A stretch of DNA of 52,349 bases from Pseudomonadota bacterium (lineage in GTDB: Bacteria > Desulfobacterota > Desulfobulbia > Desulfobulbales > JAGXFP01). The first letter of the stretch is position 1, and the number at the start of each line of letters is the position of its first letter. Below, in pieces: positions 1-52,349 of this stretch. The position numbers and the translations under genes are program-made. The notes beneath the pieces are model-generated. The model had not been told where the DNA came from, searched no databases, and was given only the letters and a program-made list of their open reading frames with translations. Where the stretch lies: assembly GCA_018814305.1 (NCBI GenBank), contig JAHJAA010000070.1, positions 1 through 52,349 on the forward strand. Reading direction: 5' to 3'.

Positions 1-180
1 GCTTGATATTCTTATGGTGCATGAAAAGCCTCCGTTTTGGTCAGGGTTTCTTTTGGTAGGGACTCCCTTGTCATTATAGAGGCTTTTCTGTCTTATGTAC
101 CCGTTTTCATTGAATATTCATTGAGTCTTTTCAACACCATTCTAAAGAGATCAAGAATTTGAGTGGTATTTTTTATGCTC
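1..180. other. Non-coding end region downstream of fbp
   Basis: No gene is seen here; it lies downstream of the minus-strand fbp stop. A 10-base inverted repeat, GAAAAGCCTC (23-32) and GAGGCTTTTC (79-88), encloses 46 bases and could form a long-loop stem, but it lacks a terminator-like tail. A short direct repeat of TCATTGA-type sequence lies around 105-125. No function is assigned. Confidence 0.4.
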
Positions 181-1215
181 TCAAGAACGCTTCCCGGCAA
201 AAAACTCCTCGGCCAGATCCACGTCAAGCTTGCTGCCAATGACCAAGGGTACCCGTTGATGAAGGCCATCCGGGACGATATCCATGATCGCCCGGCCGTC
301 ATCGGTGATGGCCCGACCGCCGGCCTGTTCGGCAATGAAGGCCAGGGGAGCGGCCTCATACAGCAGCCGCAATTTGCCACCGGCCTGGGCTGCATTCTTG
401 GTATCACAGGGATAGAGAAAAATCCCCCCGGTGACCAGATTTCGGTGGAAATCAGCGACCAGCGCACCGATATAGCGGGTGCTGTAGGGTCGGCCGGTGG
501 TTTTATCCACTTCTTTTATATACCGCATGTACTGATGCATCTCCGGATGCCAGTAGGCGGTATTCCCTTCATTCACGCTATAATAACGACTCCTGGCCGG
601 CATATGCATATCCGGATGGGAGAGATAAAACTCGCCCACTGTCGGGTCCAGAGTAAAACCATGCACTCCTTCGCCGGTGGTATAGACCAGCATGGTGCTT
701 GATCCATAAATAATATACCCGGCAACCACCTGGTTCCGCCCAGGTTGGAGAAGGTCAACTTCGGTTCCAGGATAACCGTCGTTCTTGGCCCGATGGATGG
801 AGAAAATCGTCCCGATACTGGCATTGACGTCAATATTGGACGAACCGTCCAGGGGATCAAAGGCCAGGGTGTATTTCCCCTCATATCCCTCAACCACGGG
901 AATGGCATCGGCCTCTTCCTCGGAGGCCATCACCGCCACATAGCCGGACCGGGCCATTCGTCGCTTGATGTTGGTATTAGCAAAAGCATCCAGTTTCTGG
1001 ACCTTTTCGCCCTGGATATTGGTCTTCCCGGCTGCCCCGAGAAAATCACCGAGTCCGGCCATATTCACTTCGGCGGAAATGGTCTTGGCTGCCACAATCA
1101 ATTCCGAGAGCAGACCGGAAAGATCACCGGTGGCCTCGGGATGATGCCGCTGACTGTCCAGAATATGCCGGCTTACGGTGATCCCGTACGACGGGCCGAT
1201 GCTATCAACTGTCAT
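181..1215 (-). CDS. fbp: Fructose-1,6-bisphosphatase, class I
   Basis: Hydrolyses fructose 1,6-bisphosphate to fructose 6-phosphate in the cytoplasm, the committed step of gluconeogenesis. The 344-residue product has the metal and substrate site DPLDGSSN at residues 120-127, an upstream acidic stretch SEEEAD, and the C-terminal GGKLRLLYEAAP segment typical of class I enzymes; the length is normal for the family. The start at 1215 is chosen because AAGGAAGG lies about 7 bases upstream; an in-frame ATG 15 codons earlier (1260) has no such site, and a small stem-loop (1239-1254) lies between the two. It is transcribed divergently from the TetR gene, with 263 bases between them. Function is confident. 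Confidence 0.96.
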   Translation of the reverse strand: MTVDSIGPSYGITVSRHILDSQRHHPEATGDLSGLLSELIVAAKTISAEVNMAGLGDFLGAAGKTNIQGEKVQKLDAFANTNIKRRMARSGYVAVMASEEEADAIPVVEGYEGKYTLAFDPLDGSSNIDVNASIGTIFSIHRAKNDGYPGTEVDLLQPGRNQVVAGYIIYGSSTMLVYTTGEGVHGFTLDPTVGEFYLSHPDMHMPARSRYYSVNEGNTAYWHPEMHQYMRYIKEVDKTTGRPYSTRYIGALVADFHRNLVTGGIFLYPCDTKNAAQAGGKLRLLYEAAPLAFIAEQAGGRAITDDGRAIMDIVPDGLHQRVPLVIGSKLDVDLAEEFFAGKRS

Positions 1216-1414
1216 AATATATCCTTCCTTTTGCATAAGCCGGATGAACCCGGCAACCATGAAACCTTGATTATTGATTCCCCCAAGTTACCTTAGAATA
1301 GGGGAAAAGACAAAAAGAATGATTCATGAAAAATGGAAAATCGCACCCTTGGATATCGCCCCCTTCAGCGGAGGAGCCCACCAGTCAGCCAAAAATTCGA
1401 CCGCGGTCACTTTT

Positions 1415-1448
1415 CCCATTGACACATGGGTGGAGTTCGCGGTAAATT
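1415..1448 (+). promoter_or_regulatory. Candidate promoter with TetR-type operator
   Basis: TTGACA (1419-1424) and TAAATT (1443-1448) are separated by 18 bases and could form a sigma70-type promoter for the TetR/RND operon. The dyad CCCAT-TGACAC-ATGGG (1415-1430) overlaps the -35 box, the usual place for autorepression by the TetR protein encoded 31 bases downstream. Sequence-only inference. Confidence 0.4.
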
Positions 1449-1478
1449 TCCGACCCCAGTCGACTTTATGGAGAAATC

Positions 1479-2084
1479 ATGGCCGGAATCCGAGAAACAA
1501 AAAAGCTGCAAACCCGCCAGGCAATCATCGATGCGGCGGTGAAGCTCTTTCCCCGCTACGGATTCGAACTGACCAGCGTCGACCAACTGGCCCGGGAAGC
1601 CGGAATCGGCAAAGGCACCATTTACGGTTATTTCAAGACCAAGGACGAGATCTTTTTCGCCTTTTGCGAGGACGAGATCGACTATGTATTCAAGGCTCTT
1701 GCCAAATCGAATAACCGGCAGGAACCACTTCTAGAACAGCTCCATACCCTTTTCATGGGGCAGTTCCGCTATGTGACCCGGAATCGTGAGTTCGGCCGAA
1801 TCCTGGCCAGGGAGATGCTCTTTCCCAAAGAGGCCAACAAAGGCAAATGCCGGGAATTAGAGGAGCGATATCTGGCCGCCTTGGGTACCATTCTCGACCG
1901 GGCCGTCACCCGGGGAGAACTCCGGGCCGACCTGGAGCAATATTTCACCGTTGGTCACTTCTATGCCCTCTATCTTTTAATCCTATCCAGCTGGTATGAT
2001 GGACGTCTTCAGAGCGAAGAGGCCATTGAAGAAGCCTTACGAAAACTCCTGGAGCAGGCCATGGGAGGCCTGGCCCCACGTTAA
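1479..2084 (+). CDS. TetR/AcrR family transcriptional regulator
   Basis: A 201-residue DNA-binding repressor type. Residues 10-60 form the TetR helix-turn-helix, with the hallmark stretch GIGKGTIYGYFKTKDEI; the rest is the helical ligand-binding and dimerisation domain, variable in sequence. GGAGA stands five bases before the ATG. It is the first gene of a run that continues with the adaptor, pump and outer-membrane channel of an RND efflux system on the same strand, so by known practice in this family it probably represses its own operon until an efflux substrate binds. A dyad overlapping the predicted promoter (1415-1430) is a candidate operator. The ligand cannot be predicted. Confidence 0.9.
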   Translation: MAGIRETKKLQTRQAIIDAAVKLFPRYGFELTSVDQLAREAGIGKGTIYGYFKTKDEIFFAFCEDEIDYVFKALAKSNNRQEPLLEQLHTLFMGQFRYVTRNREFGRILAREMLFPKEANKGKCRELEERYLAALGTILDRAVTRGELRADLEQYFTVGHFYALYLLILSSWYDGRLQSEEAIEEALRKLLEQAMGGLAPR

Positions 2085-2150
2085 ACTTGCCTTGCCATCG
2101 GTTACAAGTGGCGAAGACCATAACCAATGACTGAAAATGAGGAAATGAAT

Positions 2151-3302
2151 ATGCAGGATACGGAAATACGCCCCACAACTCCACGGGCGAAGATCGTCAA
2201 ACTGATCTGGGGGGCTCTCCCCTCTGTGGCGCTGATTGGACTCATTATCCTGATCTTCGGCCTCTTCGCCCAAATCAAATCTAAAAAGACCCAATTGGAA
2301 GAAGAGCAGGCCAAGGCCCTGGCCACAGGGCGCCCACCAGTCAACGTGGTGCTTCTGGAAATCCAACCCCGCGAAATCAGTGACCGACTCAACCTGCCCG
2401 GGGTCATCGAACCGTGGATCGATCTGGAATTACTCTCCAAGATCAACGGGGCCATCATTGAGGTCCCGGTCAGGGAAGGTGATCGTCTGACCAAGGGAGA
2501 GGTCATCGCCCGGGTCGACCAGGAAGATTACCGGATTGCTCTCGATGCAGCCGATTCCGCCGCCAAACTGGCCGTTGCCAACCTGGACCGAACCCGCTCC
2601 CTGTTCAAAAAAGGCCTGACCCCACAGGCAGAACTCGACGCCATGGAGAACCAGGTCCAAACGACTCGGGCCGCTCGGGATAACGCCCAACTGATGCTTT
2701 CCCGCTGCACCATCACCGCCCCGACCTCCGGGGTGATCCGGCGGCTCGACGCCAAGATCGGCCTGCAGTTGAACAACGGTGATCCCATCGCCCGAATCCT
2801 GCAGATCGATAAAGTCAAGGGGGTGATCGGAATTCCTGAATCAGATGTCACCAGTGTCGCCCGCCTCGACCAGGTGACTCTGACTCTGCAAGCCCTGGAC
2901 AATCGGACGATCATCGGCACCAAATATTTCCTGGCCTCTTCACCGGAAAACCTGGCCCGGCTCTACAACCTGGAACTGGCCATCGACAATCCCGATCGAT
3001 CAATCCTGCCGGGCATGTTCGTCAAGGCCGACATCATCAAACAGCAGGTGCCTGACGGTTTGTCAGTCCCCCTCTATGCCATCCTGACCAGAAACGGTGA
3101 CCGATTCGTCTATATCGATCAAGATGGAATCGCCCACCGCCGCCTGATTGAACTGGGGATCACCGAGGACTGGCGAGTCCAGATTACCAAGGGTCTTGCG
3201 GCCGGAGACCGGGTCATTGTTGAAGGACACCGCGGGGTGGAGGAAGGACAAGAGCTTAATATCGTCAAAGTTCTTACCGACAATGGGGAGTTTGACAGAT
3301 GA
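2151..3302 (+). CDS. RND efflux periplasmic adaptor (membrane fusion protein)
   Basis: The periplasmic adaptor linking an inner-membrane RND pump to a TolC-type channel. After a short cytoplasmic tail there is one membrane segment (WGALPSVALIGLIILIFGLF). It is followed by the split biotinyl/lipoyl-like domain (INGAIIEVPVREGD ... TITAPTSGVIRRLD) flanking a short helical hairpin with the TRSLFKKGLTP region, then beta-barrel and membrane-proximal domains ending in GLAAGDRVIVEGH. The start at 2151 is preferred because GAGGAA lies six bases upstream; ATGs at 2127 and 2145 are in the same frame. The gene ends overlapping the pump gene by four bases (ATGA), indicating coupled translation. Substrate unknown. 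Confidence 0.93.
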   Translation: MQDTEIRPTTPRAKIVKLIWGALPSVALIGLIILIFGLFAQIKSKKTQLEEEQAKALATGRPPVNVVLLEIQPREISDRLNLPGVIEPWIDLELLSKINGAIIEVPVREGDRLTKGEVIARVDQEDYRIALDAADSAAKLAVANLDRTRSLFKKGLTPQAELDAMENQVQTTRAARDNAQLMLSRCTITAPTSGVIRRLDAKIGLQLNNGDPIARILQIDKVKGVIGIPESDVTSVARLDQVTLTLQALDNRTIIGTKYFLASSPENLARLYNLELAIDNPDRSILPGMFVKADIIKQQVPDGLSVPLYAILTRNGDRFVYIDQDGIAHRRLIELGITEDWRVQITKGLAAGDRVIVEGHRGVEEGQELNIVKVLTDNGEFDR

Positions 3303-6300
3303 TTGTCTCCGATACTGCCGTCGATAAAAGCACCACGGTCATGGTACTGGCCGCCATCATCCTCGCCTTCGGGACATACTGTTATAACGCCTTGCCCCGA
3401 GAGAGCGCACCTGATATCACCATTCCCTACGTCTTTGTCAGTGCCGATTACCGGGGGGTCTCCCCCGCCGACGTGGAGACCTCCATCACCATTGAGATCG
3501 AAAAAAAGCTCAAAGGAATCGATGGGGTTAAAAAGATCCATTCGGTCAGTTCCGAAGGGCTCTCCACAACCAGTATCGAGTTTGTTACCGGGATCGATAT
3601 CGACAAGGCCCTCCAGGATGTCAAAGACAAGGTGGACGAGGCGAGAAACGATCTGCCCTCTGATCTGGAAAATGACCCCACGGTCTTTGAAGTCAACTTT
3701 TCCGAAATGCCCATTGTGGTCTTCTCCCTTTCCGGGACCTGTGGCCTTGCCACCCTGAAGGAGATTGCCGATGATCTCAAGGATGATATCGAGGCGATTC
3801 CCGGGGTGCTAGAGGCGGTGGTGACCGGTGGACTCGAACGGGAAATCCGGGTCGAGGTGCTGCCCGAAAAACTCGCCTATTACGGGATCTCGATCCCGGT
3901 GTTTCAGCAGATCGTCGCCAGCGAAAATCAAAACACCTCAGGCGGTGCCTTGCGCCTGGGTGACGGCCGCTTTCAGTTGCGGGTTCCCGGTGAATTCAAA
4001 ACTCCATCCGAGATCTACGGCCTGGTCATGGGGACCCATAACGGCCAGCCAGTCTATCTGAAAGACCTGGCCGAGGTAGTCGACGGATTCAAGGAGGAGA
4101 CCAGCCGCTCCCGCCTTGACAGCCGCAGCGCCGTCAATATTTCGGTAAAAAAACGATCCGGAGAAAACATCATCGCCATCACCGACCAGTTGGATCAACT
4201 CCTGATCAAAAGCGAAAAGACTTGGCCCAAGGGCACCGAGATTACCAAGGTCATGGATGCAGCCAAGGACATCCGGGCCATGGTTGCAGACCTGGAAAAC
4301 AACATCCTCACCGGTCTGGTCCTGGTGGTTGTAGTACTGCTCTTCTTCTTGGGTCTCCGCAATGCCATCCTGGTCAGCATGGCGATCCCCTTTTCCATGC
4401 TGCTCTCCTTTACCGTCCTCTATATCATGGGCGTGACCCTCAACATGGTGGTGTTGTTCTCCCTGACCCTGGCCCTGGGTATGCTGGTGGATAACGCCAT
4501 CGTCATCGTGGAAAACATCTACCGCTACATGGAACAGGGGGTCCCGCGATTTGATGCGGCCAAGCGAGCAACCTCCGAGGTCGCCTGGCCGGTGATCGGC
4601 TCGACGGCCACCACCCTGGCCGCCTTCTCGCCCATGCTCTTCTGGCCGGGCATCATGGGTGAGTTCATGGGATATCTCCCTTTGACCCTGATCGTCACCC
4701 TCTCCTCCAGTCTCTTTGTTGCCATGGTGATTAACCCGGCCCTGGCCGCGGTTTTTATGAAAACCAATTCGACCACCAGCCAATCAAACAAAAGGCTCAG
4801 CGCCGAACAGATCACCGCCGCCGGTGAAAATCCCATAGCGATCCGGGGCTGGTTTCTGAAAATCTATACAGCCTCGCTCCGCTTTTCCATCCACCGCCCC
4901 CTGGCAATGGTCGGCATCGCCTTTGCCTGCCTGATCCTCCTCTTCCAGGTCTGGATGCTGGCAGTCGGCATCGAAAAACCGGTGGAATTCTTCCCGGACA
5001 TCGATCCCAAATCCATCTATGTCAATGTCGACACGCCCGAGGGGGCGGATCTGGATTATATCGATAGGATTTTGCGGCGCATCGAAATGGCAGTGGCCGG
5101 AGTCCCGGAGCAGGATCTCTACCAAAAGGCCGAGGAGCATGACGCCTATATCGAGGCCATGGCCCCTAAGGAACACCAAAAACTGACCGGAAAAAATTTC
5201 TTCGGGCCCAGCGACCTGGTCAATATCAAAGACATCTATATCAAGGCGGTCAGTACCTCCGGGGGAGGATCGTCCTTTGAATCCAATTCCCCCAACCACG
5301 TGGGCATCCAGTTCATCGATATCGAGGAACGAAATACGCCCACCCCGGAAACAGTCAAGACAATCCGTCAACGGGTGAAGAACATCCCCGGCGGCAAAAT
5401 CACCGTAGCCATGCAGGAAGAAGGCCCACCCACCGGGTCACCGATCAACATCGAAATCGCCGGGGATGATTTCCAGGTTCTCGGTACCATCGCCAAGGAG
5501 ATCCGTAACTATCTGGCCAAACTGCCCTCGGTTGAGGATATCAGGGATGATTTCGTGGAAGGGACTCCCTCGGTCAAGGTCCTGGTCGACCGCCAGAAAG
5601 CGGCCTTATTCGGCCTGACCACCGACACCATCGGCTTTGCCCTGAAGACGGCCTATAACGGTCTTGAAGTCTCCTCGTTCCGGGAGGGCGATAAAGATTA
5701 TGACATTACCGTGCAACTGAGGGAGGCAGACCGACGGGTAACCGATGTCCTACGAGAGTTGATGGTCCCCACCATGAGCGGCCAGATGGTCCCCCTTTCC
5801 ACCCTGGCGACCGTCGAATTCAGTGGCGGTCTCGGGGATATCGTTCGGATCGACAACCAACGGGTGGTGACGGTCAAGGCCAATGTGGATGAGGCCAAGA
5901 TCCCTGGACCGGTGGCCCGAGCCCAGGCGGAAAAACTCCTGGCCCAGGTTCCTCTGCCCCCAGGGTACTCCATTCGCTTCACTGGCGAAAATGTTGAGCA
6001 GGCTGAATCCCAGGCCTTTTTGAGCAAGGCATTCATCATTGCCTGCTTCCTGATCTTTCTGATCCTGGTCAGCATGTTCAATTCGATTTCCCAGCCGTTT
6101 ATCATCATGACCTCGGTTATCCTCTCCCTGGGCGGCGCCTTTCTTGGATTAGCCATTTTTCGGCAACCTTTCGGCATCATCATGACCGGGGTTGGGGTTA
6201 TTTCGCTGGCGGGGGTGGTGGTAAATAATGCCATCGTCCTGATCGATTACACCAACAAACTCCGGGTACGGGGGATGGAATTAAAAGAAGCGGTGATCGC

Positions 6301-6640
6301 CGCCGGGGCCACCCGGTTACGTCCGGTACTGTTGACCGCCATCACCACCATTCTGGGACTTATCCCCATGGTCACCGGAATCTCCTATGACTTCCGCAAC
6401 CTGACCATGTCCTGGGTAAGTGAGTCCAGCCAATGGTGGCAATCCATGGCCGTGGTGGTCATCTTCGGATTACTGGTCGCAACCTTTCTGACCCTGATCG
6501 TGGTCCCAACCCTATACTGTCTATTCGCCCGTATCGATGAGGCCCGGGAAAAATCGGCCCGCTGGCTCCATCATATCTACTGGAAACCCTATGCCTGGCT
6601 GGCAGGCGAAAAATCGCGTGGAGGCGGTGAATCCCAATGA
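3299..6640 (+). CDS. RND efflux pump, AcrB/HAE-type inner-membrane permease
   Basis: A proton-driven RND transporter of 1113 residues, close to the roughly 1040-residue norm of AcrB relatives. The first membrane segment is near the N-terminus. The two periplasmic loops and the two blocks of transmembrane helices are clear. TM4 carries GMLVDNAIVIVENI, so the second of the two Asp residues of AcrB-type pumps (VDDAIV) is Asn. TM10 carries GVVVNNAIVLIDYTN, without the Lys found in AcrB. Such a relay is seen in other pumps annotated as HAE-type, so the protein is not obviously dead, but the proton path must differ from AcrB. Its ATG overlaps the adaptor stop and its stop overlaps the channel start, each by four bases. 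Confidence 0.95.
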   Translation: MIVSDTAVDKSTTVMVLAAIILAFGTYCYNALPRESAPDITIPYVFVSADYRGVSPADVETSITIEIEKKLKGIDGVKKIHSVSSEGLSTTSIEFVTGIDIDKALQDVKDKVDEARNDLPSDLENDPTVFEVNFSEMPIVVFSLSGTCGLATLKEIADDLKDDIEAIPGVLEAVVTGGLEREIRVEVLPEKLAYYGISIPVFQQIVASENQNTSGGALRLGDGRFQLRVPGEFKTPSEIYGLVMGTHNGQPVYLKDLAEVVDGFKEETSRSRLDSRSAVNISVKKRSGENIIAITDQLDQLLIKSEKTWPKGTEITKVMDAAKDIRAMVADLENNILTGLVLVVVVLLFFLGLRNAILVSMAIPFSMLLSFTVLYIMGVTLNMVVLFSLTLALGMLVDNAIVIVENIYRYMEQGVPRFDAAKRATSEVAWPVIGSTATTLAAFSPMLFWPGIMGEFMGYLPLTLIVTLSSSLFVAMVINPALAAVFMKTNSTTSQSNKRLSAEQITAAGENPIAIRGWFLKIYTASLRFSIHRPLAMVGIAFACLILLFQVWMLAVGIEKPVEFFPDIDPKSIYVNVDTPEGADLDYIDRILRRIEMAVAGVPEQDLYQKAEEHDAYIEAMAPKEHQKLTGKNFFGPSDLVNIKDIYIKAVSTSGGGSSFESNSPNHVGIQFIDIEERNTPTPETVKTIRQRVKNIPGGKITVAMQEEGPPTGSPINIEIAGDDFQVLGTIAKEIRNYLAKLPSVEDIRDDFVEGTPSVKVLVDRQKAALFGLTTDTIGFALKTAYNGLEVSSFREGDKDYDITVQLREADRRVTDVLRELMVPTMSGQMVPLSTLATVEFSGGLGDIVRIDNQRVVTVKANVDEAKIPGPVARAQAEKLLAQVPLPPGYSIRFTGENVEQAESQAFLSKAFIIACFLIFLILVSMFNSISQPFIIMTSVILSLGGAFLGLAIFRQPFGIIMTGVGVISLAGVVVNNAIVLIDYTNKLRVRGMELKEAVIAAGATRLRPVLLTAITTILGLIPMVTGISYDFRNLTMSWVSESSQWWQSMAVVVIFGLLVATFLTLIVVPTLYCLFARIDEAREKSARWLHHIYWKPYAWLAGEKSRGGGESQ

Positions 6641-8070
6641 AAAAGATCTTGAGTGCACTGCTTTATCTCTCTCTTACGGCAACGATTGTTCCGGCCCAGG
6701 AACCGCCGGTCAACCTCTCTCTGGAACAGGCCATCACCACCGCTCTGGAACAAAATCTCGGACTTCGGCTGAAAAAGCAGGAAATCATGGCCGCCCAGGG
6801 CGGGGCGGAAATAGCCCAGGGGGCCTTTGATCCGCTGGTGATTGCCACAGGCTTTCATGGGGAGAGCCGAGATACCAGTTTTGCCACCGGCGCAACTTCC
6901 GATGAGCAGACCACCGGCTGGTCCGCCTCCCTCCAGAAGAAGATCGACTCTGGAGCGGCCTTAGACCTGACCTGGGAAAATCTGCGCTACGACAGCGACC
7001 AACCCCTGGTCATTGATCCGGCCTACAGTTCTTCCTTAAGTGTTGGCGTAACCCAACCGCTCCTCAAGGGATGGGGCCGCGATATTCAAACCGCCACTAT
7101 CCAGTCGTCGGAAAAATTAGTCGCCGCTGCAGGGGAGGCCGTAACCAGCGAGGCCGTCGACCTTGGTTCGGCGGTGGCCACCGCCTATTGGGAGCTGCTC
7201 TTTGCCCATCAGAATATGGAGGTAAAAAAGCTCTCGCTGGCCTTGGCGGGAAAGTTGCTGGATAATGCCGCTAAAAAGATCGAGGCCGGGATCCTTGCCC
7301 CGGTTGAGATCTACCAACCGGAATCAGAGGTGGCCCGACGGGAACAGGCCCTGATCGAAGGGGAACGGGTCGTGGCCCTGGCCGAGGACAGCCTGAAGCT
7401 CATGCTGAACCGGGAAGATTGGGAGACCACCCTGATGCCCATCGACCACCCGGAAGTTGGAAAATCACAGGCTGAATTAAAAACCGTGCTCGACCATGCC
7501 CTGGCCGGCCGCCCAGATCTCCGGGCTGCGGAACGGAAGGTTGAAGCGACCGAGATCGTCGCCGTATTGGCGGACGATTCCCTCAGGCCATCCCTGGACC
7601 TCTCGGGCCGGATGGGCTTGACCGGAACCGATGAAAGCTATGGAAATTCAATCGGTGAAGTGACCACCAGTTCCGATCTGGCCTGGCAGCTTGGGGTAAC
7701 CTTTACCCTTCCCTTAAACAACCGCAGTGCCAAGGGAGGCCTGCTGACCGCCCAGGCCAATCTGGAGATGGCCAAGACCACGGTGGACCTGCTCCGACAG
7801 GACGTGATCAGAACCGCTCGGGAGGCGGTCCGCAACGAGCATCTCGCCCTTAAAAACATCGAGGCGAGCCGCAAGACCGCCCTGGCCCTGCAGAAACGAC
7901 TTGAGGCAGAAGAGAACAAATTCGAAGTGGGACTCTCCACGGCCCTTGATGTGCTCGAAGCCCAGGAGGCCTACGCCCAGGGCTTAATCGGCCAGAAAAG
8001 AGCCCTGATCGACTACGCCTTGGCCCAAGTGGAACTCAACCGGGTGCAGGGCATCATCCTGGTCAAGTAA
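6637..8070 (+). CDS. TolC-family outer-membrane efflux channel
   Basis: The outer-membrane partner of the RND system just upstream. The 477-residue protein begins with a cleavable signal peptide (hydrophobic LLYLSLTATIVPAQ). It has two repeats of the outer-membrane efflux protein fold: long amphipathic helices rich in Ala, Glu and Leu, interrupted by short strands such as LGVTFTLPLNNRSAKGG. The length matches TolC relatives. The ATG overlaps the pump stop codon by four bases, so adaptor, pump and channel form one tightly coupled transcription unit behind the TetR regulator. Confidence 0.93.
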   Translation: MKKILSALLYLSLTATIVPAQEPPVNLSLEQAITTALEQNLGLRLKKQEIMAAQGGAEIAQGAFDPLVIATGFHGESRDTSFATGATSDEQTTGWSASLQKKIDSGAALDLTWENLRYDSDQPLVIDPAYSSSLSVGVTQPLLKGWGRDIQTATIQSSEKLVAAAGEAVTSEAVDLGSAVATAYWELLFAHQNMEVKKLSLALAGKLLDNAAKKIEAGILAPVEIYQPESEVARREQALIEGERVVALAEDSLKLMLNREDWETTLMPIDHPEVGKSQAELKTVLDHALAGRPDLRAAERKVEATEIVAVLADDSLRPSLDLSGRMGLTGTDESYGNSIGEVTTSSDLAWQLGVTFTLPLNNRSAKGGLLTAQANLEMAKTTVDLLRQDVIRTAREAVRNEHLALKNIEASRKTALALQKRLEAEENKFEVGLSTALDVLEAQEAYAQGLIGQKRALIDYALAQVELNRVQGIILVK

Positions 8071-8115
8071 AAAGGCCATATTTCAGAGATCCACAAACAA
8101 TAAAGGAGCTATTCA

Positions 8116-8511
8116 GTGAACAAAGTAACAATTGCAATTCCATCGGTATCAATGGATGGTCTTACCGGAATAAGATCCGATCATTTCGGCCACTGTCCCG
8201 TCTTCACTCTGGTCGATCTCCAGGACAATCAAATCTCCGGAGTCCGTACGGTGAAAAATGTTGCCCATGAAGTGGGGGGCTGCCTGAAACCAGTGGCCAT
8301 GCTTGCTGATCTGGGCGTCACCACCATGGTGGCAGTCGGCATGGGGCGCGGTCCCTTTCAAAAAATGGCCCAGCACGGCATCACAGTCTATTTTGCCGAT
8401 CTTGCCACCTACCCGGATGTCCAGTCAGCTATTACCGCTTTCACCAACGGCAAACTTCCCGAATTTATCCAGGATCAACTCTGCAACGGCAGCGGCAATT
8501 GTCACCACTGA
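8116..8511 (+). CDS. NifX/NifB-type dinitrogenase iron-molybdenum cofactor-binding domain protein
   Basis: A 131-residue single-domain protein of the family shared by NifX, NafY and the C-terminus of NifB. The start is like other members (TIAIPS ... GIRSDHFGHCPVFTLVD), followed by a Rossmann-like alternation with VAVGMGRGPF and a C-terminus rich in Cys and His (NGSGNCHH). Family members bind iron-sulfur or FeMo-co precursors, but stand-alone versions occur in organisms without nitrogenase and their role is unclear; no nif gene is in the window. The start is GTG, with AAAGGAG eight bases upstream. It lies 45 bases after the efflux channel gene and may be cotranscribed, though with its own strong ribosome-binding site. 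Confidence 0.82.
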   Translation: MNKVTIAIPSVSMDGLTGIRSDHFGHCPVFTLVDLQDNQISGVRTVKNVAHEVGGCLKPVAMLADLGVTTMVAVGMGRGPFQKMAQHGITVYFADLATYPDVQSAITAFTNGKLPEFIQDQLCNGSGNCHH

Positions 8512-8613
8512 GCCCATTGAATAGAACCATTCCGTCGAAGCCCATGGCCCCCTGGTATTTGCTTGCATGCATAGCAATCGCAACCCCTTCATGGGGCGAT
8601 GAACACCTGGTAA

Positions 8614-9525
8614 TTATTCAAACCCAGCCAAGCGAGAAGCGGCAGAAGAACGAGACTCGGTACCAAGGGCCAACTGGAGATAATGCTCACCTTCGACATT
8701 TCGACCGTGCTTCATGCAACCCCTGCCGTAGATTTCACATTTCCGGATGAATTCAATGCGGGCAAGGCGCTCTTGATCCGGGTCCAAATCATCTGAATCG
8801 AGGATTTTTTTCAGTGCCCGGATCCGAAACCGATCCATCCCGACCCGGTGAATCCTGGACAGTTGATCAGGGCGGCCTCCGTGCTTGATGGTGAGGGGAG
8901 CGGCGACCAGCAGAAAAGGAAAGCGACAGGCTACCCTGAGCCAAAGGTCGTAATCCTCGCAACAGGGCAGGGTCTCGTCAAAAATTCCGACCTCGTCAAA
9001 AAGACCACGCCTGACCATCACCGTGGACATTCCTACCACACAGATTCGGAGACTTTTAGCAAAGAGATCGCCGCCGGAGCGGGTATGAATTTTCTTTTGA
9101 TTAAGCAGTTGATTGTTCCGAAACCAGACTTCATCGGTGTGGGAAATCAAGGCATCCGGATGTTCGGCCATGGCAGCAGCCTGGGTCACCAACTTGCCGG
9201 GGGCAAACCGATCATCAGAGTCGAGAAAGGCCAGCAGATCATAGCGGGCGGCACGAATCCCGGCATTACGAGCCGCCGAAGCGCCCAGATTTTGCTGGGT
9301 GACGATCCGTAGCCGGTCACCGAATTCAGCCAGGAGTTGGGTCGTGGTATCGATGGAACCATCATCCACCACCACCAGTTCAAACTCCTGGTACTCCTGA
9401 TTCAAAACCGAGCTAATGGACCCGGCCAGAAATTCAGCCCGGTTATAGGTGGGAATAATCACTGAGACCGGCTCCAGAGATGAGTCGGTAAGAAGGGATT
9501 GACTGCGTAATACCAAGGGGTCCAT
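8614..9525 (-). CDS. Glycosyltransferase family 2
   Basis: A GT-A fold sugar transferase of 303 residues using a nucleotide-sugar donor. Seen in order: VSVIIPTYNRAEFL near residue 20, VVVDDGSID (first Asp pair), GASAARNAGI, the metal-binding FLDSDD, and the acceptor-side motif EDYDLWLRVA. No membrane helices are present, so it acts in the cytoplasm or at the inner face of the inner membrane, probably in polysaccharide or lipopolysaccharide assembly. It stands alone rather than in a sugar cluster: upstream is an unrelated lipoprotein gene on the same strand. Donor and acceptor are unknown. Confidence 0.92.
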   Translation of the reverse strand: MDPLVLRSQSLLTDSSLEPVSVIIPTYNRAEFLAGSISSVLNQEYQEFELVVVDDGSIDTTTQLLAEFGDRLRIVTQQNLGASAARNAGIRAARYDLLAFLDSDDRFAPGKLVTQAAAMAEHPDALISHTDEVWFRNNQLLNQKKIHTRSGGDLFAKSLRICVVGMSTVMVRRGLFDEVGIFDETLPCCEDYDLWLRVACRFPFLLVAAPLTIKHGGRPDQLSRIHRVGMDRFRIRALKKILDSDDLDPDQERLARIEFIRKCEIYGRGCMKHGRNVEGEHYLQLALGTESRSSAASRLAGFE

Positions 9526-9536
9526 CCTTGAACCGC

Positions 9537-9623
9537 CCCCGGGATGATCCGGGGACGGCTGTTCAATGTTTAATAAAACAAGCCCATCGTCTCGAAGACG
9601 CAGGCGGCAAAACCACCGCCGCC
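9537..9623 (-). terminator. Hairpin cluster between the lipoprotein and glycosyltransferase genes
   Basis: Read on the minus strand there are three stems: GGCGGC/GCCGCC (9603-9608 and 9618-9623), CGTCT/AGACG around CGA (9588-9600) followed by a T-rich stretch (TTGTTTTATT), and CCCCGG/CCGGGG around six bases (9537-9554), just upstream of the glycosyltransferase start. The middle stem plus T-rich tail could terminate the lipoprotein transcript; the last may be a 5' leader structure. Confidence 0.45.
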
Positions 9624-9634
9624 CATGCCATAAT

Positions 9635-11566
9635 CTATTGTTTGGTAAAGATGTACTCCTTGCTACTGCAGGAGGTGCTGACCCAAGTCATACTGCTGCC
9701 GGAGATCATCACCTGATAGGGAGTGCAATCACCCAGGTCATAGATAATGATCCCACCGGAAAGGTAAATAATGTCGTTCTCAACTCGGTAGGTGAAACTT
9801 GTGTTCATACTGTCCGCCTCAGTAAATCCGCCATGGATCCACACTCCCGATCCATCACTAAAGGTGTACTCATTCATCAGGCTGCTACTGCCACCCTCGG
9901 TCCAGGTCCCACTGACGCTGGTCGTCGTGGTGGACCCACCGGAGGTGTCATCTGCCGTAAGACCATCCACCTTATCCGTATCAGGGAGCCGATCAATGAC
10001 ATCGGTCACATCCTTGGGCAGTTCGATAACCTCGACCGTGGTGCCATTTATTTTGTATGTCCCGGGCAACGTAGTGGGGATCGTACTTATCCCTTTCGCC
10101 TCGGTGACGGTGGACGGATTCGAGGCGGTCAGATCAAAGGTATGGGCTCCCAGATTCAATTGCTTGTCCTGCAAAGCGTCACTGGTCTTCATAGTAATGC
10201 TGATGATGTTGGAGATGGCGTCGGGGGCTTCGGCCCATTTCCGCAGACTGGTCAAGCCGATTATTTCCGAGGCATCCGAAATGCCAGTAAAGATTGCACC
10301 AATGGTTCCACTGGATTGGGGGATATCCCTCCCCACGATCAGTTCCATACCGGACTGAGTTACCTTGATGACCCCGTCAACTCCAGTGATAACCGTAGCC
10401 GTAGCCTCAATCACACCCAATGCACCGGTGACGCCTCCAGCGGAGACAACCCCACCCACCACAGTGATGGCAAGCCCTGCGCCATCCCGGATCACCTTGG
10501 CTGCATTCATGGCGTTATTATTGAAATCCGCCTCACGATCATAGGTGCTTTTTAGACCGGCCATGGCGTTATCAAGAATCTCTTTGGCCTGCTTGGCGTT
10601 GACCTTATAAGTGGTCATCAAGGTCTTGAGCTGATGGGTTGACGAACTGCCGGCAACGGTGGCCAAGACCTCTTCGGAGCTCAACGACCCGGCACGCACG
10701 CTTTGATACGATCGTAAACTCGACGTGATATTTTGACCGATCAGGGTTTCCGCCTCGTCGGCATAGGTTTCAAGGGTGGTTAAGGCTTGATCTGCCTCAA
10801 TTTCCCTTTGATCGAAGGTACCAATGTCGGTGATAGTGTTGTCGGTATACAGAACACTGTTGACCGCAAGAATTGCCTGGAGCAGGGCCCCGGAGGTCTT
10901 TGAGATCGAACCGCTCAACTCCTCAAAAAAGACGTCCTGACCGACCAGATCGCCCTGGGTGTAGTGCGTTCCCCCAGTCGTTTCCCAGCCGTAAACAAAG
11001 GCAATTCCCATATTCTGGGTATCCGAGTTGTAGGACCAGGTAGTGGGATTTGAGTCAATGACCTCATAGGTTCCCGCCTCAAGATCGAGGTCAGGGAGGG
11101 CGGTCCAGTAAAGAAAAATGTTGCCAGTGGGCACAGTGGGCCAGGTGGAACCAGGGGTCAGATCCGGGGCGGTCTGATGCCCCTTTGCCGTCCAGGGACC
11201 AAAGACCTCACCGGTGGCAGAATTTTTCAGACTGATGGTACCAGGAGTATCCCCTTGACCTCCATTCCAGTGATAGGTCAATATCTTACTGAGATGGAAC
11301 GAACCGTCGACGGTGAAGATCGTCGCCGCCGGTGGGTTATGGGACACCCCACCCAGAGTGGTCAGGTTGAGCAGATAGGTTTCGGTGACCGTCATCGTCA
11401 CGGTCGTTGTGGTGATGGTACTCGTGGTAGAGGAGGTCGAGGAAAGGGTCGTAGATCCGACGGTACTGGTCGACCCGCCGCCTCCGCCGCCGCACCCGAT
11501 GGCAACCAAAGCAAAAAGCAAAAGGGCCAACCACGCCAACATAACAGTCCCAAAATATCTCTTCAT
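9635..11566 (-). CDS. Predicted lipoprotein with Gly and Thr/Ser-rich linker, function unknown
   Basis: A 643-residue secreted lipoprotein. The N-terminus has a Lys-Arg start, a hydrophobic core and the lipobox-like end VAIGC. Then come six Gly, a low-complexity Ser/Thr/Val linker of about 40 residues (many TTT and SST triplets), and a beta-rich domain to about residue 200. Next is a long alpha-helical middle section with a glycine-rich hydrophobic patch (GAGLAITVVGGVVSAGG), and last a small C-terminal beta domain (SGTWTEGG ... YTFSDGSG), which resembles lipocalin-like domains. The ATG at 11566 is chosen because GGAGGGTGGAGAG precedes it closely; a GTG five codons earlier is in frame. No homologue is recognised. 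Probably anchored in the outer membrane; role unknown. Confidence 0.8.
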   Translation of the reverse strand: MKRYFGTVMLAWLALLLFALVAIGCGGGGGGSTSTVGSTTLSSTSSTTSTITTTTVTMTVTETYLLNLTTLGGVSHNPPAATIFTVDGSFHLSKILTYHWNGGQGDTPGTISLKNSATGEVFGPWTAKGHQTAPDLTPGSTWPTVPTGNIFLYWTALPDLDLEAGTYEVIDSNPTTWSYNSDTQNMGIAFVYGWETTGGTHYTQGDLVGQDVFFEELSGSISKTSGALLQAILAVNSVLYTDNTITDIGTFDQREIEADQALTTLETYADEAETLIGQNITSSLRSYQSVRAGSLSSEEVLATVAGSSSTHQLKTLMTTYKVNAKQAKEILDNAMAGLKSTYDREADFNNNAMNAAKVIRDGAGLAITVVGGVVSAGGVTGALGVIEATATVITGVDGVIKVTQSGMELIVGRDIPQSSGTIGAIFTGISDASEIIGLTSLRKWAEAPDAISNIISITMKTSDALQDKQLNLGAHTFDLTASNPSTVTEAKGISTIPTTLPGTYKINGTTVEVIELPKDVTDVIDRLPDTDKVDGLTADDTSGGSTTTTSVSGTWTEGGSSSLMNEYTFSDGSGVWIHGGFTEADSMNTSFTYRVENDIIYLSGGIIIYDLGDCTPYQVMISGSSMTWVSTSCSSKEYIFTKQ

Positions 11567-11706
11567 CTCTCCACCCTCCACATTTTAAATGAAAAGCTCC
11601 AATGACGAATTTATACTCCGAATTGATGAAGAATCCATGTCTTTTCAAATTCAAAAATGTTTTTTATCCGCCAAAATCAGCAATATAACAACTAGTCAAA
11701 CCACAT

Positions 11707-12675
11707 CTACTCTTTAATCGGATCAATATAGCTAATCTCACCGCTGTTTTCAGTAATGATGCTGCCATCACCCAAGGTCAGGACCAGTCGTCCAGCCCCG
11801 TCGATGGACCTCACGCCGGCGCTGAACAATGGTTTATTCTGAACATCATGACCGTAAAGCACCCGGCGGCCAACCGAGTCACAGAGACTGCGGTACCTTT
11901 TGACCAGATGATGGGTTCGGCCCCCGATACCCAGGGCGAGAATGTCCGGGTCAACACCACCCGAAGCACCCTCCGCCTCCAACAGATTGGCCTCTTCCAC
12001 ATGGAGGAGCCCGATATTCCAGGTTAATTTTGCTAAAAAAGAAAGAAGAAGTGACGAAAGATCAATTTCCTGACCAGAGAGGGTCCGGATGGAAACGGCA
12101 AGACCGGTCAATTCCCCGGGAAATTCCGTATTATTGACGTTAATCCCAAGCCCGAGCAGCACATACTCCTCCCCACTCCGCCTCCCCCGCAGGGTTTCAA
12201 CCAGAATCCCCCCCACTTTTTCGCCATGGACATGGAGGTCGTTAACCCATTTGAGGCGAGCCTGGGGAAGAATGGGGATTACAGCTTCGGCCGCCGCCAC
12301 GCCAACCGCCAGGGGATAGAGCATGGTAGAGGCGGGCAGCAGGGTATTGACCAGAACGACGGTTAACCAAAGGCCACCGACCGGGGCATGCCAGGCTCGC
12401 TGGAACCGGCCTTTCCCGCCGGTCATGGTGTCGGCAATGATGACCAGCCCGGATGGGAAGGACGCCCCTCGTTGCTCATAGTCTTCAATCAGGATACGGG
12501 CATGATCCATGCCCCGGGACAAACTGGGATGGTGGTGTATGGCACTGCCAATCATGGCACCGGTACGAAAAACCGCTTCAATAGTATCGGCGGGAAAATC
12601 ACTGCTCCGGAGGAGCACCTCATCTTCCCGGATTAACCGGTGCAACAAGGCATGATCGGCATGGATTATTCCCAT
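11707..12675 (-). CDS. birA: Biotin--[biotin carboxyl-carrier protein] ligase
   Basis: Activates biotin as biotinyl-AMP and attaches it to the carrier lysine of biotin enzymes. The catalytic signature GGKGRFQRAWHAP (family GRGRxxRxW) is near residue 87, followed by KWVNDLHVHGEKVGGILVE, matching the KWPNDL-type active-site block, and GLGINVNN. There is no helix-turn-helix at the N-terminus; instead about 70 residues of unfamiliar sequence precede the catalytic domain, so this appears to be a ligase without the repressor function of E. coli BirA. It overlaps the carrier gene by 10 bases and is the last gene of the carboxylase operon, which supplies its obvious substrate. Confidence 0.9.
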   Translation of the reverse strand: MGIIHADHALLHRLIREDEVLLRSSDFPADTIEAVFRTGAMIGSAIHHHPSLSRGMDHARILIEDYEQRGASFPSGLVIIADTMTGGKGRFQRAWHAPVGGLWLTVVLVNTLLPASTMLYPLAVGVAAAEAVIPILPQARLKWVNDLHVHGEKVGGILVETLRGRRSGEEYVLLGLGINVNNTEFPGELTGLAVSIRTLSGQEIDLSSLLLSFLAKLTWNIGLLHVEEANLLEAEGASGGVDPDILALGIGGRTHHLVKRYRSLCDSVGRRVLYGHDVQNKPLFSAGVRSIDGAGRLVLTLGDGSIITENSGEISYIDPIKE

Positions 12676-13343
12676 TCCGCCTTAACACGGGTGATAATCT
12701 TTTGGATAAAGGGAAGTTTCGCCTTAGGGCAGACTCCGATCAAAGCCTCACCTTGCTCAAGACTCGCTCCCGGGGTGAAATAAACCGAATGGATTATCCC
12801 CGGCTCACCCTCATAGATCACTGGAGTATCGCGCTTCATGAGCGACATGGTAAACACTTCATCCCCAGGCTTGATGGTGACATCACGATGGCCGTACTTA
12901 TCGATTCTGGACTGGATATCCATGGCGAAAAAATACTTTGCCCGCTCCGGCGCCTTGAATGAGAACAGGACCTTGCGGAGAATCCCGTCGATTATCTCCC
13001 GCTTCTTCAGAGGATGCTTAATGGTGATGATCTTCTCGCCGGCCTCAACGAACTGGCCCTCGAGATCGTCCCGAACAAAGGAAACCTCACCGTTGGTTGG
13101 GGAATGAACCGATTTTGGATTCTTTTCACGATTCAACACATAGAGGGTGCTGCCTGGAATATGATGCCATTCGCCACTGACCGCCTCGACCTTGGAGCCG
13201 ACTTCAACCTTGAACCTGATCCGCCCCGTATGGATAGAATGAATATCCACATAGTCAAATGGATCGGCCCGAAATTTGGTAATGATATCATCAAAATCTA
13301 TTTCTTCCTGCATGGTATCTTCCCTGCCAGTATCGCCTGTCAT
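12666..13343 (-). CDS. Biotin carboxyl carrier protein-like subunit
   Basis: A 225-residue protein with two biotinyl/lipoyl-like segments. The first (VHSPTNGEVSFVRDD) has no lysine motif. The second has VTIKPGDEV followed by MSLMKR, which aligns with the EAMKM biotinylation motif; Lys170 is therefore the predicted attachment site, with the preceding Met kept. AGGA lies about eight bases before the ATG. It sits between the fused carboxyltransferase and biotin ligase genes, strongly suggesting it is the swinging-arm carrier of this complex. The N-terminal 100 residues are unlike E. coli AccB. Annotated from motif and context; the deviation from EAMKM lowers certainty. Confidence 0.8.
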   Translation of the reverse strand: MTGDTGREDTMQEEIDFDDIITKFRADPFDYVDIHSIHTGRIRFKVEVGSKVEAVSGEWHHIPGSTLYVLNREKNPKSVHSPTNGEVSFVRDDLEGQFVEAGEKIITIKHPLKKREIIDGILRKVLFSFKAPERAKYFFAMDIQSRIDKYGHRDVTIKPGDEVFTMSLMKRDTPVIYEGEPGIIHSVYFTPGASLEQGEALIGVCPKAKLPFIQKIITRVKAEWE

Positions 13344-13432
13344 TCAATTTATCCTGAAATAATTGGCCCCGTTTCCACTCCCACTCGGATGGGAAAATCG
13401 TCGAAACAGGCCTCGTCCTTGCCCCCTCCCGT

Positions 13433-15691
13433 CTAGCGGTAATAGAGCTTGCCGCCACCCATGGTCATGAGACATTTATGAAGATTACGCCGAAAATCGC
13501 GCCGATCCCAGATCCCTTGGATATTCCCCCGGCGCAAGGCGTTCCGAGCGCTGTGGTAATCTGGTGGAACCTCCTGACCCGTGGTATCCTTGATCACCCG
13601 AGGGCCTGCAAAACCGATCCGACTGGACCTGATGGCGAACTGATAATGTGAACACCCCAGAAAGCTGGCCACCGGACCGGCGTATGAGTTGTTATCGTAG
13701 ACCACGATATACAATCCCCCGGCATCGATGTACTCCCGCACCGCCATGGTGCACTTGGGCATCTGAATCACCCCAAGGGTCCCCTCCTGGATCCGGATCC
13801 CTCCGGTGGTATGAACATAGGACAGGAAAGGACGTCGCCTGAGCTTGGCCAATTTCGAGGCCAGCACAAATTTTTCCCCTTCGGCCGCGCCCACGGTCCC
13901 ATTACGAAAATCGCTGTACAACATCGCCACCACCACATCGACCCCCATTACCCTGGCGTCAAAGGTGATCATGGAGCTGCTTCGCCCGGTTTTACGCCGG
14001 GAGGCATCAAGACGTTTCTCCAGTCCGGGATAACCCTGGGGATTAATCGAACTGATCTCCGCATTGAACTCACGGATGGAATCGCGATCAAACAGATTTT
14101 TCAGATACCACTCATACTCCAGGGGGAAATGATGCCCGCAAGACTCACAGACCCCGCAAAATTCACCATACAGATCCGGGACCCAGAGGTCCTTGCAGTT
14201 CATCTTGTCCGCGTTGGGACAGGTAACGGTCCGATCTTCATTGGCCAGCGGACTGGTGTACGAAAATCCGTAATCAATATCACCGTCAAACCCCACTACC
14301 CTTTCCGGAGTGGGACGCACCACCCGGTAATCCGGTTTTCGGGAAATAAAATCATAGGCGGCAATCATCGGGGCGGTGATCCTTTTAATGAACATGGATC
14401 CCTCGCCGGACACATCCTTAATAAACTTCTGGGCAAACCTCTGCTGACCGCGGAGGATATCATATTTAAAACTATAAAAGGCCTTGGCCAATCGATAGCG
14501 CGGACCATAGAGCAAAGTTGCCGAGGTCGATGGTTTCCCTACGAAGGCCTGCAAGGCCATATTTCGATATTTTTTGGAGCGCAGAGACAAAAGCCTCTTA
14601 ATCTCATCACTATTCAATTCCCAGGAAACATCCACATGGGAATCCGCGTCTCGGGGACCTTCCTCCGCCTTTTTCATGCTCAGTTCATAGGCCCGAAACG
14701 ATCTGAGACTCTTGGTTTTGAGCACCACCTCATCGGTGGCCCGGATCATCTCAAACCGGACTTTACGAAAAAAAGCAAAATCATCGCGACGGGCACCCAG
14801 CAGGGGCTCATCAATAATCCGATCAATGGTGCCGGTTCGCAGATTGTCCTGGGCAGTGATTTTCAACCGATCAGCACAATTCTCGACCAACTCCTTGGAC
14901 AGTTTTTCACCTTCGCGGACCTTACCCTCAATGGCGGCGGCCCCTTCAGGTGAGATAACCGAGTAGTATCCGTGGGAAAACATCAACCGCAGATCACTCA
15001 TCCCCACCGCCTCGGCCCCTCCAGATCCCCCTTCCGAGATCACCGACACCATCGGGACCCGAAGCTTGGCCATGACGTAAAGGTTCCGGGCAATCTGCTG
15101 CCCGGCTCCGGGATAATCCTCAATGGGAAAGGATCCCGGAGTAAAGATATAGAAATGGATGGGAATGCCCTCGGTCTGAGCTACCAGCATATAACGCAGG
15201 GCCTTTTCATTTCCCCATGGCTTACTACAGCCGCCGTTGCGATATTCCTCGCCATGTCCTTTTTCATGACCAATGACCATAACCTTCTGGATATAGGTCT
15301 TGTTCTTGACCTGACGGCTGATATTGGCCTTGGCCACCACCATGGAGGGATCAATATTGGCATCCTCCTCCCCGCCCAGTTCGGAGTACTCGTCATAGAC
15401 ATTTTCAAGGATATCCTTCAAGGAAAAACGAAGCGGGGTTCTGACGATCCGGACCCGATCCATGGCGGACAGGTTCTCCTCGCATCGCTCCTCCAGGAAA
15501 AGGATGGCATCTTCCAATCCTCTGACCTCAGTGGTCAACTCTTCCTGGGAAAGGTCATAAAACCGGGTACGCATCTTTTCAGCCCGACATCTGAGACCGT
15601 CAAGATTACCCCAATCGAACCCGTCCTTGATCTGGGAAATGTAGCTGATCCGCTCTTCGATCTTAAAAAGTCTTTTACGAATATCTTCCAT
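13433..15691 (-). CDS. Fused carboxyltransferase alpha-beta subunit of a biotin-dependent (acetyl-CoA) carboxylase
   Basis: A 752-residue single chain carrying both halves of the carboxyltransferase that E. coli makes as separate AccA and AccD. The N-terminal half has AccA-like signatures: GHEKGHGEEYRNGG, then PGSFPIEDYPGAGQ, then EGGSGGAEAVG and YYSVISPEGAAA. The C-terminal half starts with a Cys-rich zinc-ribbon-like region (CPNADKMNC and CGVCESCGHHFP), then GAAEGEKFVLASKLA and HTTGGIRIQEG, typical of AccD. The order is alpha then beta. It transfers carboxylate from biotin to an acyl-CoA, most likely acetyl-CoA for fatty-acid synthesis, but substrate choice cannot be read from sequence. It follows the biotin carboxylase gene by 19 bases. 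Confidence 0.88.
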   Translation of the reverse strand: MEDIRKRLFKIEERISYISQIKDGFDWGNLDGLRCRAEKMRTRFYDLSQEELTTEVRGLEDAILFLEERCEENLSAMDRVRIVRTPLRFSLKDILENVYDEYSELGGEEDANIDPSMVVAKANISRQVKNKTYIQKVMVIGHEKGHGEEYRNGGCSKPWGNEKALRYMLVAQTEGIPIHFYIFTPGSFPIEDYPGAGQQIARNLYVMAKLRVPMVSVISEGGSGGAEAVGMSDLRLMFSHGYYSVISPEGAAAIEGKVREGEKLSKELVENCADRLKITAQDNLRTGTIDRIIDEPLLGARRDDFAFFRKVRFEMIRATDEVVLKTKSLRSFRAYELSMKKAEEGPRDADSHVDVSWELNSDEIKRLLSLRSKKYRNMALQAFVGKPSTSATLLYGPRYRLAKAFYSFKYDILRGQQRFAQKFIKDVSGEGSMFIKRITAPMIAAYDFISRKPDYRVVRPTPERVVGFDGDIDYGFSYTSPLANEDRTVTCPNADKMNCKDLWVPDLYGEFCGVCESCGHHFPLEYEWYLKNLFDRDSIREFNAEISSINPQGYPGLEKRLDASRRKTGRSSSMITFDARVMGVDVVVAMLYSDFRNGTVGAAEGEKFVLASKLAKLRRRPFLSYVHTTGGIRIQEGTLGVIQMPKCTMAVREYIDAGGLYIVVYDNNSYAGPVASFLGCSHYQFAIRSSRIGFAGPRVIKDTTGQEVPPDYHSARNALRRGNIQGIWDRRDFRRNLHKCLMTMGGGKLYYR

Positions 15692-15710
15692 GAAAACGCC
15701 TTGAAGCCCC

Positions 15711-17117
15711 TTAGAAAGTCAGGAGCCGGTCAAAATTATCGTTAAGATACGAGAGATTGGTGAGAATAGGCTGCCCGGAGGCATTGTGGCCCTCGATGGT
15801 TACATCCTTGAGAAACTGCCGGCCCCGCTCCTTGGCCTCGGCCATGGTGTCGCCCCAGACCAGGGCCAGGGCCAGATTTGGATCATAATCACTGGGAATA
15901 ACGTAGGGCCGATCCGACGGCACATGGGTATAGACGGCCGACCATTCATGTTGGGGAAAATCGAATTTGGAGATGGTCCCGATCCATGGCGAGAACCCAC
16001 GGCGGGGATCTTCAGCCACAATCCGGAGTTCGATGCTGGCACCCCTGAATTTGATATCCTCCTGGGTGTAGCCCATCCGATCACCAAGGGCCAACCGGAT
16101 CTGTTCCTGTATCAGGTTGGGATGGCGATCATTGATGTAACTGATCCGGGCCGAGACATCGTTTTCCACCTGGATCCGAGTATTGACCTCAAGCAGATAG
16201 GGCCTGCCGTTCCGGGCCACAATCCACTCCCAGGTCCCGACATTATCGTAGCGAACGTGGGAGGCCAGTTTCAAAGAGTACTCGACGATCTGATCGAGAA
16301 CCGCGGGAGCATCAAAATCGTAGGAAAAACAACTGCCGTCAAAGCCGGGTGCAGCCTCAAGCCGTTTCTGCCGACCGGTGGACTGGATCGTACAGTTCCG
16401 GGTGGCAAAATGAACCCGCTCGCCATGGCGGCTGCAGACCAATTGAACTTCCAGATGATTATAATCGCGCAGACACTGCTCGATAAGCACCCCGCCGTCA
16501 CCGAACTGACGCTTAGCGTAGTTTTGAACCTGTCGATACACCCGGCGAAAATGTTCGATCTGAAAAACCTCTTCAATACCCATTCCACCACCACCGGCGG
16601 CGGCCTTGACCAGGATGGAAGGATTCCGGATATCCTGATCGTTCTGATCACTGATCAACTGCCTGGCAACATCCTCGGCATCCATCTCGTTGTAGATCGG
16701 ACCCTCGGTCCCCGGGATGGTTGGAATCCCCAAACGGTTAGCGACGCGCTTGGTGTTGATCTTATCACCCAGATCGCGGATCACTTCCCAGTTCGGCCCA
16801 ATGAAGGTTAGAGGGCGATCACGGACCGTAACCCGGCGAGCAAACCGGAAATCCTCAGAAAAAAAGCCATACCCGGGATGGATGGCGGTACAATTGGTAT
16901 GGTCGGCCACGGCCAGAATGTCATTGGGGTCGGTGTAACTGGAGATCCGCCAGGCATTATTCCGATTACTCTTACTGTCGATATTCAGGCGGACATGCTT
17001 GGAATCTTCATCGGCAGGAGTATAGACCACCACATAATCAAGGTCGAGACTCTTACAGGCCTCCATAATCCGCAGAGCAATTTCTCCACGGTTGGCAATC
17101 AATACCTTTTCTTTCAA
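15711..17117 (-). CDS. accC: Biotin carboxylase
   Basis: ATP-grasp enzyme (468 residues) that carboxylates biotin on its carrier using bicarbonate. Seen: N-terminal VLIANRGEIALRI, HPGYGFFSED, the ATP-binding glycine loop KAAAGGGGMGIE, the HLEVQ strand, and the catalytic LLEVNTRIQVEN with the Glu, Asn, Arg, Gln and Val of E. coli AccC retained, plus RIVAEDP with its Arg. It departs from the usual EHPVTE after this block (ENDVSA) and from ERDCSIQRR (TRNCTIQST), so it belongs to a divergent branch. Translation seems to start at TTG with GGGGGTGAT just upstream. First gene of a four-gene operon ending in biotin ligase. Confidence 0.9.
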   Translation of the reverse strand: MKEKVLIANRGEIALRIMEACKSLDLDYVVVYTPADEDSKHVRLNIDSKSNRNNAWRISSYTDPNDILAVADHTNCTAIHPGYGFFSEDFRFARRVTVRDRPLTFIGPNWEVIRDLGDKINTKRVANRLGIPTIPGTEGPIYNEMDAEDVARQLISDQNDQDIRNPSILVKAAAGGGGMGIEEVFQIEHFRRVYRQVQNYAKRQFGDGGVLIEQCLRDYNHLEVQLVCSRHGERVHFATRNCTIQSTGRQKRLEAAPGFDGSCFSYDFDAPAVLDQIVEYSLKLASHVRYDNVGTWEWIVARNGRPYLLEVNTRIQVENDVSARISYINDRHPNLIQEQIRLALGDRMGYTQEDIKFRGASIELRIVAEDPRRGFSPWIGTISKFDFPQHEWSAVYTHVPSDRPYVIPSDYDPNLALALVWGDTMAEAKERGRQFLKDVTIEGHNASGQPILTNLSYLNDNFDRLLTF

Positions 17118-17492
17118 ATTATCACCCCCAGCCTCAGTTACGCTGACGCCTCCAGGCCGTAAAGACCATCCTTAATAGATGAACAATGCGAAACAGAGTA
17201 CGAACAGTTGGAACCGAGACGAGAAACGGGTTCATTAATATATTTCAACCGGAACACTGACGCTCCGGAGAAAAACCAGCGGAATTGTAGCAGAAAAAGC
17301 AGCACACCGCTTGCAAAAGAATTCCCTGAAACCACGGGTTTCCCCCCCGGACGAGCTGCTTAACCCATGGCTTTTATTATAAAAAGAGAAAAAGATTGGC
17401 CTATATAACGATTTTCCTGATATCAGTCAATTTTTTTTATAAACCATAAAAATTGATTGTCCCTAATGTTTTGAGTGTGTCATATATAAAAT
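17118..17492. other. Intergenic region between divergent carboxylase and corC genes
   Basis: About 375 bases holding the leaders of two divergent transcripts. The right half is AT-rich with runs of A and T (17370-17460). The corC ATG at 17493 is preceded by TATATAAAAT and by a TAA in its own frame at 17487-17489, and no Shine-Dalgarno sequence is visible. No convincing promoter pair, RNA gene or small gene was recognised. Confidence 0.4.
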
Positions 17493-18350
17493 ATGGATAC
17501 AGACTCATCTCCCCAAGCGCCCACTGAACCATCACTCTTTAGAACCATCCTGAAATTCATCGGTCTTGATCGATCCCCGGATACATCTGAGGAGCTGGAG
17601 CAAGAACTCCAGGAACTGATCGACGATGGAGAAGAGCAAGGACTGATCACTCCCCAGGAGGGGAAAATGATCAACTCCATCCTCGAATTCAGGGACACCG
17701 TGGTCAAAGAAATCATGACCCCACGGCCAGAAATGATCTGTGTGCCAGCTGACACCGACTACCAGGCCATGATTAAAATCATCATTGATCACGGCTTTTC
17801 CAGGATTCCCGTCTACCAAGATCAGTTGGACAACATCATCGGCATCCTCTATGCCAAAGACCTGCTTCAGTTCGTCAACTCCGCGGAACAACCCACAGCT
17901 GGGACAATTTGCAAACCAGCCTATCTGGTCTTGGAAAAGCATAAGATTATTGACCTGCTCAAAGATTTCCAGACCAGGAAGCTCCACATGGCCCTGATTA
18001 CCGACAAATTCGGAAGTGTCCGAGGGTTAGCTACCTTAGAAGACGTTCTTGAGGAAATTGTCGGAGAAATAACCGATGAAACCGATCAACCGGAAACGGG
18101 ATGGCTGGTCATCGATGAGCAAACCGTCCAAGCCGATGCCAAAATCAACCTGGAAGAAGTGGAAGAATATTTCAAGGTATCACTCCCTGAGGGCCCTTAT
18201 GAATCCATTGGCGGCCTGATCATTCACCAACTTGGCCATCTTCCCGGTGCCAATAGCACGACCACCATCAACGGCCTTTTGTTCCGGGTCATTACCGCCA
18301 CCAGTCGACGCATCAACGAAGTCAGGATTACCCGAAGCCCGGTGGCCTGA
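17493..18350 (+). CDS. corC: CorC/HlyC-type CBS-domain protein (magnesium/cobalt efflux family)
   Basis: A 285-residue soluble protein without membrane segments. It starts with an acidic helical lead (EELEQELQELIDDGEEQGLI), as in E. coli CorC/YbeX, then has two CBS motifs (MTPRPEMICVPAD ... GFSRIPVY, and TRKLHMALITDKFGSVRGL ... LEEIVGEI) and a C-terminal CorC transporter-associated domain (GPYESIGGLIIHQLGHLP). Members bind adenine nucleotides and are linked to Mg2+/Co2+ efflux and to ribosome and envelope genes. Its neighbour lnt reproduces the order corC-lnt common in proteobacteria. The start has no visible ribosome-binding site; it may be leaderless. Confidence 0.9.
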   Translation: MDTDSSPQAPTEPSLFRTILKFIGLDRSPDTSEELEQELQELIDDGEEQGLITPQEGKMINSILEFRDTVVKEIMTPRPEMICVPADTDYQAMIKIIIDHGFSRIPVYQDQLDNIIGILYAKDLLQFVNSAEQPTAGTICKPAYLVLEKHKIIDLLKDFQTRKLHMALITDKFGSVRGLATLEDVLEEIVGEITDETDQPETGWLVIDEQTVQADAKINLEEVEEYFKVSLPEGPYESIGGLIIHQLGHLPGANSTTTINGLLFRVITATSRRINEVRITRSPVA

Positions 18351-18554
18351 ACGACCTTCTCCGCGCATCCCCCCTTGAAATTCCAGGTTCAGTCGGGTTA
18401 ACTGAGATCTACTCAAAATGGGGTTTCCCCGGAATAAATAAACCGAGCGAGCAACAAAACAGTCCTTAAGCCCCAGGTGGGCATAATTTATTTTTCCAAG
18501 GAGCAGGACTCAGAGTTCAAGGACAGTGGTTGGTTTTGATCATTACGCTGTTCC

Positions 18555-20168
18555 ATGAACACGTTGTGTTTACTAAAAACTTGTCTTGGCAACCCTTTGA
18601 AATCCATCAACACTAAGTTCATTCTGATCGCGCCCCTTACCGGAGGCATCCTCCTCCTGACGTCACCGGGAATCGGTTTCGCTTCTTTGGCCTGGTTTGC
18701 CCTGGTGCCACTTCTGGCCCTGATTCGCTCACCTCGGATAACCGCCGGGAAAGCATGTGTGGTCGGATTTGCCACCGGCATGATCTATTTCACCTTTCTC
18801 CTCTCCTGGATTACCATCGTTCTTGGCCATTACGGCCATCTGCCGTTATGGATTACCATTCCCGCCTTGATAGCCTTGGCCTCATACATGAGCCTCTACC
18901 CCGCCATTTTTTCGTATCTCACCGCCCGGACCAGGGACACCGTCCCTCTTTTCTGGTTTGCCCCACTTCTTTGGGTCGGTCTTGATGCTTTGCGAAATCG
19001 GGCTTTTTCCGGATTCCCTTGGATGGATTTGGCCTATACCCAATATAGTCATCCGTTTCTCATTCAAGTTGCAGATCTGGCTGGCCATCACGGAGTTACC
19101 TTTTTGATCGTCATGGTGAATTGCCTGATTATCGAATTTTCATACGGCATGAATGGTCGCAAGCGTACCCAGCGGCCGTGGCCTCTGATTGCGGCAGTGG
19201 CCCTCGTTCTTCTGGCTATGGTTTACTCCCCATGGCGCTACCGGGAAATAAACAACCAACTGGCAAAGAATCCGACCATGTCCGTGGGAATCATCCAGGG
19301 GAACATTGCCCAAGGCCAGAAATGGCGCCCGGAAATACAGTTGGAAACCCTGGACAAGTACCTCAGCCTCTCAAGGCGGCAGCTGGCCGCTTCACCCGAG
19401 ACTGATCTCTTAATATGGCCGGAAACGGCACTCCCCTTCTATCTGCAGACTTCATCCCTGACTAAGTTTATCCGGGTGCTCACCGAGGCGCACCCGGATC
19501 TTGCGGTATTGACCGGGGCACCTCGACATGCTCTGGATCCGTCCGGCACAGAGATTCGCTATTACAACAGTGCCTTTCTCATCGATGACCAGGGCCTGAT
19601 CAACGACCGTTATGACAAACGGCACCTGGTTCCCTTCGGCGAGTACATCCCCATGAAGCCATTGCTTCCGTTCCTTGGCCCCCTGGTAGAGTCGGTGGGT
19701 GATTTCACCCCGGGAACCAGCCATTTGCCCATTATCCACAACACCACCCCGATCGGGGTGCTGATCTGTTTCGAATCCATCTTCCCGGAACTGGCCAGAA
19801 CCCAAAGCGAGGCCGGGGCCAAATTACTGGTCAACCTCACCAATGATGCCTGGTTCGGCCTTTCCGGCGCACCCTGGCAACATCTCTCCATGGCAGTCTT
19901 CCGGGCCGTAGAGAACCGCCGAGGACTCGCCCGGGCAGCCAATACAGGCATCAGTGGCTTCATCGATCCCTTGGGCAATTTATCCCAATTATCGCCGCTC
20001 TTCGCAGACTTTAGTGCAACGTCAACGCTCCCCGTCATGGCCGAGAAGACCTTCTTCACCTTCTTAGGCGGCCATTATTTCGGATTTATTTGTCTTTGCC
20101 TGGCGACCATTATTTGTGTATATGACGGGTACCTTCGTAAAAAACGAATCATAATCATTCATGCATAA
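18555..20168 (+). CDS. lnt: Apolipoprotein N-acyltransferase
   Basis: Inner-membrane enzyme that adds the third acyl chain to the N-terminal Cys of lipoproteins, needed for their export to the outer membrane. The 537-residue protein has about six N-terminal membrane helices, a nitrilase-like periplasmic domain and a final helix. The catalytic triad is visible: Glu290 in WPETALPFY, Lys355 in YDKRHLVPFGE and Cys405 in LICFES, with the spacing of the E. coli enzyme (267, 335, 387). The start lacks an obvious Shine-Dalgarno; the first hydrophobic segment begins about 20 residues in, so the chosen ATG is reasonable. Several lipoproteins in this window would be substrates. It is followed 11 bases later by prfB. 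Confidence 0.94.
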   Translation: MNTLCLLKTCLGNPLKSINTKFILIAPLTGGILLLTSPGIGFASLAWFALVPLLALIRSPRITAGKACVVGFATGMIYFTFLLSWITIVLGHYGHLPLWITIPALIALASYMSLYPAIFSYLTARTRDTVPLFWFAPLLWVGLDALRNRAFSGFPWMDLAYTQYSHPFLIQVADLAGHHGVTFLIVMVNCLIIEFSYGMNGRKRTQRPWPLIAAVALVLLAMVYSPWRYREINNQLAKNPTMSVGIIQGNIAQGQKWRPEIQLETLDKYLSLSRRQLAASPETDLLIWPETALPFYLQTSSLTKFIRVLTEAHPDLAVLTGAPRHALDPSGTEIRYYNSAFLIDDQGLINDRYDKRHLVPFGEYIPMKPLLPFLGPLVESVGDFTPGTSHLPIIHNTTPIGVLICFESIFPELARTQSEAGAKLLVNLTNDAWFGLSGAPWQHLSMAVFRAVENRRGLARAANTGISGFIDPLGNLSQLSPLFADFSATSTLPVMAEKTFFTFLGGHYFGFICLCLATIICVYDGYLRKKRIIIIHA

Positions 20169-20179
20169 GGAGAACCACC

Positions 20180-21275
20180 ATGTCCGTTGAACTGAGACAA
20201 AAACTCAACGACCTCAACAAGAGAATGCTTGCCCTACGGAGTCATCTTTGAATTAGATGAAAAGAAAGAACGATTGACCGAACTGGAACAGATGAGTCTG
20301 GCCCCCGGGTTCTGGGACAATCAGGAGAAGGCCACCATCATTCAGAAGGAACAGGGACGAATCCAGGGTCAGATAGAGGTCTGGGAGAAGTGTAATACCG
20401 CCCTGGAAGATGCCTTGATCATGCTGGACCTGGCCGACGAAGAAGACGACGAGGCCACCACCACTGAAACGGCGAAACTGATAGCCGATCTCGAAGAGCA
20501 GATTTCCGACACTGAGTTGGAATGCATGTTCACCGGTGAGCACGATGGCAACAATGCCATGTTGACCATTCATGCCGGCGCCGGCGGCACCGAAGCCCAG
20601 GATTGGGTTAGTATCTTGCTGCGGATGTACTTACGTTGGGCGGAGCAGCAGGGCTTCCGAACCGAACTCCTTGACCAGCTTCCTGGCGATGAAGCTGGGA
20701 TCAAGAGTGTAACGATCATGATCACCGGACGAAATGCTTATGGGTTATTACGCTCCGAAATGGGCATCCACCGCCTGGTCCGCATTTCGCCATTTGATGC
20801 CAGCGGGCGACGGCACACCTCTTTTGCCTCGGTTTTTAACTTCCCCGAACTTGATGATGATATCAAGGTTGATATCAACGACAAAGATCTACGAATCGAC
20901 ACCTATCGGGCAAGCGGGGCAGGGGGGCAGCATGTCAACAAGACCAGCTCAGCCATCCGGATTACCCACCTGCCGACCAATATCGTCGTTCAGTGTCAGA
21001 ACGAGAGAAGTCAGCATCGGAACAAGGACACGGCTATGAAGATGCTTAAAGCCCATCTGTACGAGAGAGAAAAACGGCTGCAGAAAGAGTCACAGCAGAC
21101 CCTGCACGGTGATAAAAAAGAAATCGGCTGGGGTAGCCAGATCCGATCCTATGTCATGCAACCCTACCGGTTGATCAAGGACCATCGGACAAATCTGGAG
21201 ATCGGTAATATCGACAGTGTGATGGACGGTAACCTGACCCCTTTCATCAAGGCCTACCTGTTGTGGCAAAGATAA
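20180..21275 (+). CDS. prfB: Peptide chain release factor 2, with programmed +1 frameshift
   Basis: RF2 reads UGA and UAA stop codons and triggers release. The ATG at 20180 follows AAGGAGA. The first 23 codons (SVELRQKLNDLN...) run to CTT at 20246-20248, where the next triplet in that frame is TGA (20249-20251). A +1 shift continues at GAA (20250) into ELDEKKERLTELEQ and the rest of the protein, giving 364 residues, as for E. coli RF2 (365). The anticodon-mimic SPF tripeptide (RISPFDASG) and the catalytic GGQ (SGAGGQHVNKT) are present. It lies 11 bases after lnt and is followed by a strong terminator. Callers that ignore the shift would start it late, at a TTG near 20229. Confidence 0.97.
20235..20251 (+). 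promoter_or_regulatory. prfB autoregulatory +1 frameshift site
   Basis: The slippery CTT (20246-20248) is followed directly by TGA, and a Shine-Dalgarno-like CGGAG (20237-20241) lies four bases upstream, as in the E. coli site where AGGGGG precedes CTTTGA. When RF2 is scarce the ribosome pauses at UGA and shifts, restoring RF2 synthesis. The fourth base is A rather than the more efficient C. Confidence 0.93.
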
Positions 21276-21318
21276 TTGTCCATTCGAAGATCCTCTTTTT
21301 TCGTTAAAGATCAAGGTC

Positions 21319-21368
21319 AAACAAGCAGTTGCCGCACGGCGGACCAAGCCAGGCAACTGCTTGTTTTT
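21319..21368 (+). terminator. Rho-independent terminator after prfB
   Basis: A perfect 15-base stem, AAACAAGCAGTTGCC (21319-21333) with its complement at 21352-21366, an 18-base loop, and the downstream tail TTTTTCTT. Ends the corC-lnt-prfB side of the region before the Fe-S protein gene. Confidence 0.85.
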
Positions 21369-21482
21369 CTTAATCTTGTAAAAACTCAGCCCCTCTCAGT
21401 GGCAACAATACGCTACCATCCTTATGGTTTTCGATATTCGGGTCAAAAAAACCATTATACCTGATGGAGCCCCAGCACCTCA

Positions 21483-22817
21483 ATGGGTCATCCAGGTAAC
21501 CGATGCCCTTCCCAGATGAATGATGAGCAGCCTGTGCCCAAAGAATATCCATACAAAGAAGGGCTTCCGACCGCCCCCCCCTTCCCGGCGGAAAGTCAAC
21601 GTTGTGCCAAATGCGGCGCCTGCACCTCGGTTTGTCCGGTCGCAAAGATCACCGGCAATGAGGCCCATACCGCCCGGGGGAGGATGCATCTCCTGGGCAA
21701 ATTAACCGACCACAAACATTCCGAGGCCTTTCTCGATATTGTTTCAAAATGTTTGCTCTGCGGGGCCTGCACCGCCGTCTGCCCACGTGAAATCAATCAT
21801 CCCCGATTGGTGGCTGAAGCACGACACAAGGCATCATCCCTTTTTGGGCCGAGCTCCTTCCGCTCCTTCCTGGCCCTCAAGACCCTTGCCCATCCCAATC
21901 TGCTCTCTGCGGTCACCAACCTGTTTAAACTTTCATCCGAATTCCGCAACAACCTGCCTCCTGACAGCGGGCTTCGCATCAAACTTGGCATTCCTTCCCC
22001 GCAAGGAACTTCTTCACCGACTCCCCACTCACTATCAACGCCGGCACATAAACCGGACATCCTGATCTTCAGCGGTTGTCTGGCCCACCACCTCACGCCA
22101 GCAATCGAACAGACGACGGCCGCTCTCGCCTCCACCGCCACCGGGGAAACAGTCCACCGTCCCGACCAGCAGGGTTGTTGCGGCCTCGCTTCCTTCTCCG
22201 CAGGAGATCTGGCTGTGGCCCGCCGCCTAGCCCAAAAAAACATCACAGCCTTTGCCGACCACCCCCAAACTCCAATTTTAACCCCTTGCGCCTCATGCTA
22301 CAGCCATCTTCATTCATACCCGGATCTTTTCAAGGATGACCGCGAATGGCTGTTTAAGGCAAAAGCCTTTTCCGAACGCGTCAACGAACTCTCCACCTTC
22401 TTGATGCCGCGCCTCCCCCCCCTCATGAGGCAAAACGCCCTGACCACCCCACCCCTATCTCTAACCGTGGTGTACCATGACCCTTGTCACCTCAAACACC
22501 GCAAGGAGATGGCAACCATTCCCCGGCGTCTCCTGGCAATGACCCCCGGCATCAATTTACAGGAACTCCCCCATGGCTCTCAATGTTGTGGCCTGGGGGG
22601 ACTCTTTCACCTTAACCACCAGGATCTCTCCCAGCGGATCGCCGAATCACTGCTGGCCGAGATTTTAGAGGCCCGGATCGATAGAATAGTGACCTCCTGT
22701 TCCGGGTGCCTGATCCAATTTCACCGACTGTTGCCCCCTGACGGCAGGACCAAGGCCATCCATCTTGCCATGTTACTGGCCCACCACCTCCCCAGTGAAA
22801 GAGAGGCCTTCCGTTGA
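21483..22817 (+). CDS. GlcF-like iron-sulfur oxidoreductase subunit
   Basis: A 444-residue cytoplasmic or membrane-associated electron-transfer subunit. Two 4Fe-4S motifs come first: CAKCGACTSVCP near residue 41 and CLLCGACTAVCP near residue 90. Two cysteine-rich (CCG) domains follow, seen as SGCLAHH ... QQGCCGLAS ... CASCYSH and YHDPCHLKHR ... SQCCGLGG ... SCSGCLIQ. This layout matches GlcF of glycolate oxidase and the electron-transfer subunit of D-lactate dehydrogenases. Usually an FAD subunit (GlcD-like) is adjacent, but none is seen here, so the partner is unknown. No clear Shine-Dalgarno precedes either in-frame ATG (21483 or 21516). Specific substrate not assignable. Confidence 0.85.
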   Translation: MGHPGNRCPSQMNDEQPVPKEYPYKEGLPTAPPFPAESQRCAKCGACTSVCPVAKITGNEAHTARGRMHLLGKLTDHKHSEAFLDIVSKCLLCGACTAVCPREINHPRLVAEARHKASSLFGPSSFRSFLALKTLAHPNLLSAVTNLFKLSSEFRNNLPPDSGLRIKLGIPSPQGTSSPTPHSLSTPAHKPDILIFSGCLAHHLTPAIEQTTAALASTATGETVHRPDQQGCCGLASFSAGDLAVARRLAQKNITAFADHPQTPILTPCASCYSHLHSYPDLFKDDREWLFKAKAFSERVNELSTFLMPRLPPLMRQNALTTPPLSLTVVYHDPCHLKHRKEMATIPRRLLAMTPGINLQELPHGSQCCGLGGLFHLNHQDLSQRIAESLLAEILEARIDRIVTSCSGCLIQFHRLLPPDGRTKAIHLAMLLAHHLPSEREAFR

Positions 22818-22835
22818 TTTTCGAGAACCGAAAAT
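22817..22835 (+). terminator. Short AT-rich hairpin after the Fe-S protein gene
   Basis: ATTTTCG (22817-22823) and CGAAAAT (22829-22835) form a perfect seven-base stem around AGAAC directly at the stop codon. There is no T-tract, so termination is only possible, not shown. Confidence 0.3.
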
Positions 22836-22846
22836 TATCTTCCGAC

Positions 22847-22874
22847 TTGCGGAAACCCCCTGAGTCGCTATAAT
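22847..22874 (+). promoter_or_regulatory. Candidate sigma70 promoter for the DsbA-like selenoprotein
   Basis: TTGCGG (22847-22852), a 16-base spacer and a perfect TATAAT (22869-22874), about 155 bases upstream of the start at 23031. The leader between holds no recognised element. Confidence 0.5.
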
Positions 22875-23030
22875 AATTACCGTTTGTTTTTCTTTAAATA
22901 GATACTGCTTCGTTCGACGACCTATGGGCCGTTCCTCCAAGACCGGCCCCAATCTTAAAGAAAGGGCACCCATCGAAGGACCTGTCCTGGCCGTTATGCC
23001 TCTTTCATTCACTATAAGGAGACCTTGTTC

Positions 23031-23891
23031 ATGAAACACCTTTTCGGGATCTGCCTGCTCACCCTCATGGTGAGTATCCCCTGCCTGGCTGAAGCCGAAA
23101 TCAACTCGCAGCAGACCAATGAGTTGAAACTCCAAAGCTCTCCCCTCGACCTGGCCGTTTCGTCTGATGGCGAAAGGGTTTTCGTACTAAACGAAGGAGG
23201 CAAACTCCAGATCTATTCCAATGAGGGAGAATTAAACGACACCATCGAAGTCGACCCTGCCGTCGACAAAATTTCCACCACTGGCGATGGCGGAACCGTC
23301 TATCTGAGCAGCAGGACGAACAAGACTATTCAGGAACTGCAGATCGAGTTTCTGGTTAATCTTGACATTTCCGGGTCACCTTTCCAAGGCCAACAGGACG
23401 CCCCGGTGGTCCTGGCCTTTTATAGCGACTTCCAATGACCGTACTGCGCACGGCTCTCGCCGTTATTCGAGCAGGTGCTCGAAAAAAACCCCAACACCGT
23501 CAAAATCGTTTATAAAAACTTCCCCCTGAGCAGTCATCCCTTGGCCATGCCCGCCGCCAAAGCTGCAATGGCTGCGCATAACCAGGGTAAATTCTGGGAA
23601 TTCCATGATCGACTTTTTGCAGATACCCCGCTGAACAACGATAAAATCAAGCAGATCGCCGTTGATCTGGGATTGGACATGGACCGTTATGAAAAGGACA
23701 TGAACAGTCCTGCTGTCCAGCAATTAGTGATCAGGGATCTCCGTGAGGGACAGGACGTGGGCGTTCGGGGAACACCCACCCTCTTCCTCAACGGCGCCCC
23801 AGTAAAAAATCGATCCCCTGCCGGTATCCAGGAAATGATCGATACTCAATTGGCAAAACGTGAAGCACGAAAAACGTCAAGCGAGAAATAG
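23031..23891 (+). CDS. Secreted DsbA-like thioredoxin-fold protein, predicted selenoprotein (in-frame TGA as Sec136)
   Basis: Read through the TGA at 23436-23438, the gene encodes 286 residues. A signal peptide (LFGICLLTLMVSIPCLAEA) is followed by about 90 residues resembling beta-propeller blades (LDLAVSSDGERVFVLNEGG). Then comes a DsbA-type thioredoxin fold: FYSDFQ-[TGA]-PYCARLSPLFEQ, KIVYKNFPLSSHP, and the cis-Pro loop GVRGTPTLFLNG. The TGA sits exactly where the first Cys of the CPYC catalytic motif belongs, and both sides share one frame, so selenocysteine (UPYC) fits better than decay. A hairpin downstream could be the SECIS. The ATG at 23031 follows AAGGAG. Predicted periplasmic thiol-disulfide oxidoreductase. 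The alternative is a point nonsense mutation or sequencing error. Confidence 0.82.
23439..23483 (+). promoter_or_regulatory. Candidate bacterial SECIS element
   Basis: Directly after the in-frame TGA, TTCGAGC (23466-23472) and GCTCGAA (23477-23483) form a perfect seven-base stem with the loop AGGT, which holds the G-rich loop feature needed by SelB (E. coli fdhF has AGGUCU). The loop starts 35 bases after the TGA, near the far end of the range described for bacterial SECIS elements. A second perfect hairpin, ACGGC/GCCGT around TCTC (23450-23463), lies closer but has no G in its loop. Folding has not been computed. Confidence 0.5.
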
Positions 23892-23929
23892 CTCGACGTC
23901 CCATAATGTTCAAAATAAAGCAGAAACAA

Positions 23930-23963
23930 ACCAAGGCTCTGTCTGGATAGACAGAGCCTTGGT
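23930..23963. terminator. Perfect hairpin after the selenoprotein gene
   Basis: ACCAAGGCTCTGTC (23930-23943) pairs perfectly over 14 bases with 23950-23963 around a six-base loop. On the plus strand there is no T-run after the stem; the A-rich left flank would give a T-rich tail on the minus strand. It probably limits read-through between the selenoprotein and phoH genes. Confidence 0.6.
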
Positions 23964-24072
23964 CCTCTCTGGGCCAAGGGATAAGACTCCCTTTTCTCCA
24001 GGATTTTCCGGACGGACGGCAAAACTTTTTTTACCGCTCGCTTCCCGGAACCCCCACCACGGAGACCGCCCC

Positions 24073-25062
24073 TTGACTGACACCACTCTTCATTTCGACA
24101 ATAATGACGCCGCCAAACAGCTATATGGAGAACTTAACCGAAATCTGGCCATCCTGGAAAGCGGACTTGATATCACCATCAGAGCACGCGGGACCGACAT
24201 ATCGCTCTCCGGAGCCGAGCACAACCTGGAAATTGCCGTAAGGGCACTCAACCAGCTTTATGAAATGATCCTGTCCGGCTACCCCGTTTACCAGCAGGAT
24301 TTTGCCTACGCCCTCAGAATCCTCAACCAGACCCCCACCGCCAATCTTAAAGCGCTCTTTCAGGACCAGGTCTTCATCTCGGCCAACAGCGGGGTGATCA
24401 CCCCCAAAAGTATTAATCAAAAAAAATACATCGAGGCCATTCGGAACCATGACATCGTGTTCGGGATAGGTCCTGCCGGCACCGGCAAGACCTATCTAGC
24501 CGTGGCCATGGCCATTGCCGCATACACCGCCAAACAGGTTAAATCGATTATTCTGGCCCGCCCAGCGGTGGAAGCAGGGGAGCGCCTGGGCTTTCTACCA
24601 GGTGACATGGCCCAGAAGGTCAATCCCTACCTGAGACCACTCCAAGACGCCTTAAATGATATGCTTGGGATGGAAAAAACCGCTTCCTTGATCGAAAAAG
24701 GCACCATTGAAATTGCCCCGCTTGCCTTCATGCGAGGGAGGACACTGAACAATGCCTTTGTGATTCTTGACGAGGCCCAGAACACGACCCGGGAGCAGAT
24801 GAAGATGTTTTTGACCCGACTCGGTTTTTATTCGCGGGCAGTTATCACTGGTGATATCACCCAGGTAGACCTTCCTGACCCCAAGGGTTCCGGCTTGATC
24901 CACGCCGGAAATATCCTTGCTAAAATCAAGGGGATCAATTTTTCTACATTCACTGAAGCCGATGTGGTTCGGCACCCCCTGGTCCAACAGATTATCCTGG
25001 CCTATGGCAAGGAGACCAATCAAAACCCCGGGCAAAAACCGGGTGGCCGTTCAAATCATTAA
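24073..25062 (+). CDS. phoH: PhoH family ATPase
   Basis: A cytoplasmic P-loop ATPase of 329 residues, family of PhoH/YbeZ, linked to RNA metabolism and ribosome maturation. The N-terminal 100 residues resemble a KH-like RNA-binding domain (GTDISLSGAEHNLEIAVRAL). Then Walker A GPAGTGKTYLAVA, LARPAVEAGERLGFLPGD, Walker B FVILDEAQN, and ITGDITQVDLP. The TTG at 24073 is taken as start because GGAGA lies seven bases upstream and similarity begins there, although the frame stays open further upstream. It is followed 23 bases later by ybeY, its usual partner in the PhoH-YbeY pair. Confidence 0.93.
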   Translation: MTDTTLHFDNNDAAKQLYGELNRNLAILESGLDITIRARGTDISLSGAEHNLEIAVRALNQLYEMILSGYPVYQQDFAYALRILNQTPTANLKALFQDQVFISANSGVITPKSINQKKYIEAIRNHDIVFGIGPAGTGKTYLAVAMAIAAYTAKQVKSIILARPAVEAGERLGFLPGDMAQKVNPYLRPLQDALNDMLGMEKTASLIEKGTIEIAPLAFMRGRTLNNAFVILDEAQNTTREQMKMFLTRLGFYSRAVITGDITQVDLPDPKGSGLIHAGNILAKIKGINFSTFTEADVVRHPLVQQIILAYGKETNQNPGQKPGGRSNH

Positions 25063-25085
25063 TTTTTCACCCAAAGGACATCCCC

Positions 25086-26258
25086 GTGCCCGTCCTCATT
25101 CGCTCTGAAACCACCGGTCCTTCCCGCGTGTCACTTGAAGCTCTCCATGTCACTGCGGAAACAATCATGCGAATCGCTGCCCTTTCAAACAATGAACTCA
25201 GCATTCTCCTGGTCAATGACCCTCAAATGCAAGAGCTCAACCTAAAATTCCGCGGTAAAGACCAACCGACCAATGTTCTCGCCTTTCCCATGGATGACAT
25301 TACACCCGATTCCCCCGATCCAGGGATTTTGGGCGACATCGTCATCTCCGTGGATACGGCGGGCCGGGAGGCAGCGGGCCGCTCAATCACCTGCCATCAA
25401 AGAATTCAACGACTCCTGATCCACGGACTTGTCCATCTGATGGGCTACGACCATGAACGATCAGAAGAAGATGCCTTTTTGATGGAACGGGAAGAAAACA
25501 AAATCATCCTTGAACTCAATCGACAGCAAAGGAGACAACCAATGATTCAACTGGCAATCAATGTTGATCATGTCGCCACGATCCGACAGGCCCGCGGCGG
25601 GAACGAACCCGATCCAGTGACTGCAGCCGGGATTTGCGAACTAGCCGGCGCCTCAGGTATCGTGGTACACCTGCGGGAGGACCGCCGCCACATCCAGGAC
25701 CGGGATGTCCACCTCCTCCGACAGTTGGTTAAGACCAAATTGAACCTTGAGATGGGGGCTTCCGAGGAAATTATCCGAATCGCCCTGGCCGTTAAACCGG
25801 AGATGATCACCCTGGTTCCGGAAAAGCGGAAGGAGTTGACCACCGAAGGCGGCCTTGATGTGGCCGGGCAAATAAAAAAATTGTCCGGGGTTGTCGCCAG
25901 GATGGAGGAGGCCGGAATCCCGGTGTCCATGTTCATTGATCCCGATTCACGCCAGATAGCCGCAGCCGTTAAGGCCGGAGCAGCCTTTGTTGAGATTCAT
26001 ACCGGGCGGTACAGTGATGCAACCAGCGAGGAAGAGATCAACCGGGAGTTTGACCTCATCGCCTCAGCGGCAGAGGAGGCCTATGAAGCGGGATTGAAAG
26101 TGAACGCCGGCCATGGCCTCAATTACTTGAATACCAAGAGAATCGCCGGGCTGGCCACCATCGAGGAACTTAGTATCGGGCATGCAATCATGGCTCGGGC
26201 AATTTTTGTAGGGCTGGAGCAGGCGGTTCGAGAGATGCGCTCTTTGCTCGGACCATAA
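25086..26258 (+). CDS. ybeY-pdxJ: Fused YbeY rRNA-maturation endoribonuclease and PdxJ pyridoxine 5'-phosphate synthase
   Basis: One open frame of 390 residues encodes two unrelated enzymes. Residues 1-150 are YbeY, with the metal-binding motif HGLVHLMGYDH (His113, His117, His123), a UPF0054 endoribonuclease for 16S rRNA processing. Residues 153-390 are a complete PdxJ (start IQLAINVDHVATIRQARGG, then GIVVHLREDRRHIQDRDV, NAGHGLNY and EELSIGHAI), which makes pyridoxine 5'-phosphate. No stop separates them, but AAAGGAG (25528-25534) stands seven bases before the Met153 ATG at 25542, so free PdxJ may also be made. The first start is GTG with AAAGGA upstream. Both domains keep their key residues. 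Confidence 0.9.
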   Translation: MPVLIRSETTGPSRVSLEALHVTAETIMRIAALSNNELSILLVNDPQMQELNLKFRGKDQPTNVLAFPMDDITPDSPDPGILGDIVISVDTAGREAAGRSITCHQRIQRLLIHGLVHLMGYDHERSEEDAFLMEREENKIILELNRQQRRQPMIQLAINVDHVATIRQARGGNEPDPVTAAGICELAGASGIVVHLREDRRHIQDRDVHLLRQLVKTKLNLEMGASEEIIRIALAVKPEMITLVPEKRKELTTEGGLDVAGQIKKLSGVVARMEEAGIPVSMFIDPDSRQIAAAVKAGAAFVEIHTGRYSDATSEEEINREFDLIASAAEEAYEAGLKVNAGHGLNYLNTKRIAGLATIEELSIGHAIMARAIFVGLEQAVREMRSLLGP

Positions 26259-26285
26259 GCAACAGAATCCAAAGGCAATGAGGGA

Positions 26286-27722
26286 TTAGAGACTTCTGGC
26301 CGCCTTCTCCTGGTCAGTCATCGGCCGGATCTTGATCTGCTGAGAGGGGCGGTCAAAAAAAACGACCACTTCCTTTTCCTGGATATTTGTCATCCTCACG
26401 GCCGGGCCGATGCGAAAGGTGACTCCGGGGTAAAGTGTCCCGTACACATGGATCTGTTCATCAACCATTTCGGCAAGTTCCGCTTCAGCGGCATTGGCCG
26501 CTTCATTGAGCCGGTCAACCTTATCCATCAACTTCGGCATAACCCCTTGATATTTTTTTAAGCGCTCTCGATTCTCAACCGAAAACTCGGCACCCATCTC
26601 TTTTTTTATCTTTTGCAACCCGCTGATGTTCTTGATTAATTCATTCAAACGCCCCGACCATAGAGGTATTATTGCATCTATCCGCAATTTGCGTCCCAGC
26701 AGATCCAGATTCATGCCAACGCTCACTTCCGTGTTAACTTCAGCGTCCGAACCCATCTCAGCCAGATAGACCGACCCCCCAATAACCAGATGCCCACCGA
26801 TGACCCTGCCGGTTTGCCGCCCGGTGAGATTTTTGCCGACATGGATATCCGCCTGCATGATATATCCTGTGACATTCAAGTTCCCGCCGATCTCAACCCG
26901 GGGACCGTTTTCAACGAACTCCACTTCAGCATCTCCGCGAACTTTGACCGTGGCTTCTTCACCGCATATACTACCCTTAACGGTCAGAGTGCCACCGGCC
27001 ATAACCAGTGAGTTATTTACTCCCCTGGCGATGCGAATATCGCCACGACACTTCACTTGAAATCCTGAAATCAACTCCCCTTGGATTTCAAGGAGGCGCC
27101 CTCCAAAGACAATATTGCCGACACTCATGTCGACATCACCTTTAATGACATGTTCAGATAATACCGAGGGCCGACCCTCAACCAGGGCAAACTTACCATC
27201 CAGATCGGCGAATATCTTCATCCCGTCCTCGGTAAGAGTCACTCCCTTACCGATCTTTAAGGTATTGTCCTTACCCGGCTTTGGCTTGATTTCTTCACCC
27301 AGCACATTTTTTCCTGGGACCCCGGGCGTAAAGGGAATTTTCTCGAGAAGCAATCGGCCCTTGGTCACATTGACAATTATGCCCAGTTCGCGATAATCAA
27401 CCTGGTCTTTTTGGGAATCTTTCAATTGAGGGACTTTCTGATTAGACAGTTGCACATGCATCCGGACCTTAGCATCGTCACCATTCTTTGAGGGCTCTCC
27501 TTGGGCCACGAGATACTTCCCTGTGGACTGGAATTTTGGAGAAGGAAGAAGGCCGAAAACGATGCCGTTACTACGGACATCACCCATCAATCGTTCAATA
27601 TCAAGGGTTGCCATATCACACTCTTCAGAAGTGGAGATCAGGGCAGCCATTTTATCCTTACTGAGTTTCAGGACAAAAAGCTCTCCATAGACCTTAACCC
27701 CCTTATCTCCGGATATTGGCAT
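26286..27722 (-). CDS. FapA/DUF342 family protein
   Basis: A 478-residue cytoplasmic protein of the FapA (DUF342) family. The N-terminal part carries VDYRELGIIVNVTKGRLLLEKIPFTPGVPGKNVLGEEI, including the family hallmark PGxPGxNVLGE. The middle is a right-handed beta-helix of Gly-rich turns (IVFGGRLLEIQGEL, VMAGGTLTVKGSI, GGHLVIGGSVYLA), followed by a coiled coil (about 360-430) and a final beta segment. Members are thought to be scaffolds linked to polar, motility or cell-shape functions, but the role is not settled. The ATG at 27722 is preceded by AGGA at eight bases. Convergent with ybeY-pdxJ; a perfect dyad lies in its leader (27767-27791). Confidence 0.85.
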   Translation of the reverse strand: MPISGDKGVKVYGELFVLKLSKDKMAALISTSEECDMATLDIERLMGDVRSNGIVFGLLPSPKFQSTGKYLVAQGEPSKNGDDAKVRMHVQLSNQKVPQLKDSQKDQVDYRELGIIVNVTKGRLLLEKIPFTPGVPGKNVLGEEIKPKPGKDNTLKIGKGVTLTEDGMKIFADLDGKFALVEGRPSVLSEHVIKGDVDMSVGNIVFGGRLLEIQGELISGFQVKCRGDIRIARGVNNSLVMAGGTLTVKGSICGEEATVKVRGDAEVEFVENGPRVEIGGNLNVTGYIMQADIHVGKNLTGRQTGRVIGGHLVIGGSVYLAEMGSDAEVNTEVSVGMNLDLLGRKLRIDAIIPLWSGRLNELIKNISGLQKIKKEMGAEFSVENRERLKKYQGVMPKLMDKVDRLNEAANAAEAELAEMVDEQIHVYGTLYPGVTFRIGPAVRMTNIQEKEVVVFFDRPSQQIKIRPMTDQEKAARSL

Positions 27723-28033
27723 AGTCAAATCCTACTTTTTTCAAAAAAACCGGCTACCACCTCAAGAATATCGTTATTTCGAAACGATATTTCTACATCT
27801 TCTTAATGTCTCTTCGGCTCATTATCATTTTTTCTAAATATTTTTCTAACCAGAAACAAAAGGCGCCTTCCCCCAGGTACCTGCTAAAGGCACCTGAGAT
27901 TTGAACAGACAGGCGCCCACCACGAGACTCCGAGTAGGCCCGGCGAATCCATAACAGCGAAGCGGTGTCACAGGCTTTGTGAACAGACTTGATCATTCGA
28001 AGATGGTGTGCAACTAAAGAGTAACCGGAAATA
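27723..28033. other. Intergenic region upstream of the FapA-like gene
   Basis: A 311-base stretch between two minus-strand genes. The part nearest the FapA-like start is AT-rich and contains the dyad described separately. The middle (27860-28000) is GC-richer and contains CAGGTACCTG (27874-27883) and, read on the minus strand, GGCGCCTG pairing with CAGGTGCC across 13 bases, so some RNA structure is possible. No RNA family was recognised. Confidence 0.35.
27767..27791. promoter_or_regulatory. 25-base dyad in the leader of the FapA-like gene
   Basis: AATATCGTT (27767-27775) and AACGATATT (27783-27791) are perfectly inverted around seven bases, with the inner palindrome TTTCGAAA. It lies 45 bases upstream of the start. 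It could be an operator or an mRNA hairpin; nothing here tells which protein would bind. Confidence 0.45.
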
Positions 28034-29020
28034 TTATATTTCCTTCTCCAAGGCCTTGATATTATCGTGACTCCCCAAAACAACCAAGGTGTCATTTTCA
28101 TTAATCACGGCCAAAGGACTTGGATTAAAGAGCATTTCTCCATGGTTCCGTTTAATGGCGACCACAATAAGATCGTGACTTTTTCGAATCCCGGAGTCGA
28201 GTAGACGCTGACCCTTCAGCGACGAGCTCTCCGAAACCTGAAGTTCTTCAAGACGTAAACCAAGTTCACCTCCATGGACGGCCAAATCAATGAAATCGAT
28301 CACCGTCGGCCGGACGAGCTGCTGGGCCATCCGAGTGGCCCCGATGAAGTAAGGAGAAAAGACTTTATTGGCCCCGGCCCGAAGCAACTTGGTTTCAGCA
28401 CCTTCATCGCCACTCGAGCGCGCCATGATAAAGAGATCCGGGCGTATCCCCCGGGCCGAAAGAGTAATATACACGGTATCAGCGTCGGAGGAGACAACGG
28501 CAATGAGTCCCTTGGCCTCATTGATCCCGGCCTCCAGCAGGATGCGATCGTCGGAGGCTTCACCCTCCAGGACCAGATAGCCCTGATCACTGATCTGCTG
28601 TAATTTATGAGGATTTTTCTCAATCACGACAAAATCGCGATTGTTCTCGGCCAGAATTTTACAGATAACCTTACCAATCCTCCCGAAACCGCAGACAATA
28701 TAATGCCCATGAAGGCCTGCCACCTTCTTTTTCATTTTAATCCTCCCGAATGACTCCTGCAGACCACCTTCAACCACTGCTTCCGTTACTTTACCGAAAA
28801 TATAGAGAACAAAGGCTACCCCGATAAGAATCAGAAAAATCGTAAAAACTCGTCCAGCGGTACTCAAAGGAAAGACTTCGTTATAACCGACGGTCGTGAT
28901 AGTGATCACGGTCATATAGAGACTATCGAGAATACTACTGCCTTCGATGGCCATAAAACCCAGGGTGCCAAACGAAAGAATTGCGAAGAGCATCAAAAAA
29001 GCTGAAGTAAACTGTCGCAT
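28034..29020 (-). CDS. Potassium channel with RCK (TrkA-N/TrkA-C) domains
   Basis: A two-helix ion channel subunit of 328 residues. TM1 is about residues 5-25, the pore loop holds the selectivity filter TTVGYN at 42-47 (the last Gly of the usual TVGYG is Asn), and TM2 is about 58-80. Then comes a TrkA-N/RCK Rossmann domain (HYIVCGFGRIGKVICKIL, GxGxxG type, with EGEASDDRILLEAGI), and a TrkA-C domain (VAIKRNHGEMLFNP ... DTLVVLGS) that ends the protein. Related channels are gated by Ca2+ or nucleotides. The ATG at 29020 is preceded by GAGGGTCACA; a TTG four codons earlier is also in frame. Confidence 0.92.
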   Translation of the reverse strand: MRQFTSAFLMLFAILSFGTLGFMAIEGSSILDSLYMTVITITTVGYNEVFPLSTAGRVFTIFLILIGVAFVLYIFGKVTEAVVEGGLQESFGRIKMKKKVAGLHGHYIVCGFGRIGKVICKILAENNRDFVVIEKNPHKLQQISDQGYLVLEGEASDDRILLEAGINEAKGLIAVVSSDADTVYITLSARGIRPDLFIMARSSGDEGAETKLLRAGANKVFSPYFIGATRMAQQLVRPTVIDFIDLAVHGGELGLRLEELQVSESSSLKGQRLLDSGIRKSHDLIVVAIKRNHGEMLFNPSPLAVINENDTLVVLGSHDNIKALEKEI

Positions 29021-29364
29021 TGTGACCCTCAAAGCAGGTGCCTAGGCGCCCCGAAGTGAACAGGCGAGGGAACTAAATAAAACTTCTGAATTTCTTTTAA
29101 TAGCATGATTTCAAAGAAGAATTCAAGGGACCCGACAATCAGGCCTAAAGTTTTCTTTTTTTCAAGCCGATATACTTGGTAAAGATGTCATCCAGATTCA
29201 ATATGCCAGATTCATGATCGGCAAACCAATTTGCGAAAGGACATGTTCAATGGGAGGTCGTGATACTCTTATCGCTATCCAACCCAACCCGACAGAAATC
29301 GAGCCACGGGAACCAGGGCACGATCTACCAAGGGGAAAAGCCTTAATTGACAGGGAGCGGTGCC
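29021..29364. other. Gene-poor region upstream of the K+ channel gene
   Basis: About 340 bases. The left end holds the channel leader, with CAGGTGCCTAGGCGCC near 29035-29050. A 33-codon minus-strand open stretch (29145-29246) reads like protein (CPFANWFADHESG...) but has no start codon and a TGA just before it. No secure feature. Confidence 0.3.
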
Positions 29365-29487
29365 ATGACTCTCAAAGAAGCCGTCAAAGTCCTGATCTTA
29401 AGCCCTTTTTATTTCAAACTCGGCTTGCATGACCGAAAAATGCTGGTCAAGGATTTTCGCACAACCCACACCGTCCACTCAAGCTGA
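29365..29487 (+). CDS. Candidate small protein (40 residues), function unknown
   Basis: ATG with GGGAG about seven bases upstream opens a 40-codon frame: MTLKEAVKVLILSPFYF, then KLGLHDRKMLVKDF and a Ser/His/Thr tail. The mix of amphipathic helix and charged residues, and codon choice like the neighbours, look protein-like; the sequence gives no family. It stands alone in an 800-base gap before adk. Could be a real small gene or chance. Confidence 0.4.
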   Translation: MTLKEAVKVLILSPFYFKLGLHDRKMLVKDFRTTHTVHSS

Positions 29488-29830
29488 CTGTCGCTATCAC
29501 CATCTCTCGCGGCCAGGCCAAGGAGCTGATTTACGTGTCCCGTCTTAGGTGAATCCGTAGGCTTGCCATCGTCTTCCCTCAAGTTGCTTCATATAAATTA
29601 TTGGCAGAGCATTGGAATTGTTTTATAGTCCTCCTTTTCCGGACACTGCCCCATGATCCTCCTCGAAGCAGATATGATCCTGCGAATATCACGATCATTT
29701 CAGTCCTGTGCAACCCGGTTGAGATTATTCGTCACGCCCCAAGAACTTGTGTTCAAAACAAAGCATCAGTGGAATTTCAATCCACCCAAAGCTTCATTTT
29801 ATCAATATTTTATTAATACAAGGAGATCCT
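29488..29830. other. Leader region upstream of adk
   Basis: About 340 bases without a supported gene. An ATG at 29653 and a TTG at 29747 open frames, the latter in frame with adk, but similarity to adenylate kinases starts only at 29831. No promoter was pinned down. Confidence 0.4.
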
Positions 29831-30508
29831 ATGAACATTCTAGTCTTTGGCCCCAACGGCAGCGGAAAAGGAACCCAGGGCGCCATCATCCAAAAAAAAT
29901 ATGACCTTCCCCATATTGAATCCGGCGCGATCTTCCGGAAAAACATCGGCGGCGGAACGGAATTGGGAAAACAAGCCAAGGAATATATTGACCGGGGCGA
30001 TTTGGTTCCGGACAACATAACCATCCCGATGATTCTCGACCGCCTCAAGGAGAAAGATTGCACCAAGGGTTGGATTCTGGATGGCTTCCCCCGGAACAAG
30101 GTCCAGGCAGAGACCCTGGCCGCGGCCTTGAAAGACGCGGGAATTAATCTTGATTATGTTGTCGAAATCGTGCTGAAACGGGAAGTTGCAAAAATACGGA
30201 TCACTGGCCGCAGACTTTGCGTCAATGATAACAACCACCCGAACCACATCGCCTTTGAGGCTATCAAACCAGTTGAAAAGGATGGCAAAATCGTCTGCCG
30301 GGTCTGCGGCGGTGAACTGAAAACCCGCGCCGATGACCAGGATGATACCGCCATCGATAAACGCCACGACATCTACTATGATGATGTCACCGGCACAATG
30401 GCGGCTGTAAATTATTTCAAATCCCTCACGGGCCCCAAAGTCCTTTCCGTTGATGGCGAGGCCTCAATCCAGGATGTTTCCGAAGCAATCATGAAGGAAT
30501 TAGCCTGA
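29831..30508 (+). CDS. adk: Adenylate kinase
   Basis: Catalyses ATP + AMP to 2 ADP in the cytoplasm. The 225-residue protein has the P-loop FGPNGSGKGTQ at 6-16, the AMP-binding region (IESGAIFRKNI), the hallmark WILDGFPRNKVQA, and a LID region with RRLC and CRVCGG. Two or three Cys are present where zinc-binding LIDs have four ligands; metal binding is uncertain. The N-terminal GPNGSGKG differs from the common GPPGAGKG, marking a divergent branch. The ATG at 29831 is preceded by AAGGAG. A strong terminator follows. It is a monocistronic gene away from ribosomal protein genes. Confidence 0.93.
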   Translation: MNILVFGPNGSGKGTQGAIIQKKYDLPHIESGAIFRKNIGGGTELGKQAKEYIDRGDLVPDNITIPMILDRLKEKDCTKGWILDGFPRNKVQAETLAAALKDAGINLDYVVEIVLKREVAKIRITGRRLCVNDNNHPNHIAFEAIKPVEKDGKIVCRVCGGELKTRADDQDDTAIDKRHDIYYDDVTGTMAAVNYFKSLTGPKVLSVDGEASIQDVSEAIMKELA

Positions 30509-30836
30509 TCCAGTCCATGATTCTTCTTCATCTATTCTTAAAAAGGGGTTCAGTCCGTAACGACTGCACCCCTTTTTTCTTCATAGGAGCGCGTGAGCCA
30601 GATTAAATTGCTCTGGAATCAAGTTGGCAATTTAAACCTAACATCTTCGGAGACCAACTGATCCTCCTGACATTACCGAATATTTTCCAAGATCTTAATC
30701 GCAAAAACAATACAAACTTATTATCATTCGCACTACCCTGACGAAAACTCTGTGGAATTTGGGAATACTTTCGTTTATCCAGCAAAACAACAACAACTCT
30801 ATTCAATCTTCTCCAAATACATGACACTTCTTTCCC
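30509..30836. other. Intergenic region between adk and the sensor kinase
   Basis: Starts with the adk terminator (30540-30578). The remaining 250 bases are AT-rich with no recognised gene; the sensor kinase ATG has no clear Shine-Dalgarno sequence. Confidence 0.4.
30540..30578 (+). terminator. Rho-independent terminator after adk
   Basis: AAAAAGGGG ... CAGTC-CGTAAC-GACTG ... CCCCTTTTTT: nested stem with a two-base internal mismatch (TT against CA), six-base loop and six T. The A-run at the left could also let it work on the other strand. Confidence 0.9.
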
Positions 30837-32834
30837 ATGAATAAACTTGCCAGAATCCAGACCTCATCACCTCAAGCTATTATTCTGCTTGATTCATCGT
30901 CAATCATCACGTCCTGGAATCCAGCCGCAGAAATCATTTTCGGCTGGACGGAAGAAGAGGTTCTCGGAAAAAACATTTCAGCCCTTATCAAACCAGACGA
31001 CAACACAAACGGCGTGGATTTAACCTCACCCCGAGCAGGCCAGGAAAGATCTTTCCAAAAAAAAGTCCTCAGCAGTACTGGTGAAATCCATTTGGTCGAA
31101 TTTGTAATGAGCGCCGACCGGGATAATTCCGATGGAGAATATACAGTCCTCTTTGCCAATGACATTTCGCACCACTGGTATCGAGAAGAACGGCTCCAAA
31201 AATCGGCTCAATTTCAGATCATCATGAATACGATCCTCCATGTTGCCAATCTTGGTAACCCTTTTGAAAAACGCCTCACCATGATCCTGGACCTCATCCT
31301 GAGCATACCTACAATCAAGCTTTATCCTGCCGGAGCCATCCTCCTCGCTGACGAAAAGCGCACCTGCCTAAGAATGAAGGTTGAAAAAGGGATGTCTGGA
31401 GGACAATTCTCAACCTGCGCAGACATCCCCTTCGGGCACTGTTACTGCGGGATCGCTGCCTCCCGTAAGGATGTTGTTATTGAAGGGATTTCGCCCCCGC
31501 CAAAACTACCACAGATCGCCCCGTGCCGGACCATCGCGGACAACTATCTCCATGTCTGTATTCCCATCCAAAAAGAATCCCGGCTTTTCGGGGTGCTCGT
31601 TACCTTTATCGATACCGCAGAACAGGACTCTGATTTTGGCACGGAGATATTACGTGCAGTTACCAATGTCCTCTCTTCAATCATCGAGCTTGAAGAAATG
31701 CGGCAACACCAGAACGAACTGATTAATAATCTCACGGCGACCTTGACCGAGCTCTGTGAAGAAAAGAAGTTCAACGAATCCATCATCAATGGTTTAAATA
31801 GTGGTCTTTTGGTCCTGGACCTGAAAAACCGCATCATCGTCTGCAATCAGGTTGGCCGATCCATCCTGAATCATTTTTTCCAGGGAGAGATTCTTGGCCG
31901 ACATCTAAACAAACTGTTCCCCTTGGAACCTACGATCCCCCGGGATCAAAAAAACGAAAATTCACCAAGGACGATTTCACTCCACGATAAAAATGGGATG
32001 GAAAGAGTCCTTGAATACGTCATTGTTCCCAAAACGAATTCAAAGGATAAAAATCCCGGGTCGATCATCTGTTTTTCTGATATAACGGCGAACCAACGCC
32101 TGATGAAAAAAATCGAACAGGTGAACCGATTCAGTACCATCGCCGAAATTGCTTCTGCCGTAGCCCACGAAGTTCGCAACCCCTTGACCGGGATCATGAC
32201 CATCTCCCAAGGTGTTGACCAACGCCTGAGGGAGGGCGACCAAAACAAGGTGTACATCCAGCGAATCATAAAACAGGTCGAGCGGTTGAACAGGGTCTTG
32301 ACGGATTTTTTCACCTATGCCAGACCTCCTAAGCCTCACAGTCAACCGATCTCGCTCCCCGAACTGATCACCACCATAGTTCCGCTAATCCAATCACGGG
32401 CTGACCAAGATAGAGTAAGAATCGACCTTGATCTCCCGGAATTTCTCCCAACGATCCATGCCGATCCCAACCAGATCAAGCAGGTCTTCCTCAATCTTCT
32501 CTTCAACGCAATGGATGCGGTCAGCATGAATGGTGAGATCAAAATCTCAGCGAGTTATATCGGCACGGACAGATCAATTCATTCTCCCCTCCGATTTCCT
32601 GGCCTGGACAGTGCAAGCTCATTTATTGTGCTTTCCATCAGCGATAACGGGGTGGGCATAGACAACGAAACCAAGGGAAAAATCTTCGAACCTTTTTTTT
32701 CGACAAAACAAGCTGGGTCAGGACTAGGTTTGGCAATTGTTTACCGGATACTGCAGGAGAACAACGCTTCTATCTACGTGGAATCTAACGTGGGTCAAGG
32801 ATCGGCTTTTTTCCTTTTCTTCACTCCGGAATGA
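30837..32834 (+). CDS. PAS-GAF-PAS sensor histidine kinase
   Basis: A 665-residue soluble sensor kinase, no membrane helix seen. Domains in order: PAS (about 8-120, IILLDSSSIITSWNPAAEIIFGWTEEEVLG), GAF (about 145-285), a second PAS (about 310-420, VLDLKNRIIVCNQVGRSIL), HisKA with phospho-acceptor His444 (IASAVAHEVRNPLTGIM), and HATPase_c with the N box (QVFLNLLFNAMDAV), G1 (ISDNGVGID) and G2 (GSGLGLAI). The architecture is like NtrB- and AtoS-type kinases. The next gene is a response regulator on the same strand 310 bases on, a likely but unproven partner. Signal unknown. Confidence 0.93.
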   Translation: MNKLARIQTSSPQAIILLDSSSIITSWNPAAEIIFGWTEEEVLGKNISALIKPDDNTNGVDLTSPRAGQERSFQKKVLSSTGEIHLVEFVMSADRDNSDGEYTVLFANDISHHWYREERLQKSAQFQIIMNTILHVANLGNPFEKRLTMILDLILSIPTIKLYPAGAILLADEKRTCLRMKVEKGMSGGQFSTCADIPFGHCYCGIAASRKDVVIEGISPPPKLPQIAPCRTIADNYLHVCIPIQKESRLFGVLVTFIDTAEQDSDFGTEILRAVTNVLSSIIELEEMRQHQNELINNLTATLTELCEEKKFNESIINGLNSGLLVLDLKNRIIVCNQVGRSILNHFFQGEILGRHLNKLFPLEPTIPRDQKNENSPRTISLHDKNGMERVLEYVIVPKTNSKDKNPGSIICFSDITANQRLMKKIEQVNRFSTIAEIASAVAHEVRNPLTGIMTISQGVDQRLREGDQNKVYIQRIIKQVERLNRVLTDFFTYARPPKPHSQPISLPELITTIVPLIQSRADQDRVRIDLDLPEFLPTIHADPNQIKQVFLNLLFNAMDAVSMNGEIKISASYIGTDRSIHSPLRFPGLDSASSFIVLSISDNGVGIDNETKGKIFEPFFSTKQAGSGLGLAIVYRILQENNASIYVESNVGQGSAFFLFFTPE

Positions 32835-32984
32835 ATTATTATCACATCATTAGATATTATTTACGTAACAAGGAAAAAACCAAAAACAGATAATAGATCA
32901 TGGATTTAACACTTTATGACTCCTGGTTGGTTTACCCAAAAAAAACAAATAACCGGGCGTACCATTGTAAGGAGCAAAATTCGC

Positions 32985-33013
32985 TTGACCAAATGCCGAA
33001 TCCGAACTTAAAA
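32985..33013 (+). promoter_or_regulatory. Candidate promoter for the response regulator
   Basis: TTGACC (32985-32990), 17-base spacer, TTAAAA (33008-33013). The match is moderate and rests on sequence alone. If used, it would make the regulator a separate unit from the kinase. Confidence 0.3.
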
Positions 33014-33080
33014 ACAATGATAAGCTCTTCAAAAAAGTATTTGGGCAAACTGAACTCCTGACCTGTATAACTGCAAGGCC

Positions 33081-33106
33081 GTCGTTGCATTATTCATGCA
33101 ACCGAC
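33081..33106. promoter_or_regulatory. Dyad upstream of the response regulator
   Basis: GTTGCAT (33084-33090) and ATGCAAC (33096-33102) flank TATTC, and the outer GTC/GAC extends the symmetry with one extra base. About 40 bases before the start, downstream of the candidate promoter; an operator or leader hairpin. Confidence 0.4.
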
Positions 33107-33144
33107 CATTGATCCAGAAACGAAGAAGAACAGCAGGAACTGAC

Positions 33145-34311
33145 ATGCCATCAAAAAAAATTCTGATTGTTGACGACGAAGAAGATATTCTTTGGTCTTT
33201 GCAGCAGTTTTTAAGCAACAAAGACCTGGATATTGATATTCTAACCGCCAACTCAGGTGAAAAGGCCCTTGAGGTTCTCGCCAACAACCGGGTTGAGCTT
33301 GTTATCACCGATATCAAGATGCCCGGAATGAGCGGGCTCGACCTGCTGACCGAGATAAAGAACCGCTACCCTCATATTTCCGTCATCGTGATGACGGCCT
33401 TCCCTTCCAACGAATTCAAACGGGATGCAACCCTAAAAGGGAGTCTGTACTTCATTGAAAAACCTTTTGATATTAATATATTAAGAAATAAAATATCGGA
33501 ACTCCTCAAAAAGAAGAATCAATTCAAAGGAACCGTCTCAGGTATCAGCCTTGCTGATGTTATCCAGATTAAATGCATGTCCCGGGTCACCGCGGCCCTG
33601 CGGGTTATTGAAGACGACAGACAAGGGATAATATATTTTAATGACGGTCAGATCGTTCACGCCCTGTGTGATGATCTGGATGGGGAATTGGCCTTTTATG
33701 AAATTATGTCATTTTCCAATGGGATTTTGGATTCTATTGAAACCATGGACATCCCGGAGCCCACTATTACCATGCCTTACGCGGCTCTTTTGATGGAAAG
33801 CGCCCGCCGCGAAGACGAGCAGAGCCAGCCCCCAGACACCCGTCCTGACCAAAAACCTACCCCCGCCGAACCATCGGTCACGGCTCCATTGACCACTCCA
33901 GTGTCCACCCCAGCGACCGGGCCCTGCTCGAATATTTCCGAATATTATTTACGCATGATTGAAATCCCGGGGTATAGCTTTTCTGTGTTTATCACCACCG
34001 AGGGAAAAATTCTCTGTGCCGATCCAGATGCTCCGTTGGGGCTACCAGAAATTTCCACACTGGTTTTACACAATTTTCTTAAGCTGGCCAGGAAGGCATC
34101 TGAGCTCCTTGGTTTCGGGAAGCGCCTTGAAATATCAATAAGCTCCAAAAAAGGCTTCGCCATCATCCACCCCCTCGATCCTGAAACTGACCCAGACAGA
34201 CACCTCATCACGCTTTTCAGTTCAACCGGCAAGCTCGCCCTTGCCCGAATAAAAGTAGAAAAGCAGATCCCCACGGTCGCCTCCCTTATTCCCCTGACTC
34301 CCCCCAAATAA
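33145..34311 (+). CDS. Response regulator with REC, DUF4388/PATAN-like and roadblock-like domains
   Basis: A 388-residue regulator without a DNA-binding domain. Residues 4-118 are a receiver with Asp56 as the phospho-acceptor (VITDIKMPGMSG), the acidic pair Asp10-Asp11 and the Lys of FIEKPF. Residues about 122-215 match the DUF4388/PATAN pattern (FKGTVSGISLADVIQ ... IIYFNDGQIVHA). A Pro/Thr-rich linker (about 230-272) leads to a C-terminal domain (IPGYSFSVFITTEGKILC) like roadblock/LC7 small-GTPase regulators. This suggests output by protein-protein contact. The ATG at 33145 follows AGCAGGA; an upstream in-frame ATG at 33085 lacks support. Confidence 0.85.
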   Translation: MPSKKILIVDDEEDILWSLQQFLSNKDLDIDILTANSGEKALEVLANNRVELVITDIKMPGMSGLDLLTEIKNRYPHISVIVMTAFPSNEFKRDATLKGSLYFIEKPFDINILRNKISELLKKKNQFKGTVSGISLADVIQIKCMSRVTAALRVIEDDRQGIIYFNDGQIVHALCDDLDGELAFYEIMSFSNGILDSIETMDIPEPTITMPYAALLMESARREDEQSQPPDTRPDQKPTPAEPSVTAPLTTPVSTPATGPCSNISEYYLRMIEIPGYSFSVFITTEGKILCADPDAPLGLPEISTLVLHNFLKLARKASELLGFGKRLEISISSKKGFAIIHPLDPETDPDRHLITLFSSTGKLALARIKVEKQIPTVASLIPLTPPK

Positions 34312-35042
<731 letters not shown>

Positions 35043-35170
35043 AAAACACTTCGAGCTTCAGACTGATGCTGTGAGAACAAACACCAGACCTCGCACTCAA
35101 AAATTATATTACTAGACACCCAAATTTTTTACAGAAATCAAATCACCATCAATTCGGTAGGAGGCTGAAC

Positions 35171-36508
35171 ATGTTGAGGGACAAAAGACTACGCAACACA
35201 CTATTAATGTTGGCAATTCTAATACTACCGGCGGTTGGTTGGGCCGGAGACGAGACACCTCCGACCATCGTTTCCAACGCCGATGCAATCGCATCCGTTC
35301 AGACGAATCTAGACTATGTTTGGACCCTGGTGGCAGCAGCCCTGGTTTTTTTCATGCAGGCCGGCTTTGCCATGGTGGAATCCGGGTTCACCCGGGCCAA
35401 GAGCGCCATCAATATCATGATGAAAAATCTAATGGATTTCTCCATGGGCTCTATCTTCTTTTGGGCGATCGGATTTGGAGTTATGTTCGGCACAACGTCC
35501 ACCGGGTGGTTCGGCACCGACGGCTTCTTCTTGAGTGACTTCAAAGTCGGGGGGGATCCCTGGGTTCTGGCCTTCTGGATGTTCCAGGTCGTCTTCGCCG
35601 CAACGGCGGCAACAATTGTCTCCGGCGCAGTGGCCGAACGGATCAAATTCACCTCGTACCTGATATACAGCGCCGCTATCTGCGCCTTTATCTATCCGGT
35701 ATTCGGTAGCTGGGCCTGGGGAAGCCTGTTCCATGGGAACGGCTGGCTGGAAGGACTGGGTTTTATTGATTTTGCCGGATCCACCGTGGTCCATTCCATC
35801 GGCGGCTGGGCCGCCCTGGCCGGAGCCATCGCCCTTGGTCCCCGGATCGGCAAATTCGGCAAGGACGGACGCGTCAAGGCTATCCCCGGCCACAATATTC
35901 CCATGGCCGCCTGTGGTGTCTTTATTCTCTGGCTGGGTTGGTTCGGGTTCAACCCCGGTTCTACCACGGCTGGAAGCACCGATATCGCGATGATTTTTGT
36001 CAACACCAACCTGGCTGCGGCTGCCGGCTCAATTGCGGCCATGGTCACTGCCTGGACCATCTTTAAGAAACCAGATATTGGAATGAGCTTAAACGGTGCC
36101 CTGGCCGGCCTGGTCGGGATTACCGCCGGATGCGCCAACGTCACTCCGACCAGCTCGATTCTCATCGGGGCCATCGCCGGTGTACTGGTTGTTCTCTCGG
36201 TTATGTTCTTTGATCGCATCCACGTGGATGACCCCGTCGGCGCCGTCTCCGTCCACGGCGTCTGCGGCGCCTGGGGTACCCTGGCCGCAGGACTGTTTAA
36301 CATCGAAGGGGTCACCGCCAAGCTCATCATGACCCAGTTGACCGGAATCGGGGTCGCTTTTATCTGGTCCTTCGGTTGTGCCTTCATCCTGTTCAAGATC
36401 ATCGACATGACCATTGGCCTGAGGATTACCGAAGAAGAGGAAATGATCGGCGTCGATATCTCCGAACACGGCGGACATGCATACAACGACTTTCAGGTAA
36501 CCAAATAA
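35171..36508 (+). CDS. amtB: Ammonium transporter
   Basis: Inner-membrane ammonium channel of 445 residues. A cleavable signal peptide (LLMLAILILPAVGWAG) is followed by a periplasmic stretch and eleven expected helices. The Amt signature region (AGFAMVESGFTRAKSAINI and the conserved aromatic residues) is clear, and the pore twin histidines are His208 (STVVHSIGGW) and His362 (VSVHGVCGAWG). AGGAGG stands seven bases before the ATG. It follows glnB, whose product would regulate it. A perfect 11-base stem follows the stop codon before a small barrel gene on the same strand. Confidence 0.95.
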   Translation: MLRDKRLRNTLLMLAILILPAVGWAGDETPPTIVSNADAIASVQTNLDYVWTLVAAALVFFMQAGFAMVESGFTRAKSAINIMMKNLMDFSMGSIFFWAIGFGVMFGTTSTGWFGTDGFFLSDFKVGGDPWVLAFWMFQVVFAATAATIVSGAVAERIKFTSYLIYSAAICAFIYPVFGSWAWGSLFHGNGWLEGLGFIDFAGSTVVHSIGGWAALAGAIALGPRIGKFGKDGRVKAIPGHNIPMAACGVFILWLGWFGFNPGSTTAGSTDIAMIFVNTNLAAAAGSIAAMVTAWTIFKKPDIGMSLNGALAGLVGITAGCANVTPTSSILIGAIAGVLVVLSVMFFDRIHVDDPVGAVSVHGVCGAWGTLAAGLFNIEGVTAKLIMTQLTGIGVAFIWSFGCAFILFKIIDMTIGLRITEEEEMIGVDISEHGGHAYNDFQVTK

Positions 36509-36513
36509 CCAAC

Positions 36514-36551
36514 CCGGCTCTTCAAAAAGCAATCGCTTAATGAAGAGCCGG
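36514..36551 (+). terminator. Hairpin between amtB and the outer-membrane barrel gene
   Basis: CCGGCTCTTCA (36514-36524) pairs perfectly with 36541-36551; inside the loop AAGC/GCTT can extend the stem. No T-tract follows, so it may be an attenuator or mRNA-processing site lowering expression of the next gene rather than a full terminator. Confidence 0.55.
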
Positions 36552-36601
36552 AATCGAACTAAACTCATCAATCACCCCACTAAAATCAGAGGAGAATAAT
36601 T

Positions 36602-37348
36602 ATGCGAAGCGCAAACAAGAAGATGATAACAACCGGGATTCTGGCCCTCGGCCTGGTCGCGGCCATCCCCGCCGCAGTAATGGCGGAAGACAAACCTGAA
36701 GCGGATCTGACCATCGGTGCCTTGAGTAAATACGTCTGGCGGGGTTATGAGCTCTCCAAAGACAGTGTAGTGCTTCAACCGTCGATGTCAGTTAGCTACA
36801 AAGGTGTCGGGGTCAATCTTTGGGGAAATCTGGATACCGACTCTGCCGCCGCCGGTGACACTTCCAAATGGAATGAAACCGACATGACCGTCTCGTATGA
36901 TGGTTCGGCTGGGATCATCGGCTACGGGGCCGGCTGGATTTATTACGCCCTCGACGGTGTTGAAGACTCCCAGGAGTTCTACGCCAGCATCAGCGTCGAT
37001 ACCTTATTAAGCCCCACCCTGACCGTTTATTATGATTGTGCCAATTATACCGGCGTGTATGTCTCAGCAGCCATCGGCCACTCCTTCGGGATCACCAAGG
37101 ACTTAAGTCTTGACCTGGGCGCCGCACTTGGCTACATGGATGACCTGGACAACTACAGTGCCCTCCATGACGGACAGCTCTCTGCTTCAATGACCTTTCC
37201 GTTAACTGAGATGATCTCGATTACCCCTGAAGTTCACTACTCAATGCCCTTAAGCACCGATGCCGAAGACGCCATCCAGGCGGCCAGTTTTGACGGCAGC
37301 AGCGACTCCTTCGTGTATGGCGGAATCTCAACCAGCTTCTCATTCTAA
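36602..37348 (+). CDS. Small outer-membrane beta-barrel, TorF/Gcw_chp-like
   Basis: A 248-residue exported protein with a signal peptide (ILALGLVAAIPAAVMAED) and alternating strands ending in the outer-membrane C-terminal pattern (YGGISTSFSF, final Phe). The strand region LTIGALSKYVWRGYELSKDS and GVNLWGN recalls the Gcw_chp/TorF family of putative porins, some of which lie near amtB-glnK in related bacteria. GAGGAG precedes the ATG. Located 93 bases after amtB on the same strand and separated by a hairpin, it may help nitrogen compounds cross the outer membrane; that role is inference. The barrel assignment is better supported than the family name. Confidence 0.75.
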   Translation: MRSANKKMITTGILALGLVAAIPAAVMAEDKPEADLTIGALSKYVWRGYELSKDSVVLQPSMSVSYKGVGVNLWGNLDTDSAAAGDTSKWNETDMTVSYDGSAGIIGYGAGWIYYALDGVEDSQEFYASISVDTLLSPTLTVYYDCANYTGVYVSAAIGHSFGITKDLSLDLGAALGYMDDLDNYSALHDGQLSASMTFPLTEMISITPEVHYSMPLSTDAEDAIQAASFDGSSDSFVYGGISTSFSF

Positions 37349-37356
37349 TGAAACAA

Positions 37357-37387
37357 GGGGGAGATCGGACCCACTCCGCTCTCCCCC
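37357..37387 (+). terminator. Strong hairpin after the outer-membrane barrel gene
   Basis: GGGGGAG (37357-37363) and CTCCCCC (37381-37387) with the inner stem CGGA/TCCG around CCCAC. Very stable, without a T-tract. Confidence 0.6.
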
Positions 37388-37413
37388 ACTTCACCCCATT
37401 CGATTTTCAATTT

Positions 37414-37490
37414 CCCGGGCGCCCGACTTTCTTCATCCTCAAAAACAAATTCTCCATCCCTCTCTTCATCCAAGAGGCAGGGCGCCCGGG
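37414..37490. repeat. GC-rich inverted repeat
   Basis: CCCGGGCGCCC (37414-37424) is inverted exactly as GGGCGCCCGGG (37480-37490), 55 bases apart. Both arms contain the palindrome GGGCGCCC. Purpose unknown; may be an additional transcription barrier or a remnant of a mobile repeat. Confidence 0.5.
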
Positions 37491-37768
37491 GATCCTTTCA
37501 GAATAGCCCATGGAATCAAGAAATAATTTGTTTGTTAGTTATTTGCCTCATAGCGAAACTCTGTTGATGATCCGAATCCTCGAATGAAAAGGCGAGGGTA
37601 AGGTCCTACACAGAAGCAGCCCCCTCATTTCACTTCCAATCCCAGCATCAATACTGGGCCTTGCCAGCCACATCATTGACCGCCCTTCAAGAATTTGTGC
37701 AATCAACCAAGCTCCCGGATTTCAATGATTTGTTCTATTGTAAGAATCAGGCAGGAGCCATAAAACAG

Positions 37769-37796
37769 CTTGGGCGGCCCATTTGGGTCGCCCAAG
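37769..37796 (-). terminator. Terminator of the cytochrome/porin operon
   Basis: CTTGGGCG (37769-37776) and CGCCCAAG (37789-37796) form an eight-base stem, with further pairing of CCCA/GGGT inside. On the minus strand it lies 40 bases beyond the last cytochrome stop codon and is followed by CTGTTTTATGG, a short T-rich tail. Confidence 0.7.
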
Positions 37797-37836
37797 CAAC
37801 AAACAAAACTTTAACTCATCAATAATTAAATCAATA

Positions 37837-38919
37837 TCACCATGGTCGTGCATTATGACAGGAAGCAGTACAGGTCACCCCGTCATAATTTGTCACCAAG
37901 GAGGAACCCCCGCCAACGGTTAGAGCAGGAAGCAACTCAAATCCCGACGAGGAGAGATTGCTCCAATGGGTCGGTCCACTACCGTCGACTCCGCCCTGCA
38001 GGATCGTAAGATTGTGGCAAAAAGTACAAAACATCTTCCTTTCAGCGACATGCTCATCGTGCTGTCCGGATGCAATCCCGCCGCCCTCAATTGCGTAAGA
38101 TGAATGACAACTTAAACAATAGTCGTTGCTTGAACTGGGAGCGGTGGTCGGGAGCGTTCCATCATACCAGTCAGGAGTCAGCTCTCCCCCATGGCAACTG
38201 ACCGCTGAACAGGTATGATACTGCGCACTATAGGCCGCCGTTGCACTCCCGGCATTGTACGCCGGGAGAAAATTGACTTCAGCCGGATAGTCCGGGGTCG
38301 TGGTAGTACCAACCCGATCATAGTGGGTCGACGATCCGCTCCCACCACCCTGATGACAGGCAGAGCAGTCGCCGGTATCCTGGGTCAGTCCAACGTGGCC
38401 AGCATGCTGTCCGGCCCGATTGGGCTGGGTAGCCGACGGTGTAACCCCGTCTGGAGGATAACTGTGGCAGGAGGAGCAGCCATTAGTGGTCAAGTCCATC
38501 TTGGGGGCAACCTGATGACAGGCCTGGCATGCTGGATCGATTCCCCCACCGGCCAAGGTGTGACAGCCGACACAGTCGAGGGTTGCATTAATTGCCTGGG
38601 TGGCGTGCTCCGTCGGCAGCAACCAACTATCCCCAACAGCATGCGATGCCTGCCCGGGCCCATCGGCATGACAGCCAACGCCTTCGAAATTCACAGAATA
38701 ACAACTGGGCGGCGAGGCAGGACCATCCTGACCCTGAGCCACCACATGGCATCCTCCACAATCAACCCCAAAGGCATCCAAGGTCGTATCGGTCCGGTGA
38801 AGACGGTACCAATCAGTGGGGTGAACCTCTTCGGACGCTTCAAAATTGCCATCAGAACAACCGGCAAGCAGAGCAGTTGCCGAAAGGACCAGAATGGCTG
38901 AATAAAAAGAATTCTTCAT
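37837..38919 (-). CDS. Multiheme c-type cytochrome lipoprotein
   Basis: A 360-residue exported lipoprotein (signal peptide ending LLAGC). Seven canonical CxxCH haem sites are visible: CGGCH, CVGCH, CQACH, CSSCH, CSACH, CLSCH and CTFCH. Two further sites have longer spacing: CSAVSCH (C-x4-CH) and CTASCH (C-x3-CH) at the C-terminus; a CYSVNFEGVGCH stretch is less likely. The CSAVSCH plus CLSCH pairing recalls the C4xCH/CxxCH domain of Geobacter cytochromes. Probably outer-membrane anchored and able to pass electrons. Last gene of a three-gene unit with a pentahaem cytochrome and a porin-like barrel upstream. Confidence 0.9.
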   Translation of the reverse strand: MKNSFYSAILVLSATALLAGCSDGNFEASEEVHPTDWYRLHRTDTTLDAFGVDCGGCHVVAQGQDGPASPPSCYSVNFEGVGCHADGPGQASHAVGDSWLLPTEHATQAINATLDCVGCHTLAGGGIDPACQACHQVAPKMDLTTNGCSSCHSYPPDGVTPSATQPNRAGQHAGHVGLTQDTGDCSACHQGGGSGSSTHYDRVGTTTTPDYPAEVNFLPAYNAGSATAAYSAQYHTCSAVSCHGGELTPDWYDGTLPTTAPSSSNDYCLSCHSSYAIEGGGIASGQHDEHVAERKMFCTFCHNLTILQGGVDGSGPTHWSNLSSSGFELLPALTVGGGSSLVTNYDGVTCTASCHNARPW

Positions 38920-38938
38920 TGTAATTTCCTCTCCTCAA

Positions 38939-39415
38939 TTACCCATGGCATGGGGCGCAAGTGGTCGCGGTTTTGGGATTGCGATGACAGCGGATACAAG
39001 ATGTAGGATCAAGACTTCCTTCGATCCGATGCCTGGTGATCCAGTCTCCTCGATGGGGAGAACGACGGTAGGTGGCGGACGGATCCTTGACTGAAGGGGT
39101 CAATTCAACGCTGGTGGAGGCATGGCAGTCGTTGCAGAAATTCTGCTGGTGGCACATGGAGCAGACCCGACTACCCTGATACGCCTGCTGCCGATGGTTA
39201 TCGCCAAAGAAGGTATCGTGATTGAACCGCTGCCAGTTGAAATTTTCGTTGCGGGCCTCATGGCAATCGGTGCAGATGGGGGGACGTTTACCAAGACCAG
39301 CATCGGCCGGATGCTGCAGGGGCGGAGTCCACTCGGCCCGAAGAGCGACACAGGCGGTCATAACCAGTGCCAACAATAACAAAAAGGAAAACCCGGATAT
39401 TTTTTTCAGCATCAT
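38939..39415 (-). CDS. Pentaheme c-type cytochrome lipoprotein
   Basis: A 158-residue exported protein with a lipobox-like end to its signal (ALVMTAC). Five CxxCH motifs are seen: CTDCH, CSMCH, CNDCH, CIRCH and CAPCH, with additional His residues (FNHDTF, DNHRQQ, SPHRGDW) suited as distal ligands. AGGAG lies just before the ATG. The stop is 19 bases from the next cytochrome gene and the start is 34 bases from the barrel gene, so the three are one operon. A likely periplasmic-side electron carrier for a conduit through the outer membrane; the position is inferred. Confidence 0.9.
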   Translation of the reverse strand: MMLKKISGFSFLLLLALVMTACVALRAEWTPPLQHPADAGLGKRPPICTDCHEARNENFNWQRFNHDTFFGDNHRQQAYQGSRVCSMCHQQNFCNDCHASTSVELTPSVKDPSATYRRSPHRGDWITRHRIEGSLDPTSCIRCHRNPKTATTCAPCHG

Positions 39416-39449
39416 AATTTCTCCTGATCAAATGGCCTTGTCGACATCT

Positions 39450-40733
39450 CTACTCATGATCGTAACGATAGGTGACGGAAAACAATCCCCGCAAATCAGC
39501 ATCAAAATAAGGATCGCGACTATAATCTGCGGAAAGCTCAACCTCAACCGCCTCATCAAGAAAATCTCTGCCGACCCCAAGCGAAACAAACAGGGAATCA
39601 TCCTTGCCGTATATGGGCTGATCGTATCGCGCCCAAACCACGTCCCCGGACATGAAACCGATTCCGTATTCCTCCAACCCATCCAGGTAGCCGAAGAGAC
39701 GGGTCAGCAGATATTTCTGTTTATCGAGATCGCCCTTCATATATCCGACCTCCACCCCAACCTGGGTAAGTTCTGCACCATGCCAGGTCACCAGCCCGGA
39801 AGCATACTCGGAACCATTCATCCGGTCGTAATCATTCCCCTTAATTTTGAGAGCAAGATCGATGGCATCGGAATATTTCCACGTGGTGTCAAGCCCAATG
39901 ACCCGTAATTTTTCCCCGTTTATCGCCAGAACCCGGAAAGGATTGACCGTGTTCACCCCGGTACCGAAGTAATGCTCGTAATCGTACTCACCGAAATAAG
40001 GACGAATCAAGACGGGATTGAGGGGTATCTGTAACTCGTAGGAATGTTCCGCCCACCCTTTGCTGTCGAGATTCCGGTTCGAAAATCCGGAGAGGCTGAT
40101 ATTGGCGGGCAGGAAAAGGGAAAGGTCAAGCCCGAGTGCTTCCTCGGCTATCACATTATTATTTTCCAGGTTTTTGTAAGATACGCCCAATTCACCGAAG
40201 CGTCCCTGATGGATCCCTAGACGGCCACCATAGATGAGGTCGTCGGTGCGTCCATTGTCAGAGGAAAAACCAACCGGCTGCCCTCCGTAGACTAAAGCCA
40301 CCAGCCATGGACCAAGATCACCACTGAGCTGTAAGCCGTCGATGGCATCGTTGCCAACGCCACCGGCTACGGTCTGGCGTCCAACCCTTAAATCCAAGCC
40401 ACTTTCAGGATCGGCATATTGGAGGTAACCATACAACAGTTCTCCATCTTCCCGGTGTTCGAAGAACTCGTTATCAGCAAAATCTAATCTTCCCCAGCCA
40501 TATGAATGAAAGGAAAAACCTTTTTCCTGAAGCTGACCGGCATCGATCCGGAGATACTCGTATCCCGGTGCCACCATTTGGCCTTCAACACCGCCGATAT
40601 CTCGTTCCATCCCATATATACGGGTATCCGACTGGATATGAATTTCGACGGCCGGAAGCGTCACTGGCATCCCGACGATCAATGCCAGACCGGCCATCAC
40701 TGTCGCACGAGAAGAAGAAAGTCTCAATTTCAT
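39450..40733 (-). CDS. Outer-membrane beta-barrel (porin-like) of the cytochrome operon
   Basis: A 427-residue exported protein: signal peptide (ATVMAGLALIVGMPVTLPAVE), then many alternating 9-12 residue strands (YGYLQYADPESGLDLRVGRQTV; LGVSYKNLENNNV; VGYMKGDLDKQKYLLTRLFGY) and a C-terminal barrel strand ending VTYRYDHE. This is the composition of outer-membrane porins or electron-conduit barrels. The ATG at 40733 is about 11 bases after GGAGGG; an earlier in-frame start is unlikely. First in the operon with two multihaem lipoproteins, the arrangement of porin-cytochrome complexes in Geobacter-type bacteria. No detailed homology to a named porin was established. Confidence 0.82.
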   Translation of the reverse strand: MKLRLSSSRATVMAGLALIVGMPVTLPAVEIHIQSDTRIYGMERDIGGVEGQMVAPGYEYLRIDAGQLQEKGFSFHSYGWGRLDFADNEFFEHREDGELLYGYLQYADPESGLDLRVGRQTVAGGVGNDAIDGLQLSGDLGPWLVALVYGGQPVGFSSDNGRTDDLIYGGRLGIHQGRFGELGVSYKNLENNNVIAEEALGLDLSLFLPANISLSGFSNRNLDSKGWAEHSYELQIPLNPVLIRPYFGEYDYEHYFGTGVNTVNPFRVLAINGEKLRVIGLDTTWKYSDAIDLALKIKGNDYDRMNGSEYASGLVTWHGAELTQVGVEVGYMKGDLDKQKYLLTRLFGYLDGLEEYGIGFMSGDVVWARYDQPIYGKDDSLFVSLGVGRDFLDEAVEVELSADYSRDPYFDADLRGLFSVTYRYDHE

Positions 40734-40763
40734 ACGATTCAACCCTCCTTTCTTAGAACCTAA

Positions 40764-40791
40764 CCGACAAAGTCGGCGTTTCCTCAGAAAC
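40764..40791 (-). promoter_or_regulatory. Twin small hairpins in the leader of the porin-like gene
   Basis: CCGAC-AAA-GTCGG (40764-40776) and GTTTC-CTCA-GAAAC (40778-40791) sit side by side about 35 bases upstream of the start codon. They could stabilise the mRNA or be protein-binding sites. Confidence 0.35.
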
Positions 40792-41231
40792 AGACTGGAC
40801 AACACAGCCCACATCGGTCGCATCAGTGACTCTGTATTGCCCTGATCATAACATCTGGACGTTGCCCTCTATCGCTCCTAATCCCGCCACCGGGAAACAA
40901 AGCCTGCAAGCACGAGCCACCAAAGTAAACGACTTATTTAACTATACGCAAGGGATTTTTGCCTGATCTGAAAAAAGGGCAAATTGACCAGGCCATTTCC
41001 GTCCTTCAGCACTACTAATGGGAGAGGCTCCTGCTAACGATTTCGATACAGCAGCAGCGTATAGGTCATACGTAAGACAGCCTGATCGCGGAAAGATTCG
41101 ACACCGTGTGAGCCAGTTACAACACCGGTGGTTATTCGTATTGCGGTGGCCATGGGGTGGTAGATACGCCAAAACAAGAACACCGTACTCCCAACGCACC
41201 GGATGCCCCAATTTTGAATTGACTCTATTGT

Positions 41232-41266
41232 TCCAGTAAATTTCAGTAGTCCAAATTTTTACTGGA
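41232..41266 (-). terminator. Candidate terminator after the acyltransferase gene
   Basis: TCCAGTAAA (41232-41240) and TTTACTGGA (41258-41266) form a perfect nine-base stem eight bases past the minus-strand stop codon. The tail has few T, so confidence is moderate. Confidence 0.45.
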
Positions 41267-41273
41267 CCAACAT

Positions 41274-41954
41274 CTAATGCTCCCTGCGCCCCACAGCCCC
41301 CCAGGCCTGGTCATATGTGAGGTTCAACCTTCCTTCGAGTTCCAGCCGAAACCTTTCCAGATCACCGGACTTCAACCCTTCCGGAACTGAGAGGGGAAGT
41401 CCGTAGGTCATGATGATTCTCGAAAAAGGCTTCGGAAGAACGGTGCGGTCCCAACTCCGAAAAGCCCAATAGCGATCAGCCGCGCAACACACCGGCAAAA
41501 TCGGCACTCCGGTCCGACTGGCCAAAAGGATGACTCCGGCCTGAACCTTCCGCGCCGGCCCCTGGGAACCGTCGGCCACAATCACCCCATTATGTCCCTC
41601 ATCAACGATGGCGGCAGTCATCCCTTTCAGGGCCTGAATCCCCCCCTTCCCCCGAGATCCGCGAACCGTGGCAATCCCGATCCTCTTTAGAATCCGGGCA
41701 ATATACTCACCGTCCTTACTGCCGCTGACCATGGCCACCCATTTCAGCCCCTGGGATCGATGGACCACAAAAAATACTCCATAATGCCAGAGGGCTGCAA
41801 TATAGGGTCGCCCCCCCGCTTCCAAGAGACGCACGTTTTCCCGACCGATCTCCCTAACCCGGCACGACCCGTAAATCAGCCGGGTCAGCCCCTGAAAAAT
41901 GAACGGCGCCAACCAGAGGCTCAAAGGATATAACACTTTCTTTTTCAGAGACAT
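41274..41954 (-). CDS. DUF374-type lysophospholipid acyltransferase family protein
   Basis: A 226-residue membrane-associated protein of the DUF374 branch of acyltransferases. Residues 10-30 are hydrophobic; ALWHYGVFF supplies the family Trp-His, followed by [33 protein letters not shown] and [22 protein letters not shown], matching the family blocks. Members add acyl chains to lipid A or related lipids; the exact acceptor is unknown. The gene begins 10 bases inside the 3' end of uvrB, so its translation is probably coupled to it. Confidence 0.88.
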
Positions 41955-43948
41955 AACAACTCCCTGGCCTTCAGTTCACGGATCCGATCCCGCAAACGGG
42001 CCGCCTCTTCAAAGGCCAGATCGGCCGCAGCCCGCTCCATTGCCCGCTGAAGGCTCTTGATCTCTTTCCGGATTTCCTCGACACTCTTATATTCAGCTAT
42101 CATTTCAGCAACCTCCACCGGTGGGGTGGCATAGTCCTGTTCGTAGATGGTGGCCATGATATCCTTAATTGAGGAACTGATCGTGGTGGGAGTGATTCCG
42201 TGCTCTTCATTATAGGCATTCTGCAGGATCCGCCGACGAGCGGTTTCATCCAGGGTCTTCCGGATGGAACCGGTAATCTGATCGGCATACATGATGACCC
42301 GACCGTTGGCATTCCGGGCCGCCCGTCCACAGGTCTGGATAAGGGAACGCTCACTGCGAAGAAAACCTTCTTTATCGGCATCAAGGATCGCCACTAGAGA
42401 GACCTCCGGAATGTCCAGTCCTTCCCGCAGAAGATTGATCCCGATCAATACATGGTATTCCAAGCGGCGCAGATCCCGAATCAACTCCATTCGATCCAGG
42501 GTCTTGATATCGGAATGCATATAACGGACCTTGACCCCGAGGTTCCCGTAATATTCGGTGAGATCCTCGGACATTCTCTTGGTCAGGGTGGTGACCAGGA
42601 CCGCCTCGTTACGGTCAACCCTTTGGCGGATCTCTTCCAGCAGGTCATCCACCTGGGATGAAGCTGGCCGAACCTCGATCTCTGGGTCCATCAGACCGGT
42701 GGGGCGAATAATCTGTTCAACTACCCTGCCCCCAGCCCGTTCGAACTCATACTCTCCGGGAGTTGCTGAGACATAAACCACCTGATTGACCCTTTCGGTG
42801 AACTCCTCAAAACGCAATGGTCGATTATCAAGGGCGGAAGGGAGTCTAAAACCGAACTCAACCAGGGTCTTCTTCCGGGATTGATCCCCCCGATACATCC
42901 CCCTGACCTGGGGAACGGCGATATGACTCTCGTCGATGAACAGCAGGAAATCAGGCGGGAAATAATCCAGCAGGGTAGGCGGCGGTTCGCCCTCGTTCCG
43001 ACCGGTCAGATACCGGCTGTAGTTTTCAATACCGTTGCAGTACCCCAACTCTTCCATCATCTCCAGGTCAAAATTGGTTCGCTGCTCAATCCGCTGGGCC
43101 TCCAGGAGTCTGTTCTCTTGCTCAAAGAGGGCAATATGTGTTCGGAGCTCTTCCCGAATGGCGGTTGACGCCACCAGCAAGCGTTCTCGGGAGGTAACGA
43201 AGTGGCTGGAAGCAAAGACCATCAGCTCATCAACCCGGCTTAGAACGACGCCCCGCAGAGGATCAATGATGGAAATAGCCTCGATCTCATCACCGAACAT
43301 TTCCACCCGTACGGCCCGTTCCTCTTCGTAGGCAGGGAAGATCTCGATCACCTCGCCCCGAGCCCGGAAGGTACCGCGGTGAAACGACAAATCATTACGC
43401 TCATAGAGCATGGCAACCAGCTGCCGTTTGATGTCATCTACCGGATAGGTCTCCCCTTTCTTCAAGAAGAGATGGATGCTCTGGTACTCTTCCGGCGAGC
43501 CCAAGCCATAAATGCAGGAAACCGAAGCCACGATGATCACATCAGGGCGGGTCAGCAAGGAGCGGGTGGCGGAATGACGCATCTTATCAATGGCATCATT
43601 AATTGCGGAATCCTTTTCGATATAGGTATCGGATTGGGGGATGTAGGCCTCAGGCTGATAATAGTCATAATAACTAACGAAATACTCCACCGCATTTTCG
43701 GGGAACAGATCCTTAAATTCCGAATAGAGCTGGGCCGCCAGGGTCTTATTAGGGGCTAGGACCAAGGAGGGGCGCCCAATTTCTGCGATGATCCGGGCCA
43801 TGGTAAAGGTCTTGCCCGAACCGGTCACCCCCAGGAGAACCTGATCTTTTTCGCCTTGGCGGAGTCCTCTGACCAGGGTTTCAATGGCTGCCGGCTGATC
43901 ACCGGCCGCCTCGAATGTGGTGTTCATCCGGAACATTAACTGTCTCAC
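41945..43948 (-). CDS. uvrB: Excinuclease ABC subunit B
   Basis: Damage-verifying helicase-like subunit of nucleotide excision repair. The 667-residue protein has [12 protein letters not shown], Walker [13 protein letters not shown], the beta-hairpin region [29 protein letters not shown], helicase motif VI ([12 protein letters not shown]) and a C-terminal UVR domain ([24 protein letters not shown]). The frame opens at a GTG (43948) whose bases overlap the thiL stop; an ATG at 43936 is equally possible and closer to the usual UvrB N-terminus. Lies between thiL and the acyltransferase gene on the same strand. Confidence 0.97.
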
Positions 43949-44949
43949 TCGATAAAATGATCAAAACCGGCATAACTAATTTCGCGACGGTGGCCGTCCT
44001 CGACGAGGAACACCCCATGCTTCGAGATCATCCGACCCACCAGAAACAACTCCCGACCAAGCTTGGTCCGCACCAGAGCGGCGAGCTTCTCCCGGTTCCC
44101 CGGATCGATGGTCAAAAGAAGTCGGTAATCCTCCCCTCCGGCAATGGCCCACTCCAGGGCGGAACAAGCCAGGGCTTCCGCAACCCTTTCTGCACCAGTT
44201 GAAATCGGCAGGGTTTCAGCGGCAATTTCGGCTCCAAGCCCCGAGGCCTCGCAGAGCCGAGCCAGGTCGGTGGCCAGTCCATCGGATAGATCCATCATGG
44301 CATGCACCAAACCGCTCTCAGCCAGCAGTTGCCCCAGGACAATCTCCGGGACCGGGTCCAGATGGGCCTTGATCTGTGCCGGATACGCCTCCGGGTGAAT
44401 CCCCGCCTTGTTCATCCGGTACAACTCGAGCCCGGCAGCAGCGTCACCAAGAACGCCGCTCACCAGGATCAAATCACCATCCTTGGCGGTATTCCGGAGC
44501 AGCACCTGACCCTCCAGGCTCTCCCCAACCAAGGTTACGGAGATCATCACTCCCCCTGGACTGGCGACCGTGTCCCCCCCCATCAAGGTCACCTCGAACT
44601 CCCCCAGCGCCTCCTCAAAACCATCAAGAAAATCCCTGACCCAGGTTTCATCAATTCCCTTGGGGAGTCCAAGCGATAAAAGGGCGTACCTGGGATATCC
44701 ACCCATGGCAGCAACATCACTGATATTCACCGAAACGGCTTTTCTCCCAAGCAGCCGCGGGGAGTGCCAGGAAGAATCAAAATGGATCCCTTCAACCAGG
44801 GTATCAACGGTGAACAGTTCCAGTATCCCAGTGGAGCGTTTTACCACGGAACAATCGTCACCAATTCCTACCAGGAGATCGCCTTCGGGGACGGGTACAC
44901 GACATTTAATCCGTTCGATGATCCCCCTTTCCGTAAATGAGTTCTTCAC
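43945..44949 (-). CDS. thiL: Thiamine-monophosphate kinase
   Basis: Phosphorylates thiamine monophosphate to thiamine pyrophosphate. The 334-residue protein has the AIR-synthase-like fold with the family motifs [49 protein letters not shown] and [15 protein letters not shown]. Length is typical. The stop codon overlaps the first possible uvrB start (GTGA), a sign of coupled translation. No other thiamine gene is nearby. Confidence 0.95.
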
Positions 44950-45142
44950 ACTTCTCCGCCCGAAAGAAATTATTTCAAGATCTAAAACCAGGACCTTTGC
45001 TTAAAATATCAGACAGGTGCATAAAAATAACCTTCCCGAAGAAAGACCTATTTAAGTTTTTTTCTGATCAGCCGATACGATCATTAAAGAACATCGGAAC
45101 AGGACCGCTGGAAAATCATCAACACCAAACAATGGAAACGAT

Positions 45143-45316
45143 ATGGAAATCATCTGTTGTGTCTGTCAGAAAAGAAAAAGCGGCGAAGATTGGCACCGGA
45201 CCCGCAGGAGCACCCCAACTCTAGTTTCACACGGGTACTGTCCGGAATGCTTTCAGAAAACCCTGGAAAGAATCAAGACTCGATTCACCTGCAATTCAGC
45301 CTCGATTGCAGCATGA
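45143..45316 (+). CDS. Small zinc-ribbon-like protein
   Basis: A 57-codon gene: MEIICCVCQKRKSGEDWH, then a polar stretch, then VSHGYCPECFQKTLERI and a short tail. Two CxxC pairs (CCVC and CPEC) 28 residues apart form a likely zinc ribbon. Small proteins with the pattern ICCVC ... SHGYCPxC are frequent in Desulfobacterota near signalling genes; the function is unknown. GGAA lies five bases before the ATG, a weak site. It is divergent from thiL and convergent with the hypothetical gene at 45350. Confidence 0.65.
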   Translation: MEIICCVCQKRKSGEDWHRTRRSTPTLVSHGYCPECFQKTLERIKTRFTCNSASIAA

Positions 45317-45349
45317 AAAAGCCTGATTCGTTTTCATCCGTAAACGGCA

Positions 45350-45718
45350 CTATTTAACAACCTTTAGCCGGGTTTGCCCGCTTTTCTTTTTGGGATTCCC
45401 TTCGTCCACCATTTTGGGCGAAGGGGTCAGATCGACGGCCTTGACAAAGCGTTTTTCACCACCCATGGTAAAAATCTCCTGACCGGTAAACTGATCCAGC
45501 CGCAAGGTCCAGACTGTTTCTCGGGGGGGTACCGTCAACATCTGGATAGTCAGGTGCCACCATTCGTCCTTCCGAGTAAAATCCCTCTCTATTGATGAAA
45601 CCAAGGCATAGATAAAGGCAGGCTGTGGTTGTGCCATGACGATCAGAACCAGATCGCCGACCTCGCAGGTTTCCTTGAACCGCATGAGTTTCGACAACTC
45701 TTTAACCAGATTTTCCAT
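45350..45718 (-). CDS. Conserved-looking hypothetical protein
   Basis: A 122-residue protein of unknown function. It starts MENLVKELSKLMRFKETCEVGDLV, has a compact beta-rich middle (LIVMAQPQPAFIYALVSSIERD; WHLTIQMLTVPPRETVWTLRL, with the EIFTMGG stretch), and ends in a Lys-rich tail. No signal peptide or membrane helix, so cytoplasmic. AAGGA lies 12 bases before this ATG; an upstream TTG seven codons earlier is possible. It follows the inositol-monophosphatase-like gene by 26 bases and may be cotranscribed with it. Confidence 0.65.
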   Translation of the reverse strand: MENLVKELSKLMRFKETCEVGDLVLIVMAQPQPAFIYALVSSIERDFTRKDEWWHLTIQMLTVPPRETVWTLRLDQFTGQEIFTMGGEKRFVKAVDLTPSPKMVDEGNPKKKSGQTRLKVVK

Positions 45719-45744
45719 AGGTTTTAGCTGATCCTTCAATACTC

Positions 45745-46572
45745 TTAACCCGGGCCTGCCAGAAGGGCAACCAGGTCGTTATGAATCAGGCCGTTGGTGG
45801 CAACGACCTCCGGTAAAAATGGGTCCCAGATCCCACCACCAAACGAGCTCAACTGACCTCCCGCCTCGATCAGGAGAATCTGCCCCGCGGCGGTATCCCA
45901 TGGCTTCAAGTTCATCTCCCAAAATCCATCGAGGCGACCGCAGGCCACATAGGCCAGGTCCAAGGCGGCTGCCCCGGCCCGCCGAATATCCCGAACCTCC
46001 GGCAGAACCCTGCCCAACTGGGCCAGAACGGTATCGCCAAACCGTCGAATTTCATAAGGGAAGCCGGTGGCAACAAGGCTTTGGACAAGAGCCCTTGCGT
46101 TGGTTACCTGGATTCTGGAACCGTTCAGCCAGCTCCCGGCATCGAGGGCGGCACAAAAAAGCTCATCGGCAACCGGATCATATATTACACCAACCCGACT
46201 TCTCCCCTCGAAAAACCACGCTATGGATACACAAAAATGGGGGAAGCCATGGGCGAAATTGGTCGTCCCATCAAGGGGATCAATAATCCAGAGCGAATCA
46301 CCCAAAGGTTTACCACCACCCTCATCGAAAGATTCTTCCGCCAGAATGACTGGACCGGCAAAGCGTCGAGCCAAAATCTCGATGATAATCTTCTCAGAGG
46401 CCAGATCAGCCTCCGTTACCAAATCTATTTCACCCTTCATCCTGATCTGATGAGGGTGCCCAAAAAGCCTTCTGATTTCAGCCCCGGCGGCTAAAGCAGC
46501 TTCAGTTGCGGCAACCAAAGCCTTTGCTTCTTTATAATCACAACATCTTATACAGAATCCAATCCTTTCCAT
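45745..46572 (-). CDS. Inositol monophosphatase family protein
   Basis: A Mg2+-dependent phosphatase of 275 residues, SuhB/IMPase family. The metal site is intact: EES (VILAEESF), IDPLDGTTNFAHGFP, and the C-terminal WDTAAGQILLIEAGG. Substrates range from inositol phosphates and NADP to 3'-phosphoadenosine phosphates; SuhB proteins also act in ribosomal RNA transcription. The exact role cannot be told. The N-terminal 15 residues with three Cys (CIRCC) are unusual; AAGGGAT before the ATG supports the start. Downstream follows a small hypothetical gene on the same strand. Confidence 0.92.
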   Translation of the reverse strand: MERIGFCIRCCDYKEAKALVAATEAALAAGAEIRRLFGHPHQIRMKGEIDLVTEADLASEKIIIEILARRFAGPVILAEESFDEGGGKPLGDSLWIIDPLDGTTNFAHGFPHFCVSIAWFFEGRSRVGVIYDPVADELFCAALDAGSWLNGSRIQVTNARALVQSLVATGFPYEIRRFGDTVLAQLGRVLPEVRDIRRAGAAALDLAYVACGRLDGFWEMNLKPWDTAAGQILLIEAGGQLSSFGGGIWDPFLPEVVATNGLIHNDLVALLAGPG

Positions 46573-46677
46573 AAAGTTATCCCTTCCAAGAAAACCGCCT
46601 TAAGGATGTTGCCAGCAGGGGAAATACCATATATAGACAAAAAAAATAAAACACCTACCATATACTGTATAAAAAGT

Positions 46678-46705
46678 TTGACATGGCAACCTTGTCCATG
46701 ATAAA
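46678..46705 (+). promoter_or_regulatory. Candidate promoter with inner dyad
   Basis: TTGACA (46678-46683), a 16-base spacer and GATAAA (46700-46705). CATGG (46682-46686) and CCATG (46696-46700) are inverted within the spacer, a possible repressor site. It would serve the small gene at 46763. Confidence 0.4.
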
Positions 46706-46762
46706 CCTTCATGAACTACCTGAAGAACAGACGGTGCATTCCCCACTGGAGACCAAGCCGCC

Positions 46763-46981
46763 ATGACCAATGACAAATGTCTCAATGTGACCCATAACGC
46801 CCGCAACGGAGTTCAGGCCCTGATGGGACAGATGATCGTCCTCCGCTCCCAACTCTCCAACATGGGGCTGCTCGACCAGGTCGACCTCTCCGGACTTGAT
46901 CTGCAGATTGAACGGATCGGTCATGCCATTGACCAATGTCGACCTTCTTTCAATGACCTTACCAATAATCGACAAGCCTGA
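46763..46981 (+). CDS. Small helical protein, function unknown
   Basis: A 72-residue protein: MTNDKCLNVTHNARNGVQALM followed by amphipathic helices (QMIVLRSQLSNMGLLDQVDL; LDLQIERIGHAIDQCRP) and a polar end. The HNARNGVQALMGQ region faintly recalls the dimerisation helix of histidine kinases, but no catalytic domain is present and this is only an impression. GGAGACC is ten or more bases before the ATG. A promoter candidate lies 60-85 bases upstream. Divergent from the phosphatase gene and convergent with the MscS gene. Confidence 0.5.
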   Translation: MTNDKCLNVTHNARNGVQALMGQMIVLRSQLSNMGLLDQVDLSGLDLQIERIGHAIDQCRPSFNDLTNNRQA

Positions 46982-47014
46982 AGGGTGGTCTTCTCCCCTC
47001 CGCCCCAAACATCA

Positions 47015-48169
47015 TCAGGAATAACTGTCGTTTCCCGAAGATCCCGGCCCCCGGGAATGTCCGGTTGCCATGAGGACCGTTTCTTCTGCCGGGGATGAAT
47101 TTCCGCCCTGGTCCTTATCCACGTTGAGATGAACAACCCTTTGGGGAAAAGGAATCTGTATTCCATTCTCCCTAAAAGCGGCATACGCAGCCTTCAAAAG
47201 GATATGGGTTTCGCGTCCCTTAACACTTGGATCATCCACCCAGCACAATAGCTCAAACTGCAAGGCGGAATCGGCAAAGGCCCTGAGCCTGACCCTGGGA
47301 TCAGGCTCTTGGGAAACAGCCGGATTTGACCGAGCCACGTCAAGCAGGACCTGTTCCACCTGGTCAATATTACTGCCGTAAGCGACCCCAACCGCAATCC
47401 GGATCCTGAACCGGGGAAATGGGGCGCTTTCGTTGATGATCTTTGAATTAGCCATCAGAGAATTCGGTACCGTTATCAAGACATCGTCCCTGGTCTTGAT
47501 CCGGGTCGACCGGATACCGATTTCAACGACCTCCCCCCTATCCTGGTTATCGAGAATGATATAGTCCCCCAGCTTATAGGTGTTATCCATAAAGATCGAT
47601 ATCCCACCAAAAAAATTCGCCAGGGTATCCTTAGCGGCCAGAGCGACTGCAATACCTGCAATACCAGCGGAGGCAAAGAGAGGCCTCAGATCAATTTCCC
47701 AGATGGACAATAGCCACAAGAGCCCCAGGACCACAAACACGACTCTGATGAGATTTTTGAACAAGAGCAGAAGTTCACGAGCGATTCGGCCATTATGCAC
47801 CTCACTGGCAAGGTACTTTTCAACAATATTATTGAAGAAACGCACCAACACCATCATTCCCAAAATCAACAGGAGACTCTTCACCAGAGAGGGCAACACC
47901 ATACCCCAAGGAGCCGCTAAAGGTTGAATGGCCATCCCATGCAGTAGACCGAAAAGGATAATAGACCAGCAGATCGGGGTATGAACGATGTCAATGAGCA
48001 TATCGTCAAAGGTGACCCGGGTCCTCTGGGCCAGGCGCAAGAGGACCCGATCGATAAACAGATCAACGACCTTGGCCAGGAGCAGATAACAGAAGAGAAC
48101 GAACACCCTCTGAAAAAAGAGGGTATCCTGCACGACCTGAAAATGGGATGATATCTCGGTGATGCTCAT
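47015..48169 (-). CDS. MscS-type mechanosensitive ion channel
   Basis: A 384-residue inner-membrane channel. Four to five hydrophobic helices (about residues 20-170), then the pore helix and MscS beta domain with the signature FGGISIFMDNTYKLGDYIILDNQDRG, VVEIGIRSTRIKT and TVPNSLMANSKIINESAP. A soluble C-terminal domain (about 290-384) ends with a polar tail rich in Ser and Gly. Opens on osmotic downshock to release solutes. A weak GGAAC precedes the ATG. It is the only stress channel in the window and stands apart from its neighbours. Confidence 0.94.
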   Translation of the reverse strand: MSITEISSHFQVVQDTLFFQRVFVLFCYLLLAKVVDLFIDRVLLRLAQRTRVTFDDMLIDIVHTPICWSIILFGLLHGMAIQPLAAPWGMVLPSLVKSLLLILGMMVLVRFFNNIVEKYLASEVHNGRIARELLLLFKNLIRVVFVVLGLLWLLSIWEIDLRPLFASAGIAGIAVALAAKDTLANFFGGISIFMDNTYKLGDYIILDNQDRGEVVEIGIRSTRIKTRDDVLITVPNSLMANSKIINESAPFPRFRIRIAVGVAYGSNIDQVEQVLLDVARSNPAVSQEPDPRVRLRAFADSALQFELLCWVDDPSVKGRETHILLKAAYAAFRENGIQIPFPQRVVHLNVDKDQGGNSSPAEETVLMATGHSRGPGSSGNDSYS

Positions 48170-48406
48170 GATTCTGTTCCAGATAAGTTCAGCCCCAGAT
48201 AATGAAAAGCCTGGGCCTTGGGATCTCGTTCAGTTTGCCCAAAACGATTCTTCGCCCGAGCAAAGAGGGACTAAAAATAGTTATTAACCCCGAAGACAAT
48301 CCTGTGAATCTGTCATATTTTAAAGATTTCGGCAATGGCTAAACGTCGACAGACCAGGGGCAGAAAGAACTCGGAAACAATCTTAGGGGAAAAAAGGTCG
48401 GTATTC

Positions 48407-50512
48407 TCAAGTCAAAAATTCTGCGGGTTGAATATTAAACACCGCCGGATTTAGACTACCGACCACCTTATGATAATAAAAACCAGAAGGATCCTTCTCG
48501 GCCAGATCTACTTCGCGGCCTTTGGCAAAACCACCCCGTCCGTCCGGCTCCAACAGCAACAGCCAGGGGCGGGCCAGGACCTGGGTTGAAGCAGATCGAC
48601 ATACCAAACCGATATCACCGCTGTCCAGTTCCAGCAAAGTCCCCAAGGGGTATACCCCGAGCATATTGATAAATACCTTGAGGACGATCGGATCAAACAC
48701 TGTTCCCGAGCCCTCCAGCATCAACCCGAGGGCCCGGTCAGGACTCATTGATTCCTTGCGGTATATGCGAGGTGAGGTCAAGGCATCATAGACATCGGCG
48801 ACAGCCAGGATCCTCCCATGGAGACTTATGGGTTTCTGCCAACCTATTTTGGGATACCCCGACAAGTCATATCTCATATGATGTTCAAACGGTGGCAGAA
48901 TAACGTTGGCTTTACGCTGGGCGGAAGCACGCAAACGGACAATCAAACGGACGCTGTTCAAAGGGTGTAGACGAATTTTGGAAAATTCCTCATCGTTGAG
49001 TCGCTCCACCTTATTTAGCACCCCCTGGGGGATCATTACCTTACCCAGATCATGAAACAACCCAGATATGCCGAGACACTCCAGGGCCTCCTTGGAAAGC
49101 CCAATCTGCCGGCCAAGGTACATGGACAGGATCGCCACGTTGACCGAATGGGAAAAGGTATAGTCATCATAGACCCGAATCGTGCTCATGGCCAACAGCA
49201 AAGGCTGATCCTGGAGCACCACCTCCTCAACCATATTTTGAACGATCCGCACTGCATTGCGAACTCCGGCTCGATGGTTCATGGAAATTTTCCGAGCCAC
49301 TTCATGCATCGCCTCCAGGGCATAGGCATAAACCTTTCTCGGGGAACGATGCCCGGGCTGCTCAACCTCCTGGGCTTGGGCTGAACCCTGCTGCCCTTTA
49401 CGACCTTGGCCGCGACGCCGCCCGGAACCGCCTCTGACCACCCCACTGGGTCCTCCAGCTTCGCCCGATTCATCGCCACTCTGACCGAATCCATCATCCT
49501 GACCGATTCCACCTCCCGAACCTGTCCCATCGCCAGCGCCTGTTCCACCGCCCGGGCCAATCCCACCGCCGGGGCCTATTCCACCGCCCGAACCCGTGCC
49601 ATCTCCCGGCCCTATCCCACCGCCGGGGCCCATTCCGCCGCCCGAACCCGTGCCAACTCCAGGCCCTAACCCACCGCCGGGGCCTGTTCCGCCGCCCAAA
49701 CCCGTGCCACCTCCCGACCCTAACCCACCGCCGTGGCCTGTTCCACCGCCCGGGCCAATCCCACCATCCGGGCCGGTCCCATCGCCAGAGCCGGTTCCAC
49801 CTCCAGGACCTCCCCCTCCTGAAACTTTTCTACTCCCAGGGCCAGCTCCATTTCCTGAGACTTTTCCACTCCCAGAGCTAGTTCCCCCTTCTGAGACAAT
49901 TCCACTTTTTGGGGCCTTTCCCCCCCCAGAACGTATCCCAGCACCGGAGGCATTTCCTCCGCCAAGGACTCCCCTACTCCCGGGTCCATCACTTCCCTGC
50001 TCTTGCGGTCGACCGCCCAGGCCGGCTGAAACATTGGCCGAATCGAGAATATCAGGCTGAAGAACGGCCACCCACGACAATCGAGCACTTTCCAATCGCA
50101 AAACCAACCAGTCCATGGGGTTCTTCTGCTGGAGGGTACTATTCAAAACCCGGGCAAAACCGATGACTTCTTCTCCCGGCACCATAGTTACTGCAGGATA
50201 GATCCTCAGCCCCATCAGCCCACGATGCTCAAAATATTCCAGCATCTTATCGATGAGATTTGCAGTCATCCGCCGATGGGGAACCTTTTCATCCTGAAGA
50301 TAAAATCTCCCCTTGGCCACCTGAATGGTCAAATCGTCGGATTCATCGATATACCGCTTCACAATCGCCATAAAGCGAGCCACACTATTCTGGACCAATG
50401 CGTTATTATCCTGATGAATCCGGACATTCTGGACCAGACTATGAAGTGCCGCCAGGAATTCCTCGGCAGGCAATAAATCAGGCGTCCCTTGGTATTTATT
50501 TGAATCCTGCAT
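48407..50512 (-). CDS. HD-GYP domain protein with long Gly-rich linker
   Basis: A 701-residue cytoplasmic protein. Residues 1-165 form an alpha/beta domain (EEFLAALHSLVQNVRIHQDNN ... GEEVIGFARVLNST) of unknown role. Residues about 165-380 are a low-complexity Gly-Ser-Thr-Pro tract. Then comes a helical HDOD/HD-like lead and the HD-GYP domain: HSVNVAIL, FHDLGKVMIP, the GYP block HHMRYDLSGYP, and DVYDALTSPRIY, ending in a beta domain (VYPLGTLLELDSGDIGLV). HD-GYP enzymes hydrolyse cyclic di-GMP; the metal-binding residues look intact. GGAGG before the ATG at 50512 is inside the end of the upstream gene, two bases past its stop, so the two are coupled. Confidence 0.88.
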   Translation of the reverse strand: MQDSNKYQGTPDLLPAEEFLAALHSLVQNVRIHQDNNALVQNSVARFMAIVKRYIDESDDLTIQVAKGRFYLQDEKVPHRRMTANLIDKMLEYFEHRGLMGLRIYPAVTMVPGEEVIGFARVLNSTLQQKNPMDWLVLRLESARLSWVAVLQPDILDSANVSAGLGGRPQEQGSDGPGSRGVLGGGNASGAGIRSGGGKAPKSGIVSEGGTSSGSGKVSGNGAGPGSRKVSGGGGPGGGTGSGDGTGPDGGIGPGGGTGHGGGLGSGGGTGLGGGTGPGGGLGPGVGTGSGGGMGPGGGIGPGDGTGSGGGIGPGGGIGPGGGTGAGDGTGSGGGIGQDDGFGQSGDESGEAGGPSGVVRGGSGRRRGQGRKGQQGSAQAQEVEQPGHRSPRKVYAYALEAMHEVARKISMNHRAGVRNAVRIVQNMVEEVVLQDQPLLLAMSTIRVYDDYTFSHSVNVAILSMYLGRQIGLSKEALECLGISGLFHDLGKVMIPQGVLNKVERLNDEEFSKIRLHPLNSVRLIVRLRASAQRKANVILPPFEHHMRYDLSGYPKIGWQKPISLHGRILAVADVYDALTSPRIYRKESMSPDRALGLMLEGSGTVFDPIVLKVFINMLGVYPLGTLLELDSGDIGLVCRSASTQVLARPWLLLLEPDGRGGFAKGREVDLAEKDPSGFYYHKVVGSLNPAVFNIQPAEFLT
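49380..50020 (-). repeat. Gly-rich low-complexity repeats inside the HD-GYP gene
   Basis: DNA of about 12- and 36-base periodicity encoding segments such as GTGSGGGIGPGG and SGNGAGPGSRKVSGGGG. Every second residue is Gly over long stretches. It separates the N-terminal domain from the HD-GYP domain and reads as an extended flexible or fibrous linker. The copies are degenerate. Confidence 0.75.
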
Positions 50513-50514
50513 GA

Positions 50515-52349
50515 TCAACTCCTCCGGGTCGCTTTCAGGCCAGCCGATCGAATATGGGGAACCCCGCTATGGGACGCCTTATTCACCAAGTTGAGACTGG
50601 CCGGAGTTTTAAGCAGTTTCAAGGCCAAAGCCGCACCCTGTCGATGGACCGACATTCCGTACCCGCCGACAAAGTTCCATGGTTGATTGAACAAAATCCG
50701 CTCAAGAACGGGAAGTGACTTTTCAGAGCAGCAAAGGCCAAGGCATTCGTAGCAGGCCTGAATATGCGAATGATCCTGCCGGAGAAAACGATCACTCTCG
50801 ATATAGGACAAGAAAAGATCCTCAATGGCGATGGACCGCTCCTGCCCCAGGTAGCTTAAAGCCATATCGCGAATCCCACTAACTGAATCATGGATCATCG
50901 AAAACAGTTTATCATATTGTCGCGACTCACGCCTGATCAGGATCTCAAGGGTTTCCTGACGGACCCTTTCCTTGGGGTGATGAAGGACTTTACCCAACAA
51001 CTCTTCAGCAATATGATGATCGGTTAAGGCCCGTAGCACATGGACCAGACGCAGAATCAGATCCTCCTCAGGTCGTGCCAGTAGTTTTTCTAAAATCTCC
51101 AGATCCCGACTGACAAAAGAGGCAATCAATTCCACCAGCAACTGCCTGGCCTGGCCCTGTTCCACACTGGAAAACATCGGGGCCAGAGACTCGCCGGTCT
51201 TGGGGGGAAGAAGCTGCAGAACGCCAGCAAAAACCTTTAGATCTTCGGAAGGAATATTCGCCAGGTCAGGCCACAAAGGCATGAGGACATCCAAAACCTC
51301 AGGTTCGGAAATATCATTAAAATAGCCATCCAGTGGCGCAATCGCCCATTGCCGATCCTGCTCCACCTCCTCACGTAAGCTCTTCATTTGCTTGAGCAAG
51401 GTGTAAGCGAGATTGAATTCCCGCCCGGCCAGAATATTCCGAAACTCTTCTTTTAAAAAATTAACAATGGACTCAAAGATCGATTTTTCATCTTCACCCT
51501 TGAGAACCAGCAGCAATAGCTCAACAACCTCGACATTGACATCATGTTTCTCGGCCTCAGCCACCATGCCCTCGAGGGTCCGTTGCTCTTCCGGACTGAA
51601 GGTCCACAGGCTGTGCCCCACCTCAACGGAGGCAACACTCACACTGATATAATCATCATCACCCACCTCAGGGCGCCGATCCTCCCACGTACCATCCTTT
51701 CCGGGTCTGGACGATGCCCGGGTTCCGGCCGAGTCGCCGCTGTGATCACCATTCCCCCCCCCCATATTTTGAGAATGAGGGGCTCGGGGAGGTGACTTTC
51801 CTAAAGTTCCTCCAGACTGGAGCGGAGCCCGAACTTTCCTGATATTACGACCGGAGACCTTGGCCGGTCCAGAAGCACCGGAATATTGCTCATCACCCCT
51901 TGAACCGGCTTCCCCCCCAGCCTCTTCTCCAGGCAATGGCTCCAAATCTTCTCCCGATAAGGATTCTCCCCTGGCGGAAGGTCCACGCCCCATCCCAATC
52001 ACCCCAGGGGAGGGACCAGCCAGGCCAGTGCGATCAGCACCTCCTGAGCCCTTACCACCCACGGCTCCCCTCCCGGTCCCTAGACCACTTCCTGAACCCG
52101 CACCTGATCCGGGTCCTGGTCCCGCTACTTTCCCGCTTCCAGGACCAGCTCCTTGGCCACTTCCAGGACTGGCTCCTTGGCCACTTCCAGGGCCGGATCC
52201 TTGGCCACTTCCAGGGCCGGCTCCTTGACCACTTCCGGGGCCGGCTCCTTGACCACTTCCGGGGCCGGCTCCTTGACCACTTCCGGGGCCGGCTCCTTGA
52301 CCACTTCCGGGGCCGGCTCCTTGACCACTTCCGGGGCCGGCTCCTTGAC
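50515..52349 (-). CDS. HEAT-like repeat protein with Gly-rich N-terminus (5' partial)
   Basis: The reading frame is open from the window edge to the TGA at 50515-50517, so the start lies beyond 52349. At least 611 residues are visible. The N-terminal part is Gly/Ser/Pro/Ala repeats (GQGAGPGS units), then about 100 mixed low-complexity residues. The body (about 470 residues) is helical with HEAT-like repeats (RLVHVLRALTDHHIAEELLGKVLHH; KERVRQETLEILIRRES; IRDMALSYLGQE). No catalytic motif is seen. It is immediately upstream of, and coupled to, the HD-GYP gene; both share Gly-rich tracts, suggesting they work as one system. A GTG at 52062 is not needed as start. Confidence 0.75.
   Translation of the reverse strand, partial: QGAGPGSGQGAGPGSGQGAGPGSGQGAGPGSGQGAGPGSGQGAGPGSGQGSGPGSGQGASPGSGQGAGPGSGKVAGPGPGSGAGSGSGLGTGRGAVGGKGSGGADRTGLAGPSPGVIGMGRGPSARGESLSGEDLEPLPGEEAGGEAGSRGDEQYSGASGPAKVSGRNIRKVRAPLQSGGTLGKSPPRAPHSQNMGGGNGDHSGDSAGTRASSRPGKDGTWEDRRPEVGDDDYISVSVASVEVGHSLWTFSPEEQRTLEGMVAEAEKHDVNVEVVELLLLVLKGEDEKSIFESIVNFLKEEFRNILAGREFNLAYTLLKQMKSLREEVEQDRQWAIAPLDGYFNDISEPEVLDVLMPLWPDLANIPSEDLKVFAGVLQLLPPKTGESLAPMFSSVEQGQARQLLVELIASFVSRDLEILEKLLARPEEDLILRLVHVLRALTDHHIAEELLGKVLHHPKERVRQETLEILIRRESRQYDKLFSMIHDSVSGIRDMALSYLGQERSIAIEDLFLSYIESDRFLRQDHSHIQACYECLGLCCSEKSLPVLERILFNQPWNFVGGYGMSVHRQGAALALKLLKTPASLNLVNKASHSGVPHIRSAGLKATRRS
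52138..52349 (-). repeat. 24-bp tandem repeat at the window edge
   Basis: About nine head-to-tail copies of a 24-base unit (plus strand GACCACTTCCGGGGCCGGCT...). The copies nearest 52349 (about five) are identical; towards 52138 they diverge by several substitutions each. In the gene's frame each unit encodes GQGAGPGS. The unit is a multiple of three, so copy-number changes keep the frame. Confidence 0.85.

Follow-up and report, generated by a model that had tools for sequence, protein, structure and literature searches.

The gene on the plus strand at 23031-23891 of the window (the whole 52,349-nucleotide stretch of DNA that was analysed) very probably encodes an exported DsbA-like selenoprotein, a periplasmic thiol-disulfide oxidoreductase in which Sec136 would be the nucleophile and Cys139 the resolving residue. 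We place the probability of this reading at about 90%. An earlier note on this DNA had proposed a selenoprotein here, and the proposal is supported by the sel genes of the genome, by a column in the relatives that alternates between TGA and Cys codons, and by the conservation of the half of the protein encoded downstream of the TGA. In many genomes of the order, gene callers would be expected to split the gene or omit it.

The reading frame and codon 136

The ATG at 23031 is preceded by a well-placed Shine-Dalgarno-like sequence, AAGGAG (23016-23021, plus strand), and the sole stop in its frame ahead of the TAG at 23889-23891 is a TGA at 23436-23438 (codon 136). When the TGA is read as U the product has 286 residues in a frame shared by the orthologues, and the active-site context becomes ...FYSDFQ-U-PYC-ARLSPLFEQ..., with Sec136 at position 1 of a U-P-Y-C motif according to both the translation and the column in relatives. 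The TGC at 23445-23447 encodes Cys139, the putative resolving partner and, by count, the sole Cys of the mature protein. The earlier note's description of the TGA, in frame and in place of the leading Cys in a CPYC motif, is borne out, and both halves belong to one domain. The note had also predicted that gene callers would produce pieces of 136 and 138 residues. The second figure is correct, as the downstream ORF under table 11 has 138 aa with a GTG start at 23475, which lies 3' of Cys139 so that the active site is absent from that product; the first figure is not, as the standard code gives 135 residues from the ATG at 23031. The 137-aa ORF of the ORF listing uses an upstream TTG start instead of this ATG.

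Orthologues were searched for in 58 genomes, in 258 genomes of the order, in 395 of the phylum and in a scan of GTDB contigs, and about 240 loci were retrieved and read. In 224 aligned relatives, mostly from the Desulfobulbales, codon 136 is TGA in 83, TGC in 94 and TGT in 47, and in 19 loci added from other orders of the phylum it is TGA in 13 and TGC in 6; no other codon was found at this column in either set. The comparison with relatives that had been suggested as a check thus showed TGA or a Cys codon aligned exactly with codon 136, and conserved sequence beyond it. The recurrence of TGA at the same codon, followed by the same class of hairpin, indicates that the TGA is not a chance stop. 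Protein conservation extends through the half past the TGA in at least 95 orthologues with TGA, whose identity falls to about 40%. The gene neighborhood is shared by both forms: phoH follows directly 3' and in the same orientation in 13 relatives with Sec and 31 with Cys, and a gene for an Fe-S protein lies 5' of the family member in 9 with Sec and 25 with Cys.

Additional genes were observed in the course of this comparison. One genome (G635:C1:1927668-1929438) carries tandem family members, the first with the TGA and the second, presumed to be a Cys form, without an in-frame stop. A DsbA-like paralogue of about 200 aa (L231, G006:C21) has a TGA at the motif Cys (DFQ-U-PHC) and no AGGU hairpin, and similar short paralogues with an in-frame TGA occur in G013, G020, G026, G036, G049 and G051 (29-36% identity, L231 included). 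These short paralogues are possibly a second DsbA-like selenoprotein family.

The SECIS element

The hairpin downstream of the TGA, UUCGAGC-AGGU-GCUCGAA (23466-23483, plus strand), is a bacterial SECIS element as judged by folding, conservation and covariation. It has a stem of 7 bp, a loop AGGU that starts 34 nt past the UGA, and a folding energy of -9.1 kcal/mol. The bSECIS model consists of a loop of 3-9 nt with a G within its first two positions, located 16-37 nt past the UGA, a stem of at least 4 bp and an MFE of -7.5 kcal/mol or lower (PMC13188914). The window hairpin has all of these features, with the G at the second loop position, and a simple form of the model describes 76 of 83 TGA forms versus 12 of 134 Cys forms. 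Of 82 full-length TGA forms, 81 retain at least six of the seven pairs, versus 10 of 90 Cys forms; in shifted registers at most one TGA form reaches six. Among 95 TGA forms, each of pairs 2-7 is present in 93-95 sequences, compared with 56 for the outermost pair; 85 have the loop AGGU and 10 have AGUU.

Covariation was determined from alignment cells in which both sides of a pair had changed. There were 23 such cells versus a shuffle mean of 9.1, and none of 500 shuffles reached as high a value. With the phylum set added, both-sided changes occur at pairs 1, 3, 4 and 6 (for example G-C to C-G, A-U or U-A), and the phylum set itself contributes changes from G-C to both C-G and U-A. The coding sequence carries the same signal: the codons GAG CAG GTG/TTG CTC are used by 73 of the 75 TGA forms that encode the peptide E-Q-x-L, and many of the Cys forms that encode the same peptide use other codons. 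This codon choice indicates that the RNA, and not the protein alone, is conserved.

The window hairpin scores 71.6 bits (E 7e-25) against a SECIS model of the family, a value that is descriptive since the sequence is part of the model. The next matches in the genome score 17.2 and 16.3 bits and lie outside credible TGA-containing frames, so the model recognises this one gene family and is uninformative about the rest of the selenoproteome. No RNA family of Rfam matched at the hairpin, whether the whole window or 20000-25200 was scanned.

Selenocysteine machinery and the reading of UGA

The genome was searched for sel genes, as had been proposed, and selA, selB, selD and a tRNA-Sec are all present. 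selA lies on contig C70 (624 bits); selB was matched at 356 bits, and the standard selB is on contig C10 (639 aa). selD, matched at 384 bits, is present in two copies. One copy (L233, G000:C18:28023-28952, with a single in-frame TGA) is, from its sequence, probably a selenoprotein as well, and the TGA-free SelD is on contig C19. The best tRNA-Sec of the genome scores 59 bits, compared with 70-78 bits for the tRNA-Sec of relatives, and the standard tRNA-Sec of the organism may be missing in an assembly gap. ARAGORN found no tRNA in the window.

Contig C19 also carries a second selB with an unusual tRNA-Sec, the one of 59 bits, immediately 5' of it (locus L235, minus strand; SelB frame at 1937-4012, about 640 aa when started past the tRNA; tRNA-Sec at 3887-3979). 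The cluster holds HgdB/HgdC-like, HesB-like, DsbC-like, YedF-like and SelD genes; it may represent a second, independent Sec system, or the contig may be a contaminant. A genome among the relatives (G211) has two tRNA-Sec genes, of 70.6 and 58.7 bits. The standard SelB is likelier than the C19 SelB to serve the DsbA-like gene, given that family members throughout the order share this SECIS. In G163, G164 and others, selA was not found at E 1e-80 despite a tRNA-Sec, and G163 has the TGA form; in single-contig assemblies the missed selA perhaps reflects broken reading frames. Release factor 2, encoded by prfB, stops at UGA, and the CUU-UGA site of programmed +1 frameshifting in its gene is classical. 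In the window (20180-20260) prfB apparently starts at the ATG at 20180 with a CUU-UGA site at about 20247-20252, and the ORF listing picks prfB up only from a TTG in the shifted frame.

Several other explanations of the TGA were considered. The assembly is a draft of 92 contigs, in which a TGC or TGT of an ordinary Cys-containing DsbA gene might have been misread as TGA; this is very improbable, as the hairpin that follows is intact at the score given above and is mostly absent from Cys forms, TGA is found in all four genomes of the same family, and a conserved, covarying SECIS hairpin is not something that a base error could produce. Elsewhere in this genome TGA serves as an ordinary stop, for example in the upstream Fe-S gene, which it terminates at 22815-22817, and the window gene might be a pseudogene or a truncated gene with a genuine stop. 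We give this as little credence as the base error, since the downstream half is conserved at the protein level in the TGA orthologues and the window gene contains no other stop. The termination of the neighboring gene in TGA also speaks against genome-wide recoding of TGA to an amino acid such as Trp or Gly. Recoding is further contradicted by a column that alternates with Cys codons only and by the Sec machinery of the genome, and its probability is negligible.

Protein architecture

The protein begins with a hydrophobic stretch that appears on inspection to be a signal peptide (residues ~1-22, 23031-23096, plus strand; predicted helix 4-14). The catalytic DsbA/Thioredoxin_4 domain comprises residues 116-285 (23376-23885, plus strand) by Pfam and by the structure model. 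The matches to Thioredoxin_4 (PF13462, residues 116-271, E 2e-24, 86.9 bits versus a cut-off of 23.2) and to DSBA (PF01323, residues 128-256, E 9e-24, 84.7 bits versus 25.6) both span the TGA codon in the full-length product. An AlphaFold2 model of the full protein was built from 67 family members and has a mean pLDDT of 95.1. The best PDB match of the modelled catalytic domain is 3gyk (Z 22.3, rmsd 2.0 over 167 residues), followed by BdbD (Z 21.6), alpha-DsbA2 (21.2) and ScsC (20-21), and the model and its PDB matches have the helical insertion, the CxxC at a helix start and the cis-Pro of the DsbA family.

Thr248-cisPro249 (23772-23777, plus strand) faces the active site in the model. The family alignment shows no variation at C139 or P249, in agreement with the earlier claim of an intact cis-Pro, and position 136 is always C or U. 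G-T-P occurs at the cis-Pro site in 175 of 180 relatives; in the other 5 the search pattern was not matched. Each of the 82 full-length TGA forms contains just one Cys in its mature part, which leaves Sec136 and Cys139 as the sole residues able to form a redox pair. Some family members differ in the two residues that separate the redox positions, with U-L-Y-C (L205, L229), U-A-Y-C (L253, L257), U-P-G-C (L255, L261), C-A-F-C (L137) and C-T-Y-C (L202), and this variation should tune the redox potential.

Between the signal peptide and the catalytic domain, residues 38-104 (23142-23342, plus strand) are predicted to form a two-blade beta-propeller fragment of seven strands. Modelled alone, this fragment has a pLDDT of 90.7 and matches two blades of YVTN/WD40 propellers in Foldseek and VIA (best VIA Z 10.4). 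It superposes on 1l0q with an rmsd of 1.7 over 70 columns, and a phmmer match to 1l0q covers residues 31-100; the comparison with 6r5x gives TM 0.60/0.71 and an rmsd of 1.6.

Proposed mechanism and role

We propose that SelB would direct Sec insertion at the UGA through the SECIS hairpin and that the product would be exported to the periplasm by its predicted signal peptide. Sec136, as the first residue of a CxxC-type motif in a DsbA fold with a cis-Pro, would attack and Cys139 would resolve, the U-P-Y-C motif cycling as a selenenylsulfide/selenolthiol pair. Disulfides would be exchanged with periplasmic substrates, as the fold, motif and cis-Pro suggest. Two blades are too few for a closed ring, and the blades probably assemble with a partner or among several copies of the protein, which could hold several DsbA domains together in the manner of the trimeric isomerases ScsC, BcfH and alpha-DsbA2.

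A DsbB-family gene is present in the genome (contig C82, 41.7 bits) and a VKOR was not found there; the DsbB-family gene marks an oxidising pathway and does not imply a partner of the selenoprotein. Together with the U-P-Y-C motif and the presence of BdbD among the best structural matches, it makes a plain DsbA-type oxidase recycled by DsbB a credible but less probable alternative to a shuffling role. It is established chemistry that a selenenylsulfide has a lower potential than a disulfide, which argues against a strongly oxidising role. Additionally, the protein has an extra N-terminal blade domain and has Thr, not Val, before the cis-Pro, as in ScsC (PMC8900818). By analogy with trimeric ScsC (PMC8900818), the Thr-cisPro and the N-terminal fragment lead us to lean tentatively towards a shuffling, isomerase-type role over plain oxidation. 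A more elaborate version, in which three or four subunits self-associate into a six- or eight-blade ring hub and the family constitutes a selenium-dependent isomerase that toggles between Sec and Cys, is speculative and on balance doubtful; if true, a ring-shaped propeller hub would present several selenocysteine DsbA domains.

The UGA sits 20 residues into the DsbA domain, beyond the separate domain of residues 38-104, and the gene might on this account have two products: a secreted 135-residue propeller fragment, perhaps with a role of its own, at low selenium and the read-through protein when selenium is plentiful. This is improbable, as no conservation signal specific to the short product was found, and the short form is out of reach for the Cys orthologues, which make up over half of the family.

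Exchange of Sec and Cys within the family

Why some proteins retain selenocysteine where cysteine seems sufficient is a long-standing question, and this one orthologous locus supplies many natural Sec/Cys contrasts for comparison. A tree of 172 full-length members was built by a quick method with query positions 134-153 (the active site and SECIS) left out; the Sec/Cys label changes 25 times on it, and at least 15 changes are forced by well-supported branches. A careful tree of a 74-row subtree gives 14 changes, a number that holds throughout the bootstrap range, of which 12 are forced. At least 12 Sec/Cys exchanges have occurred in this 74-gene subtree, a parsimony count that is blind to gain versus loss and to which gene replacement may contribute.

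The closest contrast is between L201 (Cys) and L221 (Sec), which are equal at 813 of 873 aligned positions (93% DNA identity), carry TGC and TGA, respectively, at codon 136, and have each retained the SECIS hairpin. Five Cys forms in all (L014, L137, L145, L201, L209) retain hairpins very like those of the TGA forms, which from the sequences looks like recent loss of Sec. Three genomes with such leftover hairpins (G126, G136, G211) still have selA and a tRNA-Sec. Loss of selA as the cause of the Cys forms was considered and is unsupported as a rule because of these three genomes, and because a selA search at E 1e-80 came up empty in several genomes that do have a tRNA-Sec and TGA forms. A comparison of pairs such as L201/L221 would be a direct test of the benefit of Sec in a disulfide enzyme.

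Comparison with known systems

DsbA-like (PF01323) and DsbG-like (NF041057) selenoproteins with UxxC motifs have been catalogued, and their functions are largely uncharacterised (PMC1794560, PMC2398784, PMC9312934, PMC13188914). The window protein is a further member of this kind, and the earlier remark that DsbA-like selenoproteins had been noted before is confirmed by the UxxC forms catalogued (PMC1794560, PMC2398784, PMC13188914). Among these, DsbA-like form 1 (GOS 'DsbA 1'; Desulfovibrio, Anaeromyxobacter and Desulfotomaculum) is described from Deltaproteobacteria and marine metagenomes (PMC1794560, PMC2398784, PMC13188914) and likewise has a DsbA fold and a UxxC motif with Sec first; the cited portions of its descriptions make no mention of a two-blade N-terminal fragment or of dense Sec/Cys exchange. 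The DsbG-like Rcas_1661 type (NF041057) shares a Thioredoxin_4-type domain, the UxxC motif and selenoprotein status. The window protein scores 71.4 bits against the NF041057 cut-off of 190 and so falls outside that family; it has no clear lipobox, and the catalytic domain alone aligns (107-256).

The trimeric isomerases ScsC, BcfH and alpha-DsbA2 resemble the window protein in the catalytic domain (Z 19-21), the Thr-cisPro and the possession of an N-terminal extension. The trimerisation part of ScsC is alpha-helical (PMC8900818), whereas the extension of the window protein is modelled as all-beta propeller blades, and the ScsC family has an active-site Cys in place of Sec. No scs genes adjoining the window gene were seen at the locus. 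The structure 6r5x is an 8-blade ring of four 2-blade fragments, and the window protein, modelled as a single chain, matches the fragment only. What goes beyond the published descriptions, in the parts of them cited here, is the combination of propeller blades with a DsbA domain and the dense exchange of Sec and Cys at one locus.
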